64,000 nt of DNA from [Muricauda] lutisoli (nom. illeg.). Lineage in GTDB: Bacteria > Bacteroidota > Bacteroidia > Flavobacteriales > Flavobacteriaceae. This document shows positions 1 to 64,000 of this stretch, one piece after another. Location of the stretch: contig NZ_JAFLND010000001.1 in the NCBI RefSeq assembly GCF_017313105.1, forward strand, positions 1,455,600 to 1,519,599, in the 5' to 3' direction. Both the position numbers and the translations under genes were made by a program. Under the pieces are notes generated by a model that saw only the letters and a program-made list of their open reading frames with translations, did no database searches and was not told the DNA's origin. Each line of letters starts with the position of its first letter. The first letter of the stretch is position 1.

Positions 1-182
1 AAAGATCGTCCATGGACAACCCTTATGCAAAAGAAACTTTGGATACATTTTATCAATATACCAACTCGAACATTTTGTGTTCCCAAATAACAGGTAAGCA
101 ATTTGAAAATATTGAGGAGCATACAGGATTTATAAACAATTCTGGATGTGAAGAACTTATAAATGTTCTGTCAAATTCTTAA
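1..182 (+). CDS. 3' end of a probable C_GCAxxG_C_C family redox protein (partial)
   Basis: An open frame enters from the left edge (codons in phase with base 3) and stops at TAA 180-182; about 59 residues are visible. The tail has two cysteines in the contexts ILCSQITG and SGCEELIN. This matches the usual C-terminal pattern of the C_GCAxxG_C_C family, small putative redox proteins whose last cysteines lie near a conserved leucine/glycine segment. The diagnostic GCAxxG motif would lie outside the window, so the family call is tentative. The next gene starts 5 bp after the stop, suggesting one transcript. Confidence 0.5.
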   Translation, partial: RSSMDNPYAKETLDTFYQYTNSNILCSQITGKQFENIEEHTGFINNSGCEELINVLSNS

Positions 183-187
183 AAAGA

Positions 188-682
188 ATGGAACTCTTAA
201 AAGAAAATCTTATCCCATGGTCCATAAGCAATGGTCTCGCCTTAATTGTTCTGGCAACATCTTTTCGATGGACAAAGCTTACTCGATTGCTCCTTTTTAT
301 ACTATTTGCCTGGGCCAGTTGGTTAAACTATACCACTGCCCATAAAACACCCGAATTTTATTTACTTTATGCCAACTTCACCCCATTTGAAGGGTATCAC
401 AATTTCATAATACATTGGTTCAAGTCCAACATTGTTACTACTGTTACCTTAATATCGATTGGACAGGGGCTTATCGCCTTTGGTATTATCTTAAAGGGAA
501 TGGTTGTTAAAATCGCATGTGCGGGAGCCATACTATTCTTTGTTGCCATTGCTCCATTGGGTATTGGTTCGGGATTTCCTGCTACGCTTATAGCCGCAGC
601 AGCTACCTTTTTAATATTAAAAAAAGATAATTTGGATTATTTGTGGCACTTTAAAAAAAATGGTGAACACAAAGAGCTTTAA
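188..682 (+). CDS. Integral membrane protein of unknown function, 164 aa
   Basis: The protein has four or five hydrophobic segments (roughly residues 14-26, 33-50, 80-101, 107-125 and 127-144), loops with aromatic residues, and a charged Lys-rich C-terminus. I do not recognise the family. The ATG at 188 is only 5 bp after the preceding stop, which argues for translational coupling with the redox-protein gene upstream. No signal peptide or catalytic motif is visible. Confidence 0.7.
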   Translation: MELLKENLIPWSISNGLALIVLATSFRWTKLTRLLLFILFAWASWLNYTTAHKTPEFYLLYANFTPFEGYHNFIIHWFKSNIVTTVTLISIGQGLIAFGIILKGMVVKIACAGAILFFVAIAPLGIGSGFPATLIAAAATFLILKKDNLDYLWHFKKNGEHKEL

Positions 683-725
683 AATGAATCAAACTATAGT
701 TAATCTATAAAAACCTACAATCAAA

Positions 726-914
726 ATGAAAAAAAGAGAAGAGTACAGGAAATACATTTATATGGGAATTGTGGTAATTTCTATAGGAGTTGTTTTCTCA
801 GCAACCTTCGAAGGAAATGTTGAATCTTTGGGAAATGTTCTGGTAGCTGTTGGTGGATTGTTATTTATTGTTGGAATGAGCAAAAAGAAAAGGGAAGAAA
901 AAGACAATCAATAA
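726..914 (+). CDS. Small two-helix membrane protein, 62 aa
   Basis: A basic N-terminus (MKKREEYRK) is followed by a hydrophobic segment (about residues 11-27), a short acidic/Asn loop, a second hydrophobic segment (about 33-50) and a Lys/Glu-rich tail. This is a hairpin membrane protein of unknown function. It lies 43 bp after the larger membrane protein gene on the same strand and ends 4 bp before the convergent stop at 919. Its size and charge pattern suggest a real small gene rather than a chance frame. Confidence 0.6.
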   Translation: MKKREEYRKYIYMGIVVISIGVVFSATFEGNVESLGNVLVAVGGLLFIVGMSKKKREEKDNQ

Positions 915-918
915 AAAA

Positions 919-2679
919 CTAATTAACCAATTTTGGCTCCAACCAAAACCAGCCCAAACACAAAAGAAGCACGATATAAAACCACCATGGTGATATAGGC
1001 TTCAATTCCTTTTTTGTTGCAGAAACGGAGGCGGCAAAACTGTTGGTCTTACCAAACGTCCGATAATTGGCTTTTAAAGTCCGTGAATCAGCAATAGACT
1101 GCAATTGATTCTGTCCATAGACGAAATATGAAAATGGCGCAATAGAATCATGGGAAACCTGGAGTTGGTTCCACCCTGTTTTTCGAGGATATTGCGTTCC
1201 TGTCCATTTATGGGCCATCAAATCATCCTGAAGCAACGTAATAGTAGTCCCCTCATCGGTTTTCAAGGTCAAATCGTTTAAAGCAGTATACAACTCAAAT
1301 TCAAAAGGCTGGTCTGGTCTTGGATATTGGGTAACACTTGACCATTCCGCTACACTTTGTCGTTCCTTCGCTATACTGTTTAAAATTTGAGTCCAGATAT
1401 GAGCATAAAGCGGTTCGTTCCCATCCAAAATCAGTTGATAGGTGTTTTGGAGCAATGTAGTGCCCACCTTACCCGTTTGTACCGGTACATAGGCAGCCAG
1501 AGCAACGGAATCTGCCAGAACTTTCTGTTTTCGAATTTCTTCTTGAAATGCAAATGGATATTTTTGTAAGGTCTGTTCCGGTTCCCCAAACATGATCTCC
1601 GTTATAAAATCCCGATTGAATTTAAATGGGTAACTACTGTCTCCACGTCTGAACAAGCTTTCATCGGGTTGGATAAAAACACCCAGTCCATTTGATTCGA
1701 CGATCTCTTCCATAGCTGCTTTTGATGCTCTTCCAAGACCAGTGTAAGAATCCGTATCGATAATCAATAGATCATACTCCTTTAAATTTTCGGAGGTAAA
1801 ACCATAAATAGGGTCCGATGATCCGTTGAAGTACTCGAACTTGTACTTGTCTTTGGTAAGTTGCGTACGTGCCAAGACTTCATGACCCCGATCGGTCAAG
1901 AAATTCTTGAGATATTTGGTCTCAAAAGTTGGGAAGGTATTGACCATCAATACTTTTAAGGGCTCACCTTCCACCACTTTAATGGGAAGGGGCTCATCCG
2001 AGAGCAGCCCCTTCTCGTTCTTCACCAAAAGATGGTATACAAACTCTCCGCTTGCTATGGGGGTGGTCCTGAATGTGACCACCTGCTCCCCTATTTCCTC
2101 AAAAGGGACCGAGTCCAAAGGATTGCCGCCATTGTCGGTCAAAACGGCCCAATGCCCCGCTTCAGGATTGGAGTATTTTGCATTTATTTCCAGTGACTCC
2201 CCTAAAATTGCTTCACTCTTATTCGGACTGATAGCCGTCCATCCTTCCACATTTTCGCCACCCAAAAAAGCAACGGATTTATCCTGTATTTGCCACAAAT
2301 CAAATGGAACCAGCCCATGACCGAGAAGAAACAGTGAGTCCGTATCTTCCAAAATCGATAAAGTTCTTCCTTTGGTGTACTCCTCCGTCGGGATCCTTTT
2401 GTATATGGCTGTTAAACTGTCCAGTTGGGCGGGTCGATAACCATGGGTCAGAACGATTCCTTTACCACTTGAGGATTCTTGCCGGTTACTTGGCTTCAAT
2501 ACAATCATAACAAGTGAGATAATGGCCAAAAATGCGGCCACCAACTTTATCCAAAACCTTTGTTCCCTTCGCTGCGACCATTCTTTCCAAACAAAAACCA
2601 CGAAAAGTAACAGTCCGATCAACACTGCGGGCCATAAGAAATTCTGATTCAAGAAAACCGCACCATCACTCATATACAT
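919..2679 (-). CDS. Membrane-anchored protein of the BatA/DUF4175 cluster, 586 aa
   Basis: Two transmembrane helices lie at the N-terminus (about residues 12-28 and 42-62), followed by a long extracytoplasmic region and one C-terminal helix (about 565-582). The middle contains a Rossmann/glutamine-amidotransferase-like stretch (VLMVNTFPTFETKYLKN, then YDLLIIDTDSY) without a recognisable catalytic Cys. Such proteins form the last gene of the MoxR-DUF58-BatA cluster in Flavobacteriia; their biochemical role is unknown. The start overlaps the end of the DUF4175 gene by 14 bp, so it belongs to the same operon. It probably works with the DUF4175 and BatA proteins in a membrane complex, by inference from context only. 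Confidence 0.75.
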   Translation of the reverse strand: MYMSDGAVFLNQNFLWPAVLIGLLLFVVFVWKEWSQRREQRFWIKLVAAFLAIISLVMIVLKPSNRQESSSGKGIVLTHGYRPAQLDSLTAIYKRIPTEEYTKGRTLSILEDTDSLFLLGHGLVPFDLWQIQDKSVAFLGGENVEGWTAISPNKSEAILGESLEINAKYSNPEAGHWAVLTDNGGNPLDSVPFEEIGEQVVTFRTTPIASGEFVYHLLVKNEKGLLSDEPLPIKVVEGEPLKVLMVNTFPTFETKYLKNFLTDRGHEVLARTQLTKDKYKFEYFNGSSDPIYGFTSENLKEYDLLIIDTDSYTGLGRASKAAMEEIVESNGLGVFIQPDESLFRRGDSSYPFKFNRDFITEIMFGEPEQTLQKYPFAFQEEIRKQKVLADSVALAAYVPVQTGKVGTTLLQNTYQLILDGNEPLYAHIWTQILNSIAKERQSVAEWSSVTQYPRPDQPFEFELYTALNDLTLKTDEGTTITLLQDDLMAHKWTGTQYPRKTGWNQLQVSHDSIAPFSYFVYGQNQLQSIADSRTLKANYRTFGKTNSFAASVSATKKELKPISPWWFYIVLLLCLGWFWLEPKLVN

Positions 2680-4900
2680 CCAATTCTTTTAAATACAATA
2701 GATTGATTTCGTCTTGGTATCTTGCTTTTTTCATAGGATTGTCATCCACTTGAGGCAACACGGACAAAAGATTTTTCTGAACCATCCGGTAATTTTCTTC
2801 GGTTCTGTTGACGGCTTTTCCCAAGTCACGCAACCCTTGCAATACTTTCAAATATTTTACCGGTTCTGAGATGGCCTTTTCTGCCAATTCGTTTCCTGCA
2901 TCAACAAAAAGAGCGCCATCGGTATCCGAAAATGATGCTTCGTTTTTTATCAAAACCTCTAAGCGTGAAATAGCTTCCCTGGTTGCAGCAAAAGACATTT
3001 GGTACACATATTCTTCCTGTTTATCAAAATTGGTGATATCTTCAATATCGCCGCTCAACCTGTTCTCCTCTTTAATGGGAGGGGGGTCAAAACCAATACG
3101 GTGTACATAGATTCTAGCACTATTTTTAATATCCTGGATTATTTTGAGCGCATCATATTGATGTGGCAACGATTTTTCGGGTTCATACAGTCTCAGGTAT
3201 AGTTCGGCATCCCACATAATGTTCAAGGCATCCCTAAGTTTTGCTTTTAAGGATTTCTCGAACAAGGTCGACTCCTCCGGGTCCGAATGATTGTGCAGAT
3301 AATCATGGAGTGGGTCTTCCTCTTCTACTTGATCCTCATTTTCATGGTCGTGTTCTTCAACTAAATTATGTTCGTTCTCGTTATCGTGTTTATGACTGTA
3401 TCCATCCAGAAGATCTTCCTCCCCCTCTTCTCCAGAGTGTTCCTCAGCTTCTCCCTCTTCAGTAGATGAAACCTGCCCAGGGGCCGCTTGCATTTCGGTC
3501 TCATCTCCCATAAACTGTCCGTACTTTAAGCGCAGCTGTTTTTGGTCAAAACCTAGTTCATTGCTCCTAAACTTGAAATCCTTTTCGGAAATATTGGGCC
3601 GATCGGCAATCAATTTTTCGGTATCTATAATCAATTGACGCTGGCTCCTAAAATAGTCGGGCATCAAGTCAACGCCCAAATTTCCCTCCACTGCAAATGC
3701 ATCGGTAAGGGTATCACGGATTACAGCAAAATATGTTTCGCTGCGAGCAATGTTCGGTGATGGTGTTTTTTGATCAAGTGCCTCCACATAAAAATAGAGT
3801 TCGTCCCCCGGTTCCATTTTAAGGGCATCAAGATCCAATTGTTTTTTAAGCCGAAGTAACTTTTCCCCTTTGGGAACAGCATTATCAAATGGTACGGTCT
3901 CCTCCCTAAACTTTACAGACTCGCCTGATCCCCTACTTACCGTTGCAACAATGTAGGCGTCGGCAATCCCAAAATCATCTGAAATATTGGTGTTCAACTT
4001 CAAGCGTTTGTCGTCATCGAATTCGAAATAGCTATAATTGTCCAATCCCATAATTTGAACCATGGGTGGTTCATCGGTCACCATTTCCAAGGAATATAGA
4101 TCGCTAACATAGTCGTTGCCATCAGCATCTTTAAAAGTAAAACTATAAAATCCAGAGGCCTCCAAAGTCTTGCTCAATCGATACCCGGTCTGGTTTTTTG
4201 TAAAACTGATGCGCTCTCCCATCAGGTCCATTTCCACTTCCGTTACTTTTCCTTCGAATTTCAGGTTCCAAACAATTCTGGAGCCTTGTACCGCTTTAAT
4301 GTTGGGGTCCGTTGTGTTCAATGCCCCCTTTTTAGTATAACTTGGATACTGAACGGTTATGCTCGTACCTGTTAATTCAGGAATTTCAAGGGTGGCGGAC
4401 AGGCTGTCTTTTGGAGCAAAAGTGATTTGTTCCTTATTGGATGGTGTCGCGTTTAAGGGATTTTCCACCTTGGCCAATATAAAACCTGCTGCAAGTCCCA
4501 GTAAAATCAATCCGAACATTACAAGGGCCGCCCGGAGCAAATTATGGGGAGGTATTAGTTTGGACAAAACAGGCTGTAATTGCTCTGCTATGCGATATTG
4601 CTGCAGCCTGGACAGATTGGAGAGTTCATGGTCCGGAGATAACAAAAGACCGCTACTATATCCGGCCTGGGGCAAATGGGCATCAATATAAGCTACGGCG
4701 TTTTCCGAACTTATGTTCCATGGTTTTAAAACAAAAACAGCAATTACCGCAGCGATTGCAATCCCTATAATTCCATAGAACAGATTATGGGTCAACAGGT
4801 ACACAAAACCACCAAACCCAACAGCATAGAATGTCGCTTCCACATACATGGATTGCCGCCATCGGCGTTGAAATTGTTTTATATCCCCTGCTCCGATCAT
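2666..4900 (-). CDS. DUF4175-family membrane protein with acidic/His-rich linker, 744 aa
   Basis: Three hydrophobic helices occupy the first 150 residues (about 20-38, 43-60 and 125-147). They are followed by beta-rich extracytoplasmic repeats (around 170-400) and a helical C-terminal half, the usual DUF4175 layout. Between about residues 475 and 545 lies a low-complexity stretch of Glu, Asp and His (for example EEHSGEEGEEDLLDGYSHKH), which suggests metal binding or a flexible tether. The start overlaps the BatA stop by 4 bp (ATGA type) and the stop is inside the next gene, so translation is coupled. Function is unknown; the neighbours imply a MoxR/vWA-assisted envelope complex. Confidence 0.8.
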   Translation of the reverse strand: MIGAGDIKQFQRRWRQSMYVEATFYAVGFGGFVYLLTHNLFYGIIGIAIAAVIAVFVLKPWNISSENAVAYIDAHLPQAGYSSGLLLSPDHELSNLSRLQQYRIAEQLQPVLSKLIPPHNLLRAALVMFGLILLGLAAGFILAKVENPLNATPSNKEQITFAPKDSLSATLEIPELTGTSITVQYPSYTKKGALNTTDPNIKAVQGSRIVWNLKFEGKVTEVEMDLMGERISFTKNQTGYRLSKTLEASGFYSFTFKDADGNDYVSDLYSLEMVTDEPPMVQIMGLDNYSYFEFDDDKRLKLNTNISDDFGIADAYIVATVSRGSGESVKFREETVPFDNAVPKGEKLLRLKKQLDLDALKMEPGDELYFYVEALDQKTPSPNIARSETYFAVIRDTLTDAFAVEGNLGVDLMPDYFRSQRQLIIDTEKLIADRPNISEKDFKFRSNELGFDQKQLRLKYGQFMGDETEMQAAPGQVSSTEEGEAEEHSGEEGEEDLLDGYSHKHDNENEHNLVEEHDHENEDQVEEEDPLHDYLHNHSDPEESTLFEKSLKAKLRDALNIMWDAELYLRLYEPEKSLPHQYDALKIIQDIKNSARIYVHRIGFDPPPIKEENRLSGDIEDITNFDKQEEYVYQMSFAATREAISRLEVLIKNEASFSDTDGALFVDAGNELAEKAISEPVKYLKVLQGLRDLGKAVNRTEENYRMVQKNLLSVLPQVDDNPMKKARYQDEINLLYLKELDVYE

Positions 4901-6177
4901 TGTTTTTTATAATTCGCTATCAACCGTTCCAGAATCATCAACCCTGCAAGTAAACAAAATACCCACAGGGAAATATCGATCATGGTCGCCCTTTCCCGTT
5001 TCTTTTTAGGTTCCACATAATTGGGGTTGATCTCAGTTTCATCCAATTGCCTTACATCAACTTCCCGTACCAATGCCTTTAATTCCTTGTTCAAATCCAA
5101 AATATCCAATAACTGTTCCGGCAGGTGCTTTTCTACCGTGTTTTTAGGATTTAATCTTGAAGTGAGGTGATATATATTTTTTGCATTTGTCAATTCAATC
5201 AACTGTTTGGCCATAGGATTTGGCCAATAAATCAACCATTTGCCCTCTGGATGGTCGTTTGCTTCATTACCCAACCAGATATTCAAAGTTGTTTCATTAT
5301 TGGGCAATATATCCTCCTCTTTGTGAATAATGATCTCCCGCTTTAAAAATGCTGATAGGGCCCTAAAAGATGCTTTGATATAATTTTCTTCCCGTTCAAA
5401 ATTTTCTTCAACATACATATTTATATGAAGCGTATCCAAACTTATCAATGGAACTGTTTTTGCAGCACTGGAAAGTAAACGAAGACTATCCCCGCTATCA
5501 AAAATTTCAAAGCCATCGACCAACAATTCCCTATGGATCCCGGTTGCAACACTATTGCTCGAAGATGTGATCAATTCAACTCCAGACTCACCATTTAAAG
5601 CCAGCAAGGGTACATCCTGGGTTTCTTCGGATTCCATGACCACCCAATGAATTTTCTTTTGGGTATTGGGCCGCATGCCCCGAATACCTTTTACCATTGC
5701 CTTGGTGAACACCACAATGCTATCGGAACGCAACGAATCGATTTTTTGCACCAGTTGCCAATAGTTGGGTTGCTCTTGATCCCCACTATAATCAATATCC
5801 GTTTCCCATTCAGGAAAACCTTTTTTCAACAAAAAAACCGGGGAATCCTCGTGTAAACTATCCAAAATACTGCCTATGGATGGCTCGTTGGCAATGGATG
5901 CCTCAACCAAATATGTGATCTGTTTTTGATTACCGTTGATGCGCCATTGAGGACCCGCCATCAGCAGAACAATAAGTGCAACGATCAACATTCGAAGCAA
6001 CAGCAACAACCATTCATTCAACTGAATGCTGCTGGATTGCCGTGAATTGGATTCGTCCAATAATTGGATACTTCCAATTTTTACGGTCCTAGCCTCCTTC
6101 TTGCTCCAGAAATGGATGGCCAAGGGAACCAAAAGTCCCAAAAGTGCCCAGAGATATGAAGGATTCGCAAAAACCAT
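4897..6177 (-). CDS. BatA-type protein (Aerotolerance regulator N-terminal domain), 426 aa
   Basis: The N-terminus MVFANPSYLWALLGL plus a second helix (about residues 55-75) is the classic BatA N-terminal domain: two helices bracketing a short cytoplasmic loop. An extracytoplasmic alpha/beta region follows, and a third helix sits near the C-terminus (about 400-418). The middle lacks a clear MIDAS motif, so it may be a BatA-like scaffold rather than a metal-binding vWA protein. It is followed directly by the DUF4175 gene (4-bp overlap) and preceded directly by DUF58. Bat proteins are linked to envelope stress and aerotolerance in Bacteroides and Leptospira; the exact role here is inferred from context. 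Confidence 0.85.
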   Translation of the reverse strand: MVFANPSYLWALLGLLVPLAIHFWSKKEARTVKIGSIQLLDESNSRQSSSIQLNEWLLLLLRMLIVALIVLLMAGPQWRINGNQKQITYLVEASIANEPSIGSILDSLHEDSPVFLLKKGFPEWETDIDYSGDQEQPNYWQLVQKIDSLRSDSIVVFTKAMVKGIRGMRPNTQKKIHWVVMESEETQDVPLLALNGESGVELITSSSNSVATGIHRELLVDGFEIFDSGDSLRLLSSAAKTVPLISLDTLHINMYVEENFEREENYIKASFRALSAFLKREIIIHKEEDILPNNETTLNIWLGNEANDHPEGKWLIYWPNPMAKQLIELTNAKNIYHLTSRLNPKNTVEKHLPEQLLDILDLNKELKALVREVDVRQLDETEINPNYVEPKKKRERATMIDISLWVFCLLAGLMILERLIANYKKQ

Positions 6178-7077
6178 TTACACCAATCGTATTCGTTCCT
6201 TTAAAAAGAGCTGCAAAGCATCGCCCAAATCACTGTCCATTCTAAACAGATGATAGTGAACACCTTGGGACAGCAACCGCTCTTTGGTCTGTTTTATTTT
6301 TTCTTCCAAGGTCCTCAAGTAGGCGGCCTTGGCCTTATTAACGTCCACTTTTACTTTCGCTCCTGTTTCCAAATCTTCAAAAGTGATCGAGTTTTTATAA
6401 TTAAAATCCATCTCTGAACCCGCCATAATTTGAAGTACCACTACCTCATTATTTGCCGTTTTCAAGTTATTTACAAAGTCTGACAGTTCGGAAACATCTT
6501 CATACATATCGGTCAAAAAAAACACCAGCTCCTTTTCTCCCCTAATGTGTATCCTGCGCGAGGCAATAGAAAGTTCGGGCCATCTCCCTTTGGTGGATAT
6601 CTTTAACAGTTCGAGCAATAAACGGTTAAAGTGTTTTTGGTCCGCTTTGGGGTAAATGCTCACAAAATCATCTTCATTTAGGGCAAAAAGACCTACGGAA
6701 TCCCCTTGTTTTTGTGCCATATGGGACAGACAGGCTACCATGACGCGGGCAAACTCCAATTTGGAAATCCCGTTCTCTTCGTGCTCCATGGATGCACTGG
6801 CATCTACAATAAACTTAACGGTTACATGACTTTCCACTTCGGATTGTTTAATGTAGTACCGCCCAGAGCGTGCCAACATTTTCCAATCGAGCAGCCTAAG
6901 GTCGTCCCCAGGTTCATAACCTCGGTATTGACTGAATTCCATACCGGGCCCCACGCTCTTGCTCCGATGCAGACCAGATGTATATCCTTCCACCACAATA
7001 CGTGAAATCAAGCTAAGGCCCGATACGGTATTGATGACTTCCGGTTGTAAAAGGTCGTGGTAGTCCCTGGCCGCCAT
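6178..7077 (-). CDS. DUF58 domain protein (vWA-like), 299 aa
   Basis: The protein carries the DUF58 signature GYEPGDDLRLLDWKMLARSG (around residues 55-75), followed by a vWA-like core with the MIDAS-type sequence VDASASM (around 91-97). There are no membrane helices. DUF58 proteins are the regular partners of MoxR AAA+ ATPases, probably acting as the vWA adaptor that the ATPase remodels. The start codon overlaps the moxR stop by one base (TAATG) and the BatA gene follows with no gap, so the three are translationally coupled. Confidence 0.9.
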   Translation of the reverse strand: MAARDYHDLLQPEVINTVSGLSLISRIVVEGYTSGLHRSKSVGPGMEFSQYRGYEPGDDLRLLDWKMLARSGRYYIKQSEVESHVTVKFIVDASASMEHEENGISKLEFARVMVACLSHMAQKQGDSVGLFALNEDDFVSIYPKADQKHFNRLLLELLKISTKGRWPELSIASRRIHIRGEKELVFFLTDMYEDVSELSDFVNNLKTANNEVVVLQIMAGSEMDFNYKNSITFEDLETGAKVKVDVNKAKAAYLRTLEEKIKQTKERLLSQGVHYHLFRMDSDLGDALQLFLKERIRLV

Positions 7078-8081
7078 TATTTATCCCTTAATTGAACTGA
7101 TTTCAATATTTCTTTTGTGACCGTATCCGAAGTGATTCCTTCGGCATCTGCCCTAAAGTTCACGAGCACCCTGTGCCGCAGTACGGGCAAAACCACGGTT
7201 TGCAAGTCTTCCAAGGTAACGGCCAATCGGCCTTCCAGGAGTGCATTTGCCTTAGCTGTCAAGATCATGGCCTGACCAGCGCGGGGACCAGCTCCCCAAT
7301 CCACCCATTGTTTCACATAATCCACCGATGTAGTATCTGGCCGGGTGGCCCGTATCACATCGCTCACATATTGAATCAATCCATCACTAATGGAAACTTC
7401 CCGGACCAATTGTTGTAATCTGATGATATCCTTTCCCGACAACACTTTGTTCAATTTCGCCTTTTTGGTTCCGGTGGTAGCCTTTAAGATTTGTGTTTCC
7501 TCCTCATCCGTTGGATATCCAATTTTGATGTACAACAAGAATCTATCCTGTTGCGCTTCCGGCAATACAAAGGTTCCTGATTGTTCTATGGGGTTTTGTG
7601 TGGCCAATATAAAGAATGGCCTGTCCAACTGGTATGTTTTGTCTCCATAGGTCACTTCAAACTCCTGCATGGCCTCCAAAAGGGCCGCTTGTGTTTTTGG
7701 GGGCGTTCGGTTGATTTCGTCCGCCAAAATGATATTGGAGAAAATTGGTCCTTTATTAAACTTGAAGAACTTTTTGCCCGTTGTATGGTCCTCCTCCAAA
7801 ATTTCAGTTCCGATAATATCCGAAGGCATCAGGTCGGGTGTAAACTGTATCCGTTTGAATTTTAAATCTATAGCGTTGGAGAGCGTACGAATCATCAAAG
7901 TTTTGGCCAGTCCTGGAACACCTTCGAGCAAAGCATGCCCTCCTGCTAAAAATGTGATCAGCAATTGGGAAACGGTCTCGTCTTGACCTATAATTACTTT
8001 GCCAATTTCCTTTTTAAGGGCAATCAGTTTTTCGGAAAGCCCTTCTACTTCATTTGCAATTTGTTGTAGTTCTTTATCCAA
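7077..8081 (-). CDS. MoxR-family AAA+ ATPase, 334 aa
   Basis: A typical MoxR protein. The Walker A is EGVPGLAKT (around residue 57-65), the Walker B is LADEINRTPPKTQAALLEAM, and sensor 1 lies in ILATQNPIEQ. The C-terminal lid resembles the family consensus (LRHRVLVNF). MoxR ATPases act as cytoplasmic chaperones for vWA partner proteins. It is the second gene of the operon, between the DUF4159 gene (10 bp upstream) and DUF58 (1-bp overlap). Length and motif spacing are normal. Confidence 0.93.
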   Translation of the reverse strand: MDKELQQIANEVEGLSEKLIALKKEIGKVIIGQDETVSQLLITFLAGGHALLEGVPGLAKTLMIRTLSNAIDLKFKRIQFTPDLMPSDIIGTEILEEDHTTGKKFFKFNKGPIFSNIILADEINRTPPKTQAALLEAMQEFEVTYGDKTYQLDRPFFILATQNPIEQSGTFVLPEAQQDRFLLYIKIGYPTDEEETQILKATTGTKKAKLNKVLSGKDIIRLQQLVREVSISDGLIQYVSDVIRATRPDTTSVDYVKQWVDWGAGPRAGQAMILTAKANALLEGRLAVTLEDLQTVVLPVLRHRVLVNFRADAEGITSDTVTKEILKSVQLRDK

Positions 8082-8091
8082 ATTAGTATCG

Positions 8092-8718
8092 TTAAGAGGT
8101 TAAAGCGTATAAAACAATATTTACCGCAAATCGGGTATTGTCAATTTTATACCATCGTTTGTTTCTAAAGTCGTAATCCCATTCGCAGCCGTAGTCCTTG
8201 TTGCTGTATAGCACACCGATTCTTCCATCGATTACAATGGCTTTGAGGTAATCGTGCACCAAATCGTCTCCCCACCCGTTAAGCTCTTGCGATGTAGTGG
8301 GCGGACCATCATCAAACTCAAAGAAAATGGTATAGATTTCGTGGTCATTGGGTATTTTTTTCAATGCTCCGGACCCAAATATTTCTTCCATTTGGCGTTC
8401 GAAGGATTTGGCGAACAGGCCATCAATATCATGGTTACAGTCATCGGCAAACACAAAACCGCCATTGCGGACATATTTTTCAAAGTTTTCCCGTTCCTTC
8501 TTGGTGAACTGGACCAGTTTATGGCCCGAAATATAACAAAAGGGGCTTTTAAAAATATCGTCGCTGGCGAGGGTAATGATTTTTTCTTGGGTATCCACCT
8601 TGAGAGTGGTATACTCAACTAAAGAATTCAACAAATTGGAAGGCATACGCTGGTCCACCTCCCAATCTCCCGATTCATACTGTAAGCGTGTAAAAAAGAA
8701 TTCGTTATCCAATGCCAT
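8092..8718 (-). CDS. DUF4159 domain protein, 208 aa
   Basis: Compact alpha/beta protein with the DUF4159 hallmarks: an internal YISGHK segment, then EKYVRNGGFVFADDCN (around residues 80-96), similar to the glutamine-amidotransferase-like fold in which a glycine-rich turn precedes DD. In Flavobacteriia this gene regularly heads or follows the MoxR/DUF58/BatA cluster. It has no signal peptide here, so it would be cytoplasmic. It is the first gene of the operon; a terminator-like hairpin at 8751-8785 separates it from the tldDE pair. Biochemical function is unknown. Confidence 0.8.
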   Translation of the reverse strand: MALDNEFFFTRLQYESGDWEVDQRMPSNLLNSLVEYTTLKVDTQEKIITLASDDIFKSPFCYISGHKLVQFTKKERENFEKYVRNGGFVFADDCNHDIDGLFAKSFERQMEEIFGSGALKKIPNDHEIYTIFFEFDDGPPTTSQELNGWGDDLVHDYLKAIVIDGRIGVLYSNKDYGCEWDYDFRNKRWYKIDNTRFAVNIVLYALTS

Positions 8719-8750
8719 TTGGGTCGTAGGCTAAAAAGTTGCCAAAATAA

Positions 8751-8785
8751 AAACTGGCGATCAAGGATAACCTGATCACCAGTTT
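8751..8785 (-). terminator. Intrinsic terminator after the TldE-type gene
   Basis: A 13-bp stem with one mismatch (8751-8763 paired with 8773-8785; arms AAACTGG/CCAGTTT outermost) and a 9-base loop. On the minus strand it is followed by a T-rich run (TTTTTATTTT). It lies 17 bp after the stop of the TldE-type gene and upstream of the DUF4159 gene, so it should separate the two transcripts. Confidence 0.75.
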
Positions 8786-8801
8786 GTTTTAATTCCAATG
8801 T

Positions 8802-10118
8802 TTATACCGCGTCCGAAAGACTGGTGAAAGTAAAGTCACGAATCTTCATATAGGGTATTAAGTTACCATTGACACGTACTTGTTGTCCAAGAGATTCCAA
8901 ATTATTCAACATAATGATCGGGCTCTCATTGAACCTGAAGTTTTTTACTGGAAACTTGATTTCTCCATTTTCAATATAAAAAGTTCCATCCCTTGTCAAA
9001 CCGGTGTACAATAAGGTTTGTGGATCCACGCTTCGGATATACCAAAAGCGAGTTACCAAAATACCTTTTTTGGTTCCCTTTATCATATCCTCAAGGCTTT
9101 CATCTCCACCTTCCATAATACCATTGCTAGGGAAAGGTACAGGGTCTACACCTTTTTGTTCCGCCCAATAACGGCTGTAAGCCAAATTTTTGACCACTCC
9201 ATTTTCTATCCAACTGGTTTTTTTGAGTGGTTGTCCAGCCCCGTTCCATGTAGATGTTGGTACATCCGGGTGCAATGGATCGGACCAAATATTAACACGT
9301 TCGTCCACTATTTTTTGACCGATTTTTGTTCCACCTTCTTTTGCGGACATAAAACTTCTACCTTCATCGGCAGATCTTGCATCAAAAGATCGGAACATGT
9401 TTCTCAAAAGCCCAATCGATGCCGCAGGTTCCAAAATCACCGTATACTTTCCTGGTTCAATTGCTCGTGCCTCTCTCGACATAACAGCTTTGTCGATAGC
9501 CACTTTTGATGCCTCATCAGCATCAAACTTGGAAATATCATTGTAATCCCTTGTTACCCAGCCCGAACCTGTACCATCATTGGTACGCATGGTTACAGTA
9601 AAGTCCACATCGGTGGATTGGTTATATGCAAACAGTCCGTTGGAGTTGATCATCGCCGAAAATTGGGCCGAATCGTCCAAGAACCCAGCTGCGGTCACAT
9701 CTTTTGCTGCTGCGGGAACAATACTACTATTGGCCACCTCTGCTCTGTATTCGGGTGTTACATTGGCCGTAGCTTCCTTAAACGTGATAGCTTCGTCATA
9801 TTCTTGTGGTCCCAAGGGTGGCATAAACTCGGGGTTCTCTGGTGACAACTGAGCGAGTTCTTCCGCTCTTCTCACCACTTTTTCCAATGATGCATCATCG
9901 AACTCATCTATGGTCGCAGTACCCACTTTTTTACCAAAGCTTGATTGTACCGCTAAACTTTGAGTTGATCTATACCCTGCCGTGGACACGGTATTTCTAG
10001 CATACCGGATGTTTCCACTATTACTTCCGCTTAGGTTTATTTCGCAGGCATCGGCCTTGGAAAAACTCAATGCTTTTTCCAAAATCTTTTTTGCTTCTTC
10101 TCTTGTATATATAGCCAT
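8802..10118 (-). CDS. TldE/PmbA-type metalloprotease partner, 438 aa
   Basis: The protein belongs to the TldD/PmbA (U62/M103) family: the N-terminal domain has the SGSNSGNIRYARN-type beta segment and the C-terminal half has GGTKIGQKIVDERV. It lacks the HExxxH zinc motif, as expected of TldE/PmbA, the non-catalytic subunit that pairs with TldD to degrade unfolded or precursor peptides (for example microcin B17 and CcdA in E. coli). It follows the TldD-type gene by 26 bp in the same direction, so the heterodimer is encoded as an operon. No export signal is visible, unlike its partner. Confidence 0.85.
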   Translation of the reverse strand: MAIYTREEAKKILEKALSFSKADACEINLSGSNSGNIRYARNTVSTAGYRSTQSLAVQSSFGKKVGTATIDEFDDASLEKVVRRAEELAQLSPENPEFMPPLGPQEYDEAITFKEATANVTPEYRAEVANSSIVPAAAKDVTAAGFLDDSAQFSAMINSNGLFAYNQSTDVDFTVTMRTNDGTGSGWVTRDYNDISKFDADEASKVAIDKAVMSREARAIEPGKYTVILEPAASIGLLRNMFRSFDARSADEGRSFMSAKEGGTKIGQKIVDERVNIWSDPLHPDVPTSTWNGAGQPLKKTSWIENGVVKNLAYSRYWAEQKGVDPVPFPSNGIMEGGDESLEDMIKGTKKGILVTRFWYIRSVDPQTLLYTGLTRDGTFYIENGEIKFPVKNFRFNESPIIMLNNLESLGQQVRVNGNLIPYMKIRDFTFTSLSDAV

Positions 10119-10144
10119 TGTCTTATTATTTGATTAAATAAACC

Positions 10145-11785
10145 TTAAATGGTTCTACCTGTATTGATTACATTGATTCCATTAAATCTGGATGTAGAGC
10201 TACCGTGCGAAACGGCGCTTACCTGTGAAGGTTGTCCTTTTCCATCAAAGAAAGAACCAAACAACCTATAATCATCCTTATCACAGATTTTCACACAAGA
10301 ATTCCAGAATTCTTGGGTATTGGACTGATATGCTACATCATCGAGCATACCAACAATCTCACCATCCTTGATTTCATAGAATAAGGTTCCTCCGAACTGG
10401 AAGTTGTAACGCTGTTGGTCGATGGAATAAGAACCTCGACCTAGAATATAAATTCCTTTGTCCACATCCTTGATCATGTCCTGCAAGGAATACTTTTCCT
10501 TACCTGGCTCCAATGAAACATTGGGCATACGCTGGAACTGCACATCTTCCCAACTTTGGGCATAACAGCATCCGTGGGATTCGTTTTGATCGATCATATG
10601 AACTTGATCACGTATGGCCTGATAGTTCACCAAGGTTCCGTTTCTTATCAAATCCCATTTTTTGGTCTTCACGCCTTCATCATCATATCCTACGGCGCCC
10701 AGAGATCCAACTTGGGTTTTATCGGCTACAATGTTTACAATGTCGCTACCGTAATTAAAGTTTTTCGACTCCCATTTATCCATGGTCGCAAAACTGGTTC
10801 CTGCATAATTGGCCTCATAACCTAGTACACGATCCAATTCCAATGGGTGGCCCACAGACTCATGAATCGTTAATCCAAGGTGGTTGGGTTCCAAAACCAA
10901 ATCGTATTTACCGGCTTCCACCGATTTAGCGGTTAACTTTTGCCTGGCTTGCTTAGCTGCCAAGGTAGCATCTTCCACAATATCATAACTTCTGTTATAA
11001 AGTTTAATACCTTCTGGACCTGAAAGTTTTTCGGATTCCAAACCATCCATATACTCATATCCCATACCCATTGGGGCACTCAATGCCTGACGACTCTTAA
11101 ATTTTCCTGCCTGGCGATCAATCGCCGTAACATTGAAGGTTGGCCAAATGCGGTGTACGTCTTGATCTATATAAGAACCATCTGTAGATGCAAAATACTT
11201 TTGCTCATTCACCATGAAAAGTGCCGAGTTCACAAAGTTGGCACCATTTTCCATGGCTGCGGAATTTGCGCTCAAAAGCAAATCGACTTTTTCCGAGATA
11301 GGCACTTCCTTAAAGTCTTTTTGGATCGGTGTTTTCCAAGATACCTCACCATGTGCCTCAACTGGTGCCAACACCACGGGCTCTTTCTGTATTTTGGAAT
11401 TTGCCTTGGCAATGGCTACGGCATGTTGTGTAGCTTTTTTAATTCCATCCTCAGTCACATCATTGGTTGAGGAAAAACCCCAAGTACCATTGGCAATAAC
11501 CCTGATTCCTATTCCAAATGATTCGGTATTTACTACATTTTGGACCTTGTCCTCCCTGGTAAAAACATATTGGTTTAAATATCTTCCTATTCGAGCATCC
11601 GCATAGGTGGCTCCCATGGACTTTGCCGTATTAAGGGCAACATCGGCCATTTTCTTTTTGAGTACGGTATCCATACCCGGTTCGAGCAAGGCTTCTGTGG
11701 GAATGTTGTTTCCCATAAGAAGCGAGGGCATCATCATGGCCCCTGCACCCATACCGGCGTACTGTACAAAATCTCTTCTTTTCAT
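10145..11785 (-). CDS. TldD-type metalloprotease with Tat signal, 546 aa
   Basis: The N-terminus MKRRDFVQYAGMGAGAMMM is a twin-arginine leader (RRDF followed by a hydrophobic stretch). The TldD-type zinc motif HESVGH is at residues 308-313, in the conserved context GLTIHESVGHPLELDR. TldD is the catalytic subunit of the TldD/TldE protease, and the TldE-type partner follows 26 bp downstream. Canonical TldD is cytoplasmic and about 480 aa; the leader and extra length mark this as an exported paralogue. The partner has no leader, so either both travel together as a Tat hitchhiker complex or the leader is not processed. Substrate unknown. Confidence 0.85.
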   Translation of the reverse strand: MKRRDFVQYAGMGAGAMMMPSLLMGNNIPTEALLEPGMDTVLKKKMADVALNTAKSMGATYADARIGRYLNQYVFTREDKVQNVVNTESFGIGIRVIANGTWGFSSTNDVTEDGIKKATQHAVAIAKANSKIQKEPVVLAPVEAHGEVSWKTPIQKDFKEVPISEKVDLLLSANSAAMENGANFVNSALFMVNEQKYFASTDGSYIDQDVHRIWPTFNVTAIDRQAGKFKSRQALSAPMGMGYEYMDGLESEKLSGPEGIKLYNRSYDIVEDATLAAKQARQKLTAKSVEAGKYDLVLEPNHLGLTIHESVGHPLELDRVLGYEANYAGTSFATMDKWESKNFNYGSDIVNIVADKTQVGSLGAVGYDDEGVKTKKWDLIRNGTLVNYQAIRDQVHMIDQNESHGCCYAQSWEDVQFQRMPNVSLEPGKEKYSLQDMIKDVDKGIYILGRGSYSIDQQRYNFQFGGTLFYEIKDGEIVGMLDDVAYQSNTQEFWNSCVKICDKDDYRLFGSFFDGKGQPSQVSAVSHGSSTSRFNGINVINTGRTI

Positions 11786-12087
11786 ATGTTAGTTATTTGA
11801 TTTATTTTGAGTTAACAATGGGTAGGTATCTGCTAAAATTGGTTTCATCAAATCCATGGGTCTTAAAATTAAGTAGTGCGTATTTAGCTTTATGTTAATT
11901 TTAACCTAAAATCCTAGATCAGTGGTTATAATCTGTTACATTTTCCAGTGAGAAACAATGATTTGTTTTCAGATTCCTTGCCGCTCTTGAAATCCGTCAC
12001 TTATTTTAAATAAAATGCAATACGTCATATTTTTATGTATCACTTTTCTGTAAATTGTTACACTTTCACTGATATTTTTTGAAGATA
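11786..12087. other. Intergenic region between divergent tldD-type and racemase genes
   Basis: 302 bases without a supported gene. It is AT-rich and holds the divergent promoters. The only structures I see are a perfect inverted repeat TGTAA-ATTG-TTACA at 12049-12062 and a -7-like TATTTTTT at 12073-12080 just before the racemase start. No confident -33 element could be placed for either side. Confidence 0.4.
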
Positions 12088-12783
12088 ATGACAGAAAACA
12101 TGAAAACTTTGGGAATGATCGGAGGAACTTCTTGGCATTCCACGATAGCTTACTACAGGCTCATTAATCAAATAGCCTCAAAAATAATTGGTGATTGGGC
12201 CAATCCTCCATTGATCATACACAGTATCAATATTGAATTGATGCGGGAACAGAACAAAGAGAAAATCAACACGACATATTTAGAGACTGCAAAAAAACTC
12301 CAAACTGCTGGTGCGGAGGCAATAGTAATCTGCGCGAATACGCCTCATATGGTTTATGATTTTGTACAGCCCAAAATAAATATCCCCATTCTACATATTG
12401 CCGATGCAACAGGAAAGGAAGCCCAAGGTCTAGGGCTGAAAAAACTTGGATTATTGGGCAATAGACCCACGATGACCGGAAGCTTTATCCCTAAAGTTTT
12501 AATGGATAATTATGGTATAGAAACCATTATTCCGGATAAGGAGTACATTCCACAATCACACGAATACGTTTCCAAAGAGCTTACACAGGGCGTATTCTCC
12601 GAAGGAGCCAAACAATTTTATTTAAAACAAATTGAATTGCTGAAAGCAAGAGGTGCAGATGGAATAATCTTGGGATGCACGGAGCTACCGTTATTGATAC
12701 AGCAAAGTGATGTTGATATCCCCACCTTGGCAACAACTGATTTACATGCCCAAATGGCGGTTGATTTTATCTTTGATAAATAG
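12088..12783 (+). CDS. Aspartate/glutamate racemase family protein, 231 aa
   Basis: The N-terminal KTLGMIGGTSWHST glycine loop and the two catalytic cysteines in ICANTPH and LGCTELPLL identify the cofactor-independent Asp/Glu racemase superfamily (aspartate racemase or YgeA-like). It would interconvert L- and D-amino acids in the cytoplasm. I chose ATG 12088 (MTENMKTLG); ATG 12100 (MKTLG) is also possible, while a TTG at 12079 would overlap the putative -7 element. Transcribed alone, followed by a 136-bp gap and the peroxiredoxin promoter. Substrate not determinable. Confidence 0.85.
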   Translation: MTENMKTLGMIGGTSWHSTIAYYRLINQIASKIIGDWANPPLIIHSINIELMREQNKEKINTTYLETAKKLQTAGAEAIVICANTPHMVYDFVQPKINIPILHIADATGKEAQGLGLKKLGLLGNRPTMTGSFIPKVLMDNYGIETIIPDKEYIPQSHEYVSKELTQGVFSEGAKQFYLKQIELLKARGADGIILGCTELPLLIQQSDVDIPTLATTDLHAQMAVDFIFDK

Positions 12784-12837
12784 TATATTAAAGCAAATTG
12801 TTTTCCAACAGTTAAACTCCTGTTAAGTATCCATTAT

Positions 12838-12881
12838 GTAACATACGTTACTGCGACATCTATAGTTATAAGTTAATTTTA
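12838..12881 (+). promoter_or_regulatory. Peroxiredoxin promoter: palindrome GTAAC-N4-GTTAC plus -7 element
   Basis: A perfect palindrome GTAACATACGTTAC lies at 12838-12851. Its centre is exactly 33 bp from the centre of the -7-like element TAATTTTA (12874-12881; 5 of 6 informative bases of TAnnTTTG). The peroxiredoxin ATG follows at 12920. A 5-4-5 palindrome at this distance is what a Crp/Fnr-family class II activator would need. The factor is not identified. Confidence 0.5.
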
Positions 12882-12919
12882 TCGAGAATTTAATATCAAT
12901 AAATATAATTTATAACACT

Positions 12920-13585
12920 ATGGAAAAGCCTTATTCAGAAAACGAAAAAGTAAATCAAATGCCCCGAATTGGGGATACTGCTCCAGATTTTGAAGCTGTA
13001 ACTACCAAAGGAAAAATAAAATTCTCAGAGTTTGCAAAGGATAAATGGACTGTTATGTTCTCTCACCCTGCAGATTTTACTCCTGTCTGCACCACAGAAA
13101 TGAGTGGGTTCGCTCAAAGAAAGGATGAGTTCGAAGCATTGAACACCGAACTTATCGGTTTGAGCATTGATAGTATCCACGCTCACTTGGGATGGGTTCA
13201 AAACGTAAGGGAAAATACCGGCGTATACTTTGATTTTCCCATTATCGCCGATTTGGATATGAAGGTGTCTAAGTTGTACGGAATGCTTCAACCCAATGAA
13301 AGTGAAACTGCAGCAGTTCGGGCAGTTTTCTTTATAGATCCTTCTAAAAAAATCAGATTGATCATGTACTACCCTTTAAATGTTGGAAGAAACATGGATG
13401 AAATTTTAAGGGCTTTGGAAGCATTGCAAACTTCGGATAAGCATAAAGTATCTATGCCATTGGATTGGAAAAAAGGAGACAAAGTCATAGTTTCCCCTCC
13501 CAAGACATTGGACGAGTTGAACGAAAGAATTACAGATGATTCTTTGGAAAAGGTAGATTGGTACCTTGCCAAAAAGGAAATCTAA
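12920..13585 (+). CDS. 1-Cys peroxiredoxin (Prx6 subfamily), 221 aa
   Basis: Thioredoxin-fold peroxidase with the active-site PxxxTxxC: HPADFTPVCTTE, peroxidatic Cys57 and Thr54. It is the only cysteine in the protein, hence a 1-Cys mechanism. The C-terminal half has the Prx6-type extension ending VDWYLAKKE. It reduces hydrogen peroxide and organic hydroperoxides using an external thiol. It has its own promoter with a palindrome at 12838-12851, is followed by a terminator (13606-13630) and precedes a CstB-like persulfide-handling gene, so oxidant and sulfane-sulfur defence sit side by side. Confidence 0.92.
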   Translation: MEKPYSENEKVNQMPRIGDTAPDFEAVTTKGKIKFSEFAKDKWTVMFSHPADFTPVCTTEMSGFAQRKDEFEALNTELIGLSIDSIHAHLGWVQNVRENTGVYFDFPIIADLDMKVSKLYGMLQPNESETAAVRAVFFIDPSKKIRLIMYYPLNVGRNMDEILRALEALQTSDKHKVSMPLDWKKGDKVIVSPPKTLDELNERITDDSLEKVDWYLAKKEI

Positions 13586-13605
13586 AAAAAACATTGTTGA
13601 ATACA

Positions 13606-13630
13606 GGGCACCTTATTTCAGTGCCCTTTT
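13606..13630 (+). terminator. Intrinsic terminator after the peroxiredoxin gene
   Basis: Perfect GGGCAC/GTGCCC stem (13606-13611 with 13621-13626), 9-base loop, followed by TTTT. It lies 21 bp after the peroxiredoxin stop and only 13 bp before the next start codon, so read-through may supply part of the downstream expression. Confidence 0.8.
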
Positions 13631-13642
13631 AAACCCTATTTT

Positions 13643-14971
13643 ATGGAAATAAAACAGTTTGAATATAAACCATTGGCCCACTATTCCTATGCCATTGTGG
13701 ACAATGGTGAAATGGCCGTTATAGATCCAGAAAGGGATCCTATGCAATACTATGCCTTTGCCCAAGAGCATGAAGCAAAAATAGTAGCCGTTATTGAAAC
13801 CCATCCACATGCTGATTTTATAAGCTCCCACTTACAGATACACAAGGAAACCGGAGCCTCTATTTATCATAGCAAAGATTTGGGGGCCGATTATGAATAT
13901 GAACCTTTTGATGAAGGCCAGCATATTATGGTCGGCGACATCAAAGTATCTGCGCTGAACACTCCAGGGCACTCACCGGACAGTATTACAGTTGTAGCGG
14001 AAAAAGATGGAAAAACTGCACTTTTTACAGGTGACACACTTTTTATTGGTGACGTTGGCCGACCAGATTTACGCGAAAAAGCAGGCAATATGACTGCAAA
14101 ACGCCAAGAACTGGCCGAAATGATGTACCATAGCATCCAAAATAAATTCAAAGACCTGCCCGATGGGGCCTTGGTCTATCCTGCACACGGAGCGGGTTCC
14201 CTATGTGGAAAAAACTTGAGTTCCGACAACAGTAGCACCTTGGGCAACGAAAGAATGGGTAATTGGGCCTTTAAACCACAATCGAAAGAAGAATTTGTGA
14301 ATACCCTTTTGGACAGTCAGCCCTTTATCCCATCTTATTTTGGTTTTGACGTGGACACCAATAGAAAAGGTTCGGAAAACCTAAGAACATCCATAGCACA
14401 AGTCCCCTTAAAACTAAATACCAGCATTAATGGGTTAATTGTGGATGTAAGGGATGAAAACGAATTTAAAAAAGGTCATCTACCAGGAAGTATCAATATT
14501 ATGGCAGTTTCTGAAAACTCCAAATTTGAAACTTGGCTGGGAGCCATTATAAATCCAGAAGAGCCATTTAGCTTGGTTGTTGAAAAACCTTCCGATGCAG
14601 AAAGTATATTGAAGAGGGTTGCCAAAATCGGGTATGAGAAACAAGTGAAATTAGTTTTAACGTTGGACGAAAACGCACTAGTGCAAAGTGATAAACTAGA
14701 TCTTACACATTTTAAAAACAACCCGGACAAATATACTATTGTAGATATCCGCAATAAAAGTGAAATCGAGGAAGGAAAGTATTTTGAAAGTGCATTGACC
14801 ATACCCCTGAACGACCTTAGGGCTTCATCAACACAAATACCCAAAAACAAACCCATTATAGTTCACTGCGCTGGTGGGTATCGAAGTTCTGCCGGAAGCA
14901 GTATCATTGAAAGTTTAAGTGAGAATGTCCAGGTCTATGATCTTGGAGACAACATCAATGATTTTATATAA
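13643..14971 (+). CDS. CstB-like persulfide dioxygenase-sulfurtransferase, 442 aa
   Basis: Three domains. A metallo-beta-lactamase domain (1-245) has THPHADF at 53-59, H110, D131 and H182 as likely iron ligands. A degenerate rhodanese domain (about 255-345) has no active-site Cys. An active rhodanese (about 350-442) has Cys409 in VHCAGGYRSS. This order and length match staphylococcal CstB, which oxidises low-molecular-weight persulfides to thiosulfate; a second Cys (C188, near the MBL/RHD junction) is also as in CstB. Cytoplasmic. It follows the peroxiredoxin gene after a terminator and has its own terminator at 14979. The specific substrate is inferred from architecture. Confidence 0.8.
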   Translation: MEIKQFEYKPLAHYSYAIVDNGEMAVIDPERDPMQYYAFAQEHEAKIVAVIETHPHADFISSHLQIHKETGASIYHSKDLGADYEYEPFDEGQHIMVGDIKVSALNTPGHSPDSITVVAEKDGKTALFTGDTLFIGDVGRPDLREKAGNMTAKRQELAEMMYHSIQNKFKDLPDGALVYPAHGAGSLCGKNLSSDNSSTLGNERMGNWAFKPQSKEEFVNTLLDSQPFIPSYFGFDVDTNRKGSENLRTSIAQVPLKLNTSINGLIVDVRDENEFKKGHLPGSINIMAVSENSKFETWLGAIINPEEPFSLVVEKPSDAESILKRVAKIGYEKQVKLVLTLDENALVQSDKLDLTHFKNNPDKYTIVDIRNKSEIEEGKYFESALTIPLNDLRASSTQIPKNKPIIVHCAGGYRSSAGSSIIESLSENVQVYDLGDNINDFI

Positions 14972-14978
14972 AGCATAT

Positions 14979-15009
14979 GCCCTTCTTTAAAAGAAGGGCT
15001 TTTTATTTT
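14979..15009 (+). terminator. Intrinsic terminator after the CstB-like gene
   Basis: Nine-bp perfect stem GCCCTTCTT/AAGAAGGGC (14979-14987 with 14991-14999), 3-base loop, then TTTTTATTTT. It begins 8 bp after the stop codon. Confidence 0.88.
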
Positions 15010-15046
15010 GGCAAGATAAATATTCGATTCGCCTCCGAGCACCAAA

Positions 15047-15054
15047 TACTTTTG
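15047..15054 (+). promoter_or_regulatory. Candidate -7 element for the cardiolipin synthase gene
   Basis: TACTTTTG, a perfect match to the Bacteroidota -7 consensus TAnnTTTG, 41 bp upstream of the ATG at 15096. I could not find a convincing -33 TTG or an activator site at the matching distance. Confidence 0.4.
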
Positions 15055-15095
15055 CTAACTTGTATATAGAATTTAACCAAGTATCAAAAAAATAG

Positions 15096-16502
15096 ATGCT
15101 CGTTCCCATTCTTATTGCGGTTTACATAATAATTGCCCTTGTAATGGTGATAAGCTTGCTATTGAACGGGGTGAGACCCAGCAAGACCCTGGCTTGGTTA
15201 TTGGCCATTTTTACCATTCCCGTAGCTGGTGTTTTGTTGTACATTTTATTTGGGCGCAATAGAAGAAAAAGTAAAATGTTCTCCTTAAAAAATCAGTATG
15301 GTTCCTTGATCGAACCAGAGAACGCCACATGCCTTCCAAATCTTTCAGGAAACAAGCAACGTATTGTATCATTAATAAACAAAACATCGAAGTGCCCCAT
15401 TACCTGTCATAATGATCTGGATTTGCTGAAAGACGGAAAAAACACTTTTGAAAGTATTTTTCAGGCCTTGGAAGAGGCCAAAGAGCATATCCATCTGCAG
15501 TACTACATTTTTGAGGACGGACTGCTTGCGGATAAACTATTGGAGGTTTTTGAAAGGAAAATAGGGGAAAATGTGACCATTCGACTTCTTTACGACGGCA
15601 TTGGAAGCTACTCCTTAAGTAAAAAATACCTTAAAAAACTAAGAAAGATCGGTGTGGAAACCGCCCAGTTTCTGCCTTTCAAATTTGGTAGGTTCCTTTC
15701 TGCATTAAATTACCGGAACCATAGAAAAATAATTATAATAGATAATAAAATCGGGTTCACAGGTGGAATCAATATTTCGGACAAATACCTCAAAGGAGAT
15801 CCCGCCTTGGGCAAATGGCACGATACTCATTTAAAAATAGAAGGTGAAGCGGTAGACTTTTTAAATAGAACTTTTGTAACCGATTGGTACCTTGCCAGTG
15901 GCAAAAAAGTCGATGTTTCCACATTTCATAGGTATAGGCCCCTTAAAGAAGGAACCTCCCTTCAAATAGTACCCAGCGGACCAGATGATGATTTTGATGT
16001 GATGGAACAGGTTTATTTTTCCATTATAAACAGTTCGGAAAAATATCTCTACATCGTCAATCCCTACATTATTCCCAACCATGCCATTTTACAGGCTTTA
16101 GTGACGGCTGCATTGAGTGGTGTCGATGTCAGAATCCTAATGTCTTCCAGCACGGACATCAAACTGGTGGATTGGTGTGTTAGGGCCTATTTTGAATCCT
16201 ACCTTAAGGCTGGCATCAAAATTTATTTGTACGCGGAAGGATTTTTACACAGTAAGGTAATGCTTTGCGACGATGAAATTGCGAGCATAGGCACGGCAAA
16301 CCTGGATAATCGAAGCCTCCAACAAAACTACGAAGCACAGGTTTTTGTTTATGATGCTTCCCTTTGCGAACGCATGAAAACCGATTTCCTAAAAGATTGC
16401 GAAAAATCCATACTCCTCAGTGATTATAAAAAATATAAAGAAAGGCCTTGGGGCAAAAAACTCATAGAGGGTTTTGCAAAACTGTTGAGTCCCCTTTTAT
16501 AG
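15096..16502 (+). CDS. cls: Cardiolipin synthase (phospholipase D family), 468 aa
   Basis: Two N-terminal transmembrane helices (about residues 3-22 and 33-52) are followed by two phospholipase-D HKD motifs: HRKIIIIDNKIGFTGG and HSKVMLCDDEIASIG. This is the standard bacterial cardiolipin synthase layout; the enzyme condenses two phosphatidylglycerols to cardiolipin at the inner membrane. The stop codon overlaps the convergent ldhA-like stop by 6 bp. A single-gene unit with a -7 element at 15047. Confidence 0.92.
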   Translation: MLVPILIAVYIIIALVMVISLLLNGVRPSKTLAWLLAIFTIPVAGVLLYILFGRNRRKSKMFSLKNQYGSLIEPENATCLPNLSGNKQRIVSLINKTSKCPITCHNDLDLLKDGKNTFESIFQALEEAKEHIHLQYYIFEDGLLADKLLEVFERKIGENVTIRLLYDGIGSYSLSKKYLKKLRKIGVETAQFLPFKFGRFLSALNYRNHRKIIIIDNKIGFTGGINISDKYLKGDPALGKWHDTHLKIEGEAVDFLNRTFVTDWYLASGKKVDVSTFHRYRPLKEGTSLQIVPSGPDDDFDVMEQVYFSIINSSEKYLYIVNPYIIPNHAILQALVTAALSGVDVRILMSSSTDIKLVDWCVRAYFESYLKAGIKIYLYAEGFLHSKVMLCDDEIASIGTANLDNRSLQQNYEAQVFVYDASLCERMKTDFLKDCEKSILLSDYKKYKERPWGKKLIEGFAKLLSPLL

Positions 16503-17504
16503 CATAATGGTTTCGAAACCCAATTCGTTTTTACAGGTTTTCCCTTCTTCCCAACAATCCAGGTTGTAAATCGTGGTCTCCGCAATTCTTATAAGAGCTT
16601 CTTTGGTAGCAAAGGCTTGGTGCGGGGTTAAGAGAACATTGGGCAACGAAATCAACTCTTGCAGCTGTTCATCTTGGATTCCTTTCTTACTATTGTCCTT
16701 AAAGAAAATATCCCTTTCATACTCATAAACATCGGTAACGTATCCGCCAATATCACCCTGTTTTAATGCCAAAATAATATCATCGGTTTTAACTATTCCA
16801 CCTCTGGCCGTATTTATTAAAATGGCCTCGCTCTTCATTGCTTTGAACAGGGGTTCGTCAAAAATATGGTGGGTTTCATAAGTTAGGGGGGTATTAATAC
16901 TTATGATATCCGATTTTTTACAAAGCTCTTCCAAAGGAAGGTATTCCACATCATAATGATTGATCAAGTACTGACTTCGATGTATATCCGTGGCCACCAC
17001 CTTGCATCCGAACGCATGGAAGATCCGTACCAAATTGGAACCGATTCTTCCCGTACCAAATATGCCCACGGTCTTTCCATTCAAGTCAAAACCTATCAAA
17101 TCATCCAATAAAAAGTTATACCGGTGCACCTGTTCATTCGACAGGATCAGCTTTCGGTTAAGGGCCAACAAAAGCCCAACAGCGTGTTCCGCTATAGCAT
17201 GTGGAGAATATTCAGGTGCGTTGGCTACCTTCAAGCCTATCCGCTTGGCGGATTTTACACTTACATTGTTATAACCCGTTGAACGAAGGGTTATATACTT
17301 AATGCCCATCTCGCGAAGAATCTCCAATACAACCAAGGAAGCATCATCATTCGAAAAAATGGAAATAGCATCGTACCCGGCGGCCATCACTGCCGTAGTG
17401 GAATTGAGGGCGTCGGGTACAAATCTTATTTTGTGTTTGTTGCCGTTTGATTTTTCCAAGTTTTTTATTTCAAAATCCTTGGCACTATACACCAGTACTT
17501 TCAT
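16497..17504 (-). CDS. ldhA: D-lactate dehydrogenase-type 2-hydroxyacid dehydrogenase, 335 aa
   Basis: NAD-binding Rossmann motif GIFGTGRIGS (around 148-157), an LRSTGYNNV segment and an NTARGGIV catalytic Arg segment. The C-terminal TPHQAFATKEAL contains the catalytic His, and the DVYEYERDIFFKDNS segment is characteristic of fermentative LdhA rather than PdxB/SerA. The expected reaction is NADH-dependent reduction of pyruvate to D-lactate. It is the last gene of an operon that starts at the Fnr-like promoter at 18976-19018 (helical protein, Hsp20, second helical protein, LdhA). Placement under an Fnr-type box fits a role in redox balance when respiration stops (inference). Confidence 0.82.
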   Translation of the reverse strand: MKVLVYSAKDFEIKNLEKSNGNKHKIRFVPDALNSTTAVMAAGYDAISIFSNDDASLVVLEILREMGIKYITLRSTGYNNVSVKSAKRIGLKVANAPEYSPHAIAEHAVGLLLALNRKLILSNEQVHRYNFLLDDLIGFDLNGKTVGIFGTGRIGSNLVRIFHAFGCKVVATDIHRSQYLINHYDVEYLPLEELCKKSDIISINTPLTYETHHIFDEPLFKAMKSEAILINTARGGIVKTDDIILALKQGDIGGYVTDVYEYERDIFFKDNSKKGIQDEQLQELISLPNVLLTPHQAFATKEALIRIAETTIYNLDCWEEGKTCKNELGFETIML

Positions 17505-17525
17505 CTTTCTTGTTTCTAAATAAAT

Positions 17526-18020
17526 TTAGTTCAGTAATCTCTTCTGTTTTTTTCGCTTTATCACGTTGGACACGATATCGAATATCTTGGATTTGGAGTC
17601 GCGGTAATTTTCAAAGTAATCCTGCACCTCCATAGCAAGGTCGTTATGAGTATCCAGGTACGCGGCTTCCATTTTTTCTTGATTGACCTCATCAACCATA
17701 ATTTGAAGCTGATTCTCGTGCAACTGTACCTTTTTGAAAAGGTCCACCAAATCCTTCTCAGATTTGTTCAAAGACTCCACAATAGGCTGAACGGTCTTGA
17801 ACATGTCGGAATCAATAATATCCAAAGTATAGTCCTTCACCATATTGTTTAGGAACTTTTGCTCGTCTTTTGCAAATTTTAATTCCGAGAACCATTTTTT
17901 TGATTCTTCGTGCAACTCTTCTGCACTGAACCACTCCCTAAATTTTCTTTTGCTTGATTTTGTTTCCATTTCTTTAATACATTGAGCGGCAGACGAATGC
18001 TCATCTGCCGCAAATTTCAT
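17526..18020 (-). CDS. Helical stress-island protein A, 164 aa (paralogue of 18539-18946)
   Basis: Predicted all-helical, highly charged soluble protein with no known domain that I recognise. It aligns along its length with the protein at 18539-18946: both have an N-terminal W..L.F..DE..F segment, a central HEN, then H.DL, Y...Y and a basic C-terminus (KRKKQKR here, KKKKP there). The start is directly adjacent to the hsp20 stop. It sits between hsp20 and ldhA in the operon, and its paralogue is on the other side of hsp20. A role as a structural or chaperone-associated stress protein is a guess from context. Confidence 0.75.
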   Translation of the reverse strand: MKFAADEHSSAAQCIKEMETKSSKRKFREWFSAEELHEESKKWFSELKFAKDEQKFLNNMVKDYTLDIIDSDMFKTVQPIVESLNKSEKDLVDLFKKVQLHENQLQIMVDEVNQEKMEAAYLDTHNDLAMEVQDYFENYRDSKSKIFDIVSNVIKRKKQKRLLN

Positions 18021-18461
18021 TTAAACCACCTCGATAACTTTTTTATGGTCTTCTTTAGCTTCTTCCATTTTTAGGACTTTTAGCTTAAGAATACCATTTT
18101 CGTAAACTGCCTTTACATCTTTTGATCGGTCAACAGAAGTAGGCAATTGCAAGGTTCTTGTAAATGCATTGTAGTTGAATTCCCTTCGTGTGAAGTTTTC
18201 ATCCTCCTCGGTCTCCTCTTTGCTTTTTTGGGCAGAGACCTCCAATACATCATCTTTCATAGTGATCTCGAAATCTTTTTTTTCAAATCCGGGTGCGGCA
18301 AATTCAATTTCAAAATCATCTTTATGCTCTTTGACATTCATTGATGGATGGGTTTTTTCCAAATTGAAAAAATCATCATCAATAAACGTGTCCCGATTGA
18401 AGAAATCAATCAGACTTTCATTCCATGGAAATCGTTTTCCATCTAATTTGACAAGTGACAT
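18021..18461 (-). CDS. Small heat shock protein, Hsp20/alpha-crystallin family, 146 aa
   Basis: The alpha-crystallin domain spans about residues 38-135: it starts at PSMNVKEHKDDFEIEF, has the APGFEKKDF turn, and ends with the conserved NGILKLKV. A C-terminal I-x-V (VIEVV) motif for oligomer assembly follows. It is an ATP-independent holdase that binds unfolding proteins. It lies inside the Fnr-boxed operon between two paralogous helical proteins (77 bp after one, no gap to the other). I see no separate heat-shock promoter in the 77-bp gap. Confidence 0.93.
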   Translation of the reverse strand: MSLVKLDGKRFPWNESLIDFFNRDTFIDDDFFNLEKTHPSMNVKEHKDDFEIEFAAPGFEKKDFEITMKDDVLEVSAQKSKEETEEDENFTRREFNYNAFTRTLQLPTSVDRSKDVKAVYENGILKLKVLKMEEAKEDHKKVIEVV

Positions 18462-18538
18462 AACTACATAATTTACTGATTAATGAATATGTGTCAATCC
18501 GACAAGAACTCCATTTCACTTATTAAAACAAAGCCCTG

Positions 18539-18946
18539 TCAGTACAACGGCTTCTTTTTTTTGAGTACCGAACCTGCATAATTGTAGACCTCTTCTTTAA
18601 GGTTGATGTAGGTTTTGATATACTCGGCGATTTTTTCCTTTAAATCCTGGTGCTTTTCATAATAATGATCGTCGCATTTACGCTCCACGCATTCAAAAAT
18701 GCCACCAAGGCCATTCTCATGTTTTTTAATGGATTCCGATAGCGACTTTCTGTTTTTTTGGGAAGTATGGAAATGTTGTTTAAATGTATCCAACCGTTCA
18801 AACAAGTTGGGCGTACTCGGTTCAAAGACATAGGAATCCAACAACCTCTGTATAAAGGCCATTTCATCCTCGATAAACAACAAATAGGATTTCCAGTTTT
18901 GCAGCTCATCGTGCATTACCTCTATTTTTCTTTCCCTTACCATCAT
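18539..18946 (-). CDS. Helical stress-island protein B, 135 aa (paralogue of 17526-18020)
   Basis: Charged, predicted helical protein with no recognised domain. It shares the HEN...H.DL...Y...Y...K pattern with the 164-aa protein on the other side of hsp20, which marks an old duplication. It starts the operon that continues through hsp20 and ldhA; the promoter with box TGATctaaATCA lies 60 bp upstream. Cys residues in FECVERKCDD (around 88-97) are absent from the paralogue. Function unknown; co-transcription with a holdase and a fermentation enzyme suggests a dormancy or stress role. Confidence 0.75.
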   Translation of the reverse strand: MMVRERKIEVMHDELQNWKSYLLFIEDEMAFIQRLLDSYVFEPSTPNLFERLDTFKQHFHTSQKNRKSLSESIKKHENGLGGIFECVERKCDDHYYEKHQDLKEKIAEYIKTYINLKEEVYNYAGSVLKKKKPLY

Positions 18947-18975
18947 TACGGTATTACATTTTTTAATTACTAATG

Positions 18976-19018
18976 AATGTAAGGTTTGGTCGGTTCCTGT
19001 GAAATGATCTAAATCACT
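18976..19018 (-). promoter_or_regulatory. Fnr-type box and -7 element driving the Hsp20/LdhA operon
   Basis: A perfect TGATctaaATCA palindrome (19007-19018) is separated by 23 bp from TACATTCA (18976-18983, read on the minus strand; 4 of 6 informative bases of TAnnTTTG). The first gene of the operon starts at 18946. The spacing is identical to the other boxed promoters of this island. Confidence 0.7.
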
Positions 19019-19032
19019 TTACTGGTTTAAAT

Positions 19033-19461
19033 TTAGGTGGTCTCAGGATAACGGTCATCTATTCCAAAAGATCGTTTCACCAATGCTTTGAACTGGTTTT
19101 CCGACATACTATCGGCTGTCTCGGTTGTTTTTACCTTGGCGGCCAATCCAGGGTGTCGTTCTTTAAGTGAACCCACAAATTTTTCAGGGGCTTCGGCGGG
19201 TCCAAATATGGCAATTTGATCTGCATCCGAAATCTTTTCGGCTATCTTTTCAAAATAATTATGTAATTGGTGTTTTTCCCTTTCGAGATACTTGCTATCC
19301 TGCACCACGTCTTGTGGACCCCATTTGGTTTTTGATCTTGCGCCTCCCTTAGGATTAAAAAAATCGAGTTCCGAAGGAATGTTAAAAAGACTTTCCTTTC
19401 CATTGTTCAATATTACTCCATTGGCTTCTTGTTTATCCAGCCATATTCCTACTTGCTTCAT
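19033..19461 (-). CDS. Conserved stress-island protein, possibly eRF1-domain-like, 142 aa
   Basis: Small acidic soluble protein. Its C-terminal half (QIAIFGPAEAPEKFVGSL, then AADSMSENQFKAL-like) resembles the alpha/beta fold of archaeal eRF1/pelota domain 3 and the so-called bacterial eRF1-like proteins; I base this on pattern memory only. It follows the UspA gene at 19476 by 14 bp, so it is the second gene of that operon. It may bind ribosomes in stressed cells, but this is speculative. Confidence 0.6.
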   Translation of the reverse strand: MKQVGIWLDKQEANGVILNNGKESLFNIPSELDFFNPKGGARSKTKWGPQDVVQDSKYLEREKHQLHNYFEKIAEKISDADQIAIFGPAEAPEKFVGSLKERHPGLAAKVKTTETADSMSENQFKALVKRSFGIDDRYPETT

Positions 19462-19475
19462 AGTTCCATCTTTTA

Positions 19476-20327
19476 TTAGTTATCATTCAGTTCTAAAATG
19501 GGCACTTGTGGATCGTACCCTATTTTTTTTACCAACGGGTTTGACAGTATGCTCCCAAAAAACAAATGTTTCTTGTTTAAAAAAGCTACCATATCGCAGT
19601 TGTGGTCCTCAATGAACTTATTGATTCCACTACTGATTTTATCAGCTGGCAAAAAATGCATTTCGTAATCTGTTCCCTGCAGAATTTCTTGTAGCAGTTC
19701 CTTATTTATCTTTTCTTTTCTACTGAGCTTTCCGTCTTTATCCTTATCAATGTGAACTACATTGATTTTTGCATCGAACAATTTGGATATCTCTATCAAG
19801 TCACCTATTTCCTTTTTCTTGAAAGGTGTCTTATAATCTGTCGGGAAGACAATTTCCTTTGGTTCCTCGAACATATAGTTATTGGGAACTGCAATCACTG
19901 GACATTCCCTTATCTGCTCCATCACATTTACGGTATTGGTACCAAATATGCGAGCTTTGGACTCCGTTATCCCTTTAGTGCCCATTACAATAATATCGAT
20001 GTCCTTTTTATCGATCACGTTTCTGATAGCTTCTGTTAAGCTATTGAAAGTTGTAATGGTATGAAATTCGTGCTTATCATTTTGGGGGTGTAATTTCACC
20101 ATTTTCATCAATCGTTCCATTCCTTCCTCCGATTCCTGTTTCGCTGCTTCATAATATGGCTCACCTGCTTCGGGCACCCTCATACTGTCCAAAGTGTAAC
20201 CGGAAACATGAAAGGCGTTCAGGATATAAAAATCGCATCGTATATTTTTATAGAGTTCCAGTGCATATCGAATGGCGTTCAATGCATTTTTTGAATAATC
20301 CGTAGGTAACAAAACTCTCTTGTCCAT
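19476..20327 (-). CDS. Universal stress protein, two UspA domains, 283 aa
   Basis: N-terminal UspA domain starts VLLPTDYSKNAL and has the ATP-binding loop MGTKGITESKARIFGTN (G-2x-G-9x-G). The second domain (about 160-283) begins EIVFPTDYKTP and has a degenerate loop (LNKKHLFFGSI), so only one nucleotide site is likely. Cytoplasmic stress protein. It has its own Fnr-type promoter (20347-20389) and leads the eRF1-like gene. Confidence 0.92.
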   Translation of the reverse strand: MDKRVLLPTDYSKNALNAIRYALELYKNIRCDFYILNAFHVSGYTLDSMRVPEAGEPYYEAAKQESEEGMERLMKMVKLHPQNDKHEFHTITTFNSLTEAIRNVIDKKDIDIIVMGTKGITESKARIFGTNTVNVMEQIRECPVIAVPNNYMFEEPKEIVFPTDYKTPFKKKEIGDLIEISKLFDAKINVVHIDKDKDGKLSRKEKINKELLQEILQGTDYEMHFLPADKISSGINKFIEDHNCDMVAFLNKKHLFFGSILSNPLVKKIGYDPQVPILELNDN

Positions 20328-20346
20328 GATGATCTTTGGTTTTTAT

Positions 20347-20389
20347 GAAAGTTACATTTCCTTAAAATGATATACCATGATTTTGGTCA
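20347..20389 (-). promoter_or_regulatory. Fnr-type box and -7 element for UspA (19476-20327)
   Basis: TGATtttgGTCA (20378-20389; 7 of 8 half-site bases palindromic), then exactly 23 bp, then TAACTTTC on the minus strand (20347-20354; 5 of 6 bases of TAnnTTTG). The box overlaps the stop codon of the upstream uspA gene, so this promoter is internal to the uspA series. Confidence 0.75.
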
Positions 20390-21202
20390 ACTTGGGTCGT
20401 GGGGCAAAATCAAAAAGGGCACGTTCAATTTCGTGTTGAGCTCCTTTATGATCCCCTTGCCAATAAACTCCAAGAAAAAGTGATGTGGATAGTAAACCAT
20501 GCACAACATATCAATACTCCATAGGTCCACAAATTCCAAAATGGTATTTACTTTACCATCAAAAACAGGAAGCTCAACTTCTTTGGAACATTTTTGGTCG
20601 ATTTCCTTAAAAAAGCCAGCCTTGTTTTTCTCGGAGGCAGGATCATCCTTATCCTCATCGATGCTCATGGGTACAATTATGCCATCAGATAAATCACAGA
20701 AATACTGTAAGGTTTTACTATTTTTCTTTGCTATTGGATTTATATAATTGGAGGTAAATGCAATTTTGTCCACCTTTTTAAAGTCGATTTCCAAAGGCAC
20801 TATCAACACCGGGCAATTGCTTATCTCCCGAACTATTTGCATGGCATTGTTACCAAACAGGATATGCTTGATATCCTCTTTGCCTTTATTTCCAATCACT
20901 GTCAAGTCCACTTGGTGATCTTCTGCATATTGGGCAATCCCCTCGGTCATATCGGAGCATAAAGAAACTTTTTTAAAGACATGTTTTGTATTTTCCCCAA
21001 CATCCCTGACCAATCTATGTACCATGGCATCCAAATCTTGGGCCGATTCCGTTTTGGCCTTTTCCTTATCAGGATCAGTATCCCCACTGCAAACATTCAC
21101 AAGATGAAATATGCATTCCCTGTTCTGAAATAACCTTGCTGCATAGTAAAACGCATTGTACGAGTTGTTTGAAAAATCGGTGGGCACTAAAATCTTTAAC
21201 AT
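20387..21202 (-). CDS. Universal stress protein, two UspA domains, 271 aa
   Basis: The first domain begins ILVPTDFSNNSY and contains IGNKGKEDIKHILFGNN, the G-2x-G-9x-G nucleotide loop. The second domain is divergent (KIAFTSNYINP; no intact loop). It follows the 21212-22054 gene by 9 bp and shows no promoter of its own, so it is probably co-transcribed from the 22084-22126 promoter. Confidence 0.9.
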   Translation of the reverse strand: MLKILVPTDFSNNSYNAFYYAARLFQNRECIFHLVNVCSGDTDPDKEKAKTESAQDLDAMVHRLVRDVGENTKHVFKKVSLCSDMTEGIAQYAEDHQVDLTVIGNKGKEDIKHILFGNNAMQIVREISNCPVLIVPLEIDFKKVDKIAFTSNYINPIAKKNSKTLQYFCDLSDGIIVPMSIDEDKDDPASEKNKAGFFKEIDQKCSKEVELPVFDGKVNTILEFVDLWSIDMLCMVYYPHHFFLEFIGKGIIKELNTKLNVPFLILPHDPS

Positions 21203-21211
21203 GGCTTTTGC

Positions 21212-22054
21212 TTATTGTTGATATGGAAGTACTAAAAAAGGAACTTTGGTATGGAGACCTATATTTTTGATTGTAGGTTCCACGAAAAGGCGCTCTAAAA
21301 AAGTATGTTTGTTTTTGACCATGGCCAACATCTCCACGGGGGTTTCCTTTTGAAATTCATTTATGGCTTCTATGAGCTCCTGATCTGGTAGGTCGTGAAA
21401 TTTATGGTTTTGTTCCAATAGCTTGCTCTCCAAAAAAACCTTGTGGTTTTCCTGATCCAAATCAAGTCCATCAGGTGTGGTCACGTGCATAATATGTAAT
21501 TTGGAATGCCACAATTTGGAAAACTTGAGCAGAAAGTCAAGATTGGCTTTATTATAATCCACTTCATAATCGGTAGGGAACAAAATGTTGTTCGGTGGCT
21601 TATATTCAAAATCATAGGGTACGGCCAGAACAGGAATACTTGATTTTTGGATCACATGAACCGTATTGGACCCAAAAAGAATTTCTTTGGCTCCGGTGGC
21701 CCCCTGTGTTCCCATTACAATAAAGTCGATGTTTTCCTTTTGCGAAACGGACTCAATTTCATCACCCAAAGAATTAAAAGCGGCATGTGTGATATAGGTG
21801 TGTTTAGATATATTGAAAAGAGCCTTTATTCTTTTCCTTGTTTTTTCCAGTGCTTCCTCGGCCTTATATTTCTCATCATCCGCCAATCCAAATTGTCCTG
21901 GACTTCCCAGTGCATAATCTACTCTATAAATAGCTGGGGTATATGCATGTACCAAGTAAAAAATGCAGGTAGAATCCTCTAATAACTTCACTGCATAAGA
22001 AATAGCATGAAATGCTTGTTCGGAAAAATCGGTGGGCAATACTACTCTGATCAT
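21212..22054 (-). CDS. Universal stress protein, two UspA domains, 280 aa
   Basis: The first domain starts MIRVVLPTDFSEQAF and has MGTQGATGAKEILFGSN (ATP loop). The second begins NILFPTDYEVD with a degraded loop. I placed the start at ATG 22054: an upstream in-frame start at 22096 would lie upstream of the predicted transcription start of the boxed promoter, and UspA homologues begin at MIRVVLP-like sequence. First gene of a two-uspA operon. Confidence 0.9.
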   Translation of the reverse strand: MIRVVLPTDFSEQAFHAISYAVKLLEDSTCIFYLVHAYTPAIYRVDYALGSPGQFGLADDEKYKAEEALEKTRKRIKALFNISKHTYITHAAFNSLGDEIESVSQKENIDFIVMGTQGATGAKEILFGSNTVHVIQKSSIPVLAVPYDFEYKPPNNILFPTDYEVDYNKANLDFLLKFSKLWHSKLHIMHVTTPDGLDLDQENHKVFLESKLLEQNHKFHDLPDQELIEAINEFQKETPVEMLAMVKNKHTFLERLFVEPTIKNIGLHTKVPFLVLPYQQ

Positions 22055-22083
22055 AGCTCTATTATTTAAAAACCTACTATAAA

Positions 22084-22126
22084 CAAAGCTATCCACAGTA
22101 CTTATTTTATACTATGATTTACATCA
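22084..22126 (-). promoter_or_regulatory. Fnr-type box and perfect -7 element for the uspA operon
   Basis: Perfect palindrome TGATttacATCA (22115-22126), 23 bp, then TAGCTTTG on the minus strand (22084-22091), a full match to TAnnTTTG. The expected transcription start is near 22080, giving a box centre about 40 bp upstream, the class II position for Crp/Fnr proteins. This is the best formed promoter of the island. Confidence 0.8.
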
Positions 22127-22206
22127 GATATTAAATAAATTCAGGGGAACCAAACTAATGCCGGAACAAAAATTGGACTCGATTCGATTGGTCTGGAAAT
22201 AAGAGC

Positions 22207-23043
22207 TTATTCGTGAATTACGTAAAAGGGGATTTTTGTATGAAAACTTATTTGTTCCACTATGGAGTCGAACAGGATCTGTTGAATAAAATTTAGGTTT
22301 TTTGCGACCATAACAATCATATCAATGTCCCTGCTCTCCACAAAACACTGAATGGCCGGCTTTACCTTTTGATTGCTAATTGTATGAAAACCGTATTTTC
22401 CTTCAAAAGAATCTTGCATGAAATCCAGTAAATGTTCTTTGTTCTTTTCTTGTTCTTCATTTAAACTATCACCCTCTTTTAAGGCATTCATGACACTGAA
22501 TTTTGCTTTACCCAAAGTAACCATTTCTTCCATCGGCCTTAAAATTTTAAGGGAATAGAAAATATTAAAATCTGTAGGGAATGCTATTTCCTTTGGTTTG
22601 GAAAGTTCCACACCAACGGGAACAACAAGGGTATTGCACTGTACTTTGGTGATCACATCCCCTGCGTTGCTTCCCAGTACCTTTTCCCTTATTCCAGAAA
22701 TACCTTTGGTACCCATTACAATAAGTTGTATGTTTTGCTCCTCTACATGTTTTTTAATAGTGGGGATAAAAAAGCCGTACTCGTGCAAAGCAAAGAAAAA
22801 GTGGTTGGCCTCCGTACTGTGTTTCCGGCTTTTTTTAACCAGATCATTAAGTCGTTTTTTGGTGTTTTCGCTGGAATCATTTTCCACTTCCTGAAAAGAC
22901 TCCGAATCCTTTTTCGTGTCCAACAATGTTCCGACGTAAAGCAAATAAAAATTACATTCCATAGCGCTAAAGAGCACTTGGGCATACTTTAATGCTCGAA
23001 TGGAATTTTCGGAAAAATCTGTTGGGACCAGAATATTCTTCAT
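22207..23043 (-). CDS. Universal stress protein, two UspA domains, 278 aa
   Basis: Starts ILVPTDFSENSI and has the nucleotide loop MGTKGISGIREKVLGSN in the first domain. The second domain (EIAFPTDFNIF) keeps the fold but lost the loop. Monocistronic: its promoter region 23044-23131 carries an Fnr-type box, and the next uspA gene downstream has its own promoter. Confidence 0.92.
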   Translation of the reverse strand: MKNILVPTDFSENSIRALKYAQVLFSAMECNFYLLYVGTLLDTKKDSESFQEVENDSSENTKKRLNDLVKKSRKHSTEANHFFFALHEYGFFIPTIKKHVEEQNIQLIVMGTKGISGIREKVLGSNAGDVITKVQCNTLVVPVGVELSKPKEIAFPTDFNIFYSLKILRPMEEMVTLGKAKFSVMNALKEGDSLNEEQEKNKEHLLDFMQDSFEGKYGFHTISNQKVKPAIQCFVESRDIDMIVMVAKNLNFIQQILFDSIVEQISFHTKIPFYVIHE

Positions 23044-23062
23044 TTGTCATAAATTGATAGTA

Positions 23063-23104
23063 CAAGTTTGTCATTCATTAAAAAAAAAGGAATGATATAT
23101 ATCA
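23063..23104 (-). promoter_or_regulatory. Fnr-type box upstream of UspA (22207-23043)
   Basis: Perfect palindrome TGATatatATCA at 23093-23104, 49 bp upstream of the start codon. The -7 element is weak (CAAACTTG, 23063-23070, 4 of 6 bases, gap 22), so the box is well supported but the core promoter is less certain. Confidence 0.6.
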
Positions 23105-23131
23105 CTTGACTAATTTATGACCCATATTTTG

Positions 23132-24181
23132 TTAGTGCACTTGTTCCAATGCTTCCTTATCAAGGACCAAAATATTTCTGTTTTCTATCGCAATAAGTCC
23201 CTCATGTTTAAAATCCGAAAGGGTTCTGATAAGGCTTTCCGTAGCAATACCGGCCACTCCGGCCAAGTCGCTACGTGCTATTTTTAAGGGAGCCTGTTTG
23301 TCCCTGTTCATGGCCTTGCAATACATTAAAAGGGTCTGGGCTGTTTTTTTTCTGACCGAACTATAGGCCATTTGCAGTAATTGCTTTTTAATATTTTCTA
23401 GGTCTCCTGCCATGACATCCATCAGTTCGAGGGAAACACTTTTGTTGTCTTCCAAAATCGCTTTTACCTTTTCTTTGGATATTCCCGCCAACTCCACATC
23501 TTCCATGGCCACTGCATACTCTTTGTACGGCAGGTGGTCGGTTAACGAGGTAAAGCCCAAAAAATCGTCCTCTGCATAAATAGATGTGATCAATTCCTTC
23601 CCTTCCTCGTCCAATCCACAACTTTTGACCACTCCTTTTAAAATCAGATATACCATGTTGGAATGGTCTCCCTTGGAATAAATGGTCTCGTCCTTATCGT
23701 AGGAAAACAACTGACCATGATCATCAAAAAAGTTTTTCAGTTCGTTCAAATTCCTTATTTCATGCTCTTGGCTTGCTTGTTTTGGATGTTCCTCCAGAAC
23801 AGCCTTCATTTGTTCGGCCTTCTCCAATCGACATTTAATGGCGGACAAAAGTTCTTCCTCTTCAAAGGGTTTTGTCAAATAATCATCCGCACCAAGGTTC
23901 ATTCCCTTTCTAACATCTTGTTTTTCTGTCTTGGCAGAAACAAAAATAAAAGGGATGTAACGGGTATTTTCGTAGGTCGAAAGTTCTTCCAATACTTCGT
24001 AACCATCCATTTCCGGCATCATAATATCACAGAGCACCAAGTCCGGATGTTCTTTTTTGGCCAGTTCCACGGCCATTTTTCCGTTCGATGCCGAGCAAAC
24101 GTTAAAGCTGGATAATTCCAACAGTTCGGCTATATTTTCACGCAATGAGGTGTCATCCTCCACCAACAGAATTTTTTTCAT
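23132..24181 (-). CDS. Response regulator with C-terminal Crp/Fnr module, 349 aa
   Basis: Receiver domain 1-120 has acidic residues E8-D9-D10, phospho-acceptor D52 (LVLCDIMMPEMDG), S82 and K104. A cyclic-nucleotide-binding-like beta-barrel (about 155-265) and a Crp-type HTH (about 272-349) follow. The recognition helix reads ATESLIRTL: it keeps the E-x-x-x-R pair that in Crp and Fnr contacts the TGA/TCA core. There is no Fnr-type Cys cluster. The gene overlaps the kinase stop by 29 bp. It is the most likely activator of the TGAY-N4-RTCA promoters around it (inference). Confidence 0.88.
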   Translation of the reverse strand: MKKILLVEDDTSLRENIAELLELSSFNVCSASNGKMAVELAKKEHPDLVLCDIMMPEMDGYEVLEELSTYENTRYIPFIFVSAKTEKQDVRKGMNLGADDYLTKPFEEEELLSAIKCRLEKAEQMKAVLEEHPKQASQEHEIRNLNELKNFFDDHGQLFSYDKDETIYSKGDHSNMVYLILKGVVKSCGLDEEGKELITSIYAEDDFLGFTSLTDHLPYKEYAVAMEDVELAGISKEKVKAILEDNKSVSLELMDVMAGDLENIKKQLLQMAYSSVRKKTAQTLLMYCKAMNRDKQAPLKIARSDLAGVAGIATESLIRTLSDFKHEGLIAIENRNILVLDKEALEQVH

Positions 24182-25691
24182 CTTTTTCCTTGTTATTTAT
24201 TGGTATGTACAGTGTGAATGTGGAACCCTTACCCAGTTCACTTTTAAAAGTAACATTGGCGTTTAAGTTATGCATGTGTTGCCTAACAATATTCAATCCT
24301 ATACCTGTACCTTGATAGGTTAAAACATTACTGGCCCGATAATATCTATCAAAGATAAAGGGTTGGTCTTCCGATGGAATTCCAAAACCTTGATCCACTA
24401 CATCGATTTTTAACTGATTTTCTCCTTTTGAAACCCTTAGCTCTACAGTTCTATATTCGGGAGAATACTTTATGGCATTGTGCATAAGGTTGGAAAGTGC
24501 CAATCCCATAATTTTTTCGTCAAACTCCATTACAATACCATCTATATTCTCGGGATACTTAATACGTTGCCCTTCCTTTAAAAGTGTATTGGAGTCGTAA
24601 ACCACTTCATTGATCAATCTGCTCAAAGGAAAGGTGGTCATATTGTATTTTACCTTTCCAAGGTCCAAACGCTCAATAGACAAAAAATCCGTTAAAATAT
24701 TGTCCAAATACTTTACTTTGGATTTAATGGTGGCTATGTGCTTGTTTCTTCGCTCCTGATGGCCGGTTTCCGTATACTTTGATAGTAGCGAGGTAGATGT
24801 TAGAATACTCGTCAAAGGTGTTTTAAACTCATGGGACACGAGCGACAGGAACTTTGTTTTCAGCTCATTGAGCTTTTTCTCTGCCTTCAAGGCCTGTCTT
24901 AACTGTTGGGTACGTTCTTCCACAGTGTTTTCCAACTGTTGGGTATAATTTTTCCTTTCGGTAATATCCAGTACAATGGCCACACAAACCTTCTGCTTGC
25001 CAATAAATGATAATTGAAGGTGCACCTCGACCGGGTATCTCCTGCCATCCTTGCGTTGGTGTACCGTTTCAAAAATCACCTTTTCCCTTCTTTCCGATAA
25101 CAAAGGTGAAATCAATCGTTTCATGACCTCCGAAGTAACCTCGGGCTTAATATCCATTACCGACATTTCACCCAATTCTTGCATGTTGTACCCCAAATTG
25201 AGCTGGGCACCTCGGTTTACATTGATAAAGGTGAACGACTCCGCATCGAACACATAAATTTCGTTCAGGGATTCATCAAAAATTTGATACCAATAATCTA
25301 TGGTCTGTTCGGCCTTCTTCCTTTCGGTTATATCCTTTATTAACGCAAGGACATACTTTTTTTGAAGAAGTTTGAAAGGGTTGAGGCTTATTTCCAAAGG
25401 AAACTCTTCACCTCCTTTTCGTATGCCCACCAAATCCACTTCCGGGCCCATCTGTCTTGATTTGCCCTTTCGCATAAAGCCCGAAAACAAATGCTCATGC
25501 CCGTCCCTGAAACGTTCCGGCAACAAAATCTCCAAGGATTCACCGTTAAGTTCTCCATCGGCATAATCAAACATTTTGTTGGCTGCAGTGTTGCTCGCCG
25601 TAATTCGCTGTTGTTCATTTACAATAAGAATGCCCTCGGAGATTGCCTCCGATAAAATGCCAAGTACGTTACTATCTTCGAATCTTTCCAA
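24153..25691 (-). CDS. Soluble PAS-PAS sensor histidine kinase, 512 aa
   Basis: Two PAS domains (about 7-125 and 130-250), each followed by a PAC tail (DITERKK), a coiled coil, HisKA with phospho-acceptor His287 (VSHEFKTPL), and an HATPase with NLMHNAIKY, DQGFGIP and GTGIGL. No transmembrane segments, so it senses an intracellular signal. I see no haem-binding or Cys motif that would fix the signal as oxygen or redox. The regulator start lies inside the 3' end of this gene (29-bp overlap): a coupled two-component pair. The start codon is 19 bp from the Fnr-type box at 25710-25721. Confidence 0.9.
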   Translation of the reverse strand: MERFEDSNVLGILSEAISEGILIVNEQQRITASNTAANKMFDYADGELNGESLEILLPERFRDGHEHLFSGFMRKGKSRQMGPEVDLVGIRKGGEEFPLEISLNPFKLLQKKYVLALIKDITERKKAEQTIDYWYQIFDESLNEIYVFDAESFTFINVNRGAQLNLGYNMQELGEMSVMDIKPEVTSEVMKRLISPLLSERREKVIFETVHQRKDGRRYPVEVHLQLSFIGKQKVCVAIVLDITERKNYTQQLENTVEERTQQLRQALKAEKKLNELKTKFLSLVSHEFKTPLTSILTSTSLLSKYTETGHQERRNKHIATIKSKVKYLDNILTDFLSIERLDLGKVKYNMTTFPLSRLINEVVYDSNTLLKEGQRIKYPENIDGIVMEFDEKIMGLALSNLMHNAIKYSPEYRTVELRVSKGENQLKIDVVDQGFGIPSEDQPFIFDRYYRASNVLTYQGTGIGLNIVRQHMHNLNANVTFKSELGKGSTFTLYIPINNKEKDEKNSVGGG

Positions 25692-25709
25692 AACAATAAC
25701 TAAATTTAC

Positions 25710-25752
25710 TGATTTACATCATGGGGGGAAATTATTTACATGAGTATATTTA
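25710..25752 (+). promoter_or_regulatory. Fnr-type box and -7 element for the 135-aa gene; next to the kinase start
   Basis: Perfect palindrome TGATttacATCA (25710-25721), the same 12 bases as in the uspA promoter at 22115. After 23 bp comes TATATTTA (25745-25752; 5 of 6 bases of TAnnTTTG), and the plus-strand gene starts at 25778. In the other direction the box is 18 bp from the kinase ATG, where a bound dimer would block rather than activate. Confidence 0.75.
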
Positions 25753-25777
25753 ATCTCTTAGTCTAAAATTTAAGAAA

Positions 25778-26185
25778 ATGTTGGAATCCAAAAAAAACCT
25801 TGGTAATAAACTTTATCAAAATTTAGGAAAATTATTTTATGCCATGGCCATGGCCGACCATAGTATCCACATGAAGGAAATGGAAAAACTGAATGAAGTG
25901 GTGAAAGATTATTGGTTGGAAGTAGATGATATTGAAGATGAGTATGGTACCGATGCCGCTTTTCAAATTATTTCTGTTTTTGATTGGTTGTTGGAGTATG
26001 AAAAGGACAATGACGAGATTTACGAAGAGTTTGAAGCTTTTTATATGGACCACAAAATTCTTTTCACGCCAGAGATCAAAAATTTGGCAATGTCCACTTC
26101 AAGAGCTATCACCGCTTCGTTTTCGGGGAGTAATAAATCTGAATTGATTTTGTTGGGGCGTCTACAGTTACTTTTCGAAAAATAA
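25778..26185 (+). CDS. Helical protein, possibly TerB-like, 135 aa
   Basis: Acidic all-helical protein. The N-terminal part (LFYAMAMADHSIHMKEMEKL) has the AxADG-like turn seen at the start of TerB/DjlA N-terminal domains, with an acidic pattern that may bind a divalent metal. The family call is tentative. It has a boxed promoter and is the only plus-strand gene of the stress island, divergent from the kinase-regulator pair and convergent with the UspA gene at 26186. Function unknown. Confidence 0.7.
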   Translation: MLESKKNLGNKLYQNLGKLFYAMAMADHSIHMKEMEKLNEVVKDYWLEVDDIEDEYGTDAAFQIISVFDWLLEYEKDNDEIYEEFEAFYMDHKILFTPEIKNLAMSTSRAITASFSGSNKSELILLGRLQLLFEK

Positions 26186-27007
26186 TCAAAGCTTGATGGT
26201 CATTACCGGTATTTTGGCATGATTGGATACATTTTCTGCTAAACTTCCCACAACAAAATGCGCCAATCCTTTTCTTCCATGGGTTGGGATCACCAATAGA
26301 TCTGCATCTTTTTCAAAACAGTAATTCAGGATTCCACGCTCAACACTGTGGTGGTTATAGAAATTAATATTGATTTCCTGGCCCAATTCCTTTTTAAAGG
26401 ATTCCATTCTTTTCTCCACATCGTCGAACCCCATAAAATTTGCCCCTGATGTATTAACATAAACAACTTCCAAGGATGCAGAAAACAATTCTGCAAACGC
26501 TTTGGCCTTGTTATAAACAGGTATGCTTTCTTTGCTCAAATCACTGGCCAACACTATTTTTTTGATGGTAAAATCATCATGTGACTTTTTGATCACTATT
26601 ACGGGCAAGTCGGAAGTTCTTACCACTTTTTCGGTGTTAGAGCCCACAAAAAGCTCGCTCAGGCCTCCTGTCCCATGAGAACCCATTACCACCAAATCAC
26701 AATTTTGTTCCTGGGCCACATTATTTACCTCTGTAAAGTCCTTGTAATTTTGAATGATAGCGTTCACAGAAATATCTTTAAGATATTCCTTTGCCGTAAA
26801 TTCCTTGATTTTATCCTTTGCCAACTTTAAAAAGTATTTGGCTTCGGCTTCTTCGGCAATCTCAGAATTGGCCAATACCGAATCGGATAATCCTATCATG
26901 TGAAGTAAAACAATGCCTGCCTCATGTTGCCTAGCTATTTTGGAGGCAACTTCCAAAGCGTATTCAGAGTGTTTCGAAAAATCTACGGGTACCAATATTT
27001 TTTTCAT
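26186..27007 (-). CDS. Universal stress protein, two UspA domains, 273 aa
   Basis: The best preserved UspA of the island. The first domain begins ILVPVDFSKHSEY with MGSHGTGGLSELFVGSN. The second domain (KIVLASDLSKE) has PTHGRKGLAHFVVGSLAE, so both halves may bind ATP. Start set at ATG 27007: an in-frame ATG at 27091 would add 28 atypical residues and lies almost at the predicted transcription start (about 27101-27104). Own boxed promoter at 27108-27150. Confidence 0.92.
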   Translation of the reverse strand: MKKILVPVDFSKHSEYALEVASKIARQHEAGIVLLHMIGLSDSVLANSEIAEEAEAKYFLKLAKDKIKEFTAKEYLKDISVNAIIQNYKDFTEVNNVAQEQNCDLVVMGSHGTGGLSELFVGSNTEKVVRTSDLPVIVIKKSHDDFTIKKIVLASDLSKESIPVYNKAKAFAELFSASLEVVYVNTSGANFMGFDDVEKRMESFKKELGQEININFYNHHSVERGILNYCFEKDADLLVIPTHGRKGLAHFVVGSLAENVSNHAKIPVMTIKL

Positions 27008-27107
27008 GACATCCAATGTTAAAACATAATGGCTTTCTTCCTGAATTAGAAAGGATGCTTGCAAAACTCCTATTCCTTGAGCCATTTCCATTTGTTGCGT
27101 TTTATTC

Positions 27108-27150
27108 TAAAGATAACATGGATGCACTCCTTATACTATGACCTTGGTCA
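27108..27150 (-). promoter_or_regulatory. Fnr-type box and -7 element for UspA (26186-27007)
   Basis: Perfect TGACcttgGTCA palindrome (27139-27150), 23 bp, then TATCTTTA on the minus strand (27108-27115; 5 of 6 bases of TAnnTTTG). The box sits 10 bp downstream of the cbpM-like stop codon. Confidence 0.75.
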
Positions 27151-27160
27151 TATCTACAGA

Positions 27161-27451
27161 TCATTCCAATCTACCCAATTTCTTTTTAAGGGAAGCTACT
27201 TCTTGCTGCAGGCTCTCTACTTGTCCCAACAGATGGTAAATGGCCTGGATTCCTTCTGGATTAATATCCAACTCGTTGTGCAAGCGCACCATTTTTTCCA
27301 GAAGTGGTAGATCCTCAATATGGAGCATATCTTCATCTGTGTCCCGTTCCACTTGCAAAATCTCATACTCGTACATGGAGTAAACAAAAGATTCCCCAAC
27401 CCCATGGCGTTCACAAAAAGTTTTTATGGATATGTAGTTTTCTTTTTTCAT
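27161..27451 (-). CDS. CbpM-like chaperone modulator, 96 aa
   Basis: Small protein with a MerR-type HTH-like N-terminus (YISIKTFCERHGVGESFVYS) and a C-terminal coiled coil (QVESLQQEVASLKKKL), as in CbpM, the inhibitor and specificity factor of the DnaJ homologue CbpA. It follows the cbpA-like gene by 6 bp, the conserved arrangement. It would bind the J-domain of the partner in the cytoplasm. Confidence 0.85.
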   Translation of the reverse strand: MKKENYISIKTFCERHGVGESFVYSMYEYEILQVERDTDEDMLHIEDLPLLEKMVRLHNELDINPEGIQAIYHLLGQVESLQQEVASLKKKLGRLE

Positions 27452-27457
27452 GATTTC

Positions 27458-28369
27458 TTATGCTAGGTTGGTCTTTTCCAAAGATTCGAACAACTTTTTT
27501 TGCTCCGGGGTAAGGTTCTTCGGTATTTTTACGGAATAGGTCAAGTAAAGGTCTCCAAACTGACCTTCTTTTTTATATTTTGGGAATCCTTTGCCTTTAA
27601 GTTTCACTTGGGTACCATTATCGGTTCCCGGAGCTACTTTTAATTTCACTTTTCCTGTTAGGGTATCCACCTGAATGTCTCCTCCAAGCACTGCTTTTAC
27701 CAAAGGAATCTGCACGGTTTTGTACAAATTTGCACCGTCTCGCTTAAAAGGTGTGTTGTTGGTAATGGAAAAAGTAATGTAAAGGTCCCCGGCAGGACCG
27801 CCCTCTATTCCCGGTCCTCCATGGTCTTTTATTTTAATGGTCTGTCCATCCTCGATACCTGCAGGAATGGTTAATCTAATGTTTTTCCCATTAACCGTAA
27901 GGGTTTGTTTCTGAGTAGTGTAGACATCCATTAAGGATAATTGAAGCTGGGCATTGTAATCTTGCCCGCGAAAACGCACCCTTTGACCTCGTGAGCCAAA
28001 CCCCGAAGCACCTCCGCCGAACATAGATTCAAAAAAGTCTGAAAAGTCCTGGGCAGACCCCCCTGAACTATATGTGTAGCCGGAATAATCGCGTCCATGG
28101 CCCTGTTGCGCTCTTGAACGTTTTGCTTTTTCAAATTCTTCGGCGTGCTGCCAATCCTTTCCGTACTCATCATATTTTTTCCTTTTTTCAGGGTCGGAGA
28201 GCACCTCATTGGCCTCATTGACGCGCTTAAAATTCTGTTCCGCCTCCTTATCGTTCGGATTAAGATCAGGATGGTACTTTCTGGCAAGCTTTCGGTAAGC
28301 TTTTTTTATTTGGTCGGTGGATGCATTTTTAGCCACACCCAACACTTTATAATAATCGATAAAATCCAT
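27458..28369 (-). CDS. CbpA-type DnaJ co-chaperone, 303 aa
   Basis: J-domain at residues 1-70 with HPD ([11 protein letters not shown]), a Gly/Phe/Ser-rich linker (about 95-135), and two C-terminal substrate-binding domains ([22 protein letters not shown]-like [14 protein letters not shown]). The Cys-rich zinc-finger domain of DnaJ is absent, so it is CbpA type. It stimulates DnaK and binds unfolded clients. First gene of the cbpA-cbpM pair, with an Fnr-type box 80 bp upstream, linking it to the same stress regulon. Confidence 0.92.
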
Positions 28370-28416
28370 AGGTCGATCAGAAATCTGAATTCATTTAACC
28401 TTAAAAACAACTCTTT

Positions 28417-28460
28417 CAAATTTCGTCAAAAATCTTCTTTTATTCCAATGACCTTTATCA
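28417..28460 (-). promoter_or_regulatory. Fnr-type box upstream of the cbpA-like gene
   Basis: TGACctttATCA (28449-28460; 7 of 8 half-site bases symmetric), then 24 bp (one more than the island norm), then GAAATTTG on the minus strand (28417-28424; 5 of 6 bases of TAnnTTTG). Start codon at 28369. The divergent upp gene has no -7 element at a matching distance. Confidence 0.6.
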
Positions 28461-28548
28461 GTGTTCGGAGCAACTGCTCATGGCAAGGTTTTTCATTTTT
28501 ATATATTCCCAACAACAATTATCTTTAAGAAGAATCAATTATCAAAAA

Positions 28549-29202
28549 ATGATTATCCACCAGTTTGATCAAGCCAATTCCATTCTGAACACTTTTATTT
28601 CAGAAATTAGAGATGTGGAAATACAAAAAGATTCCATGCGGTTTCGAAGGAACATTGAACGCATCGGGGAAGTCCTTGCTTACGAATTGAGTAAATCCCT
28701 GGATTATGAGGAAACCGAGGTGAAAACCCCTTTGGGAACCAAAAAATCCTTTTTGTGTTCGGATAAGTTGGTTCTTTGTTCCGTGCTCAGAGCTGGGTTA
28801 CCGCTTCATCAAGGTATTTTAAGCTATTTTGATCGAGCGGAAAATGCATTTATTTCGGCATACAGGCATCACCCGAACAATGAAGATGCTTTTGAAGTTA
28901 TCGTAAAATATTTTGCCGCACCTGCTTTAGATGATAAAATATTGGTACTAACGGATCCTATGCTGGCCACGGGAAAAACATTGGAAAATGTACTCAACGC
29001 ACTCAAGAGCCATGGAACACCAAAGCAAATACATATTATTTCGGTCATCGGTTCAAAATCTGGAGTAGCAAAGGTTAAAAAAGTATTTCCCAAAGACACC
29101 CACCTTTGGATTGCCGCTGTTGATGAGCATTTAACAAGTAAAGGGTACATAATTCCAGGGCTGGGCGATGCAGGGGATTTAAGTTATGGGGTAAAGTTAT
29201 AA
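28549..29202 (+). CDS. upp: Uracil phosphoribosyltransferase, 217 aa
   Basis: PRTase fold with the PRPP loop LVLTDPMLATGKT (around 138-150), an LCSVLRAGLP segment and the C-terminal uracil-binding YIIPGLGDAGDLSYG. It converts uracil and PRPP to UMP in the pyrimidine salvage pathway. Start at ATG 28549 (MIIHQFDQ) rather than the in-frame ATG at 28480, because homologues begin at this point and the extension is low in conserved features. Divergent from cbpA. Confidence 0.95.
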   Translation: MIIHQFDQANSILNTFISEIRDVEIQKDSMRFRRNIERIGEVLAYELSKSLDYEETEVKTPLGTKKSFLCSDKLVLCSVLRAGLPLHQGILSYFDRAENAFISAYRHHPNNEDAFEVIVKYFAAPALDDKILVLTDPMLATGKTLENVLNALKSHGTPKQIHIISVIGSKSGVAKVKKVFPKDTHLWIAAVDEHLTSKGYIIPGLGDAGDLSYGVKL

Positions 29203-29210
29203 AGCCTGGG

Positions 29211-30581
29211 CTATAGTAAAATCTCGACAACCTCGTGCATTTTGGGAATATGGCAATTCCAATTGAATCGTTCTTCGATTTTCTTCTTGTAAACCTCCAT
29301 CGCCTCCTGCTCTCCATGAACCAAAAATACTTTTTCGGGAATATTTTTAATGGACCCCATCCAAGTTAATAGTTCACCTTGATCGGCGTGGGCCGATAGG
29401 CTCTCCAAATGGTATAGTTTCGCTTTAATGGGTACATATTTTCCATATATTTTTAGTTCTGTGGCCCCTTCCAACAATTTTCTGCCCCGTGTTTCCTCCG
29501 CTTGGAAACCCACAAGTAAAATGGTGGTGGTATCCATATCGCCCAATTGTTTGATATAGGTAAGTACACGTCCGCCGGTAACCATTCCGCTTCCTGCAAT
29601 CACTATTTTAGGTCTTGTATCATCAATGGTCTCCCAAGTTTCGGCATAAGAGCTTACCAAGGTAATATGGTTGCACATATTACGATATTCTTCTGGAGTT
29701 AGTTTATGCCAGTTTGGAAAATCCTTGAATACCTCCAAAACATTGTTTCCCATGGGGCTATCTACAAAAATCGGTATGTTGGGAATTCTATTTTTCTTAT
29801 ACAGCTTCCATAATTGGTACATTAGGGATTGCAACCGCTCTACCGCGAACGAAGGTATGATCAAAGTTCCCCTATGGGACAACGTTTCTCTGATCAGACC
29901 GGTTAAAATATGGGCTACGTCCTCATCTGGGTGCTGTCTATCTCCATACGTACTTTCCACGAACAAATAATCGGCCCAGTCGGGTTGTTTCGGAGGGTTT
30001 AGCAGTTCGTCTTCCTGACGGCCTACATCACCTGAAAAAACAAGTCGTTTTCCATGTAAATCAATCTCGATGTAGGTGGAACCGATAATATGTCCGTTGT
30101 AAAAAAAACGGGCATCACAATGTTCGGAGAGCGAAAGCTTCTCCCCTTCCTCTATTTGCTCAAAAAAATTCAGCGCAAATGCCACATCTTCCTCTGTATA
30201 TAATGGCAAAGCAGGGTCGTGCTTGCTATATGCTTCCTTATTGGCTTTTTCGGCTTCCTCTTCCTGTATTTTGGCACTATCTTCAAGAATAATCCTAGCT
30301 ATTTCCAGTGTAGGCGCCGTTCCCAAAATTTTTCCGCGAAATCCATGCCTAACCAACAGGGGCAAATATCCACAATGGTCCAAGTGTCCGTGGGTAAGTA
30401 GTACATAATCTATCTCTGAAACATCAACAGGCAACCGTTCCCAATTTTGCCTCCTTAATTCTTTTAGCCCTTGAAACAAACCGCAGTCCACCAAAATTTT
30501 GACCTCTTCGGTATGTAAATAAAACTTAGACCCGGTCACAGTACCGGAACCTCCCAAAAAATGGACTTCAAGCTTTTTCAT
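29211..30581 (-). CDS. Beta-CASP metallo-beta-lactamase nuclease-type protein, 456 aa
   Basis: MBL motif LLTHGHLDHCGYLP (HxHxDH, around 63-70), further ligands in NGHIIGSTYIEI and FSGDVG, the beta-CASP insertion (about 210-370) with GSGMVTGGR, and a C-terminal RMMBL-type segment (LSAHADQGEL, then VFLVHGEQEAM). This is the RNA-processing YSH1/CPSF-like group, which includes bacterial RNases of unknown target. It follows the ATP-cone/nuclease gene by 6 bp. Confidence 0.9.
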   Translation of the reverse strand: MKKLEVHFLGGSGTVTGSKFYLHTEEVKILVDCGLFQGLKELRRQNWERLPVDVSEIDYVLLTHGHLDHCGYLPLLVRHGFRGKILGTAPTLEIARIILEDSAKIQEEEAEKANKEAYSKHDPALPLYTEEDVAFALNFFEQIEEGEKLSLSEHCDARFFYNGHIIGSTYIEIDLHGKRLVFSGDVGRQEDELLNPPKQPDWADYLFVESTYGDRQHPDEDVAHILTGLIRETLSHRGTLIIPSFAVERLQSLMYQLWKLYKKNRIPNIPIFVDSPMGNNVLEVFKDFPNWHKLTPEEYRNMCNHITLVSSYAETWETIDDTRPKIVIAGSGMVTGGRVLTYIKQLGDMDTTTILLVGFQAEETRGRKLLEGATELKIYGKYVPIKAKLYHLESLSAHADQGELLTWMGSIKNIPEKVFLVHGEQEAMEVYKKKIEERFNWNCHIPKMHEVVEILL

Positions 30582-30587
30582 AACCTA

Positions 30588-31430
30588 TTATGGGTTGCAC
30601 AATGATTTCATTTCCTTTAAAATTCTTTGTTTACGACCATTGGAGACCCCTAAATGATCCAGGAGAAAATCATTTTTTTCCAATTGCCTACAGAGAACTA
30701 TATCCCGTTCCAATAAAAAAGCTTTTTCCCTGCTCGATAATAATGTAGATACCGTAATGGGATAAAGTCTCAATCTATCGATCCGTTCTTTAAGTCCATC
30801 TCCCTGGGGATAATCCCAACTCAAAAGATAAAGCCCTGCACATTTTCCATATTCAAGTGCATCTTTGGTAAATCTGGTGTTGGTTACCACCCAACCTTCA
30901 GTATTTTTAAAAGGTTTATCCTTTTGTGAATTCAATGGGACCTTTACATCCGTATATCTTGACTTTACGTATAACGGAACCTTCACGTTGCACTTGAGAC
31001 CATCCTCACTATGGAATTTACATTCAATTACATTTAAAGTTCCATTTTTAAAGGCAACTACATCAATTTCATGCGAAACACAAGTACCTTCCAACATCTC
31101 TCCCACCCTGGTTTCGTAACCCGAATAATGCAAAATCCCGCTTATAAACCGTTCAAAGGGAAACCCAGTAGGTCCAAGTTCGTAAATAGCCTTTTTTAAT
31201 TTATACTTTGATGCATAAACTGACTTTTTCTTTTTTAGCAAAGCAAAGGCACGGTTGTGTATCTCCCTTGTTGAAATGCCCGGATACAATTCATCCTGTA
31301 CACGTTGCACTATCTCCTGAATCATCTCTTCACTGGCACCACTGTGCTGAAGAGATCTTTTAAGCTTATTTATAGAAAACTTCACCTGTTCGCCAGATGA
31401 TTTGGTAATATGGAACTCCTTAATTGCCAT
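30588..31430 (-). CDS. ATP-cone domain fused to PD-(D/E)XK endonuclease domain, 280 aa
   Basis: Residues 1-85 match an ATP-cone (nucleotide-sensing domain known from ribonucleotide reductases and NrdR): HITKSSGEQVKFSINKLKRS, then PGISTREIHNRAF. Residues 95-200 form a restriction-endonuclease-like core with EIDVVAF and NVIECKFH, the D...E-x-K catalytic pattern. The C-terminal 80 residues are helical. It is co-transcribed with the beta-CASP nuclease (6-bp gap), so the pair may be a nucleotide-controlled nucleic-acid processing module. No partner methylase is present, so it is not a classic restriction system. Confidence 0.8.
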   Translation of the reverse strand: MAIKEFHITKSSGEQVKFSINKLKRSLQHSGASEEMIQEIVQRVQDELYPGISTREIHNRAFALLKKKKSVYASKYKLKKAIYELGPTGFPFERFISGILHYSGYETRVGEMLEGTCVSHEIDVVAFKNGTLNVIECKFHSEDGLKCNVKVPLYVKSRYTDVKVPLNSQKDKPFKNTEGWVVTNTRFTKDALEYGKCAGLYLLSWDYPQGDGLKERIDRLRLYPITVSTLLSSREKAFLLERDIVLCRQLEKNDFLLDHLGVSNGRKQRILKEMKSLCNP

Positions 31431-31713
31431 ACTACTAAGTTACATATGAAACTGAACTTTTAGAAATTATTTCATTAGGGTGGCCATTGGTCCAGATGTG
31501 TTTTTCCAATAAATCACGATAATCTGAATTTATAAACTCAGCCATGCCCTGCTATTTGAAACACAAAATATTGAATGCCAACCTCATAAGATTATTAAAA
31601 AGATCAATGAATTGATTTGAATCAAATAGATATTAAAATTTAACATTTTGTAATACTATTCTTTCAAATAAAATAGACTGAATTCCGTTCGATGAATACT
31701 TGATAAAATAATA
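31431..31713. other. Intergenic region between divergent ATP-cone nuclease and GAF kinase genes
   Basis: 283 bp with no supported gene. It is very AT-rich from 31560 onwards and contains an excellent Fnr-type palindrome (31612-31625). I could not find a -7 element at the island's usual 23-bp distance on either strand. Confidence 0.45.
31612..31625. promoter_or_regulatory. Orphan Fnr-type palindrome upstream of the GAF histidine kinase
   Basis: TTGATttgaATCAA, a full 5-4-5 match to the Fnr consensus and longer than the boxes in the island. It lies 89 bp upstream of the kinase ATG (31714) and 182 bp upstream of the opposing gene. Lack of a -7 element at the usual distance lowers confidence that it activates either gene. 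Confidence 0.45.
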
Positions 31714-32898
31714 ATGATGTTGAAAGATTCCATGAAGACCATTAACGAATATCAGAGGTCCAAAAAGTTAAACGATCTTGATTTGGATTATGCCGATCTT
31801 CAGGATGAGTTTGAACGCTTGGTAAAATTGGCCAAATATATAACTGATACGGATATTTCCTATGTTAACCTAATCGATAATTATTCACAATGGACCATTA
31901 CCTCATCGATTTCAGAACCATTTCAAGTTGACCGCGAAGATTCAATTTGCCAATACACCATACAAGGAGAGGGCATCCAAGAATTACCAAACCTTGATCA
32001 GGACAAAAGATTTAGTGACAATCCTTTTGTAAAACGGGATAAGTTGAAATATTATCTAGGAATACCATTAAAGGTGAGTACCGGGGAAAATATCGGAGCC
32101 CTATGTGTATTGGACCAAAGTGAAAAAAACATATCACTCGAAAAGAAAAGACTATTACAGTTGATTGCCGATGAAATTGTGGGAAAATTGGAAAACAAAA
32201 AGAAGTTGGACCAACTGGAGGACCAATTGGCCAGTGCCATTAAAGAACGCTACCAAATAGCGCATGACATCAGAAGCCCATTGGGAGGGATACTTGGTCT
32301 TACTTCTACTATTGAAGAGGAAAATATGGATGCCGAAGAATCCAAAGCTTATTTTAAATTGATCAATGGTTCGGTTTCGAAGTTAATGGAATTGACCGAC
32401 GATATTTTAGAAAAACGCCAAAAGCTTCGAGATAAAAATCAATTTGACCTTTCCTCTTTAAAAGCGCATTTGGAAGAGCTTTACTTAATTCCTGCAGGCA
32501 ATAAGGATATCGCACTTGATGTAAGTTTTGACCAGACAAAAAATCAATATAAATTTTCACGAAGAAAACTGCTCCCCATTATAGGGAACCTTATTGCCAA
32601 TGCCATTAAATTCACTCCTCCCAAAGGGAGTATAGCCGTTACACTTGATATCATGGAAATGGACAAAAAAGCCTTTCTTACGGTAAAAGTATCCGATAAT
32701 GGAATAGGTATGTCAAAGGAAAAACTGAAAGACCTGACAAACGATACCTTAGGTCTAAATCCAGGAACAAATGGCGAAAAGGGATTTGGTTTGGGCCTTC
32801 AGCTTGTAGCAGAGATGGTAAATAGTATCGATGGTAAACTAAATGTTGTGTCTGCAGAGGACAAAGGGACTACAGTGGATGTGACAGTACCCATTTAA
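31714..32898 (+). CDS. GAF-domain sensor histidine kinase, 394 aa
   Basis: GAF domain at about 25-165 (ISYVNLIDNYSQWTIT, GIPLKVSTGENIGALCVLD), HisKA with the H-box IAHDIRSPLGGI (around 185-196), and HATPase motifs NLIANAIKF, DNGIGMS and GFGLGLQ. No membrane helices. The signal may be a small molecule bound by the GAF domain. No response regulator is adjacent, so it is an orphan kinase. It stands alone between the ATP-cone gene and the convergent RND operon. Confidence 0.9.
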   Translation: MMLKDSMKTINEYQRSKKLNDLDLDYADLQDEFERLVKLAKYITDTDISYVNLIDNYSQWTITSSISEPFQVDREDSICQYTIQGEGIQELPNLDQDKRFSDNPFVKRDKLKYYLGIPLKVSTGENIGALCVLDQSEKNISLEKKRLLQLIADEIVGKLENKKKLDQLEDQLASAIKERYQIAHDIRSPLGGILGLTSTIEEENMDAEESKAYFKLINGSVSKLMELTDDILEKRQKLRDKNQFDLSSLKAHLEELYLIPAGNKDIALDVSFDQTKNQYKFSRRKLLPIIGNLIANAIKFTPPKGSIAVTLDIMEMDKKAFLTVKVSDNGIGMSKEKLKDLTNDTLGLNPGTNGEKGFGLGLQLVAEMVNSIDGKLNVVSAEDKGTTVDVTVPI

Positions 32899-32980
32899 TG
32901 CAATTTAGTTTTAGAAATAAAAATTCCTTCCTTTAAAAGCAATAAAATTCATCTTTATCCAAACGGATGAGGGAATGCCA

Positions 32981-35900
32981 TCAAGAAATCACACTCTCGG
33001 AAACGTCCACGTTCTTCACGGTTCTACCTTTGTTAATGGATAACCGAACATCTTCCAAAATCAAATACAAACATGGAACAATCACTAGAATGATGGCTGT
33101 CGCGAACACGATACCAAACCCTAATGAAATGGCCATGGGAATTAAATAAAAAGCCTGACTCGAGGTCTCTAAAATAATAGGGGCCAATCCACCAAAAGTG
33201 GTCATGGTTGTCAAAATAATCGGGCGGAACCTTCGTAAACCAGCTTCGTGAATGGATTTATATATGGGATCTCCCTCTTTACGCCGTTTATTGGCATAAT
33301 CAATCATGATCAAGGAGTCGTTGACTACCACACCGGATAGTGCGATAACCCCCATTAAACTTACCAAAGAAAGGTCGTAACCCAATAAAATATGTCCAAT
33401 GACGGCCCCAACGATTCCAAACGGAATTGCCGTCATTACGATCAAAGGCTGCACATAACTACCAAATGCAATGGCCAACAGTGCATAGATCAAAAGCATG
33501 GCAATAGTAAAACCTGCCCGAAGGGTGCTCGTACTCTCACGCATATCGGCCTGGCTCCCCTCAAACGTCCAAGTTATTCCAGGATAATCGGCCCTGAGTT
33601 GGGGCAAGGTTTCTTCCTGTACCTTTGCGATTACCCTGTTCACTGCATTTGCGGGTTCCACATCCATTCCTACATTGACCACTCTACGACCATCTCTGCG
33701 ATTGATGCTGGTAAATGCTTCGCGTTGCTGTACCTCGACAACATCCATTAAGGGTACTTCAACGCCGTCCTGTGTCCGTATCAGGAAGTTTTCAAGATTT
33801 TTGATGTCCTTGCGCTCTTCCATTGGAAGTTTTACACGGACTTCAACTTCGTCCATACCACGAAGTTGTCTCATGGCCAAGGCTCCAAAAAATCCGTTTC
33901 TCACCTGTCTTCCAACTTCGTCGGAAGTTAGCCCAAGGTTTCTGCCCTGTGGCAAAAGTTTAAAATCGTATTGTAGTTTTCCTTTGTTATAGTTGTCCGT
34001 AACATCCCGTGTATTGGAAAAAGCATTCATCCGCTCTACAAATGCCGCACTCGCATTTTCGAGCACTTCAATATCGGTATGGCTCAAATCAATACTAATG
34101 GCCTGACGCGCACCTCCTGGACCCCGTTCAGCTTCGAAAGTAATTTGATCCACCCCTTCAATGTCCCCGATATTGTCCCGCCATAACGAAATGACTTCAC
34201 CTGCGGTTATATCCCTTTGGTCCGGCGGCAACATCACAATCTCCACATCTATAAAGTTCTGTCCTCTTACGTTTGTTTTGATTCCCTCTGCTACCTCATA
34301 CAAGTTATGTTCCTCGAACATTCGTTGGGTGGCATCGGAGATATCGTGGGCCACTTTTGCGGCTTGGTCGGGCGTGGTGCCTACGGGCAAACGTACACCT
34401 GCTTCGATTTCATCCGCCGCCACTTCGGGCATCATGATCATTCCCATGTGTCCGCTATAACCGTACCCTCCAACGATCAGCAATAAAGCTATTGCACTGG
34501 ACAGGGTAATATATCGGTGTTTCAGACATTTATCCAACAGTGGACGGTACCTTCTATCTACAAATTCATTGAACTTATTGGCGAAGGAACTCTGCCAACC
34601 TTCCAATTTATGCACCCATTTGTTCTTGCTCGGATTCTTTTTTAGGTGGGCCAAGTGAGAAGGTAAAATAAATAAAGCCTCCAACAACGATACGGCCAAT
34701 ATCACGATGACCACCGCTGGCAATGGTTGCCAAAATTTACCCGTTTCCCCTGGCATAAAAAGTAAGGGTACAAACGCAATAATCGTTGTAGTGATGCTGA
34801 ACACCACGGGTAGAGAAACATCCTTAGTACCCGCAATGGCCGCCTTTAGGGGACTTAATCCCTTTTTTCGGTATTCGTACACATTTTCTCCGACCACAAT
34901 AGCATCATCAACTACGATACCGAGGACCACCAAGAACCCAAACATGGAAATCATGTTCACACTTATACCAATAAGCGGCAAGAAAATCATACCGCCGATA
35001 AAGGAAACTGTCATTCCCATCATCACCCAAAAAGCGAGACGGTATTCCAAGAAAAGGGTAAGTATGAGCAAAACAATGATGATTGCCAACACACCATTCT
35101 CGGTAAGCAGGGACAATCTTTCGCGATAGTCGGACGCCCTATTGCTATCGGTGCGGTAATTAACGCCTGGTGGTAATTGAAAATCTTCCAGTACACCCAT
35201 GGCCACATCCTCTATTTCCATGGGGGATTGGTCTCCGATTCTAAAAATCTGGAGCTCTACATAGTTCTCCTGGTTAAATTGTCCATGAAAACCAGTTTCC
35301 TCAAAGTCATCTGTAATGGTTGCAATGTCGCTAAGGCTGACCTTGGCTCCGGATGGGGCTGAAACAATGGTGATGTTTCCATATTCGTCCGCCCATTGTT
35401 TACGCTCCTTCATCCTGAGCAAAATTTCCCCACTTTGCGTTTGTACGGCTCCTGCGGGGACATCATTACTGCTTTGACGGATAATGTCGGCCACCTGTCC
35501 AAGGGTCAAATTATATTTTTGGAGGTTATTCCGGGTAATCTCGATTCGGGTCTCATAATCGGGCACATTATTAAGTTCCACTTGAGTAATTGCAGGGTTA
35601 CTTAACAATATAGTCCGTAATCTTTCTGCAAGTATTCGAAGGGTCCATATATCCGCTTTTCCATAAAGTCCTATTTGAAGTACATCCCGCTGTCGCGATC
35701 GTAAACTGACTTCGGGCCGTTCAATGTCATCTGGAAAAGTTCTTATCCGGTTGATCGCTTGGTCGATATCTTGGAACGCCTTCATTCGTTCGGAACCGGC
35801 AACCAGTTCAATACTGACCTCAGCCGAACCCTCATTGGCTTGAGAAACAATCTCTTTTATACCCTGAACGCTCCGAACCGCTTCCTCCACAGGTTGAAGC

Positions 35901-36127
35901 ACTCCCTGTTCCACCTCTGCCGGTGAGGCTCCCGGATAGGCCACGGATACATCTACAAAATCAAGCTGAAATTCGGGAAAAACCTCCTTTTGGATGGTAT
36001 ACATCGTAAAAATACCTCCGCCCAAAAGTATCAGCATCAATAAATTTGTGGCAATGGAATTTCTGGCCATGTATCCGATGGCCCCTTCTTTTCTCACTTT
36101 TTTATCCGAATCCTTTTCTTCCATCAT
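32981..36127 (-). CDS. RND efflux transporter permease (HAE1/AcrB type), 1048 aa
   Basis: Full-length RND pump: N-terminal TM1 ([15 protein letters not shown]), the porter domain segment [19 protein letters not shown], and a TM4 region with the proton-relay motif [15 protein letters not shown] second TM block follows from about residue 870. Length is normal for the HAE1 family. It is the last gene of the operon: outer-membrane protein, periplasmic adaptor (8 bp upstream), permease. Proton-driven export of drugs or lipids; substrate not predictable. A long antisense frame is a shadow. Confidence 0.95.
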
Positions 36128-36135
36128 GGCGTTTT

Positions 36136-37344
36136 TTAGTCATTTTCCTCTTCTGAAGCTCCTTCGGAACGCGTCCTAAGTTCTATACCGTTCGTAACCG
36201 TACTCAAATTAGTGGTCACCACTTGGTCTCCATCTTCCAGACCTGATTGCACATAAGCGTATTGATTATCGGTAAGCACGATATCCAATTCGCGTATTTC
36301 CAGTAAATTATTCTTCATCACCCAGGCCGTTTGATCGGTCCTGACCAAATCGCGGTCGAGACGTACCACATCGGGAATGGAGTCAGCCTGGATGTTTACC
36401 TCCACAAAGGTCCCGATCATCAATTTAGGAGCACTCTCTAGCTCTTCTGAGGTTGCCAAAGGGTCTTCCACCCTGACCAATACTCTTGCTAGCCGCGTTT
36501 GATTGTCCAAGGCACCGATTTGCCTATCCAAATATCCTTCACGCTGGGTACCTGCCGGCCAAGCAGAAGAATTTTCTATATGAACAATCGACCCTTTTTC
36601 ATCATTTGATTCTGGGAATTTTAACCATTGTAAACGGGAAACTGGTACTGTTGCCGTTACCCAATAGCTATCGGTACCAACTATCCTTCCCAGATTATCT
36701 CCTTGGGCCACTTGGCTACCCACAGTTACATTCTGGCTTAAAATATGGGCATCAAAAGGTGCTCTGATCGTGGTACGTTCCAAATTCAACTGAGCTTGGT
36801 TCATGGAAGCCCTTGCGGCTTCAATAGTTGCCTTTACCGCATTTAATTGTGGTTGACGGAGTACCAATTGTGTTTCGTTATCGGATAGTGGGTTATCCCC
36901 GAAAAGGGAATCGTTGTTGATAAGCTGCAGATCTTGTTCGGCAATCTGTTGGCGTCCCATTTCCGTGGCCAAGGCGGTTTCGGATTGCAACAGCTCACTT
37001 TTTCGGAGTTCCAAAGTGTTTCTGTAATCTGAAGGATCTATTTGCAACAGGACCTCTCCTTTGGTTACAAAACCACCAGGGGTAAATGCTGGATCCCGAC
37101 GAATGATCTGGCCAGAGACCAATGGACTGAGAATAACATCTTCCACGGGCTGTACGGTCCCTGTGGCCACTATGGTAGGGGCGTAAGTTCCTTTTTTCGC
37201 GTCAACCACGTCGACCAAAATTGCGGTCTCAATGGTGGCACCTTCGCTCTGTGCTTCAGGTTCGGTTGAAAATATGAGTGCAGTCACCAATATTCCACCT
37301 ACCAAAATGGCCAAACAGATGTATATTATTTTTTTATTGTTCAT
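36136..37344 (-). CDS. RND periplasmic adaptor (membrane fusion protein), 402 aa
   Basis: N-terminal membrane anchor ([19 protein letters not shown]), a biotinyl-lipoyl-like segment ([16 protein letters not shown], then [23 protein letters not shown]), a central coiled-coil hairpin and beta-barrel domains. The HlyD/MexA type adaptor links the permease at 32981 to the outer-membrane channel at 37367. It lies 22 bp after the TolC-like stop and 8 bp before the permease. Confidence 0.93.
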
Positions 37345-37366
37345 AGAGTTCGTCCAGTTTACTTTT

Positions 37367-38788
37367 TTAATCTTCTATTGTTCTTCCTGTATCAAATCCT
37401 CCTGCCAATGCACGATACAAGGCTATCCTAATCTGCACGTGCTGTAATTGGGCGGCCACATAATCTCTTCGTAATTGTTGTTCTTGGTCCAACCCCAATA
37501 GTACGTCCAAATAAGGACTGAATCCGTTCAGGAATTCGACGCGTAGTTGTTTATTGCTTTTTTCGGCAAGTTCCAATTGCCTGCTGATATTCTCGAGTCG
37601 TTCTGTTTGCTTGACATCCTGTACCAAAGCATCCTCAACCTCCCGAAAGGCGACCAAAGTGGCTTGACCATATTGGTACAATCGCTGTTGTTTTATAGCC
37701 GTTGTCCTGTCTACCTCGGCATTAAGGCGTCCCCCATAAAAAAGTGGTGCCAAGAGGTTTCCTGCCAAGGAATAAGCCCAGTTGTCAAAAAGGTTATCAA
37801 AGTTATTGGAGCGGAGCTGTCCACGTCCGCTTAATGTAATCCTTGGATATTTACTTTGAACTGCCGAAGCCATATCCCTATCTGCAGCCAACAAAAGGGC
37901 AAAAGATTGTTTGAGGTCCGGCCTTCGCCTGACCAATTCCAAGGGCAATCCGGCATCGGGTAATTTTGGAACGGAGGGCATCGTAGCTTCTTCCAGAATA
38001 ATTCCTTGTTGTGGTTGTTTCCCCAACAGTACGGCCAATTGGTTCTCAAGCAACTGCACATTGGTCTCAAAAATGATTTTTTGTTCCTTGGTACTTTCCA
38101 GCAATTGTGCCTGACGCAAAATATCGACCGCTCTTATTTGCCCTCCTACAAAACGGGAGCGTATTAGCTTGATAATAGCTTCATTTGTTTTAATCTGATT
38201 TTCGGTAATCTGTAGTTGCTTTTTGGCGGCCTGTAGTTGGTACCAAGTCGTAGCTATCTCCGCGGAAAGTGATAAGGCGAGGGTTTCATAGTCAAAATAA
38301 CTGGCCTCGGACCTGAATTTTTCCGCATTGACTGCAGTTCCGATACGCCCCCACAAATCCAATTCGTAACTGGATAAAAAACCCAATTGGGTATTTTCAC
38401 CCCCCACAAAGTCTGGTTCTGGAAGGGTTCTTGCCGTTTGGGCAGAAGCTTCAATGGATGGCCATTTATTCGACCTCTGTGACCTTACGGACGCCCTTGA
38501 TGCCAAGAATTGTTGCCAAGTGGCAGCTAAATCCATATTGGATTGCATCGCACTGTCGATCAATCTGTTCAAGCTTTGATCCTGAAATGCTTCCCACCAT
38601 TTATCCGGAATCATGGAATCACCTTCCATAGTGAATTCTTGTAATTCATTAATAGGTGGTGATACATTGGAATACTTGGGTGAGCAGTTGAATTGTAGGA
38701 ACCCAACTAAACATAAAAAGAACAGTGTCAAAAGGCTGCGCCTGGGGTCAACCTTAAGATTACCTCTTATTTTGATTTTCTTTCTCAT
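37367..38788 (-). CDS. TolC/NodT-family outer-membrane efflux lipoprotein, 473 aa
   Basis: Lipoprotein signal with lipobox LQFNC (start MRKKIKIRG), followed by two OEP repeats of alternating helices: RRPDLKQSFALL is the typical NodT/OprM RRPD signature. The start was set at ATG 38788 because the upstream extension to 38938 lacks homology-like features and would bury the signal peptide. It provides the outer-membrane exit for the RND pump encoded downstream in the same operon. Confidence 0.9.
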   Translation of the reverse strand: MRKKIKIRGNLKVDPRRSLLTLFFLCLVGFLQFNCSPKYSNVSPPINELQEFTMEGDSMIPDKWWEAFQDQSLNRLIDSAMQSNMDLAATWQQFLASRASVRSQRSNKWPSIEASAQTARTLPEPDFVGGENTQLGFLSSYELDLWGRIGTAVNAEKFRSEASYFDYETLALSLSAEIATTWYQLQAAKKQLQITENQIKTNEAIIKLIRSRFVGGQIRAVDILRQAQLLESTKEQKIIFETNVQLLENQLAVLLGKQPQQGIILEEATMPSVPKLPDAGLPLELVRRRPDLKQSFALLLAADRDMASAVQSKYPRITLSGRGQLRSNNFDNLFDNWAYSLAGNLLAPLFYGGRLNAEVDRTTAIKQQRLYQYGQATLVAFREVEDALVQDVKQTERLENISRQLELAEKSNKQLRVEFLNGFSPYLDVLLGLDQEQQLRRDYVAAQLQHVQIRIALYRALAGGFDTGRTIED

Positions 38789-38970
38789 ACCTTGATTTGA
38801 TGGTTGCAGTTTTACAAGACCCATCTTACTTAATAAAATGATTTTCAAGGTATTTTGAAAAAAAAACCATTCCAACGGCAATACATATACCCCAAACGGC
38901 AATTTTGGCCCTAGCAATGCAATTTGGAACAATAGCAATCCTGTCCGCTACCTGATATAGCGGCTCTATT

Positions 38971-41517
38971 TTATTCCTTTTCCTTCTTTAAGACGGTAAG
39001 CGGTGAGTTCCTCACTATACCGATACTGTTTCCTACACCGAGGGCAAAAACCAACAAAGTGATCGCCGGAAGAATAATGACGAATGGAATCCATGAAGGG
39101 GTGAATGCTGTTTCAAACAACATATAAGCTAATAGACTACTTCCTAAAACGGCAAGCAATACGCCCATAAAAGCTCCCAAAAAGCCAAGGACTGCATACT
39201 CTATGGCAATCATTTTTAATATTTGAGCGCCTTGGGCCCCTAAAGTCCTCAGCAATGCACCTTGCTTTACGCGTTGGTGCTTGCTGCTGTAAATGGCACC
39301 CATGAGCACCGCCACCCCAACGAATATGCTAAAGAAGGCCATAAAGTTGATGACCCATCCTATTTTGCCCAGTATATCCTCCAAAAGACTTAATATTCGT
39401 TTTAAATCCAGGATGGAAACATTCGGGAATTGACGTACCAATTGCTGTTGAAGCTTGGCCGAACCCATATCGTCGGATGTTCTGGTCGTCATTACCCCAA
39501 ATTGTGGAGCATTTTCGAGCACCCCCGATGGAAAAACAATGGAAAAATTGGGCTGCAATCTACTCCAGTCCACCTCACGGATACTTTGCACAACCGTATT
39601 CATGATCCTACCCTGTACATTGAAGGAAACAGGATCACCTATGGTGACTTTGGCCATGTTGGCAAAATCGCTGCTCACAGAAATGGGTACATTGGAATCT
39701 GTATCCACCGTACTTACCCAATCTCCTTCTAAAAGACGTTCGGAATTGATCAGGCTATCCCGATAGGTTACTCTGAACTCATGATTCAATATCCATCTTC
39801 CCACCTGTGATGTGGTATCTTTTCTGATATCTTCCACATGTTCCCCGTTTAAGGTTTCTACCCGCATGGTAACAATCGGAATTTTGTCAATAACTGGATA
39901 TCCAGCTTCTTTGATGGTATTGGACACCCCATCCACCTGTTGGTTCTGGATATCCATCAAAATCATATTGGCACTGTTGGCACTATCCTCAATGGCCGCT
40001 TTTTCCAAGAGCATATCCTTGGTAAAGTAAAGCGTACTGATCAGAAACGTTCCTATACCAATGGCCAACACCAATACCAGGGTCTGATTTTGGGGACGGA
40101 ATAAATTCTTCAGGCTCTGGCGAGCAATGAAACTCCATGAATACGGGAAAAACTTTTTCAACATGGCCATAAAGAATCGGGCCACAGCGGTCAAAATCAA
40201 AAAGACGACCAATAATCCTATCACAAAAAACAGAGAGCGCATAATGTCTCCCAAAAGCCAAAATGAAAAGCAAAATACAAACAGAACAATGCCCAAACCA
40301 ACGGCTGTTGTTGCCCATTTGGAACGGGACTGTTTTTCCTGTACTACGCGCAAAGCCTGTAAGGGGGAAACGTACAATGTTTTCATTAAGGGATAAAGCG
40401 CAAAAAGTATGGACATGGCCAATCCCAAAGACAACCCCAGTACAATACTCTGTAAAGACAAAGTGACATCGACGTCTACGGGCAACAAATCACCCAACAA
40501 TATGGGGAACAATTGCTGCAGCCCATAACCAATGGCCGTTCCCAGCAAACCGCCCACAATGCCCATGCAGGCTATTTGAATAAAGAAAATAAGGTAACTC
40601 TGCCGTTTTGAAGCTCCCAAACATTTAAGCACGGCGATGGATTTTATCTTCATTTGGACATAAATCCCCATACCGCTCGCGATACCTACGCAGCCCAAGA
40701 GCAGGGCTATGAACCCTACAAGGTTGAGGAACTTTCCGAAGTTTTCGTACCGTCGACCCAATCGGCGGGCTTCGGACAGGTGCGTATCCAAATCGGCCTC
40801 TTCGGCATCGAGCACGGGATCTACCTGCTCATCCAATAGTGCCATATCCTCGTTTGCATCGGCCTTAAAGTAATATTTGTACTCGATACGACTTCCTGTT
40901 TGCACCAGACCTGTCGATTCTATGAATTCGAAAGGAATCAAAATCGGAGGTGCTATGGCTCCAAAAACCGAGGTGCTCCCTGGGACTGCTTCCAATTCGC
41001 CCGCTATGGGCAAGGTAACGGCTCCCAATTTTATACTATCTCCGACCTTTAGGTTGAGTTGAAGCATGGTGGTGGCATCAACAAGGGCTCCACCATGTCT
41101 AAAGTCATTAGTTGCCGATTCGGGCTCGGTTCCCAATTCGCCATAGAACGGAAAACCACCTTCCACACCCCTGACCTCCATGAGTTTGGTTCCATCGTTA
41201 CCAGGAAAAGCGGCCATGGACATAAAATTGATTTCCCGCGCATCCGCGCCACCCAAAGAGTCCATAATACCCATCACCTTATCGTTGACGGGTTTATCAC
41301 TTTCGATGACATAATCGGCTCCCAACAGTGCTTTAGACTGCGATGCAATATTATCCTTGAGCAAGCCGCTAAAGGAATGTACACTCACCACTGCGGCCAC
41401 ACCCAAGGTTATGGAAAAAACAAATAGTAAAAGTTTACCATAGCTTGCCTTACCATCGCGCCAGGCCATTTTTAGCAACCAAGAAAATCCAGCGTTGTTC
41501 CTTTCCATATTATCCAA
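38971..41517 (-). CDS. YbbP-like ABC transporter permease (FtsX/MacB type), 848 aa
   Basis: Large permease with two FtsX-type modules: N-terminal TM1 (KLLLFVFSITLGVAAVVSV) then a MacB-like periplasmic domain, TM blocks at about 265-420 and a C-terminal block (about 715-845), with further helices between. This is the YbbP/LolC-like layout of 10 predicted helices. The start overlaps the end of the ATPase gene by 8 bp, so the two are coupled. Substrate unknown; homologues are linked to lipid or envelope-stress export. Confidence 0.88.
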   Translation of the reverse strand: MDNMERNNAGFSWLLKMAWRDGKASYGKLLLFVFSITLGVAAVVSVHSFSGLLKDNIASQSKALLGADYVIESDKPVNDKVMGIMDSLGGADAREINFMSMAAFPGNDGTKLMEVRGVEGGFPFYGELGTEPESATNDFRHGGALVDATTMLQLNLKVGDSIKLGAVTLPIAGELEAVPGSTSVFGAIAPPILIPFEFIESTGLVQTGSRIEYKYYFKADANEDMALLDEQVDPVLDAEEADLDTHLSEARRLGRRYENFGKFLNLVGFIALLLGCVGIASGMGIYVQMKIKSIAVLKCLGASKRQSYLIFFIQIACMGIVGGLLGTAIGYGLQQLFPILLGDLLPVDVDVTLSLQSIVLGLSLGLAMSILFALYPLMKTLYVSPLQALRVVQEKQSRSKWATTAVGLGIVLFVFCFSFWLLGDIMRSLFFVIGLLVVFLILTAVARFFMAMLKKFFPYSWSFIARQSLKNLFRPQNQTLVLVLAIGIGTFLISTLYFTKDMLLEKAAIEDSANSANMILMDIQNQQVDGVSNTIKEAGYPVIDKIPIVTMRVETLNGEHVEDIRKDTTSQVGRWILNHEFRVTYRDSLINSERLLEGDWVSTVDTDSNVPISVSSDFANMAKVTIGDPVSFNVQGRIMNTVVQSIREVDWSRLQPNFSIVFPSGVLENAPQFGVMTTRTSDDMGSAKLQQQLVRQFPNVSILDLKRILSLLEDILGKIGWVINFMAFFSIFVGVAVLMGAIYSSKHQRVKQGALLRTLGAQGAQILKMIAIEYAVLGFLGAFMGVLLAVLGSSLLAYMLFETAFTPSWIPFVIILPAITLLVFALGVGNSIGIVRNSPLTVLKKEKE

Positions 41518-42187
41518 CAGTTTCCTCGATTTTGCCCGATCGTAGGCGAATGCTCTTATCCGTTTTTTGAGCCAATTCCAGATCGTGGGTCACGATTACG
41601 AGTGCCGTGCCCTGCTCTTTGTTGAGTTCAAAAAGCAAATCCTCTATTTTGGTTCCCGTTTCATCGTCCAGGTTTCCTGTAGGCTCATCCGCAAAAAGAA
41701 TGGAAGGTTTATTGGCAAAGGCACGGGCCAAAGCCACACGTTGTTGCTCACCACCCGATAGTTGGGACGGGTAATGCCCTTCCCTATTTTCCAGACCTAC
41801 CTTGGCCAAGAGTTCCTTTCCGTGGGCCGTTGCTTTTTTTACACCTCGCAGTTCCAAGGGAACAATCACATTTTCCAAAGCCGTCAAAGTGGGCAATAAT
41901 TGAAAGTCCTGAAATACAAACCCAACATTCTCGTTCCTCAAACGTGCTCTTCCATCTTCATCCAAGCCGAACAGATTCTGGTCGCAAAGCCATATTTCAC
42001 CTTCGTCGGTAGTATCCAATCCTGCACAGAGTCCCAATAAGGTGGTTTTACCACTTCCCGAGGGGCCCACAATTGCAAAACTTTCTCCACTTTTCACTTC
42101 AAAAGAAACATTATTGAGCACATTAAGATCATGTTCACCGCTCCGATAGGTTTTAGAGAGGTGCTGAACTTTTAATATCTTTGACAT
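41510..42187 (-). CDS. YbbA/LolD-like ABC transporter ATPase, 225 aa
   Basis: Walker A GPSGSGKTTL, Q-loop VFQDFQLLPTLTA, signature LSGGEQQRVALARAF, Walker B ILFADEPTGNLD and H-loop IVTHDLE. This belongs to the MacB/LolD/YbbA ATPase group. It is divergent from the TesA-like gene, exactly as E. coli tesA is divergent from ybbA-ybbP. Confidence 0.95.
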   Translation of the reverse strand: MSKILKVQHLSKTYRSGEHDLNVLNNVSFEVKSGESFAIVGPSGSGKTTLLGLCAGLDTTDEGEIWLCDQNLFGLDEDGRARLRNENVGFVFQDFQLLPTLTALENVIVPLELRGVKKATAHGKELLAKVGLENREGHYPSQLSGGEQQRVALARAFANKPSILFADEPTGNLDDETGTKIEDLLFELNKEQGTALVIVTHDLELAQKTDKSIRLRSGKIEETVG

Positions 42188-42229
42188 ATCACGCTTTTGG
42201 TTAAAACTCTCAAAATACTAAAATTGATT

Positions 42230-42931
42230 ATGACCAAGAAAATCCCAAGCTTCCGTTTGCCGTTAATGTTTTGTTATTTTTTGACCCTTTTGCTAGTTGG
42301 TTGCGGTGAAAAGAGCTCAAAAAAAGAAGCTACCGAAGTATCGACCACCGAACAAACCGAAGTAACGGAGACAACCGACCCATCTAAAAAAATACTGTTT
42401 TTTGGGGATAGCCTAACAGCAGGATATGGACTTGAAGTGAGCGAAGCATTCCCTGCTTTGATCCAACAAAAAATAGATTCACTAGGTTTGGGGTATTCCG
42501 TGATAAATGCCGGATTGAGCGGAGAAACCACCGCTAGTGGAAAAAACAGATTGGAATGGGTTTTGGAGGACGATGTTGACATCATTATCATTGAACTGGG
42601 TGCCAATGACGGGCTCCGAGGTGTTCCCTTGAGCGAAACAGAACAGAACCTGCAAAGCATGGTGGATACGGTACAAAGCAAATTGCCCGAGGCCAAAATT
42701 ATCCTGGCCGGCATGAAGATCCCGCCGAACATGGGGCCGGAATACACTACGAAATTTGAAAGCATTTTTCCAGAATTGGCCGCTTCAGAAGACATTGAAT
42801 TGATTCCTTTCCTGCTAGAAAATGTTGCAGGAATCCCTGAACTCAACCAAGGTGATGGCATCCACCCGACGGTTGAAGGACAGAAATTGGTTGCCAATAA
42901 TGTTTGGGAAGTATTAAAACCCATGCTTTAA
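42230..42931 (+). CDS. TesA-like SGNH/GDSL esterase lipoprotein, 233 aa
   Basis: Lipoprotein signal (LTLLLVGCGEKSS), then the SGNH blocks: FFGDSLTAGYGL (Ser nucleophile), an Asn block in LGANDG and the GDGIHPT block with Asp/His. TesA-type arylesterase/thioesterase active at the outer envelope, anchored here by a lipid. I prefer ATG 42230 over TTG 42197: it gives a clean signal peptide. Divergent from the YbbA/YbbP operon, which preserves the E. coli gene order. Confidence 0.92.
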   Translation: MTKKIPSFRLPLMFCYFLTLLLVGCGEKSSKKEATEVSTTEQTEVTETTDPSKKILFFGDSLTAGYGLEVSEAFPALIQQKIDSLGLGYSVINAGLSGETTASGKNRLEWVLEDDVDIIIIELGANDGLRGVPLSETEQNLQSMVDTVQSKLPEAKIILAGMKIPPNMGPEYTTKFESIFPELAASEDIELIPFLLENVAGIPELNQGDGIHPTVEGQKLVANNVWEVLKPML

Positions 42932-43072
42932 AGGAACCGAATTGAATACTTCAAGACCATTGAACATGGAGTAAAATCGATTTTTCCATAAAAGAAAGCT
43001 TATTTTAAAAACAATATTGTGGGAATTCCCCTGTTTTGATATTTTTATTTGATTTTCAAAACATTCCCCAAG

Positions 43073-45265
43073 ATGACGTTAAGCCAATCCATCTTTCACA
43101 ATACCTCCATCCCATTTGCAATTCTAGATGCACAACAGTGCTTCGTTGATTTTTCCAAACAATGGTTAAGTCAGTTCGACCTAAATCCAGAAATAGAGGG
43201 TAAAGACTTTTTAAATGAGATGCCCGAACTGCCCGAAGAACTAAAACTGGACATCAAGTATTGTTTGGAAGGTATTGAACATCGGTCGGATTCCAAAAGA
43301 TTGATCTTGGCCAATGGTGATTCGGTTTGGTACGATTGGAAAATAAGCAGTATACATGAAAATGATGTTGCCTCACCGAGTGTTCTGATTATTTTAGAGG
43401 ATATCACCGATAAACGAAGGGAGGAGGAACTTATGATCAGGTCACAAGAAGTCGCCAGAATCGGTGGCTGGGAGATGGATTTGGTCAAGAACAGCCTTTA
43501 CTGGTCAAAAATCACCAAAGAAATCCATGAAGTTCCAGAAGATTATGTTCCCGATATAGAAAGGGCTATTTCCTTTTACAAAGAAGGTCAAAGCAGGGAC
43601 ACCATTACCCATTTGGTACAAAACGCGATAGATTTTGGAAAGCCTTGGGAAACAGAATTGGAAATCATCACTAAAAATGGCAAAGAACTATGGGTGCGTG
43701 CCATTGGAGAGCCCGAAATGGTCAACGGAAAATGTGTTAGAATCGTAGGGACATTTCAGGATATTGACAGAAGAAAAAGAATAGAGCTTGGATTTAAAGT
43801 GGTAAGTGAAAGGTTGTCCTTGGCCACCAAAACAGTAGGTATTGGTATCTGGGAATACAATATTCCCGACAATCAGGTGTATTGGGATGAAAACATGTAC
43901 TTGTTGTATGGTATTCAAGAGGCTGACTTTGATGGCGTGTTGGAAGCGTGGCAGGCCTGTGTACACCCCGACGACATTGAACGAACCTCTATCGAGGTGA
44001 ATAATGCCATTTCGGGAATCAAGAATTTCGACACCATTTTTAGGGTAATTTGGCCCAATGGTGACATACGCTGGATCAAGGCTGGAGCTACCATTCTTTG
44101 GGATGGAGATGAAAATGCCCTTAAAATGATCGGAATCAATGAAGATATCACCGATTTAAAAACAACGGAATTAGAATTGCTCAAAAGTGAAGAATCACTT
44201 CAAGGCACTCTGGAAAATTCATCAATTGGAATGGCACTGGTGGGCAAAGATGGAAGCTTTATTAATGTAAACCCAAGTCTCTGTGAAAGTTTGGGGTATT
44301 CCAAGGAAGAGCTTTTAAATATGACTTTTCAAGAAATCACCCACCCGGAAGATCTTGAAATTGATCTCTCCCATTTACGAGAACTCATAGAGGGCAAAAG
44401 AAGCACTTATCAGATTGAAAAAAGATATTTTAATAAAAACGGGGAGATCGTTTATATCATATTAACCGTTACTGCTGCGAGAAATATAGACGGCAACATT
44501 TCACATTTCATTTCTCAAATTGTGGATATTTCCGCAAGAATAAAAGCGGAAAAAAAATTAAAGGGGCTCTTGGAGCTATCCACCAGCCAAAACAATAGTT
44601 TGTTGAACTTTGCACACATTGTATCACATAACCTAAGGTCCCACGCTGCCAACCTCACTATGATCAGTAGCTTTTTAAACGATGAAACACTTGGGGAGGC
44701 CGAAAAAAACGATAGTTTGGGTATGTTGAACAGAGCATCCGATGGACTAAATGAAACCATTGCCCATTTAAATGAGGTGGTACAGGTAAAGCTGGAAACA
44801 GATAAAAAACTAAAATCAATACAGCTTCCCTACATTGTGCAAAAAGTTCTAATGGATATTCAGGCCTTAATCGATAAAAATGATCTGCAAATAAGTGTTG
44901 ATGTTCCCAAACAACTAGAGGTAAAAGGGGTTTTGGCATATCTGGAAAGTGTTGTACTGAATTTGGTATCCAACGCGATCAAGTATAGGGACCCCGAGAA
45001 AAGAAAATCGACCATACATATAAAAGCATGGGAAGAAGGCCAAAATGTTGTCTTGGAGGTAGCCGACAACGGACTGGGCATTGACCTTGATAAATATGGC
45101 AAAAAACTCTTTGGAATGTACAAAACCTTCCATAGGAATAAAGATGCCCGTGGCATTGGCCTATTTATAACCAAAAACCAAATTGAATCCATGGGAGGAC
45201 AAATATCCGTGGATAGTTTGCCCATGAAAGGAACAACATTTAAAGTAGTGTTATTAAAAGGGTAG
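43073..45265 (+). CDS. Multi-PAS sensor histidine kinase, 730 aa
   Basis: Four PAS/PAC repeats (about 5-120, 125-235, 240-365 and 370-500, each ending in a DIT- or DIDR-like PAC segment), then an H-box of the flavobacterial type HIVSHNLRSH (around 523-532), and HATPase motifs NLVSNAIKY, ADNGLGID and ARGIGLFI. No membrane helices; soluble sensor. The start at ATG 43073 is preferred over TTG 43049. No response regulator is nearby. Confidence 0.88.
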   Translation: MTLSQSIFHNTSIPFAILDAQQCFVDFSKQWLSQFDLNPEIEGKDFLNEMPELPEELKLDIKYCLEGIEHRSDSKRLILANGDSVWYDWKISSIHENDVASPSVLIILEDITDKRREEELMIRSQEVARIGGWEMDLVKNSLYWSKITKEIHEVPEDYVPDIERAISFYKEGQSRDTITHLVQNAIDFGKPWETELEIITKNGKELWVRAIGEPEMVNGKCVRIVGTFQDIDRRKRIELGFKVVSERLSLATKTVGIGIWEYNIPDNQVYWDENMYLLYGIQEADFDGVLEAWQACVHPDDIERTSIEVNNAISGIKNFDTIFRVIWPNGDIRWIKAGATILWDGDENALKMIGINEDITDLKTTELELLKSEESLQGTLENSSIGMALVGKDGSFINVNPSLCESLGYSKEELLNMTFQEITHPEDLEIDLSHLRELIEGKRSTYQIEKRYFNKNGEIVYIILTVTAARNIDGNISHFISQIVDISARIKAEKKLKGLLELSTSQNNSLLNFAHIVSHNLRSHAANLTMISSFLNDETLGEAEKNDSLGMLNRASDGLNETIAHLNEVVQVKLETDKKLKSIQLPYIVQKVLMDIQALIDKNDLQISVDVPKQLEVKGVLAYLESVVLNLVSNAIKYRDPEKRKSTIHIKAWEEGQNVVLEVADNGLGIDLDKYGKKLFGMYKTFHRNKDARGIGLFITKNQIESMGGQISVDSLPMKGTTFKVVLLKG

Positions 45266-45281
45266 CGTCTCGCTGTAAAGC

Positions 45282-46007
45282 TTATTTTTTGAAACGGTAG
45301 AGATAAGGAGCCCTATTCTGAGCTCCGGTAAATTTCTTACCCAGCCTTTCCAAAACATTAAGGCCAAGTATTTTCTTTTGAAAGTTGTTCATGGGGAACT
45401 CCCTGTCGTAAACAGCTTCATAAAGCTCCTTTACCTCGCGCATGGTAAATTCTTCGGGGAGCAGGTTGAACCCAATTAGTTTTTCATCAAGATTTTGACG
45501 CAGTGCCTTGTGTGCCGCAGCAACGATTTTATTGTGATCGTGGGTCATGTTCGGGAGCTCATCAATACTTACCCATTTCAAAAATTCCTCGAACTCCCCT
45601 ATCCTCGGCTCCACCTTATTCAAATCAACCAAAGCATAGTAACCAATGCAAACAAAACGGCTGGTTACCCAATCTATGGCCTCATCATCAAATCTGTTGG
45701 AATCAAAATTGCGCAGCCCCGCTCTCACCAAATCCCTAAACTCGCTTCCAATAATCCTGTCCGGACCACCAAAAGCCCTAAACTGTTCCAAATAAATATT
45801 GTCCAATCCTGTTCGCTCTCTTAAAATTCGAGAGGCTGCCTCGTCGATACTCTCGGTCTGTAAAATATATCCTCCTGGAAGGCTCCATAAATTCTCTCCA
45901 TAACTTAATTTGGAAATCAAAACCTTCAATTCTTTGTTCTTATAACCAAAAATCACACAGTCAATTGAAAGCTGTGCTATGTAATCTTCTATGTTAAACT
46001 TACCCAT
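45282..46007 (-). CDS. NrtR-like Nudix-fold transcriptional regulator, 241 aa
   Basis: N-terminal Nudix domain (about 10-150) followed by a winged-helix domain (about 165-235), the NrtR/AraR architecture. The Nudix box is degraded: after GYILQTE the REUxEE part reads RILRER, losing two catalytic Glu, so the domain probably senses a ligand instead of hydrolysing it. Members of this family in Bacteroidota control sugar utilisation. It is divergent from the propeller/oxidoreductase genes and near a fucosidase, so it probably controls them (inference). Confidence 0.85.
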   Translation of the reverse strand: MGKFNIEDYIAQLSIDCVIFGYKNKELKVLISKLSYGENLWSLPGGYILQTESIDEAASRILRERTGLDNIYLEQFRAFGGPDRIIGSEFRDLVRAGLRNFDSNRFDDEAIDWVTSRFVCIGYYALVDLNKVEPRIGEFEEFLKWVSIDELPNMTHDHNKIVAAAHKALRQNLDEKLIGFNLLPEEFTMREVKELYEAVYDREFPMNNFQKKILGLNVLERLGKKFTGAQNRAPYLYRFKK

Positions 46008-46113
46008 AATCCTTCAGTTAATGCAGACAACATGATACAAAGTAAACATTAGTTTCCAGGCATATTATATTGGTAAAGTTAAGAATTCATTTCTATTATC
46101 TTTAATTTAGAAA

Positions 46114-46130
46114 ATAAAATGTATATTTAT
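46114..46130. promoter_or_regulatory. Short inverted repeat overlapping a -7-like element in the NrtR/propeller intergenic region
   Basis: ATAAA-N7-TTTAT inverted repeat overlapping TATATTTA (46122-46129; 5 of 6 bases of TAnnTTTG), 25 bp before the propeller gene. A repressor bound here would block that promoter. AT-rich arms of 5 bp are easily found by chance, so this is weak. Confidence 0.25.
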
Positions 46131-46154
46131 CCGGCACACCAAAACTAAACTATC

Positions 46155-47513
46155 ATGAAGATATTTTGTCAACTTCAGCATTGCTTTTTTCACCATATAA
46201 AGCAGTTGTCACAAAAATATACCCTGTTTATTATTGGGGCACTTTTAAGTTCTTCTTTGTTTTCTCAACAGCAAGATTCTCTAGCAATCATCCAACTATT
46301 GGAAAAAGAAGGGCTCACATGGCGTATGGGTGACAAACAAGCCCATGCAGACTGTTGGCAGGCGCAACCCTATAGCCGTATTTTAGTTTCCACCGCGGAC
46401 GGACGCACCCTAGACATTCCTACCGAAACGATTATTGATCCACCGTCGAGCATGCTGGGAAACGGAGGATTCGCTTTCCATTCCAACCATAAAATGAAAA
46501 TTGGTGATAATACCGCTTGGGTCGCCCATGACGAAGTTTCGGTTGACACTAATGGTAAAGAAACCCTTTCGCACGAAATTCGTTTACTGGATAAAATTGA
46601 TGGTAATTGGAAATTGGTAGGACAATCCCTCCATTTCTATAATCATCCCCCGGAAAATAAAATTGATACCACTAGCTATATTCAAACTGTGGATATAGCA
46701 TCGGGTAGAATTGAGACCGTGCTCAGTATTGATGAGCATTTTGAAGCTCCCAACTGGCACCCTGACAATTACCTGATCGTGAACAGTATGGGGAAATTGT
46801 ACACTTTGGATTTAAAAACCAAGGATTTAGAGCTACTAAATACCGATTTTGCGGACCAGAGCAATAACGACCATGGTATTTCCCCCGACAATAAATGGTT
46901 GGCCATAAGCCATAACGATGTGACAGACCCGTCGCCCAAAGCCTACAAATCGGCCATTTATGTCTTACCCATAGAAGGTGGGAAACCTAGAAGGGTGACA
47001 TCGGAAGTGATGTCCTTTTGGCATGGTTGGTCACCCGACGGAAAACGTTTGGCTTATTGCGCGGAGCGCAACGGAAATTATGATGTATATACCATAAGTG
47101 TGGATGGAGGAAAGGAAAAAAGGTTGACCACGGCAGAAGGTCTGGACGATGGCCCTGAATATTCGCCTGACGGAAAATATATTTATTATAACTCGTATAA
47201 ATCCGGGCATATGCAAATCTGGCGCATGCGCACCAACGGAAAAAAACAGGAACAATTGACTTTTGACGAAAACTCCAATTGGTTTCCACACCCTTCCCCA
47301 GATGGTAAATGGATTGTGTATATTGCCTATACATCGGACCAAAAACAAAATCATTTGTTCGGTAAACAGGTTAAATTGAGGCTAATGAATCTAAAGACCA
47401 AGGAAATTAAGGACATAACCCCTGTTTTCTTTGGAGGACAAGGTACGATCAATGTACCATCTTGGAGTCCCGACAGTAAAAAATTGGCCTTTGTGAGTTA
47501 TTCCGTCAACTAA
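46155..47513 (+). CDS. NTF2-like domain plus TolB/PD40 beta-propeller, exported, 452 aa
   Basis: After an N-terminal signal-like segment ([15 protein letters not shown]) comes an NTF2/SnoaL-like region (about 40-165; [16 protein letters not shown]). A TolB-type propeller (about 170-452) follows with PD40 repeats such as [27 protein letters not shown] and SPDSKKLAF. Periplasmic or surface protein of unknown role. It is followed 20 bp downstream by the Gfo/Idh gene, so it is likely part of the same sugar-related operon. Confidence 0.85.
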
Positions 47514-47533
47514 ACCATCAAAAAATCAAGTAC

Positions 47534-48934
47534 ATGAAAAGTAACAATTCAAACAAAAGAAGAAAGTTTTTACGGCAGATAGGAGCCACTACATTGGCCT
47601 CTGCGGCCACTCCCTTCGCCTCTTTTGCAGCCCAAGAAAAAGCAGAGGAGCGAATATTGCGATACGACCGGGAATTTTCCAACAACGATAAGGTAAGAAT
47701 AGGGGTCATAGGGTACGGAGTTCAAGGGCATTTTGATTTGAACACTGCACTTCGTGTTCCAGGCGTTGAACTTGCTGGCATATGTGATCTGTACCAAGGC
47801 AGGTTAACAAGGGCCCAAGAAGAGTATGGAAAAGATCTATTTGTTACCAGGAGCTACAAAGAGCTCTTGGACAAAGATGATATTGATGCGGTATTGATTT
47901 GCACCACAGATGTTTGGCACTCCCGCATAACCTTGGATGCTCTTGCTAAAGGCAAGCACGTTTATTTGGAAAAACCAATGATGCACAAAATAGATGAGGG
48001 GTATCCCATGATGAAAGCTGCGGAAAAATCGGGGAAAGTATTTCAGGTGGGAAGTCAAAGGGTGAGCAGCGTTGGTTACGCCAAGGCCAAAGAGCTATTG
48101 GCCGCTGGGGAAATAGGCGATCTAAATATGGTACAAGCGGCCTGGGACAGGCAAAGTTCCATAGGGGCTTGGGAATATACTATTCCAGATGATGCGAGCC
48201 CAGAGACCACCGATTGGGACACATTTATTGAGGTAACGGATAAAATGGAATTTGATGCCAAAAAATTCTTTTGGTGGAGAGCTTTTAAAGAGTTCGGTAC
48301 TGGGGTTGCAGGTGACCTCTACATCCATTTGTTGAGTGGAACCCATTTCATCACCAATTCAAAAGGGCCGGAAAATATTTACAGTACAGGACAATTTAGT
48401 TACTGGAACGATGGCCGAAACATGCCCGATGTAATGTCCGGGGTAATGCAATATCCGAAAAGTGAGGAGCACCCCGCATTTCAATTAAATCTGCGCGTCA
48501 ACTTTATTAGCGGAACCGGAGGTCAGGAAATCATACAATTGATAGGTTCCGAGGGAACAATCACCATAGACCGCAACGACATTATAGTAAGTTATAGCAA
48601 AATGCCCGAAGCGCCAGGTTTTGGAGGGTATGATTCCCTCTTTACCTTTCCAGAGGAAATGCAAGATCGAATGACGGCAAATTACAATGCCAAATGGACC
48701 GAAGCACAACAAAAAAGACATCCGAAAGGTGATGTGATCTATAAAGCCCCTGAAGGATATAGCGATCACTTGGATCACTTTACCAATTTTTTTGATGCTA
48801 TCCGGTCTGGAAAAGAGGTAGTGGAGGACGCCGAGTTTGGTTTTAGGGCAGCTGCTCCGGCATTAGCCTGTAACACCAGTTATTTTGATAAAAAAATCAT
48901 GCACTGGGATCCCAAGAAGATGAAACTCGTATAA
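47534..48934 (+). CDS. Tat-exported Gfo/Idh/MocA-family oxidoreductase, 466 aa
   Basis: Twin-arginine leader (KRRKFLRQIGATTLASAA), then a Rossmann domain IGVIGYGVQGH (around 56-66) and the family Lys motif YLEKPM (around 139-144). The C-terminal Gfo/Idh substrate domain contains KFFWWRAF. Exported paralogues of this family in Bacteroidota act on sugars or glycosides, some as NAD-dependent glycosidases (GH109) or ketone-forming dehydrogenases; the exact activity is undetermined. 20 bp after the propeller gene. Confidence 0.9.
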   Translation: MKSNNSNKRRKFLRQIGATTLASAATPFASFAAQEKAEERILRYDREFSNNDKVRIGVIGYGVQGHFDLNTALRVPGVELAGICDLYQGRLTRAQEEYGKDLFVTRSYKELLDKDDIDAVLICTTDVWHSRITLDALAKGKHVYLEKPMMHKIDEGYPMMKAAEKSGKVFQVGSQRVSSVGYAKAKELLAAGEIGDLNMVQAAWDRQSSIGAWEYTIPDDASPETTDWDTFIEVTDKMEFDAKKFFWWRAFKEFGTGVAGDLYIHLLSGTHFITNSKGPENIYSTGQFSYWNDGRNMPDVMSGVMQYPKSEEHPAFQLNLRVNFISGTGGQEIIQLIGSEGTITIDRNDIIVSYSKMPEAPGFGGYDSLFTFPEEMQDRMTANYNAKWTEAQQKRHPKGDVIYKAPEGYSDHLDHFTNFFDAIRSGKEVVEDAEFGFRAAAPALACNTSYFDKKIMHWDPKKMKLV

Positions 48935-49068
48935 CAAATTTCTCATTGTTTCTTTTGGAAAGCATAAGGAGGCATTAGGGTTTTCCCAATGAGGTATCTC
49001 GGATTGTTTTACCACAAATGGGATCAGCCTATTGTCTCCCCAAAAGATTCAACTTTTTCCCACACATC

Positions 49069-50523
49069 TCAATAAATCTCTACATTGGAAATCACGGGAC
49101 TTCCAAGAGCTTCGGTTATTTCCACTTTTATTTTAGAAGTGTTGGTTCCATTCAGGGGTAAAATTCTTTTGTAGCCAATCGTTGTTTCATTGCCTACTTC
49201 TTTCCAATCATTATCAACCCAAGCATATACTTTAAACGCGACCACTCGCTGCCCAAGGGCTATATGCTCCTGAACAACTAAATAGTTTAGTTTTTGGGCC
49301 GTATCCATCTCAATTTGAAATGATGCTTCGGTTATTTCATCGTCTGTGGCCCAATAAGTGTTATCGTCTCCGTCGGTCAAGTTCAATGGGGAGAACCTTT
49401 TGTCGTTACCCCTAAATGTGCTGGCCACAACTTTTGTGGATCTGGCTAAATTATTTTGAAAAACACTGTCCAAAATCTTTCTAAAACCTTGTAATGCCTC
49501 CACATCATTTTCATGGAACAATCCCCTTGTATCCGGGGGAATATTTAAAAGTAAGGTAGAGCCCCTTCCCACAGAGGTAAGGTAGCGCTCAAACAAATTT
49601 TCGGGGGTTCTTACCAAGCTATCCTCAGCTTTGTGGTAAAACCATCCCGGTCTTATGGATACATCAACTTCGGCGGGAATCCATTCACTCCCCCCTTTGG
49701 TACCATGTTGCAATAATTCTTCAATGCCGGATTTACCTGCATATAGCGTATCGGGGGTAATGGTATTCCAATTGGTTTTTCCAGCAATACCTCGCTCATT
49801 GCCCACCCATCGTAAACTTGGACCTGCATCGCTAAAAAATAATACTTGTGGTTGTATGGAATCGACCATTTTCAATGTTGTGGGCCAATCATAGTAATTC
49901 TCTCTATCGATTGTCCTTGTTTCTCGAGCACCTCCGTAATAACCATCACCACCATTGGCTCCATCAAACCACATTTCAAAGACAGGTCCGTAACCGGTAA
50001 AGAGTTCTTTGAGCTGATTTCGGTAATACTCAACATAAGAATCTTGCCCATAATCGGAGTGGTTCCTGTCCCAAGGAGATAGGTAAACCCCAAATTTGAG
50101 TCCATGTGCCGCGGCTGATTCCGATACTGATTTTACAATATCCCCATTACCCGATTCAAACGGACTATTCTTAATGGAATGCTCGGTATAGGCCGATGGC
50201 CATAAAGCGAACCCATCGTGATGCTTTGCTGTTAAGATAACTCCCTTGAAACCCGTATTTTTTAACACTTTCATCCATTGATCCGCATTGTATGATGTTG
50301 GGTTGAAGAGTTCCGGAGATTCATCGCCATACCCCCATTCCTTATCGGTAAAAGTGTTTATGGTGAAATGGATAAATGCATTCATTTCCATTTGGTGCCA
50401 GGCCAATTGTTCTTCAGAAGGAATGGGTCCGAGCGGTGCGGGAGGTTGGACCATGTTCTCTTTTTGACATGATACATAGGCCAAAGAAACAATTATGATA
50501 AAAGCGTAAATAAGGTTCCTCAT
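49069..50523 (-). CDS. Alpha-L-fucosidase GH29 lipoprotein, 484 aa
   Basis: Lipoprotein signal (SLAYVSCQKEN). GH29 catalytic domain about 30-350 with the hallmark AKHHDGFALWPS and the nucleophile region MWFDGANG. The C-terminal 130 residues form an F5/8-type discoidin carbohydrate-binding domain (DNTYWATDDE, beta-rich). It would cleave terminal alpha-fucose from external glycans. ATG 50523 was chosen so that the signal peptide is N-terminal. Convergent with the Gfo/Idh operon. Confidence 0.92.
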   Translation of the reverse strand: MRNLIYAFIIIVSLAYVSCQKENMVQPPAPLGPIPSEEQLAWHQMEMNAFIHFTINTFTDKEWGYGDESPELFNPTSYNADQWMKVLKNTGFKGVILTAKHHDGFALWPSAYTEHSIKNSPFESGNGDIVKSVSESAAAHGLKFGVYLSPWDRNHSDYGQDSYVEYYRNQLKELFTGYGPVFEMWFDGANGGDGYYGGARETRTIDRENYYDWPTTLKMVDSIQPQVLFFSDAGPSLRWVGNERGIAGKTNWNTITPDTLYAGKSGIEELLQHGTKGGSEWIPAEVDVSIRPGWFYHKAEDSLVRTPENLFERYLTSVGRGSTLLLNIPPDTRGLFHENDVEALQGFRKILDSVFQNNLARSTKVVASTFRGNDKRFSPLNLTDGDDNTYWATDDEITEASFQIEMDTAQKLNYLVVQEHIALGQRVVAFKVYAWVDNDWKEVGNETTIGYKRILPLNGTNTSKIKVEITEALGSPVISNVEIY

Positions 50524-50681
50524 GATAAGTGGTTTATCCAATTTGGAGCTATTTGCTCAAAGATGGCATCAAGATACTCAAATCGCTTTATTCCACCTCG
50601 TGGTTTTATGGACTGGATCTCCCAAAAACCTTTGCTGCCTCCTATCAAATTTATAATCAAAAATTAGAAGTTAGGGAAAAG

Positions 50682-50695
50682 GTTACTTTTGTAAC
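50682..50695 (+). promoter_or_regulatory. GTTAC-N4-GTAAC palindrome over the promoter of the first Crp/Fnr gene
   Basis: GTTACTTTTGTAAC (5-4-5 perfect inverted repeat) overlaps the perfect -7 element TACTTTTG (50684-50691), 21 bp before the TTG start. A dimer at this site would repress, so autorepression is possible. Confidence 0.4.
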
Positions 50696-50712
50696 AATCA
50701 AAGATCCCTAAG

Positions 50713-51288
50713 TTGAAAAGTGAAATTGTACAATTATTGGAAAAAGCTTTGGACCTAAATGAGGAGGAGGCCAATGCCATTACAGAATGTATTCCGATCA
50801 AAACCTATTCAAGGGGCCAGATGTTGCTCCGAGAAGGACAGGTCTCCAATGAATCTTACTTCAATATTTCTGGGTTGGTAAGGAAGTACTACCTGGTGGA
50901 TGGTGAAGAAAAAACGACAGACTTTTACGCGGAACAAGATGCTATTTCATCCTTGCGAAGTTATCACCTTAAAATACCTTCAAATCATTATTTGGAATGT
51001 ATAGAAGATTGTAAGTTGGCTATTTTGTCTCGAGAGAAAGAACAGGAACTTTTTAAAAGGGTCTCGGGTTTTGAAACCCTCTGCCGGGTTTCTGTAGAAG
51101 AAGAACTTGGAACACACCAAGACAAACTCGCCCAGTTTATGATTTCCTCCCCAGAACAAAGGTATGTTTCACTTATGGAAAACAGGCCAGAACTACTGCA
51201 ACGGGTACCACAGTATCACTTGGCCAGTTATTTGGGCGTGAAACCGGAATCTTTGAGCAGGATTAGAAAGCGTATTGCAAGAAAGTGA
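50713..51288 (+). CDS. Crp/Fnr-family transcriptional regulator, 191 aa
   Basis: cNMP-binding-like barrel (about 15-125; LREGQVSNESYFNISGLV) and a C-terminal HTH (RVPQYHLASYLGVKPESLSRIRKRI). The recognition helix PESLSRIR has Glu, Ser and Arg at the three Fnr DNA-contact positions. It has no Fe-S Cys cluster. The start is TTG 50713 because no ATG precedes it after the upstream in-frame region; a perfect -7 element lies 21 bp upstream. Target unknown. Confidence 0.85.
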   Translation: MKSEIVQLLEKALDLNEEEANAITECIPIKTYSRGQMLLREGQVSNESYFNISGLVRKYYLVDGEEKTTDFYAEQDAISSLRSYHLKIPSNHYLECIEDCKLAILSREKEQELFKRVSGFETLCRVSVEEELGTHQDKLAQFMISSPEQRYVSLMENRPELLQRVPQYHLASYLGVKPESLSRIRKRIARK

Positions 51289-51303
51289 AAAGCAACAGGT
51301 TCT

Positions 51304-51981
51304 TTATTGAGCTTTTTTTAATCCCTTTATTAACAACCATATAGTAAAGGAAAATTCCCCTACTACCCCGAACAGTACCACCATTAATTCAAAAAATTGG
51401 TCATAGTCAGTGTAACCGGGCAATACCAGTTTTGCTGAACAACTCACCAAATACCCCAAAGCTGCCAAAAGCAATAAATAGCCAATACTTTTTGGAATTA
51501 TAGTGGACTTGACGGACAAATACCCCAAAAACGCAAGGTGAACTCCAAAAAATAACAATCCAAGCGTCCATACCCCATCAAATCTTTCCAGTGAATGCAT
51601 AATGCAGTCCTCCAGGTTTACCCCCATACCAATAGGATTAACCGTTATTAGGTAAATCCTTATCAAACTTATCAGAGCAATGCCGAAACCAATGGCATGT
51701 AACATTCGAAACACGGAGGCCACTATCGTTAGTTTTCGGTTTGTCTGCTTAGTTAAAGGATACAAGGAAAACACAAGGACTACATCAAAAATAAGCATAT
51801 CCAAAAAAGCTAAAATGCCACTTCCCAATCTCGTGCGTTGTCCTATGAAGTTGGCAACGGTCACATCAACATTATCGGGTACAACCATAGTTTCTAAAAT
51901 GGAAAAATTGGCGTAAAACCCCGTTATGAAAATCATAAGGTAACTTAAACCCGATATCACTAATGCTTTTCTAAGATCCAT
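51304..51981 (-). CDS. DUF4386 integral membrane protein, 225 aa
   Basis: Six hydrophobic segments (for example ALVISGLSYLMIFITGFYA at the N-terminus and VVLFGVVGEFSFTIWLLI at the end) in the DUF4386 arrangement. ATG 51981 has a good RBS (AAGGAAT) and fits the TM topology; the upstream ATG 52062 would add 27 polar residues and would precede the promoter found at 52012-52059. Function unknown; its promoter carries the regional TTTCTTAA-type element. Confidence 0.8.
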   Translation of the reverse strand: MDLRKALVISGLSYLMIFITGFYANFSILETMVVPDNVDVTVANFIGQRTRLGSGILAFLDMLIFDVVLVFSLYPLTKQTNRKLTIVASVFRMLHAIGFGIALISLIRIYLITVNPIGMGVNLEDCIMHSLERFDGVWTLGLLFFGVHLAFLGYLSVKSTIIPKSIGYLLLLAALGYLVSCSAKLVLPGYTDYDQFFELMVVLFGVVGEFSFTIWLLIKGLKKAQ

Positions 51982-52011
51982 GATATTCCTTTTTGATTTA
52001 AAAAATGTATG

Positions 52012-52059
52012 TAAAGGTAGATCGAATTGATTTTCAATATATTGACTTTGGTTAAGAAG
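52012..52059 (-). promoter_or_regulatory. TTTCTTAA-type element and -7 element for the DUF4386 gene
   Basis: On the minus strand: CTTCTTAA-N7-CAA (52042-52059), then exactly 22 bp, then TACCTTTA (52012-52019; 5 of 6 bases of TAnnTTTG). Shares TTGACTTTrGTTAAGAA with the promoter at 59845 (17 bases, one difference). Confidence 0.7.
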
Positions 52060-52160
52060 CACTTTAAAAATAAAAAGTTACTTGTTGACATGAACATTAA
52101 TTGGCCACAAAGTCTTTCGTCCATTAACTTTTATTAATTTTCTGAATCAATTTCTGGGTT

Positions 52161-52739
52161 TTGGATATAAAGGAAATACTGTTATCACATTTAAGGGAAA
52201 CTATTGTTTTAAATACCGAAGAGGAATCCATAGTGCTTGATAGTTATACGGAAAGGCACCTTAAAAAGAAAGAGGTCTTGCTTTTTGCCGGGGAAGTGTC
52301 CAACCACATGCGGTTTATTGCTGAGGGCAGTTTACGAGCTTACCATATGGATGAAGAGGCCAAGGAGCATATTGTACAATTTGGTATTGAAGGCTGGTGG
52401 GTAAACGACCTCTACAGTTATTTAACGGAAACTCCCGCTAAACAATTTGTGCAGGCTATAGAACCAACCATTGTGTTGCAAATACACCGAGACACACTGA
52501 ACAAACTTTATGAAAAAGTTCCCGCCATTGAACGATTCTATAGATTAAAGTTTGAAAAGGCCTATGTTGCCTTACAGGACCGTACCATTAACTCTATGAG
52601 CAAATCGGCCGAAGAGCGCTATTTGGAATTTAGGTCAAAGTATAGGAGCATTGAGCAGCGTGTTCCACAATACATGGTTGCTTCCTATTTGGGCATCACC
52701 CCAGAGTTTTTGAGCGCCCTTCGAAAAAAGATCAAGTAA
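52161..52739 (+). CDS. Crp/Fnr-family transcriptional regulator, 192 aa, variant recognition helix
   Basis: cNMP-binding-like barrel (LLFAGEVSNHMRFIAEGSL, about 35-125) plus HTH (RVPQYMVASYLGITPEFLSALRKKI). The recognition helix PEFLSALR keeps Glu and Ser but has Ala where Fnr and Crp have Arg, so it should read a different operator from TGA/TCA. The start is TTG 52161: an in-frame stop at 52143 leaves no ATG before it. It lies between promoters with the TTTCTTAA element and is my candidate for its activator. Confidence 0.85.
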   Translation: MDIKEILLSHLRETIVLNTEEESIVLDSYTERHLKKKEVLLFAGEVSNHMRFIAEGSLRAYHMDEEAKEHIVQFGIEGWWVNDLYSYLTETPAKQFVQAIEPTIVLQIHRDTLNKLYEKVPAIERFYRLKFEKAYVALQDRTINSMSKSAEERYLEFRSKYRSIEQRVPQYMVASYLGITPEFLSALRKKIK

Positions 52740-52744
52740 TACCC

Positions 52745-52792
52745 TTTCTTAATACACCTTAAGATTAACGGTTTTTCCCTGTAATAGGTTTG
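52745..52792 (+). promoter_or_regulatory. TTTCTTAA-type element and perfect -7 element for the flavin reductase gene
   Basis: TTTCTTAA-N7-TAA (52745-52762; core palindrome CTTAA-N6-TTAAG at 52748-52763), 22 bp, then TAGGTTTG (52785-52792), a perfect TAnnTTTG. The start codon is at 52817, giving a leader of about 18 bp. Confidence 0.8.
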
Positions 52793-52816
52793 CGTTGACA
52801 TACAAATCAGCGCATT

Positions 52817-53440
52817 ATGAAAAAAATTATTGCATTTACCGGAAGTACCAGTCACCATTCCATAAACCGAAAACTCCTAAAATATATTATAAGGGAATTC
52901 CCGAACGATGGAATAGAATTTCTTGATCTTAAGGAGTACGACATTCCAATCTACAGTACTGAAATTGAGAAAAAAGGAATTCCGATTTGGACCAAAGAAC
53001 TTTTTCAAACTTTTGCCTCAGCAGATGGATTTATTTTAGCTTCTCCTGAGCATAATGGACTTCCATCCGCTTTTTTAAAAAACCATATCGACTGGCTTTC
53101 AAGAGTAGACCAACGCTTTTTGCAAGACAAGCCGATTTTATTGTTGAGCACTTCACCAGGGGCCACCGGAGGTAAATCGCATTTAGAAATTTTGGGAAAA
53201 TTGGTCCAGCGATGGGGCGGTGAACTGGTGGGCCAATTTTCTTTGGGCGACTTTTATCGAAATTTTGACTGCCACACCAATACGCTCTGTAAATCAAAAG
53301 ATGAACAGTCGTTGAAACAGTTAATCGAATCCCTTTTGAATTATCAAAAACAACCAAAGGAGAGTTATAGGACCCAAAGGGAAATTGAACTTTTCCTGAG
53401 CAAAATTGTGGACCAATATAAAAACAAAGGTTACTTATAA
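52817..53440 (+). CDS. NAD(P)H-dependent FMN reductase, 207 aa
   Basis: Flavodoxin-like fold: an N-terminal phosphate loop FTGSTSHHSINRK, then SPEHNGLPSAFLKNHIDWLSR (the family's conserved PEYN-like motif) and LSTSPGATGG. NADPH-dependent FMN reductase family, similar to azoreductase/quinone reductase YhdA. It is the first gene of a unit with the GNAT gene (10 bp gap) and has the regional boxed promoter. Confidence 0.9.
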   Translation: MKKIIAFTGSTSHHSINRKLLKYIIREFPNDGIEFLDLKEYDIPIYSTEIEKKGIPIWTKELFQTFASADGFILASPEHNGLPSAFLKNHIDWLSRVDQRFLQDKPILLLSTSPGATGGKSHLEILGKLVQRWGGELVGQFSLGDFYRNFDCHTNTLCKSKDEQSLKQLIESLLNYQKQPKESYRTQREIELFLSKIVDQYKNKGYL

Positions 53441-53450
53441 AATTGAAACC

Positions 53451-54179
53451 ATGAACAAAGCAATTATTAATCACTTATTCGAGTTTTGGACCCAAATAGG
53501 AAAGCAAGGTGGATTCCTAACCAAGGAAAATGGTCTTTTGTTTACAAACCCTTTAAACAACTCATGGCCAAGTAAGGTTTTTGATATTGATCATGAAAAA
53601 CTGGACATTGATGACCTACGTAGAAAAATCGGTTTTGGAGCGATACCGAATTCGATTGCAACCTATGAGGACGATACCATAAAAACCATTCTGGAATCCC
53701 ATCAATTTAGACGCTCTTCCAAAATCAAGGCGATGGCTTTGGATACTTTCGGAGTCCTCTTTGAGGATATAAATGAAACCGAGTTTATAACTGTAAGCAC
53801 TAATGACGAAGCTAAAACATTTGCAGATGTCGCCTCCGAATCTTTTGGCTACCCTGTTAAAGCATCCACCATCATCCCATTAATTGACAAGCCTTCATTC
53901 AAAATCATTTTGGGAAAACACGATAAGGGTATCCCCACATGCGGTATGGTCTATATTGATGAAAATGGCGTTGCCGGTATACACATGATCGGCACTAAAG
54001 GAGCCTATAGAGGATTGGGGCTTGGAAAAAAAATGACCCAATTCTTGATCAATCAATCCATAAAAGCCCAGAGCAGGAAGGTCTTTCTTGTTGCATCTGA
54101 AGCCGGGGAAAGAATATACACTAAAATGGGATTCACCTCCCATGGGTTTTTGGAGAGTTATTCCTTACCTTTAGAATAA
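53451..54179 (+). CDS. GNAT-family N-acetyltransferase, 242 aa
   Basis: C-terminal acetyltransferase domain with the acetyl-CoA-binding motif GTKGAYRGLGLGKKM (Q/R-x-x-G-x-G type). The N-terminal 110 residues are divergent. ATG 53451 was chosen since it directly follows the flavin reductase (10 bp). Substrate unknown; co-transcription with a flavin reductase suggests a detoxification or modification role. Confidence 0.85.
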   Translation: MNKAIINHLFEFWTQIGKQGGFLTKENGLLFTNPLNNSWPSKVFDIDHEKLDIDDLRRKIGFGAIPNSIATYEDDTIKTILESHQFRRSSKIKAMALDTFGVLFEDINETEFITVSTNDEAKTFADVASESFGYPVKASTIIPLIDKPSFKIILGKHDKGIPTCGMVYIDENGVAGIHMIGTKGAYRGLGLGKKMTQFLINQSIKAQSRKVFLVASEAGERIYTKMGFTSHGFLESYSLPLE

Positions 54180-54249
54180 CACCACACACCCCCATTTCTT
54201 TGACTTTTAGAAGATATCTTACAGTTTTAGGAAATAAAAAACACTCAGT

Positions 54250-54549
54250 ATGTATGCGGTAATATATCAGTTTGATGTTGTCCCTGGTCTTGAAAAAGAC
54301 TTTGAGAGAACATGGCAGCTTGCAACAGAGTCGTTTATAGCACATGCCGGAGGGCTTGGCTCCAGGCTCCATAAAAATGAGGCGGGCAGCTATATAGCCT
54401 ATGCCCAATGGCCAAACAAGAATTGCTGGGAGTCCGCTAGACAAAAATTGCCGAAAACAGCTCTAGAAAACCTGCAACGGATGAATGAGTATTGTGAGGG
54501 AATTACAGTACTGTTCAATATGGAAGTGAAAAAAGATTTACTGTTGTAA
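54250..54549 (+). CDS. Antibiotic biosynthesis monooxygenase (ABM) domain protein, 99 aa
   Basis: Small dimeric alpha-beta barrel of the ABM family: N-terminal YAVIYQFDVVPGLEKDFERTW, then YIAYAQWPNKN. ABM proteins include quinol monooxygenases (YgiN) and haem-degrading enzymes. A TTTCTT...AAGAT sequence at 54195-54215 resembles the neighbouring boxed promoters but lacks the correct spacing to a -7 element. Convergent with the membrane protein at 54555. Confidence 0.85.
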   Translation: MYAVIYQFDVVPGLEKDFERTWQLATESFIAHAGGLGSRLHKNEAGSYIAYAQWPNKNCWESARQKLPKTALENLQRMNEYCEGITVLFNMEVKKDLLL

Positions 54550-54554
54550 AAATA

Positions 54555-54977
54555 TCAATTCAACCTTTTTGCAGGTCTTAGGTAAGTCAATACTACCAGT
54601 AAAATAATCTGAATTGCCAGTACAATTATTTTGGGATTGATTTCCTGATAGTTTACAAAAAGTGCAGCATGCATGGCTATATAAATCCACAACAGGTAGA
54701 ATCCCCATTTGCCACGCGCTATAATACCTACCGCCCCTGCTGTTAGCAAAATACCCATTACCAGGATATAGGCAAAATATCCTGAAGTAGTAAAAGGGAC
54801 CAACTGTTTACTTGAACGAGCATTTATAAATTTTTCAACCTCTAAAGTAGCGTCATTAAGCTCTTCAAAACTTATTATTTCCGATGTTTGAGCAAGCAAT
54901 ACGGTACCGACACCAATTCGAATAATCCCATATCCCAGTAATAGAATCAATATTATAAGTCCTATTTTATTTTTCAT
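54555..54977 (-). CDS. Membrane protein of unknown function, 140 aa
   Basis: Four hydrophobic segments: IGLIILILLLGYGIIRIGV (2-22), YILVMGILLTAGAVGII (70-87), WGFYLLWIYIAMHAALF (91-108) and IIVLAIQIILLVVLTYL (116-133). A 25-45 residue polar loop follows the first helix. No family recognised. It is the last gene of the minus-strand operon (52 bp after the SnoaL-like gene) or has its own promoter. Confidence 0.7.
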   Translation of the reverse strand: MKNKIGLIILILLLGYGIIRIGVGTVLLAQTSEIISFEELNDATLEVEKFINARSSKQLVPFTTSGYFAYILVMGILLTAGAVGIIARGKWGFYLLWIYIAMHAALFVNYQEINPKIIVLAIQIILLVVLTYLRPAKRLN

Positions 54978-55029
54978 TTTTGATTGATTGATTTTTAGAT
55001 TTCGTTTTATTAATTATTCCTTCAAAAGG

Positions 55030-55491
55030 CTACCAATACTCGGTAATCCTATAAATTTTTCCATCCTTAAACTCAAAAAGAGCCATTTGGGCCTCTCCCT
55101 CCACTATTTTGTCTTCCTCTTTTTTTATGAAACGTTTGCTGACGGCAATGGCATTCAGCCCAACAATTTTATTTTCCATTTTGATATCGACCACACTGCC
55201 ATCATAACCACCATTGTTCTGGTTGCGTATGTAACCGTTGTATAGATCTTCCCTGGTGTATACTCCTCCATATTGGGGATGCACATAAGTAAAATCGTTG
55301 GTAAACAGTTCAAAGATATTGTCAACGTCTTCTGGAGTCGAGTCTGCTTGAAAAACCTTTAGGTTTAATTTGTAGTATTGATCCAATATAAGATTTAAGG
55401 GATCTTTATTTGTATGTGATGGATCCTGAGCATTGATTTGATTAAAAGTAATACTCAATAATAATATGCCTTGGATGTATTTAAGCTTCAT
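55030..55491 (-). CDS. Exported SnoaL/NTF2-like protein, 153 aa
   Basis: Signal peptide (IQGILLLSITFNQINAQ), then a single NTF2-like domain: LDQYYKLNLKVF, NIFELFTNDFTYVHP, VVDIKMENKIVGLNAIAVSKR and FEFKDGKIYRITEYW at the end. Such domains bind small hydrophobic ligands or catalyse simple isomerisations. Fifth gene of the hydrolase operon, 4 bp after the esterase. Confidence 0.85.
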   Translation of the reverse strand: MKLKYIQGILLLSITFNQINAQDPSHTNKDPLNLILDQYYKLNLKVFQADSTPEDVDNIFELFTNDFTYVHPQYGGVYTREDLYNGYIRNQNNGGYDGSVVDIKMENKIVGLNAIAVSKRFIKKEEDKIVEGEAQMALFEFKDGKIYRITEYW

Positions 55492-55495
55492 TTCT

Positions 55496-56638
55496 CTATT
55501 GTTTTTTGGTCAAGTGTTGGATTGCATTCTTTTTTTTGGTCAACAAGCTTTCTGAATTCGGATACTTTTTCAACAAAAGATCATATAGTTCAATTGCTTC
55601 CTGAAACCGATTGTTTTTTTCATAAAATGTGGCTATTTGGGATACGGCATAGTCCCTATTTTCTATCAACTCTTGTATAAATACATCTTTATCCATGGAA
55701 TTCAACAAGGTTTCAAAATGATAAAAATCATCGGCCCGCATAGCACTGCGAACAATGGTAAAACGCGACCATAGCGAAAGATTAGGTTCAAACCCATAGC
55801 GCTTGGCCCTTTCCCGAGCATGATTCAAAGCATACGCCATACCTCCCGCATTGATAAATTTTATCAGGTTGTTCGTTTCAAACTCCTGATAATATTTAAA
55901 ATAGTCCCGCAATCCATGGTACAAGGTGGGATACCCTGTGGAACGGTGTTCTTCCAGTTCAAACTCAAAATATTTCCAGTCAAGCCCATCAATGGGGTTC
56001 GATGTCAGTTTTCTGTTCAATTTTTCAGTACTGTGCATCACATCATACTCATCGGGGCTTACCGCAAAATAAAGCTGGGTTTCCATGTTGGATGAAGTGT
56101 CCAAATCATCAATAGCATCAAAAATCGGGAATGGACTGGCCATCAAATAGGCATTAAAAAGTGTAGGGTGGTCCATCATCATATGAAAAACAAAGCTTCC
56201 GCCATATTCCCAACCAAAAAGCAGGTTTTCTCCCTTGGTTCTGAAGTTTTCGTTCACATAGGGCATCAATTCATCTTTTAAAAAGCCCTTGAAATTTTCC
56301 TTTTCCTTCCCAAAATGCCCAAACCTGTTGGGATAACTATTGTTAATCCCCACAATAATAAATTCGGGGGCCAGTTTAAATTGTTGGAACGATTGGCTGA
56401 GGCTGACCACGTGTAAAAAGAAACGTTGCCCATCCAACACATAAACCACGGGGTATGTTTTGTCAGAATCTTGATAGTCTGGCGGCAAATAAATCTGAAC
56501 TCCCCGCTCTTCATTCAATATTTTAGAGGAAAGAAGGTGGTTGGTGCCGACTACATTCGGAATACCCTCCGATTGAGCTTGTACACCAAAAAACATCAAA
56601 ACAATCGCAATGGTCGCCGTTATTACTTTCATTTTCAT
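55496..56638 (-). CDS. Esterase-fold (alpha/beta hydrolase) exported protein lacking the nucleophile Ser, 380 aa
   Basis: Signal peptide, then an esterase D/IroE-type alpha/beta hydrolase domain (about 30-270): GVQIYLPPDYQDSD, YPVVYVLDGQRF, ELMPYVNENFRT. The nucleophile elbow, normally GxSxGG, reads GWEYGGSF, so the catalytic Ser is replaced by Glu. The C-terminal region (about 280-380) has tetratricopeptide-like helices (AIELYDLLLKKYPNSESL). It may be a pseudoenzyme or use another nucleophile. Fourth gene of the operon. Confidence 0.8.
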   Translation of the reverse strand: MKMKVITATIAIVLMFFGVQAQSEGIPNVVGTNHLLSSKILNEERGVQIYLPPDYQDSDKTYPVVYVLDGQRFFLHVVSLSQSFQQFKLAPEFIIVGINNSYPNRFGHFGKEKENFKGFLKDELMPYVNENFRTKGENLLFGWEYGGSFVFHMMMDHPTLFNAYLMASPFPIFDAIDDLDTSSNMETQLYFAVSPDEYDVMHSTEKLNRKLTSNPIDGLDWKYFEFELEEHRSTGYPTLYHGLRDYFKYYQEFETNNLIKFINAGGMAYALNHARERAKRYGFEPNLSLWSRFTIVRSAMRADDFYHFETLLNSMDKDVFIQELIENRDYAVSQIATFYEKNNRFQEAIELYDLLLKKYPNSESLLTKKKNAIQHLTKKQ

Positions 56639-56647
56639 AGTAGAAGA

Positions 56648-56992
56648 TTATACCATGGTTTTGTTACAATAGGTCGCTTTCTCAAAATCCCTGATGTTTA
56701 TCGAAATAATAGGAACTTCGGGGAACATACCTTTGAGTTCAGAAACAATTCGCTTTGATAAATTGGCCTTTTGTTGAGTAGTTCTCCCTTCCATGATGTT
56801 TCCAAAAATGTGGATGAAGTCATCCTTTGCATTCCCAACCATATAGTGTTCAAAGGGATTGATTCGCACCTTGATATCATTAGGGTCAAAAAGACCTGTG
56901 GATTTAGCGGTATCATAAACCAATTGCATTATCGATTCCGGGGATTGAGATTTAATGACCGTATTGGAACAGTCCAGCACAAAATGTGGCAT
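56648..56992 (-). CDS. 5-carboxymethyl-2-hydroxymuconate isomerase-like protein, 114 aa
   Basis: Tautomerase-superfamily member with the N-terminal Pro after Met (MPHFVLDCSN) typical of HpaF/CHMI, and the conserved HIFGNIMEGRT region. HpaF isomerises 5-carboxymethyl-2-hydroxymuconate in homoprotocatechuate catabolism, but no other hpa genes are present, so the substrate here may differ. Third gene of the operon, between the amidohydrolase (24 bp) and esterase (9 bp). Confidence 0.82.
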   Translation of the reverse strand: MPHFVLDCSNTVIKSQSPESIMQLVYDTAKSTGLFDPNDIKVRINPFEHYMVGNAKDDFIHIFGNIMEGRTTQQKANLSKRIVSELKGMFPEVPIISINIRDFEKATYCNKTMV

Positions 56993-57016
56993 AGGTATTT
57001 TAATTTATTTGAGTTT

Positions 57017-58345
57017 TCAATGATTTAGCGATTCAACTTCTTTTAAAAAGCTGTCCAATTGGTCTCGACCCAACCACTCCCCTTTCAACAGTACACCTTC
57101 AATCGTTTTGGTGTTTTTAATATCTTCCAACGGGTTTTTGTTCAACAGGACCAAATTGGCATTTTTTCCTTCGGTAATAGTACCCTCCGTAGCAATAGAA
57201 CCCAAATATCGGGCAGGTGTCAATGCACTGGCCTTAAGTATTTCGTAGGGAGATAGACCAGCTTCTTGAAGAAATTGAAATTCTTCGTGCAAGGAAAATC
57301 CGGGTACCACAAAACCAAAAGTATCGCTTCCGGTCATCATGGGAACATCTTTTTTTGCCAACATTTTGGTAAAATTCTTCATCCATTCAAAGTAACCTTC
57401 CAACAATGGCAATGCATCCATTCCGTTGATCACCTTACCTTTTAAATTTTGACGATAGGGATTATCGTCCGATGCCCAATACCCATGATCTCCGTTCAGC
57501 ATATATGTTGCGACTTCTTTTTCCTTAAGTTTTGCAAAGCTATTGTCGTCCAAACATTTTACGATCATATCAAAAACCACCAAGGTCGGTACAATGACAA
57601 TTCCGCTGTTTTTAATCTGCTCTACGGCATTTTTCAGGAATAGACTATCCCTTCTTTGTTCATCACCGAACAAATACACAAACTCCTCTACATGTTCAAT
57701 GGATTTCATCCGAAGCGAATACTCCAAGTCCATCTCACGCTGGGCATGCCCCATCACGGGAATATTATAGTCGGCTGCCCTCTCAAGAACTTTCAGATAG
57801 ATATCCTTCGGAAGATTATCCGCGATTTTTATAAAGTCATATCCTTTGTTGTAATGCTGTGCTATGATGCGCTCTATATCTGCACTGGTTTTTAGATCCC
57901 CAGACTGCAAATAGGGTCCCGAAGTATAGTAATTTGGGCCCATTAATTGGTTTTTGTCTATACTATCCCTAATGGCAATATGATCTTGCCAATCGTACTC
58001 AGCCATGTTCCGTACCGTGGTAACTCCGTTGGCCAAAAGCAATTTGAAATCACGTTCAATCCCTCCTTCCTTGTTGCGCCAATGGTAATGCATTTCATGC
58101 AATCCGGGAATCAGGTATTTGCCGGAACCATCAATCTGCTTGGCCATGGGATATTCCGATGCCTTTGACACGTCTTCAATACGAAGTATCTTTCCATTCC
58201 CAACAACCACCCTCTGATTGCGGAGAAGGATGTTCTCGTATACTGGAATTATATTGACATTCTCGATGGAAAGCGTATCGGTTTGGGCAAAACCGGCCGT
58301 AAGTCCGAATATGATCAGGGTTAAATTGATGATTGTTGTTTTCAT
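57017..58345 (-). CDS. Exported amidohydrolase, 442 aa
   Basis: Signal peptide (LTLIIFGLTAGFAQT), then the amidohydrolase TIM barrel with the metal motif GLHEMHYHW, MGHAQREMD and GSDTFGFVVPG (Asp ligand), and a C-terminal NLVLLNKNPLEDI segment of the imidazolonepropionase-like group. It would hydrolyse a cyclic amide or related ring in the periplasm. Second gene of the operon: 4 bp after the class C-like hydrolase and 24 bp before the CHMI-like gene. Confidence 0.88.
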   Translation of the reverse strand: MKTTIINLTLIIFGLTAGFAQTDTLSIENVNIIPVYENILLRNQRVVVGNGKILRIEDVSKASEYPMAKQIDGSGKYLIPGLHEMHYHWRNKEGGIERDFKLLLANGVTTVRNMAEYDWQDHIAIRDSIDKNQLMGPNYYTSGPYLQSGDLKTSADIERIIAQHYNKGYDFIKIADNLPKDIYLKVLERAADYNIPVMGHAQREMDLEYSLRMKSIEHVEEFVYLFGDEQRRDSLFLKNAVEQIKNSGIVIVPTLVVFDMIVKCLDDNSFAKLKEKEVATYMLNGDHGYWASDDNPYRQNLKGKVINGMDALPLLEGYFEWMKNFTKMLAKKDVPMMTGSDTFGFVVPGFSLHEEFQFLQEAGLSPYEILKASALTPARYLGSIATEGTITEGKNANLVLLNKNPLEDIKNTKTIEGVLLKGEWLGRDQLDSFLKEVESLNH

Positions 58346-58349
58346 GATT

Positions 58350-59777
58350 TTAATTGATTGATGATGAATTGATTTTTTTGAACCACAGGTTTTTTACCCT
58401 ACCTGTGGATATATGGAGACCGATTACTTCTCCTTTTTGATTACGTGACATCTTGATGCTTTCCAGAGGCCAGGAACTTTTGAACACATCAGGTCCCTCT
58501 ACTTCCATTGTAAATTCTCCATGGCGCCCGTGGGAACATTTTAAGGTATCGCCTTCTAAGTAAAATGTATAATGGGCATCTATTTCCGGACTATAAAATG
58601 TACCTGTGCAATCAGTCAGCTCCATGGAACTTTCCTGTTGCCTTATTTCATTTTGATGCGCTGAACGAACAAACGGTTGCATTTTTCCCCTGGTTTCTGA
58701 TAGTAAAACACCTGCAATGTCATCGGCCCGCTCTCCAAATGGTGCATTGGAAAAATTGGTCGATACAACAATGCTCAATTCTTCTTCGGGATATGTACAA
58801 AGGAAAGTCCGATATCCCCCTACAACACCAGCATGCTGTATCCGTTTTTTACCGAACATTTCATCGATATAAACACCATAGGCATAGTTGATAGGGTCGC
58901 CATTGGTTAAACCGCCCAATGTTTGAAGAATGGCAAAAGATTGTTCCCATCCAGCTTTGGGGTTATAAAAGTTATGGGCCCACTTTAATAAATCCTCAGC
59001 AGTGGAATACATATTTCCCGCACCGGTATAGGCCCAATAGGCCTGCGCCATTTCAAAAACCTTATCGTGGCTATGGTAGTACGATGTGGCTCTGTTGGAG
59101 ACAATGTGCTGATTATTATCCTCCACATAGGTTCGCTTTAGTTGTAGCGGTTCAAAAACATTGTTTTGCATCCATACTTTGAAATCCTCTCCCGTAACTT
59201 TTTCAATAATTTCGGCCAGCACAACATATCCCGTGTTGGAATACATAAACTTTTCGCCTGGTTTAAAATTCAAATCCGTTTGCATTTGTAGCAACCTTAC
59301 TACATCCCCATTGGTTCTATAGTCATCGCCCCGCCAACCGGCAAGTGCCATTAATTCGTGAAAGTCCCTTAATCCACTTGTATGCTGCAATACATGTTTT
59401 AGGGTAATGGGATTACTGAAAATTGGAAACTCAGGGAAATACTTTTGAACCTTATCATCAACAGACAATAGTCCTTTTTGTTGAAGAAGCACAATCCCCA
59501 TTGCCGTGAATTGTTTTGATATGGATCCAATATTGAACAAGGTGGACCTGTTATTGGGAACCTTATATTCCAAGCTGGCATTCCCAAAAGCGTTTAAGTA
59601 TGTAATCTCTCCGGATTTCATAACCCCCACTACTCCACCGGGGTGATTGTCCAGATTCCAATCATTGAAAAATGCATCAATCCGGCTTTCCTCTTTGATG
59701 TCGGTCTGACCAAAACCAAATATGGGACAAACCAACATGACCCAAATGAATAGGTGCTGACACCCAAGAACTTGCAT
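58350..59777 (-). CDS. Exported serine hydrolase (beta-lactamase/PBP class C fold), 475 aa
   Basis: Signal peptide (FIWVMLVCPIFGFGQ), then SISK (SxxK, around 85-90), YSNTGY (YxN) and HAGVVGGY (the KTG-like third motif). A C-terminal lipocalin-like tail (about 380-475) is typical of this group. Likely a serine peptidase or esterase of the class C beta-lactamase family. Start set at ATG 59777: the promoter at 59815-59862 puts transcription at about 59810, only 3 bp before the alternative ATG 59807. First gene of the five-gene operon. Confidence 0.87.
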   Translation of the reverse strand: MQVLGCQHLFIWVMLVCPIFGFGQTDIKEESRIDAFFNDWNLDNHPGGVVGVMKSGEITYLNAFGNASLEYKVPNNRSTLFNIGSISKQFTAMGIVLLQQKGLLSVDDKVQKYFPEFPIFSNPITLKHVLQHTSGLRDFHELMALAGWRGDDYRTNGDVVRLLQMQTDLNFKPGEKFMYSNTGYVVLAEIIEKVTGEDFKVWMQNNVFEPLQLKRTYVEDNNQHIVSNRATSYYHSHDKVFEMAQAYWAYTGAGNMYSTAEDLLKWAHNFYNPKAGWEQSFAILQTLGGLTNGDPINYAYGVYIDEMFGKKRIQHAGVVGGYRTFLCTYPEEELSIVVSTNFSNAPFGERADDIAGVLLSETRGKMQPFVRSAHQNEIRQQESSMELTDCTGTFYSPEIDAHYTFYLEGDTLKCSHGRHGEFTMEVEGPDVFKSSWPLESIKMSRNQKGEVIGLHISTGRVKNLWFKKINSSSIN

Positions 59778-59814
59778 CAACTTGTATGTACTATGTGAAT
59801 CCTTCATAATTCAA

Positions 59815-59862
59815 CAAAACTATTTTGTGGCAATGTGTTGTCCATTGACTTTAGTTAAGAAA
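59815..59862 (-). promoter_or_regulatory. TTTCTTAA-type element and perfect -7 element for the five-gene hydrolase operon
   Basis: On the minus strand: TTTCTTAA-N7-CAA (59845-59862), 22 bp, then TAGTTTTG (59815-59822), a perfect TAnnTTTG. The divergent promoter for the YdcZ-like operon lies 53 bp away with the same element. Confidence 0.8.
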
Positions 59863-59914
59863 TTCGATTTATCTGATTGACCAGAAATCAAAATTAGACC
59901 TATGCCCTTTCCTA

Positions 59915-59962
59915 TTTCTTAATGTACTTTAAGATTTCTCGAAAGCTTTCCACCTAGTTTTG
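59915..59962 (+). promoter_or_regulatory. TTTCTTAA-type element and perfect -7 element for the YdcZ/nitroreductase operon
   Basis: TTTCTTAA-N7-TAA (59915-59932; core CTTAA-N6-TTAAG at 59918-59933), 22 bp, then TAGTTTTG (59955-59962), a perfect TAnnTTTG. Palindrome centre to -7 centre is 33 bp. Confidence 0.82.
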
Positions 59963-59982
59963 TGACATCAAAAAGAGAAGTC

Positions 59983-60432
59983 ATGAACCAGTATATCAAC
60001 ATTTTATTGGCTTTTATCGGCGGCGTGTTTTTGGCCATGCAGGGGGGATTGAACGCACAACTTGGTGTTCAGCTCAAAAATCCGCTATTAGCTTCACTGA
60101 CGGCCTTCTTTTTTAGCATGCTCTTCGCATTGTTGGCCGTTGTGCTAAGTGTCAAAAACATACCAAAGACATCTCTTTTGCTCAGTATTCCCAAGCATTT
60201 ATGGTTCACCGGAGCCTTGTTCAGTGTCATCGGAATAGGGCTTTATTACTATACCATTCCCAAACTGGGCATATCCACCATGATTTCCTTGGGATTGTTC
60301 GGACAACTCATTTTTTCGGCAATAGCTGGGCATTACGGATGGTTTGGGCTGCCCGAAGAACCGATGGTGGTCAAAAAAGTATTGGGCCTATTGGCCATGA
60401 CCCTTGGCATTTTATTGATCAATAAAAGCTAG
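59983..60432 (+). CDS. YdcZ/DUF606-type small membrane transporter, 149 aa
   Basis: Five hydrophobic segments, an N-terminal GGVFLAMQGGLNAQLG motif and a C-terminal PLAMTLGILLI-like helix, as in the DMT-like DUF606 (YdcZ) family. Predicted drug or metabolite exporter of the cytoplasmic membrane. ATG 59983 has a fair RBS (AGAGAAG); the alternative GTG 59962 falls inside the -7 element. First gene of the three-gene plus-strand operon. Confidence 0.85.
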   Translation: MNQYINILLAFIGGVFLAMQGGLNAQLGVQLKNPLLASLTAFFFSMLFALLAVVLSVKNIPKTSLLLSIPKHLWFTGALFSVIGIGLYYYTIPKLGISTMISLGLFGQLIFSAIAGHYGWFGLPEEPMVVKKVLGLLAMTLGILLINKS

Positions 60433-60470
60433 AAAGAAGTAACGGATAAAATAATTTAAAAACGAAGACT

Positions 60471-61100
60471 ATGGAATTATTGGAAAACTTGAAATGGCGT
60501 TATGCGACTAAAAAGTTTGATTCATCCAAATCTATCAACAAAGATGATTTGGAAAAACTAAAGCAGGCCGTACAACTATCGGTATCATCTTACGGCCTAC
60601 AACTGTACAAGGTTTTAATCATACAAAACAAAGAGTTGAAAAAGGAACTACGGGAAGCCGCTTGGAACCAGTCCCAATTGACGGATGCCTCACATATTTT
60701 TGTGTTCTGCAATTATACGGAAAGAGACAACCGAGACATTGATGCTTTTATCGAAGCAACCTCCAAAATACAAAATACTCCATTGGAAAAATTAGAGGGG
60801 TACGGAGATTTTATTAAAACGAGTCTCTCCTCAAAGCCTATTAAAGAGTGGCAAAACTGGTCGGAAAAACAAACCTACTTGGCACTTTCCAATCTTTTGA
60901 CAGCATGTGCGGAACTTAAAATCGATTCCTGCCCAATGGAAGGATTTGAGCAAGAAAAATTCAACTCCATTTTAGGTCTTGATCAAAAAGGGTTGAATGC
61001 GGCAGTAATAGCTCCGGTCGGGTATCGATCCGAAGAAGACCATACACAATTCAGAAAAAAAGTTCGTAAGCCCAAAGAAATATTGTTCGAGGAAATTTAA
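60471..61100 (+). CDS. Nitroreductase-family oxidoreductase, 209 aa
   Basis: FMN-dependent nitroreductase fold: the N-terminal KWRYATKKFDSSK carries the FMN-phosphate Arg, and the C-terminal AVIAPVGYRSEED is the usual GYR motif. NfsB/YdgI-like enzymes reduce nitroaromatics and quinones with NAD(P)H. It is second in the operon after the YdcZ-like transporter (38-bp gap). Confidence 0.9.
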   Translation: MELLENLKWRYATKKFDSSKSINKDDLEKLKQAVQLSVSSYGLQLYKVLIIQNKELKKELREAAWNQSQLTDASHIFVFCNYTERDNRDIDAFIEATSKIQNTPLEKLEGYGDFIKTSLSSKPIKEWQNWSEKQTYLALSNLLTACAELKIDSCPMEGFEQEKFNSILGLDQKGLNAAVIAPVGYRSEEDHTQFRKKVRKPKEILFEEI

Positions 61101-61198
61101 CAATGTGTTTATCCTGGATGGAATCCCGAGTTAAAGAAAAATGTAACCTATCCTGGAGTTTGTTCGTCAAAACCTTAAATCAAAAAACAAATCAATTT

Positions 61199-62686
61199 AT
61201 GAGACTGTTATTCTTATTGACCCTAATACTTAGTACTTATTCCTGTGGAACAAGCAAAGGCATATCCTCGGAAAACACGGGCAAATTCAAGGACCAACAC
61301 CCAGAATTTTCATCTCGATTTCAAAGCAAGGCAATAGAAATCTATCAGGAAAAAGAGCTGTACGGGGATTTCATATTTGCGGTGGTCGACGAAAATGGCT
61401 TAGCATATTCATTTGCACTGAACAGGGAAATTCTAGATGGTGAAGCATCATCTTTGGACAACGATGCTCCTTTATATATTGCATCAAGTACAAAATCCTT
61501 CACAGGAACATTGCTCAAAATTTTAGAGCAAAAAAATGTATTGGATTTGAACAAATCCCTTCAAGAATATCTTCCACAACTGAATTATAGCGACAGTATT
61601 GATACCGGGAACATTTCCATTAAAAATCTTTTAAACCATACCCATGGAACCTTTAGCACCAGCATGACCTGGAAAACAGCCTTTTTAGGGTATAGCGGTG
61701 GTAACGAAGAATTAATTGAAGACCTGAACACAGATTTCCTATTCGACCCTTCCGGTAATTATCGATATTCTAATGTGGGACCGATCATAGCTGGGATGGT
61801 TGCAGAAAATGTAACGGGAAAAACATGGAAAGCGTTGATGGAGGAACATATCTTCACCCCTTTGCAAATGGAAAGCACCAGTGCCAACATCAGTGACTAT
61901 GCTATTGAAAACATTCGCCCTTCATTGACTGTTACCAAAGAAAGAGGAATTGTTGAGAAAGGTATCTATAAATCGGAGATCACCATGCATGCCTCTGGAG
62001 GAATCATCTCAACCATAAACGATCTATCAAAATGGTTGGCAGCAAATATCAATCAGGATAATGTACTATTGAACAAAGGTTCATGGTCCGACCTTCACAC
62101 TGCAACAACCGCTCAGGACAAAAAGTACTATACGTACCAACGGAATGGCTATAGTTTGGGTTGGGACATTGCGGAATATCAAAACAACAAGATTTTGACC
62201 CGATTTGGAGGATTGGCCGGCATTAGCTTTCATATCTCTTTTATGCCCGATAAAAAAGTAGGAATCATCGCCTTTTCAAATGATAACAGAGCATACCTAT
62301 TGCCTCATTTGATGGCAAATTATGGCTATAATCTAATCAACAAGCAATCTGCGGACAGTATTCTGAATATTGAAAAAACAGGACTTGATAAAAGTTTTGA
62401 AAGGGAGGATGACATCCAATATCCTAATGATTCAGAATTGCTTATCGCCAACAATGATAACGAAAGTATTGTCGGCACCTATAAAAGCACCACAAACTGG
62501 CCCACCATTGAAATTTACAGGGAAGATGACCACTACATTTTTAATTGGGGGGTATTAAAGGGTAAAATATTCGGAAATGATAAGGGTGGTTACAGTAGCT
62601 ATCTCGGGGTTTTATCAAGAAACTTTAAAATAAGCAACGACACGCTTAAAACAGGTTCCTTGGTATATGAAAAAGTGAAATCCTAG
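61199..62686 (+). CDS. Serine hydrolase lipoprotein (beta-lactamase class C fold), 495 aa
   Basis: Lipoprotein signal LSTYSCGTSK with ATG 61199; an upstream frame extension (to 61103) is not convincing. Motifs: SSTKS (SxxK), YSNVGP (YxN) and RFGGLAG in place of the canonical third motif. A C-terminal DUF3471/lipocalin-like tail follows (about 400-495). It lies 98 bp after the nitroreductase gene, so it could be co-transcribed or have an extra promoter. Paralogue of the first gene of the divergent operon, so the divergent pair is built of similar hydrolases. Confidence 0.85.
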   Translation: MRLLFLLTLILSTYSCGTSKGISSENTGKFKDQHPEFSSRFQSKAIEIYQEKELYGDFIFAVVDENGLAYSFALNREILDGEASSLDNDAPLYIASSTKSFTGTLLKILEQKNVLDLNKSLQEYLPQLNYSDSIDTGNISIKNLLNHTHGTFSTSMTWKTAFLGYSGGNEELIEDLNTDFLFDPSGNYRYSNVGPIIAGMVAENVTGKTWKALMEEHIFTPLQMESTSANISDYAIENIRPSLTVTKERGIVEKGIYKSEITMHASGGIISTINDLSKWLAANINQDNVLLNKGSWSDLHTATTAQDKKYYTYQRNGYSLGWDIAEYQNNKILTRFGGLAGISFHISFMPDKKVGIIAFSNDNRAYLLPHLMANYGYNLINKQSADSILNIEKTGLDKSFEREDDIQYPNDSELLIANNDNESIVGTYKSTTNWPTIEIYREDDHYIFNWGVLKGKIFGNDKGGYSSYLGVLSRNFKISNDTLKTGSLVYEKVKS

Positions 62687-62717
62687 AACTTACATTGGAA
62701 CATACTTTTTAATAGAG

Positions 62718-62748
62718 CACCCGACCATTATTGGTAGGGTGTTTTTTT
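62718..62748 (+). terminator. Intrinsic terminator after the plus-strand hydrolase gene
   Basis: Stem CACCC-g-ACCA / TGGT-a-GGGTG (62718-62741) with a 4-base loop, followed by seven T. It lies 31 bp after the stop. Confidence 0.85.
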
Positions 62749-62818
62749 GTTTGCTTAAACCTGATCAGCGTCCATATCCGAGATTTAAAAATGAACGTAT
62801 CCTAAATGGGAGCTGGGT

Positions 62819-63349
62819 TCAAGACATCAACAAAGTCATCATTCGTTCAAATTTATCTTGATATTCAACAGCAAGTGTTTTTGTGTCTTTGGCGTACAAA
62901 TCCTGTATAACAATAGGTACGCTATAAGGTAAAGTCCAAGCCCTCAGGGTATTGGCAACTACGCGCATATTATCCACGCCTGTTGAGGCATTTCCGCCGT
63001 AGGCCCAGCAAATCAAAGCTACTTTTATGTGACTCAGATAAGGTTCTTTCTCTCGAGCACTTACAATCAACCAATCCAAACAGTTTTTCATAGCGCCCGT
63101 CATTCCTCCATGGTACAGGGGACTGAACCATATATGTCTTTCACAACTGCGGAACAGCTCCACCATTTTTAATACCGATGGGGGAACGCCCTCGCTATCT
63201 TCAGAAAAAAAAGGAATGCTGTTTTCGGCCAAATTAAAAACCACTACTTCAACACCCATGCCTTGCAAGGTTGCTTTAAAATAATCAACGATGTGGTTGG
63301 CGGCATTGGATTTGGTAGAATTTGTTCCGTTAAAAACAAGTACTCTCAT
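62819..63349 (-). CDS. NAD(P)H-dependent FMN reductase-like flavoprotein, 176 aa
   Basis: Flavodoxin-like fold with FNGTNSTKSNAANHI (phosphate loop) and SPLYHGGMTGAMKNCLDWL, the family's PxYHGG-like motif around the flavin ring. Similar to ArsH/NADPH-dependent FMN reductases. It is the second such flavoprotein in 11 kb. Monocistronic on the minus strand; I find no TTTCTTAA-type element upstream. Confidence 0.85.
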   Translation of the reverse strand: MRVLVFNGTNSTKSNAANHIVDYFKATLQGMGVEVVVFNLAENSIPFFSEDSEGVPPSVLKMVELFRSCERHIWFSPLYHGGMTGAMKNCLDWLIVSAREKEPYLSHIKVALICWAYGGNASTGVDNMRVVANTLRAWTLPYSVPIVIQDLYAKDTKTLAVEYQDKFERMMTLLMS

Positions 63350-63445
63350 GTTTCCTTTTCTTGAGGGGTTTTTATACCAGGTAAAAATACCATTGCCAAT
63401 TTGAAATTGGAAGCCTGTAAATTATGGAATAATAATTAAAATTAA

Positions 63446-63473
63446 ATCCAGGACAGCAATGGCCATCCTGGAT
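63446..63473 (-). terminator. Intrinsic terminator after sodA
   Basis: Perfect 8-bp stem ATCCAGGA/TCCTGGAT (63446-63453 with 63466-63473), 12-base loop. On the minus strand it is followed by TTAATTTTAATTATT. It lies 21 bp after the superoxide dismutase stop. Confidence 0.8.
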
Positions 63474-63494
63474 CAGTTCTAGGTCTAATCATTA

Positions 63495-64000
63495 TTATGA
63501 TATGGCCGCTAGATAACGTTTTTCCACTTCTTTCCAATTCACAAGGTTCCAAAATGCATCGATATACTCCGGTCTCTTGTTTTGATAGTTCAAGTAATAT
63601 GCATGTTCCCAAACATCCAGGGCCAAAATTGGAGTTCCCTGGTCCGAAGCCGTATCCATTAATGGGTTATCCTGGTTTGGTGTAGAAGTAACTTTTAAGT
63701 TGCCGTGCGTATCAACAATCAACCAAGCCCAACCTGAACCAAAACGGGTCGCCGCAGCATTGGAGAAGCTTGTTTTAAGCTCATCCAAGGAACCAAATGT
63801 TTTATCTATTGCCTTGGACAAAGTGGCTGGCATTTCAGAACCGTTTGGTGTTAATATGGTCCAGAATAAACAGTGGTTATAGTGGCCTCCACCATTATTT
63901 CTAATCGCAGTGGACAGTTTTGATATTTTTCCAAAAAGGCTATTCAGGTCCGTGCCCTCAATACCTGACTCTTCCAAAGCAGCATTTAATTTGTTTACAT
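63495..64000 (-). CDS. sodA: Mn-type superoxide dismutase, C-terminal part (5' end outside the window)
   Basis: Frame open to the right edge (residues [12 protein letters not shown] enter from outside). Metal-binding context [11 protein letters not shown] (His), DVWEHAYYL (Asp and His), and the Mn-type outer-sphere Gln in NQDNPLM; the Gly at GGGH is also Mn-type. Fe/Mn-SOD family, expected to be Mn-dependent or cambialistic. About 168 residues visible of about 200. The true start lies beyond 64000. Confidence 0.93.

Follow-up and report, generated by a model that had tools for sequence, protein, structure and literature searches.

Two neighbouring Crp/Fnr-type paralogues with putative private class II operators in a marine flavobacterium

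In Escherichia coli, CRP recognises a 5-N6-5 palindrome that is centred at -41.5 in class II promoters, while FNR has a recognition helix of the form E..SR, reads the site TTGAT-N4-ATCAA, and holds its 4Fe-4S cluster through an N-terminal cysteine pattern. In the Bacteroidota, genomes of the group studied here carry up to 10 short Crp/Fnr paralogues (E <= 1e-20), and in the literature found, BT4338 (Crp/MalR) of Bacteroides thetaiotaomicron is the sole one with described targets and signals. Two reports present BT4338 as a Crp-family activator that apparently does not sense cAMP and that controls a global carbon regulon of as many as 30 genes; one site is proposed upstream of the BT4338 gene itself, and at fusA2 a binding site is marked ahead of a putative -7 element (PMC3878776, PMC6989115). 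For PDB 3DN7, a cyclic nucleotide-binding regulator from Cytophaga hutchinsonii, the literature search gave no function, operator, or ligand. The same literature, with most subscription journals outside its coverage, yielded no description of the class A and class B operators or of the gene-end rule presented below.

The window is the whole stretch of 64,000 nucleotides of [Muricauda] lutisoli that was analysed. The host is a marine flavobacterium, and each of the two switches apparently has its own DNA site ahead of detoxification-type genes. Two neighbouring genes encode Crp1 and Crp2 (Table 1), proposed here as short Crp/Fnr-type regulators that bind class B and class A operators, respectively. 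Both have the N-terminal cNMP-binding beta-roll of the superfamily (PF00027); a C-terminal winged helix-turn-helix is also present, and a Pfam search of the regulators returned no HTH family hit. An AlphaFold2 model of Crp2 (mean pLDDT 95.3) has the Crp/Fnr fold along its entire length, and the predicted sites of both classes have two-fold symmetry. It is likely that the two paralogues are class II activators with private operators, which would wire five promoters of the window and a distant glyoxalase-fold gene. This model draws directly on sequences, spacing, conservation, co-occurrence, and fold; from these we infer binding, activation rather than repression, transcription starts, and an electrophile, quinone, or xenobiotic signal.

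Table 1. Predicted features of the locus, in window coordinates
Feature	Position	Strand	Basis or remark
Crp1, 191 aa, helix KPESLSRIRKR	50713..51288	+	PF00027, 1.7e-8
DUF4386 membrane protein, putative class B target	51304..51981	-	PF14329
-7 element TACCTTTA, DUF4386 promoter	52012..52019	-	composite match
Composite match	52012-52059	-	YTTCTTAA-N7-YAA-N22-TAnnTTTR
Class B operator TTAACCAAAGTCAAT, DUF4386 promoter	52041..52055	-	identical in 5/5 aligned relatives
Crp2, 192 aa, no cysteine	52161..52739	+	PF00027, 1e-12
Composite match	52745-52792	+	YTTCTTAA-N7-YAA-N22-TAnnTTTR
Class A operator CTTAATACACCTTAAG, 8 nt past Crp2 stop codon	52748..52763	+	same place in 45/48 relatives
-7 element TAGGTTTG, FMN reductase promoter	52785..52792	+	composite match
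NADPH-dependent FMN reductase, putative first class A target	52817..53440	+	PF03358
GNAT acetyltransferase	53451..54179	+	PF13673 and others
ABM-domain protein, possibly same operon as FMN reductase/GNAT	54250..54549	+	PF03992
Hydrolase operon	54555..59807	-	extent inferred from gene spacing
Small membrane protein, hydrolase operon	54555-54977	-	
SnoaL-like protein, hydrolase operon	55030-55491	-	
Esterase, hydrolase operon	55496-56638	-	
CHMI-like tautomerase, hydrolase operon	56648-56992	-	
Amidohydrolase, hydrolase operon	57017-58345	-	
Beta-lactamase-fold hydrolase, hydrolase operon	58350-59807	-	
-7 element TAGTTTTG, proximal hydrolase promoter	59815..59822	-	composite match
Composite match	59815-59862	-	YTTCTTAA-N7-YAA-N22-TAnnTTTR
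Class B operator TTAACTAAAGTCAAT, proximal hydrolase promoter	59844..59858	-	TTAACCAAAGTCAAT in 4/4 aligned relatives
-7 element TAATTTTG, distal hydrolase promoter, leftward from shared class A operator	59889..59896	-	palindromic composite scan
Composite match	59915-59962	+	YTTCTTAA-N7-YAA-N22-TAnnTTTR
Class A operator CTTAATGTACTTTAAG, two divergent promoters, gap 21 each side	59918..59933	.	two-sided arrangement in relatives
-7 element TAGTTTTG, YdcZ promoter	59955..59962	+	composite match
YdcZ-type inner-membrane exporter	59983..60432	+	PF04657
Nitroreductase	60471..61100	+	PF00881
Beta-lactamase-fold hydrolase	61199..62686	+	PF00144

An earlier note on this DNA described four promoters with an element in a shared register 22 bp from the -7 element. 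All four were confirmed: YTTCTTAA-N7-YAA-N22-TAnnTTTR matches four times in the window and in none of 100 dinucleotide shuffles. The 18-bp element occurs four times in the window, in all four cases with a -7 element TAnnTTT(G/A) at gap 22 (gaps 0-60 scanned), and 300 shuffles gave a mean of 0.02 hits at any of the 61 gaps (maximum 2). Three of the -7 elements are perfect, as claimed, and that of the DUF4386 promoter reads TACCTTTA. Since the composite pattern was derived from the same four sites that it matches, tests in relatives are the stronger ones. Looser searches of the window found the 18-bp element alone (up to one mismatch) at chance level (9 against 8.75 expected), the palindrome alone (up to two mismatches) below it (33 against 51), and the composite (up to three mismatches) without excess (40 against 38); genome-wide, the palindromic composite with up to two mismatches gave 8 matches against 13 in the control, likewise no excess. 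The fixed spacing therefore carries the signal, as the loose element and palindrome alone do not exceed chance, and the loose composites, with no excess in window or genome, thus give no wide regulon. Nor is the motif randomly placed in the genome: CTTAA-N6-TYAA-N20-23-TAnnTTTG has five matches in 3.42 Mb, four of them in the window, against none for the reversed-pattern control, and the composite is local rather than spread.

The idea of one element and one regulon was not supported. The four window elements are two different sequences with two copies each, TTAACYAAAGTCAAT at the DUF4386 and hydrolase-operon promoters and CTTAA-N6-TTAAG at the flavin-reductase and YdcZ promoters; two operators had been merged, which are separately conserved and track two different regulators. 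Class A sites are CTTAAGnTAnCTTAAG-like 5-N6-5 palindromes that lie 21 bp upstream of the -7 element. With TAnnTTTG placed at -12 to -5, as in F. psychrophilum, and host transcription starts predicted on that basis, this gap would put their centre near -41.5, where class II activators bind. The suggested link to the adjacent Crp-type protein found support in relatives, where the palindrome lies downstream of the Crp2 stop codon in 45 of 48; in L071, L074, and L083 it is degraded, displaced, or half only, and two more of the 48 have the palindrome with no recognisable -7 element. Among the farther Crp2 homologues listed (40-47% identity), two of seven have a CTTAA-type palindrome, with another inner sequence. 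Among the 43 genomes of the genus that lack a close Crp2, 6 also match the class A composite; the reversed control matched twice, each time in G039. A CTTAA palindrome by itself is therefore not specific to Crp2. In each of G004, G036, G042, and G045, one class A match lies at the stop codon of a different Crp paralogue, and in G007 and G032 no Crp-like gene was found in the 2.4 kb covered. One remote copy, far from crp2, stands at a secreted glyoxalase-fold gene; for the glyoxalase-fold gene the count, with the window's own locus excluded, comes to 7 out of 8 distinct loci, and to 5 of 6 without motif-fetched loci. Beyond the four promoters described earlier there is a fifth, as the palindrome at 59918-59933 also reads left to TAATTTTG at gap 21. 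This two-sided arrangement is found in 8 of 60 same-genus genomes and, with up to one mismatch, also in L043, L044, L049, and L098; it is unusual for two divergent promoters to share one symmetric operator at -41.5.

The fixed distance described in the earlier note was borne out and is of the activator type: 49 of 50 cases have a spacing of 21 bp, as activation would require, while repressor sites usually wander. This spacing makes it unlikely that the regulators are repressors that block RNA polymerase from -41.5 and are released on signal. Position by itself does not tell activation from repression, and Crp/Fnr proteins are able to repress, but the operator sits on the -33 box and BT4338 is an activator.

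Class B sites are imperfect palindromes, TTRAC-N4-GTYAA, in the same register as class A, and the one at the DUF4386 promoter is one of two perfect copies genome-wide. The class B composite occurs in exactly those 11 of 60 same-genus genomes that have a close Crp1 homologue; the corresponding value of 1/C(60,11) = 2.9e-12 ignores shared descent, which inflates the co-occurrence because all genomes belong to one genus, and the E-value cut for Crp1 homologues was set with both genome lists already known. At 80 loci, class B-like sequences with up to two mismatches gave 22 matches, 12 with the -7 element at gap 21 and 10 without it; a search for an operator at the Crp1 stop codon found none. It is quite improbable that Crp2 alone binds both classes, with class B a weak or asymmetric version of class A, even though register and spacing are identical, both carry CTTAA in the window, and one intergenic region holds sites of both. 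Against this, TTAACCAAAGTCAAT is kept letter for letter across species whereas class A varies inside, the recognition helices are unlike (PESLSR in Crp1, PEFLSA in Crp2), and class B is absent from all eight genomes with Crp2 but without a Crp1 match, yet present in G004 and G013, which have Crp1 and no close Crp2. The G013 operator may be a relic, since it faces a stretch of only about 150 bp that runs up to the 3' end of Crp1 and holds no DUF4386 gene. It is very improbable that the palindromes are core-promoter elements recognised by RNA polymerase, or that they form hairpins at the transcript ends of the regulator genes: they adjoin the -33 position and that of Crp2 follows the stop codon, but perfect class A composites (four in 3.42 Mb, at three distinct sites) are too rare for a core-promoter element, inspection of the sequence shows no G+C-rich stem leading into a T-run, and the fixed downstream -7 distance, two-sided use, and remote copy are unlike a transcript end.

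Under the two-activator model, Crp1 and Crp2 would each bind a private palindrome centred at about -41.5, and its downstream half-site would replace the -33 box of Bacteroidota promoters. On class A sites (CTTAAGnTAnCTTAAG), Crp2 would switch on the FMN reductase/GNAT and YdcZ/nitroreductase/hydrolase genes, the distal promoter of the hydrolase operon through the shared symmetric site, and the remote glyoxalase-fold gene, while Crp1, on TTRAC-N4-GTYAA, would activate DUF4386 as well as the proximal promoter of the hydrolase operon. The earlier idea of a xenobiotic or quinone response agrees with the genes present and with additional targets predicted in relatives (FMN reductase, nitroreductase, GNAT, and YdcZ, together with MFS transporters, DoxX, and a glyoxalase-fold protein). 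Crp2 probably responds neither to cAMP nor to Fe-S/thiol redox, since the protein has no cysteine and its family alignment no cassette arginine. At the phosphate-binding cassette, family alignment A1 reads WWxNDLYSYLTQTPAxxFVQ, with no Glu/Arg-Ser pair and no arginine at what we take to be the position of the cAMP-contacting arginine.

Many short Crp-like paralogues have a palindrome at the 3' end of their gene, with 21 as the clear mode of the spacing to the -7 element; an independent paralogue sample showed weaker agreement in gene-end palindrome and spacing. Half-site sequence tracks the recognition helix; in the proposed code, an arginine after the conserved serine goes with NTTGA and other residues with NTTAA. 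We lean towards the view that short Bacteroidota Crp-like regulators are local class II activators and make up a large family. Many members would have their operator at the 3' end of the regulator gene, in many cases across its stop codon and 21 bp before the next gene's -7 element, and the family would have a helix/half-site code from which orphan targets would be predictable. The code would be readable from genomes because operator and recognition helix adjoin in one sequence. Such a fixed operator place would make the targets of many paralogues, and perhaps the code, legible from sequence, and would yield a simple rule for how promoters are activated in a phylum that departs from the E. coli promoter type.

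Compared with known systems, Crp1 resembles E. coli FNR in its helix, PESLSR against E..SR, and in class B TTGAC/TTAAC against TTGAT-N4-ATCAA. Unlike FNR, Crp1 has no N-terminal cysteine cluster and Crp2 has no cysteine at all. The likeness to E. coli CRP consists of the Crp fold, the 5-N6-5 palindrome, and the -41.5 centre; the half-site, however, is CTTAA rather than TGTGA, the promoter has the Bacteroidota -7 rather than a -10 element, and the cAMP-site arginine is missing from the family alignment. The BT4338 palindrome TATGTTnTAnAACATA shares the central TA of class A but differs in its half-site. The BT4338 regulon is global and its proposed site lies upstream of the regulator gene, whereas the Crp2 regulon would be local and its class A site follows the regulator gene.

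The earlier note had read four promoters of the window as sharing one element at a fixed distance from a TAnnTTTG-type -7 element. A pattern search of the window confirmed all four elements in place, with the -7 element equally distant in each; the element by itself is not rare there, its combination with a fixed spacing is. The genome-wide scan called for in that note agreed: across 3.42 Mb (six contigs), CTTAA-N6-TYAA-N20-23-TAnnTTTG matched five times, four times inside the window, while the reversed pattern gave no match. Two of these four are one palindrome read in each direction, and the DUF4386 site is missing from the five because its -7 element ends in A. The idea of a single element did not hold, however, since alignment of the promoters across relatives splits the sites into two sequences in the same register. 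Class A is the palindrome CTTAA-N6-TTAAG, usually in the form CTTAAGnTAnCTTAAG. Class B is TTAACCAAAGTCAAT, identical in this alignment in 5/5 relatives upstream of DUF4386 and 4/4 upstream of the hydrolase operon; the second copy in the window differs at one position. Without mismatch, TTAACYAAAGTCAAT has two copies in the genome, both in the window, and one further copy with one mismatch (reversed control, no genomic match).

Regulator genes, proposed operators and adjoining genes in the window
Feature	Position	Strand	Remark
alpha-L-fucosidase with F5/8 type C domain	49069-50541	-	adjoins cluster; also in relative locus L036
crp1 (Crp/Fnr-type)	50713-51288	+	proposed binder of class B
class B operator	52041-52055
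crp2 (Crp/Fnr-type)	52161-52739	+	proposed binder of class A
class A operator	52748-52763
class B operator	59844-59858
class A operator	59918-59933		same geometry on each side
second FMN reductase, ArsH-like type	62819-63349	-	adjoins cluster
Fe/Mn superoxide dismutase	63495-63977	-	adjoins cluster

Class A co-occurs with Crp2. In 80 named loci with Crp2 relatives, class A (at most one mismatch) plus TAnnTTTG gave 50 matches, non-independent because of kindred loci and twice-counted two-sided palindromes, with a gap between operator and -7 element of 21 bp in 49 and 22 bp in one; the reversed sequences gave none. When all 16-bp palindromes before any TAnnTTTG in the 80 loci were counted without bias, 31 lay at gap 21 versus 0-4 at other gaps. 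Among 48 relatives with at least 54% identity, in 45 the palindrome starts 5-29 nt past the regulator's final aligned codon, and in 43 a -7 element (at most one mismatch) lies at gap 21 as well; the palindrome was not found at the regulator end in L071, L074 and L083, nor the -7 element in L067 and L069.

The genes behind this operator vary among relatives. Many have an FMN reductase; L078 and L076 have a secreted protein without assigned function and then a small membrane protein, of a kind that is DoxX in L038 (Pfam); L048 has a putative cyclase followed by YdcZ, and L069 an MFS transporter. A further genomic class A copy lies upstream of a secreted glyoxalase-fold protein (PF00903), and the operator is kept before its relatives in 7/8 distinct loci, or 5/6 leaving out loci fetched by the motif; these five have 1-2 mismatches across palindrome and -7 element, and gap 21 throughout. 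By annotation, the target genes would suit protection from small molecules that are foreign or reactive. The genome searches for both classes found no site upstream of the adjoining ArsH-like FMN reductase and superoxide dismutase. Composites with CTTAAACTGGTTTAAG were seen at L271 (733) and L272 (1677), in G007 and G032; no Crp-like gene was found within either 2.4 kb locus, and these are possibly remote targets of a paralogue.

Class B co-occurs with Crp1. The class B composite occurs in 11 of 60 same-genus genomes (reversed control, none), the very 11 with a Crp1 homologue at E <= 1.6e-64, and was not found in another seven genomes whose homologues lie between 1.1e-49 and 1.6e-40. Two genomes with Crp1 and no close Crp2, G004 and G013, both carry class B; class A matches nowhere in G013 and twice in G004, once at the stop codon of a different Crp paralogue. 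Class B is absent from eight genomes with Crp2 and no Crp1 match at E <= 1e-30 (G011, G030, G033, G038, G039, G044, G053, G055). The gene behind class B in G004 does not resemble those of the window. In G013 (L153, 1347-1545), a perfect class B operator with a -7 element faces just some 150 bp ahead of the crp1 3' end, with no DUF4386 found between; this operator may be a relic or drive a short transcript. Outside the genus, class B (at most two mismatches) with a -7 element at gap 21 occurs in L045, L048 and L055, which also have Crp1 homologues; L046 has Crp1 and a class B-like sequence, yet no -7 element at gap 21.

In the flavobacterium F. psychrophilum, TAnnTTTG is reported to occupy -12 to -5 (PMC9723704). 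With gap 21 the operator would thus span -49 to -34, and its predicted centre, -41.5, is the class II position. An operator with this geometry on each side recurs in 8/60 same-genus genomes (G000, G002, G005, G016, G019, G047, G052, G054) and, with at most one mismatch, in L043, L044, L049 and L098. In L043 and L049 its left-side gene is DUF4386, with no Crp1 within the locus examined, so that DUF4386 appears to have switched from class B control to class A.

Gene-end palindromes were counted in 232 Crp-like genes of the collected loci, all distinct and complete once incomplete and duplicate ones were left out; the motif itself had led to a few of the loci (among L263 and L267-L274). Among the 179 genes less than 54% identical to Crp2, the 40 nt leading up to the stop-codon end contain a palindrome start in 52/177 and the following 40 nt in 37/177, against 3-12 genes in each of the remaining 28 bins from -600 to +600. 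By cluster, 20/38 have a gene-end palindrome, with a -7 element (at most one mismatch) at gap 21 in 11, gap 44 in five, and gaps 22 and 45 in three each. Gap 44 would be consistent with a pair of operators in tandem, offset by two turns of the DNA, as after regulators with a TKEFLSKI-type helix (L108, L109, L110, L114, L115). There GTTAATCTAGTTTAAC stands immediately past the stop and recurs in weaker form about 22 bp further (this second copy, in L110, being 21 bp from the -7 element by hand count); these doubled sites may be cooperative. A later sample, drawn from 24 genomes of the class without the window's own, comprised 48 genes, some encoding longer proteins of other kinds. Palindromes occupied 11/96 gene-end bins versus 54/1340 elsewhere (p = 0.003); eight genes had a close palindrome, four of them with a -7 element at gap 21 (gaps 49, 54 and 59 once each), and 40/48 had none. 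By these counts, gene-end palindromes are frequent among the genes collected around Crp2 and less so in the wider sample.

The predicted Crp2 model (mean pLDDT 95.3) aligns with Crp/Fnr structures along its full length, the nearest solved chain being 3DN7. Crp2 has no cysteine, and its family alignment lacks the cAMP-site arginine. The listed crp2 start is a TTG, as at the aligned position in relatives.

A readable recognition helix and a gene-end palindrome coincide in 100 of the 232 genes (123 lack the palindrome, nine a helix match), some of these palindromes surely being chance. Where arginine follows the conserved serine, half-site position 4 is G in 14/18; with other residues it is A in 76/82. 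With one count per cluster and helix type, the contrast is 9/12 versus 2/19 (p = 4.6e-4), for an association noticed before counting, among related clusters and with Crp2 itself included. Crp1 carries the arginine, and its two half-sites read TTGAC and TTAAC. Of nine genes with an SRETLSR helix, six have no TGTGA-N6-TCACA at the gene end and three, all flavobacterial (L249, L283, L284), do. TGTGA-N6-TCACA is the site of E. coli CRP.
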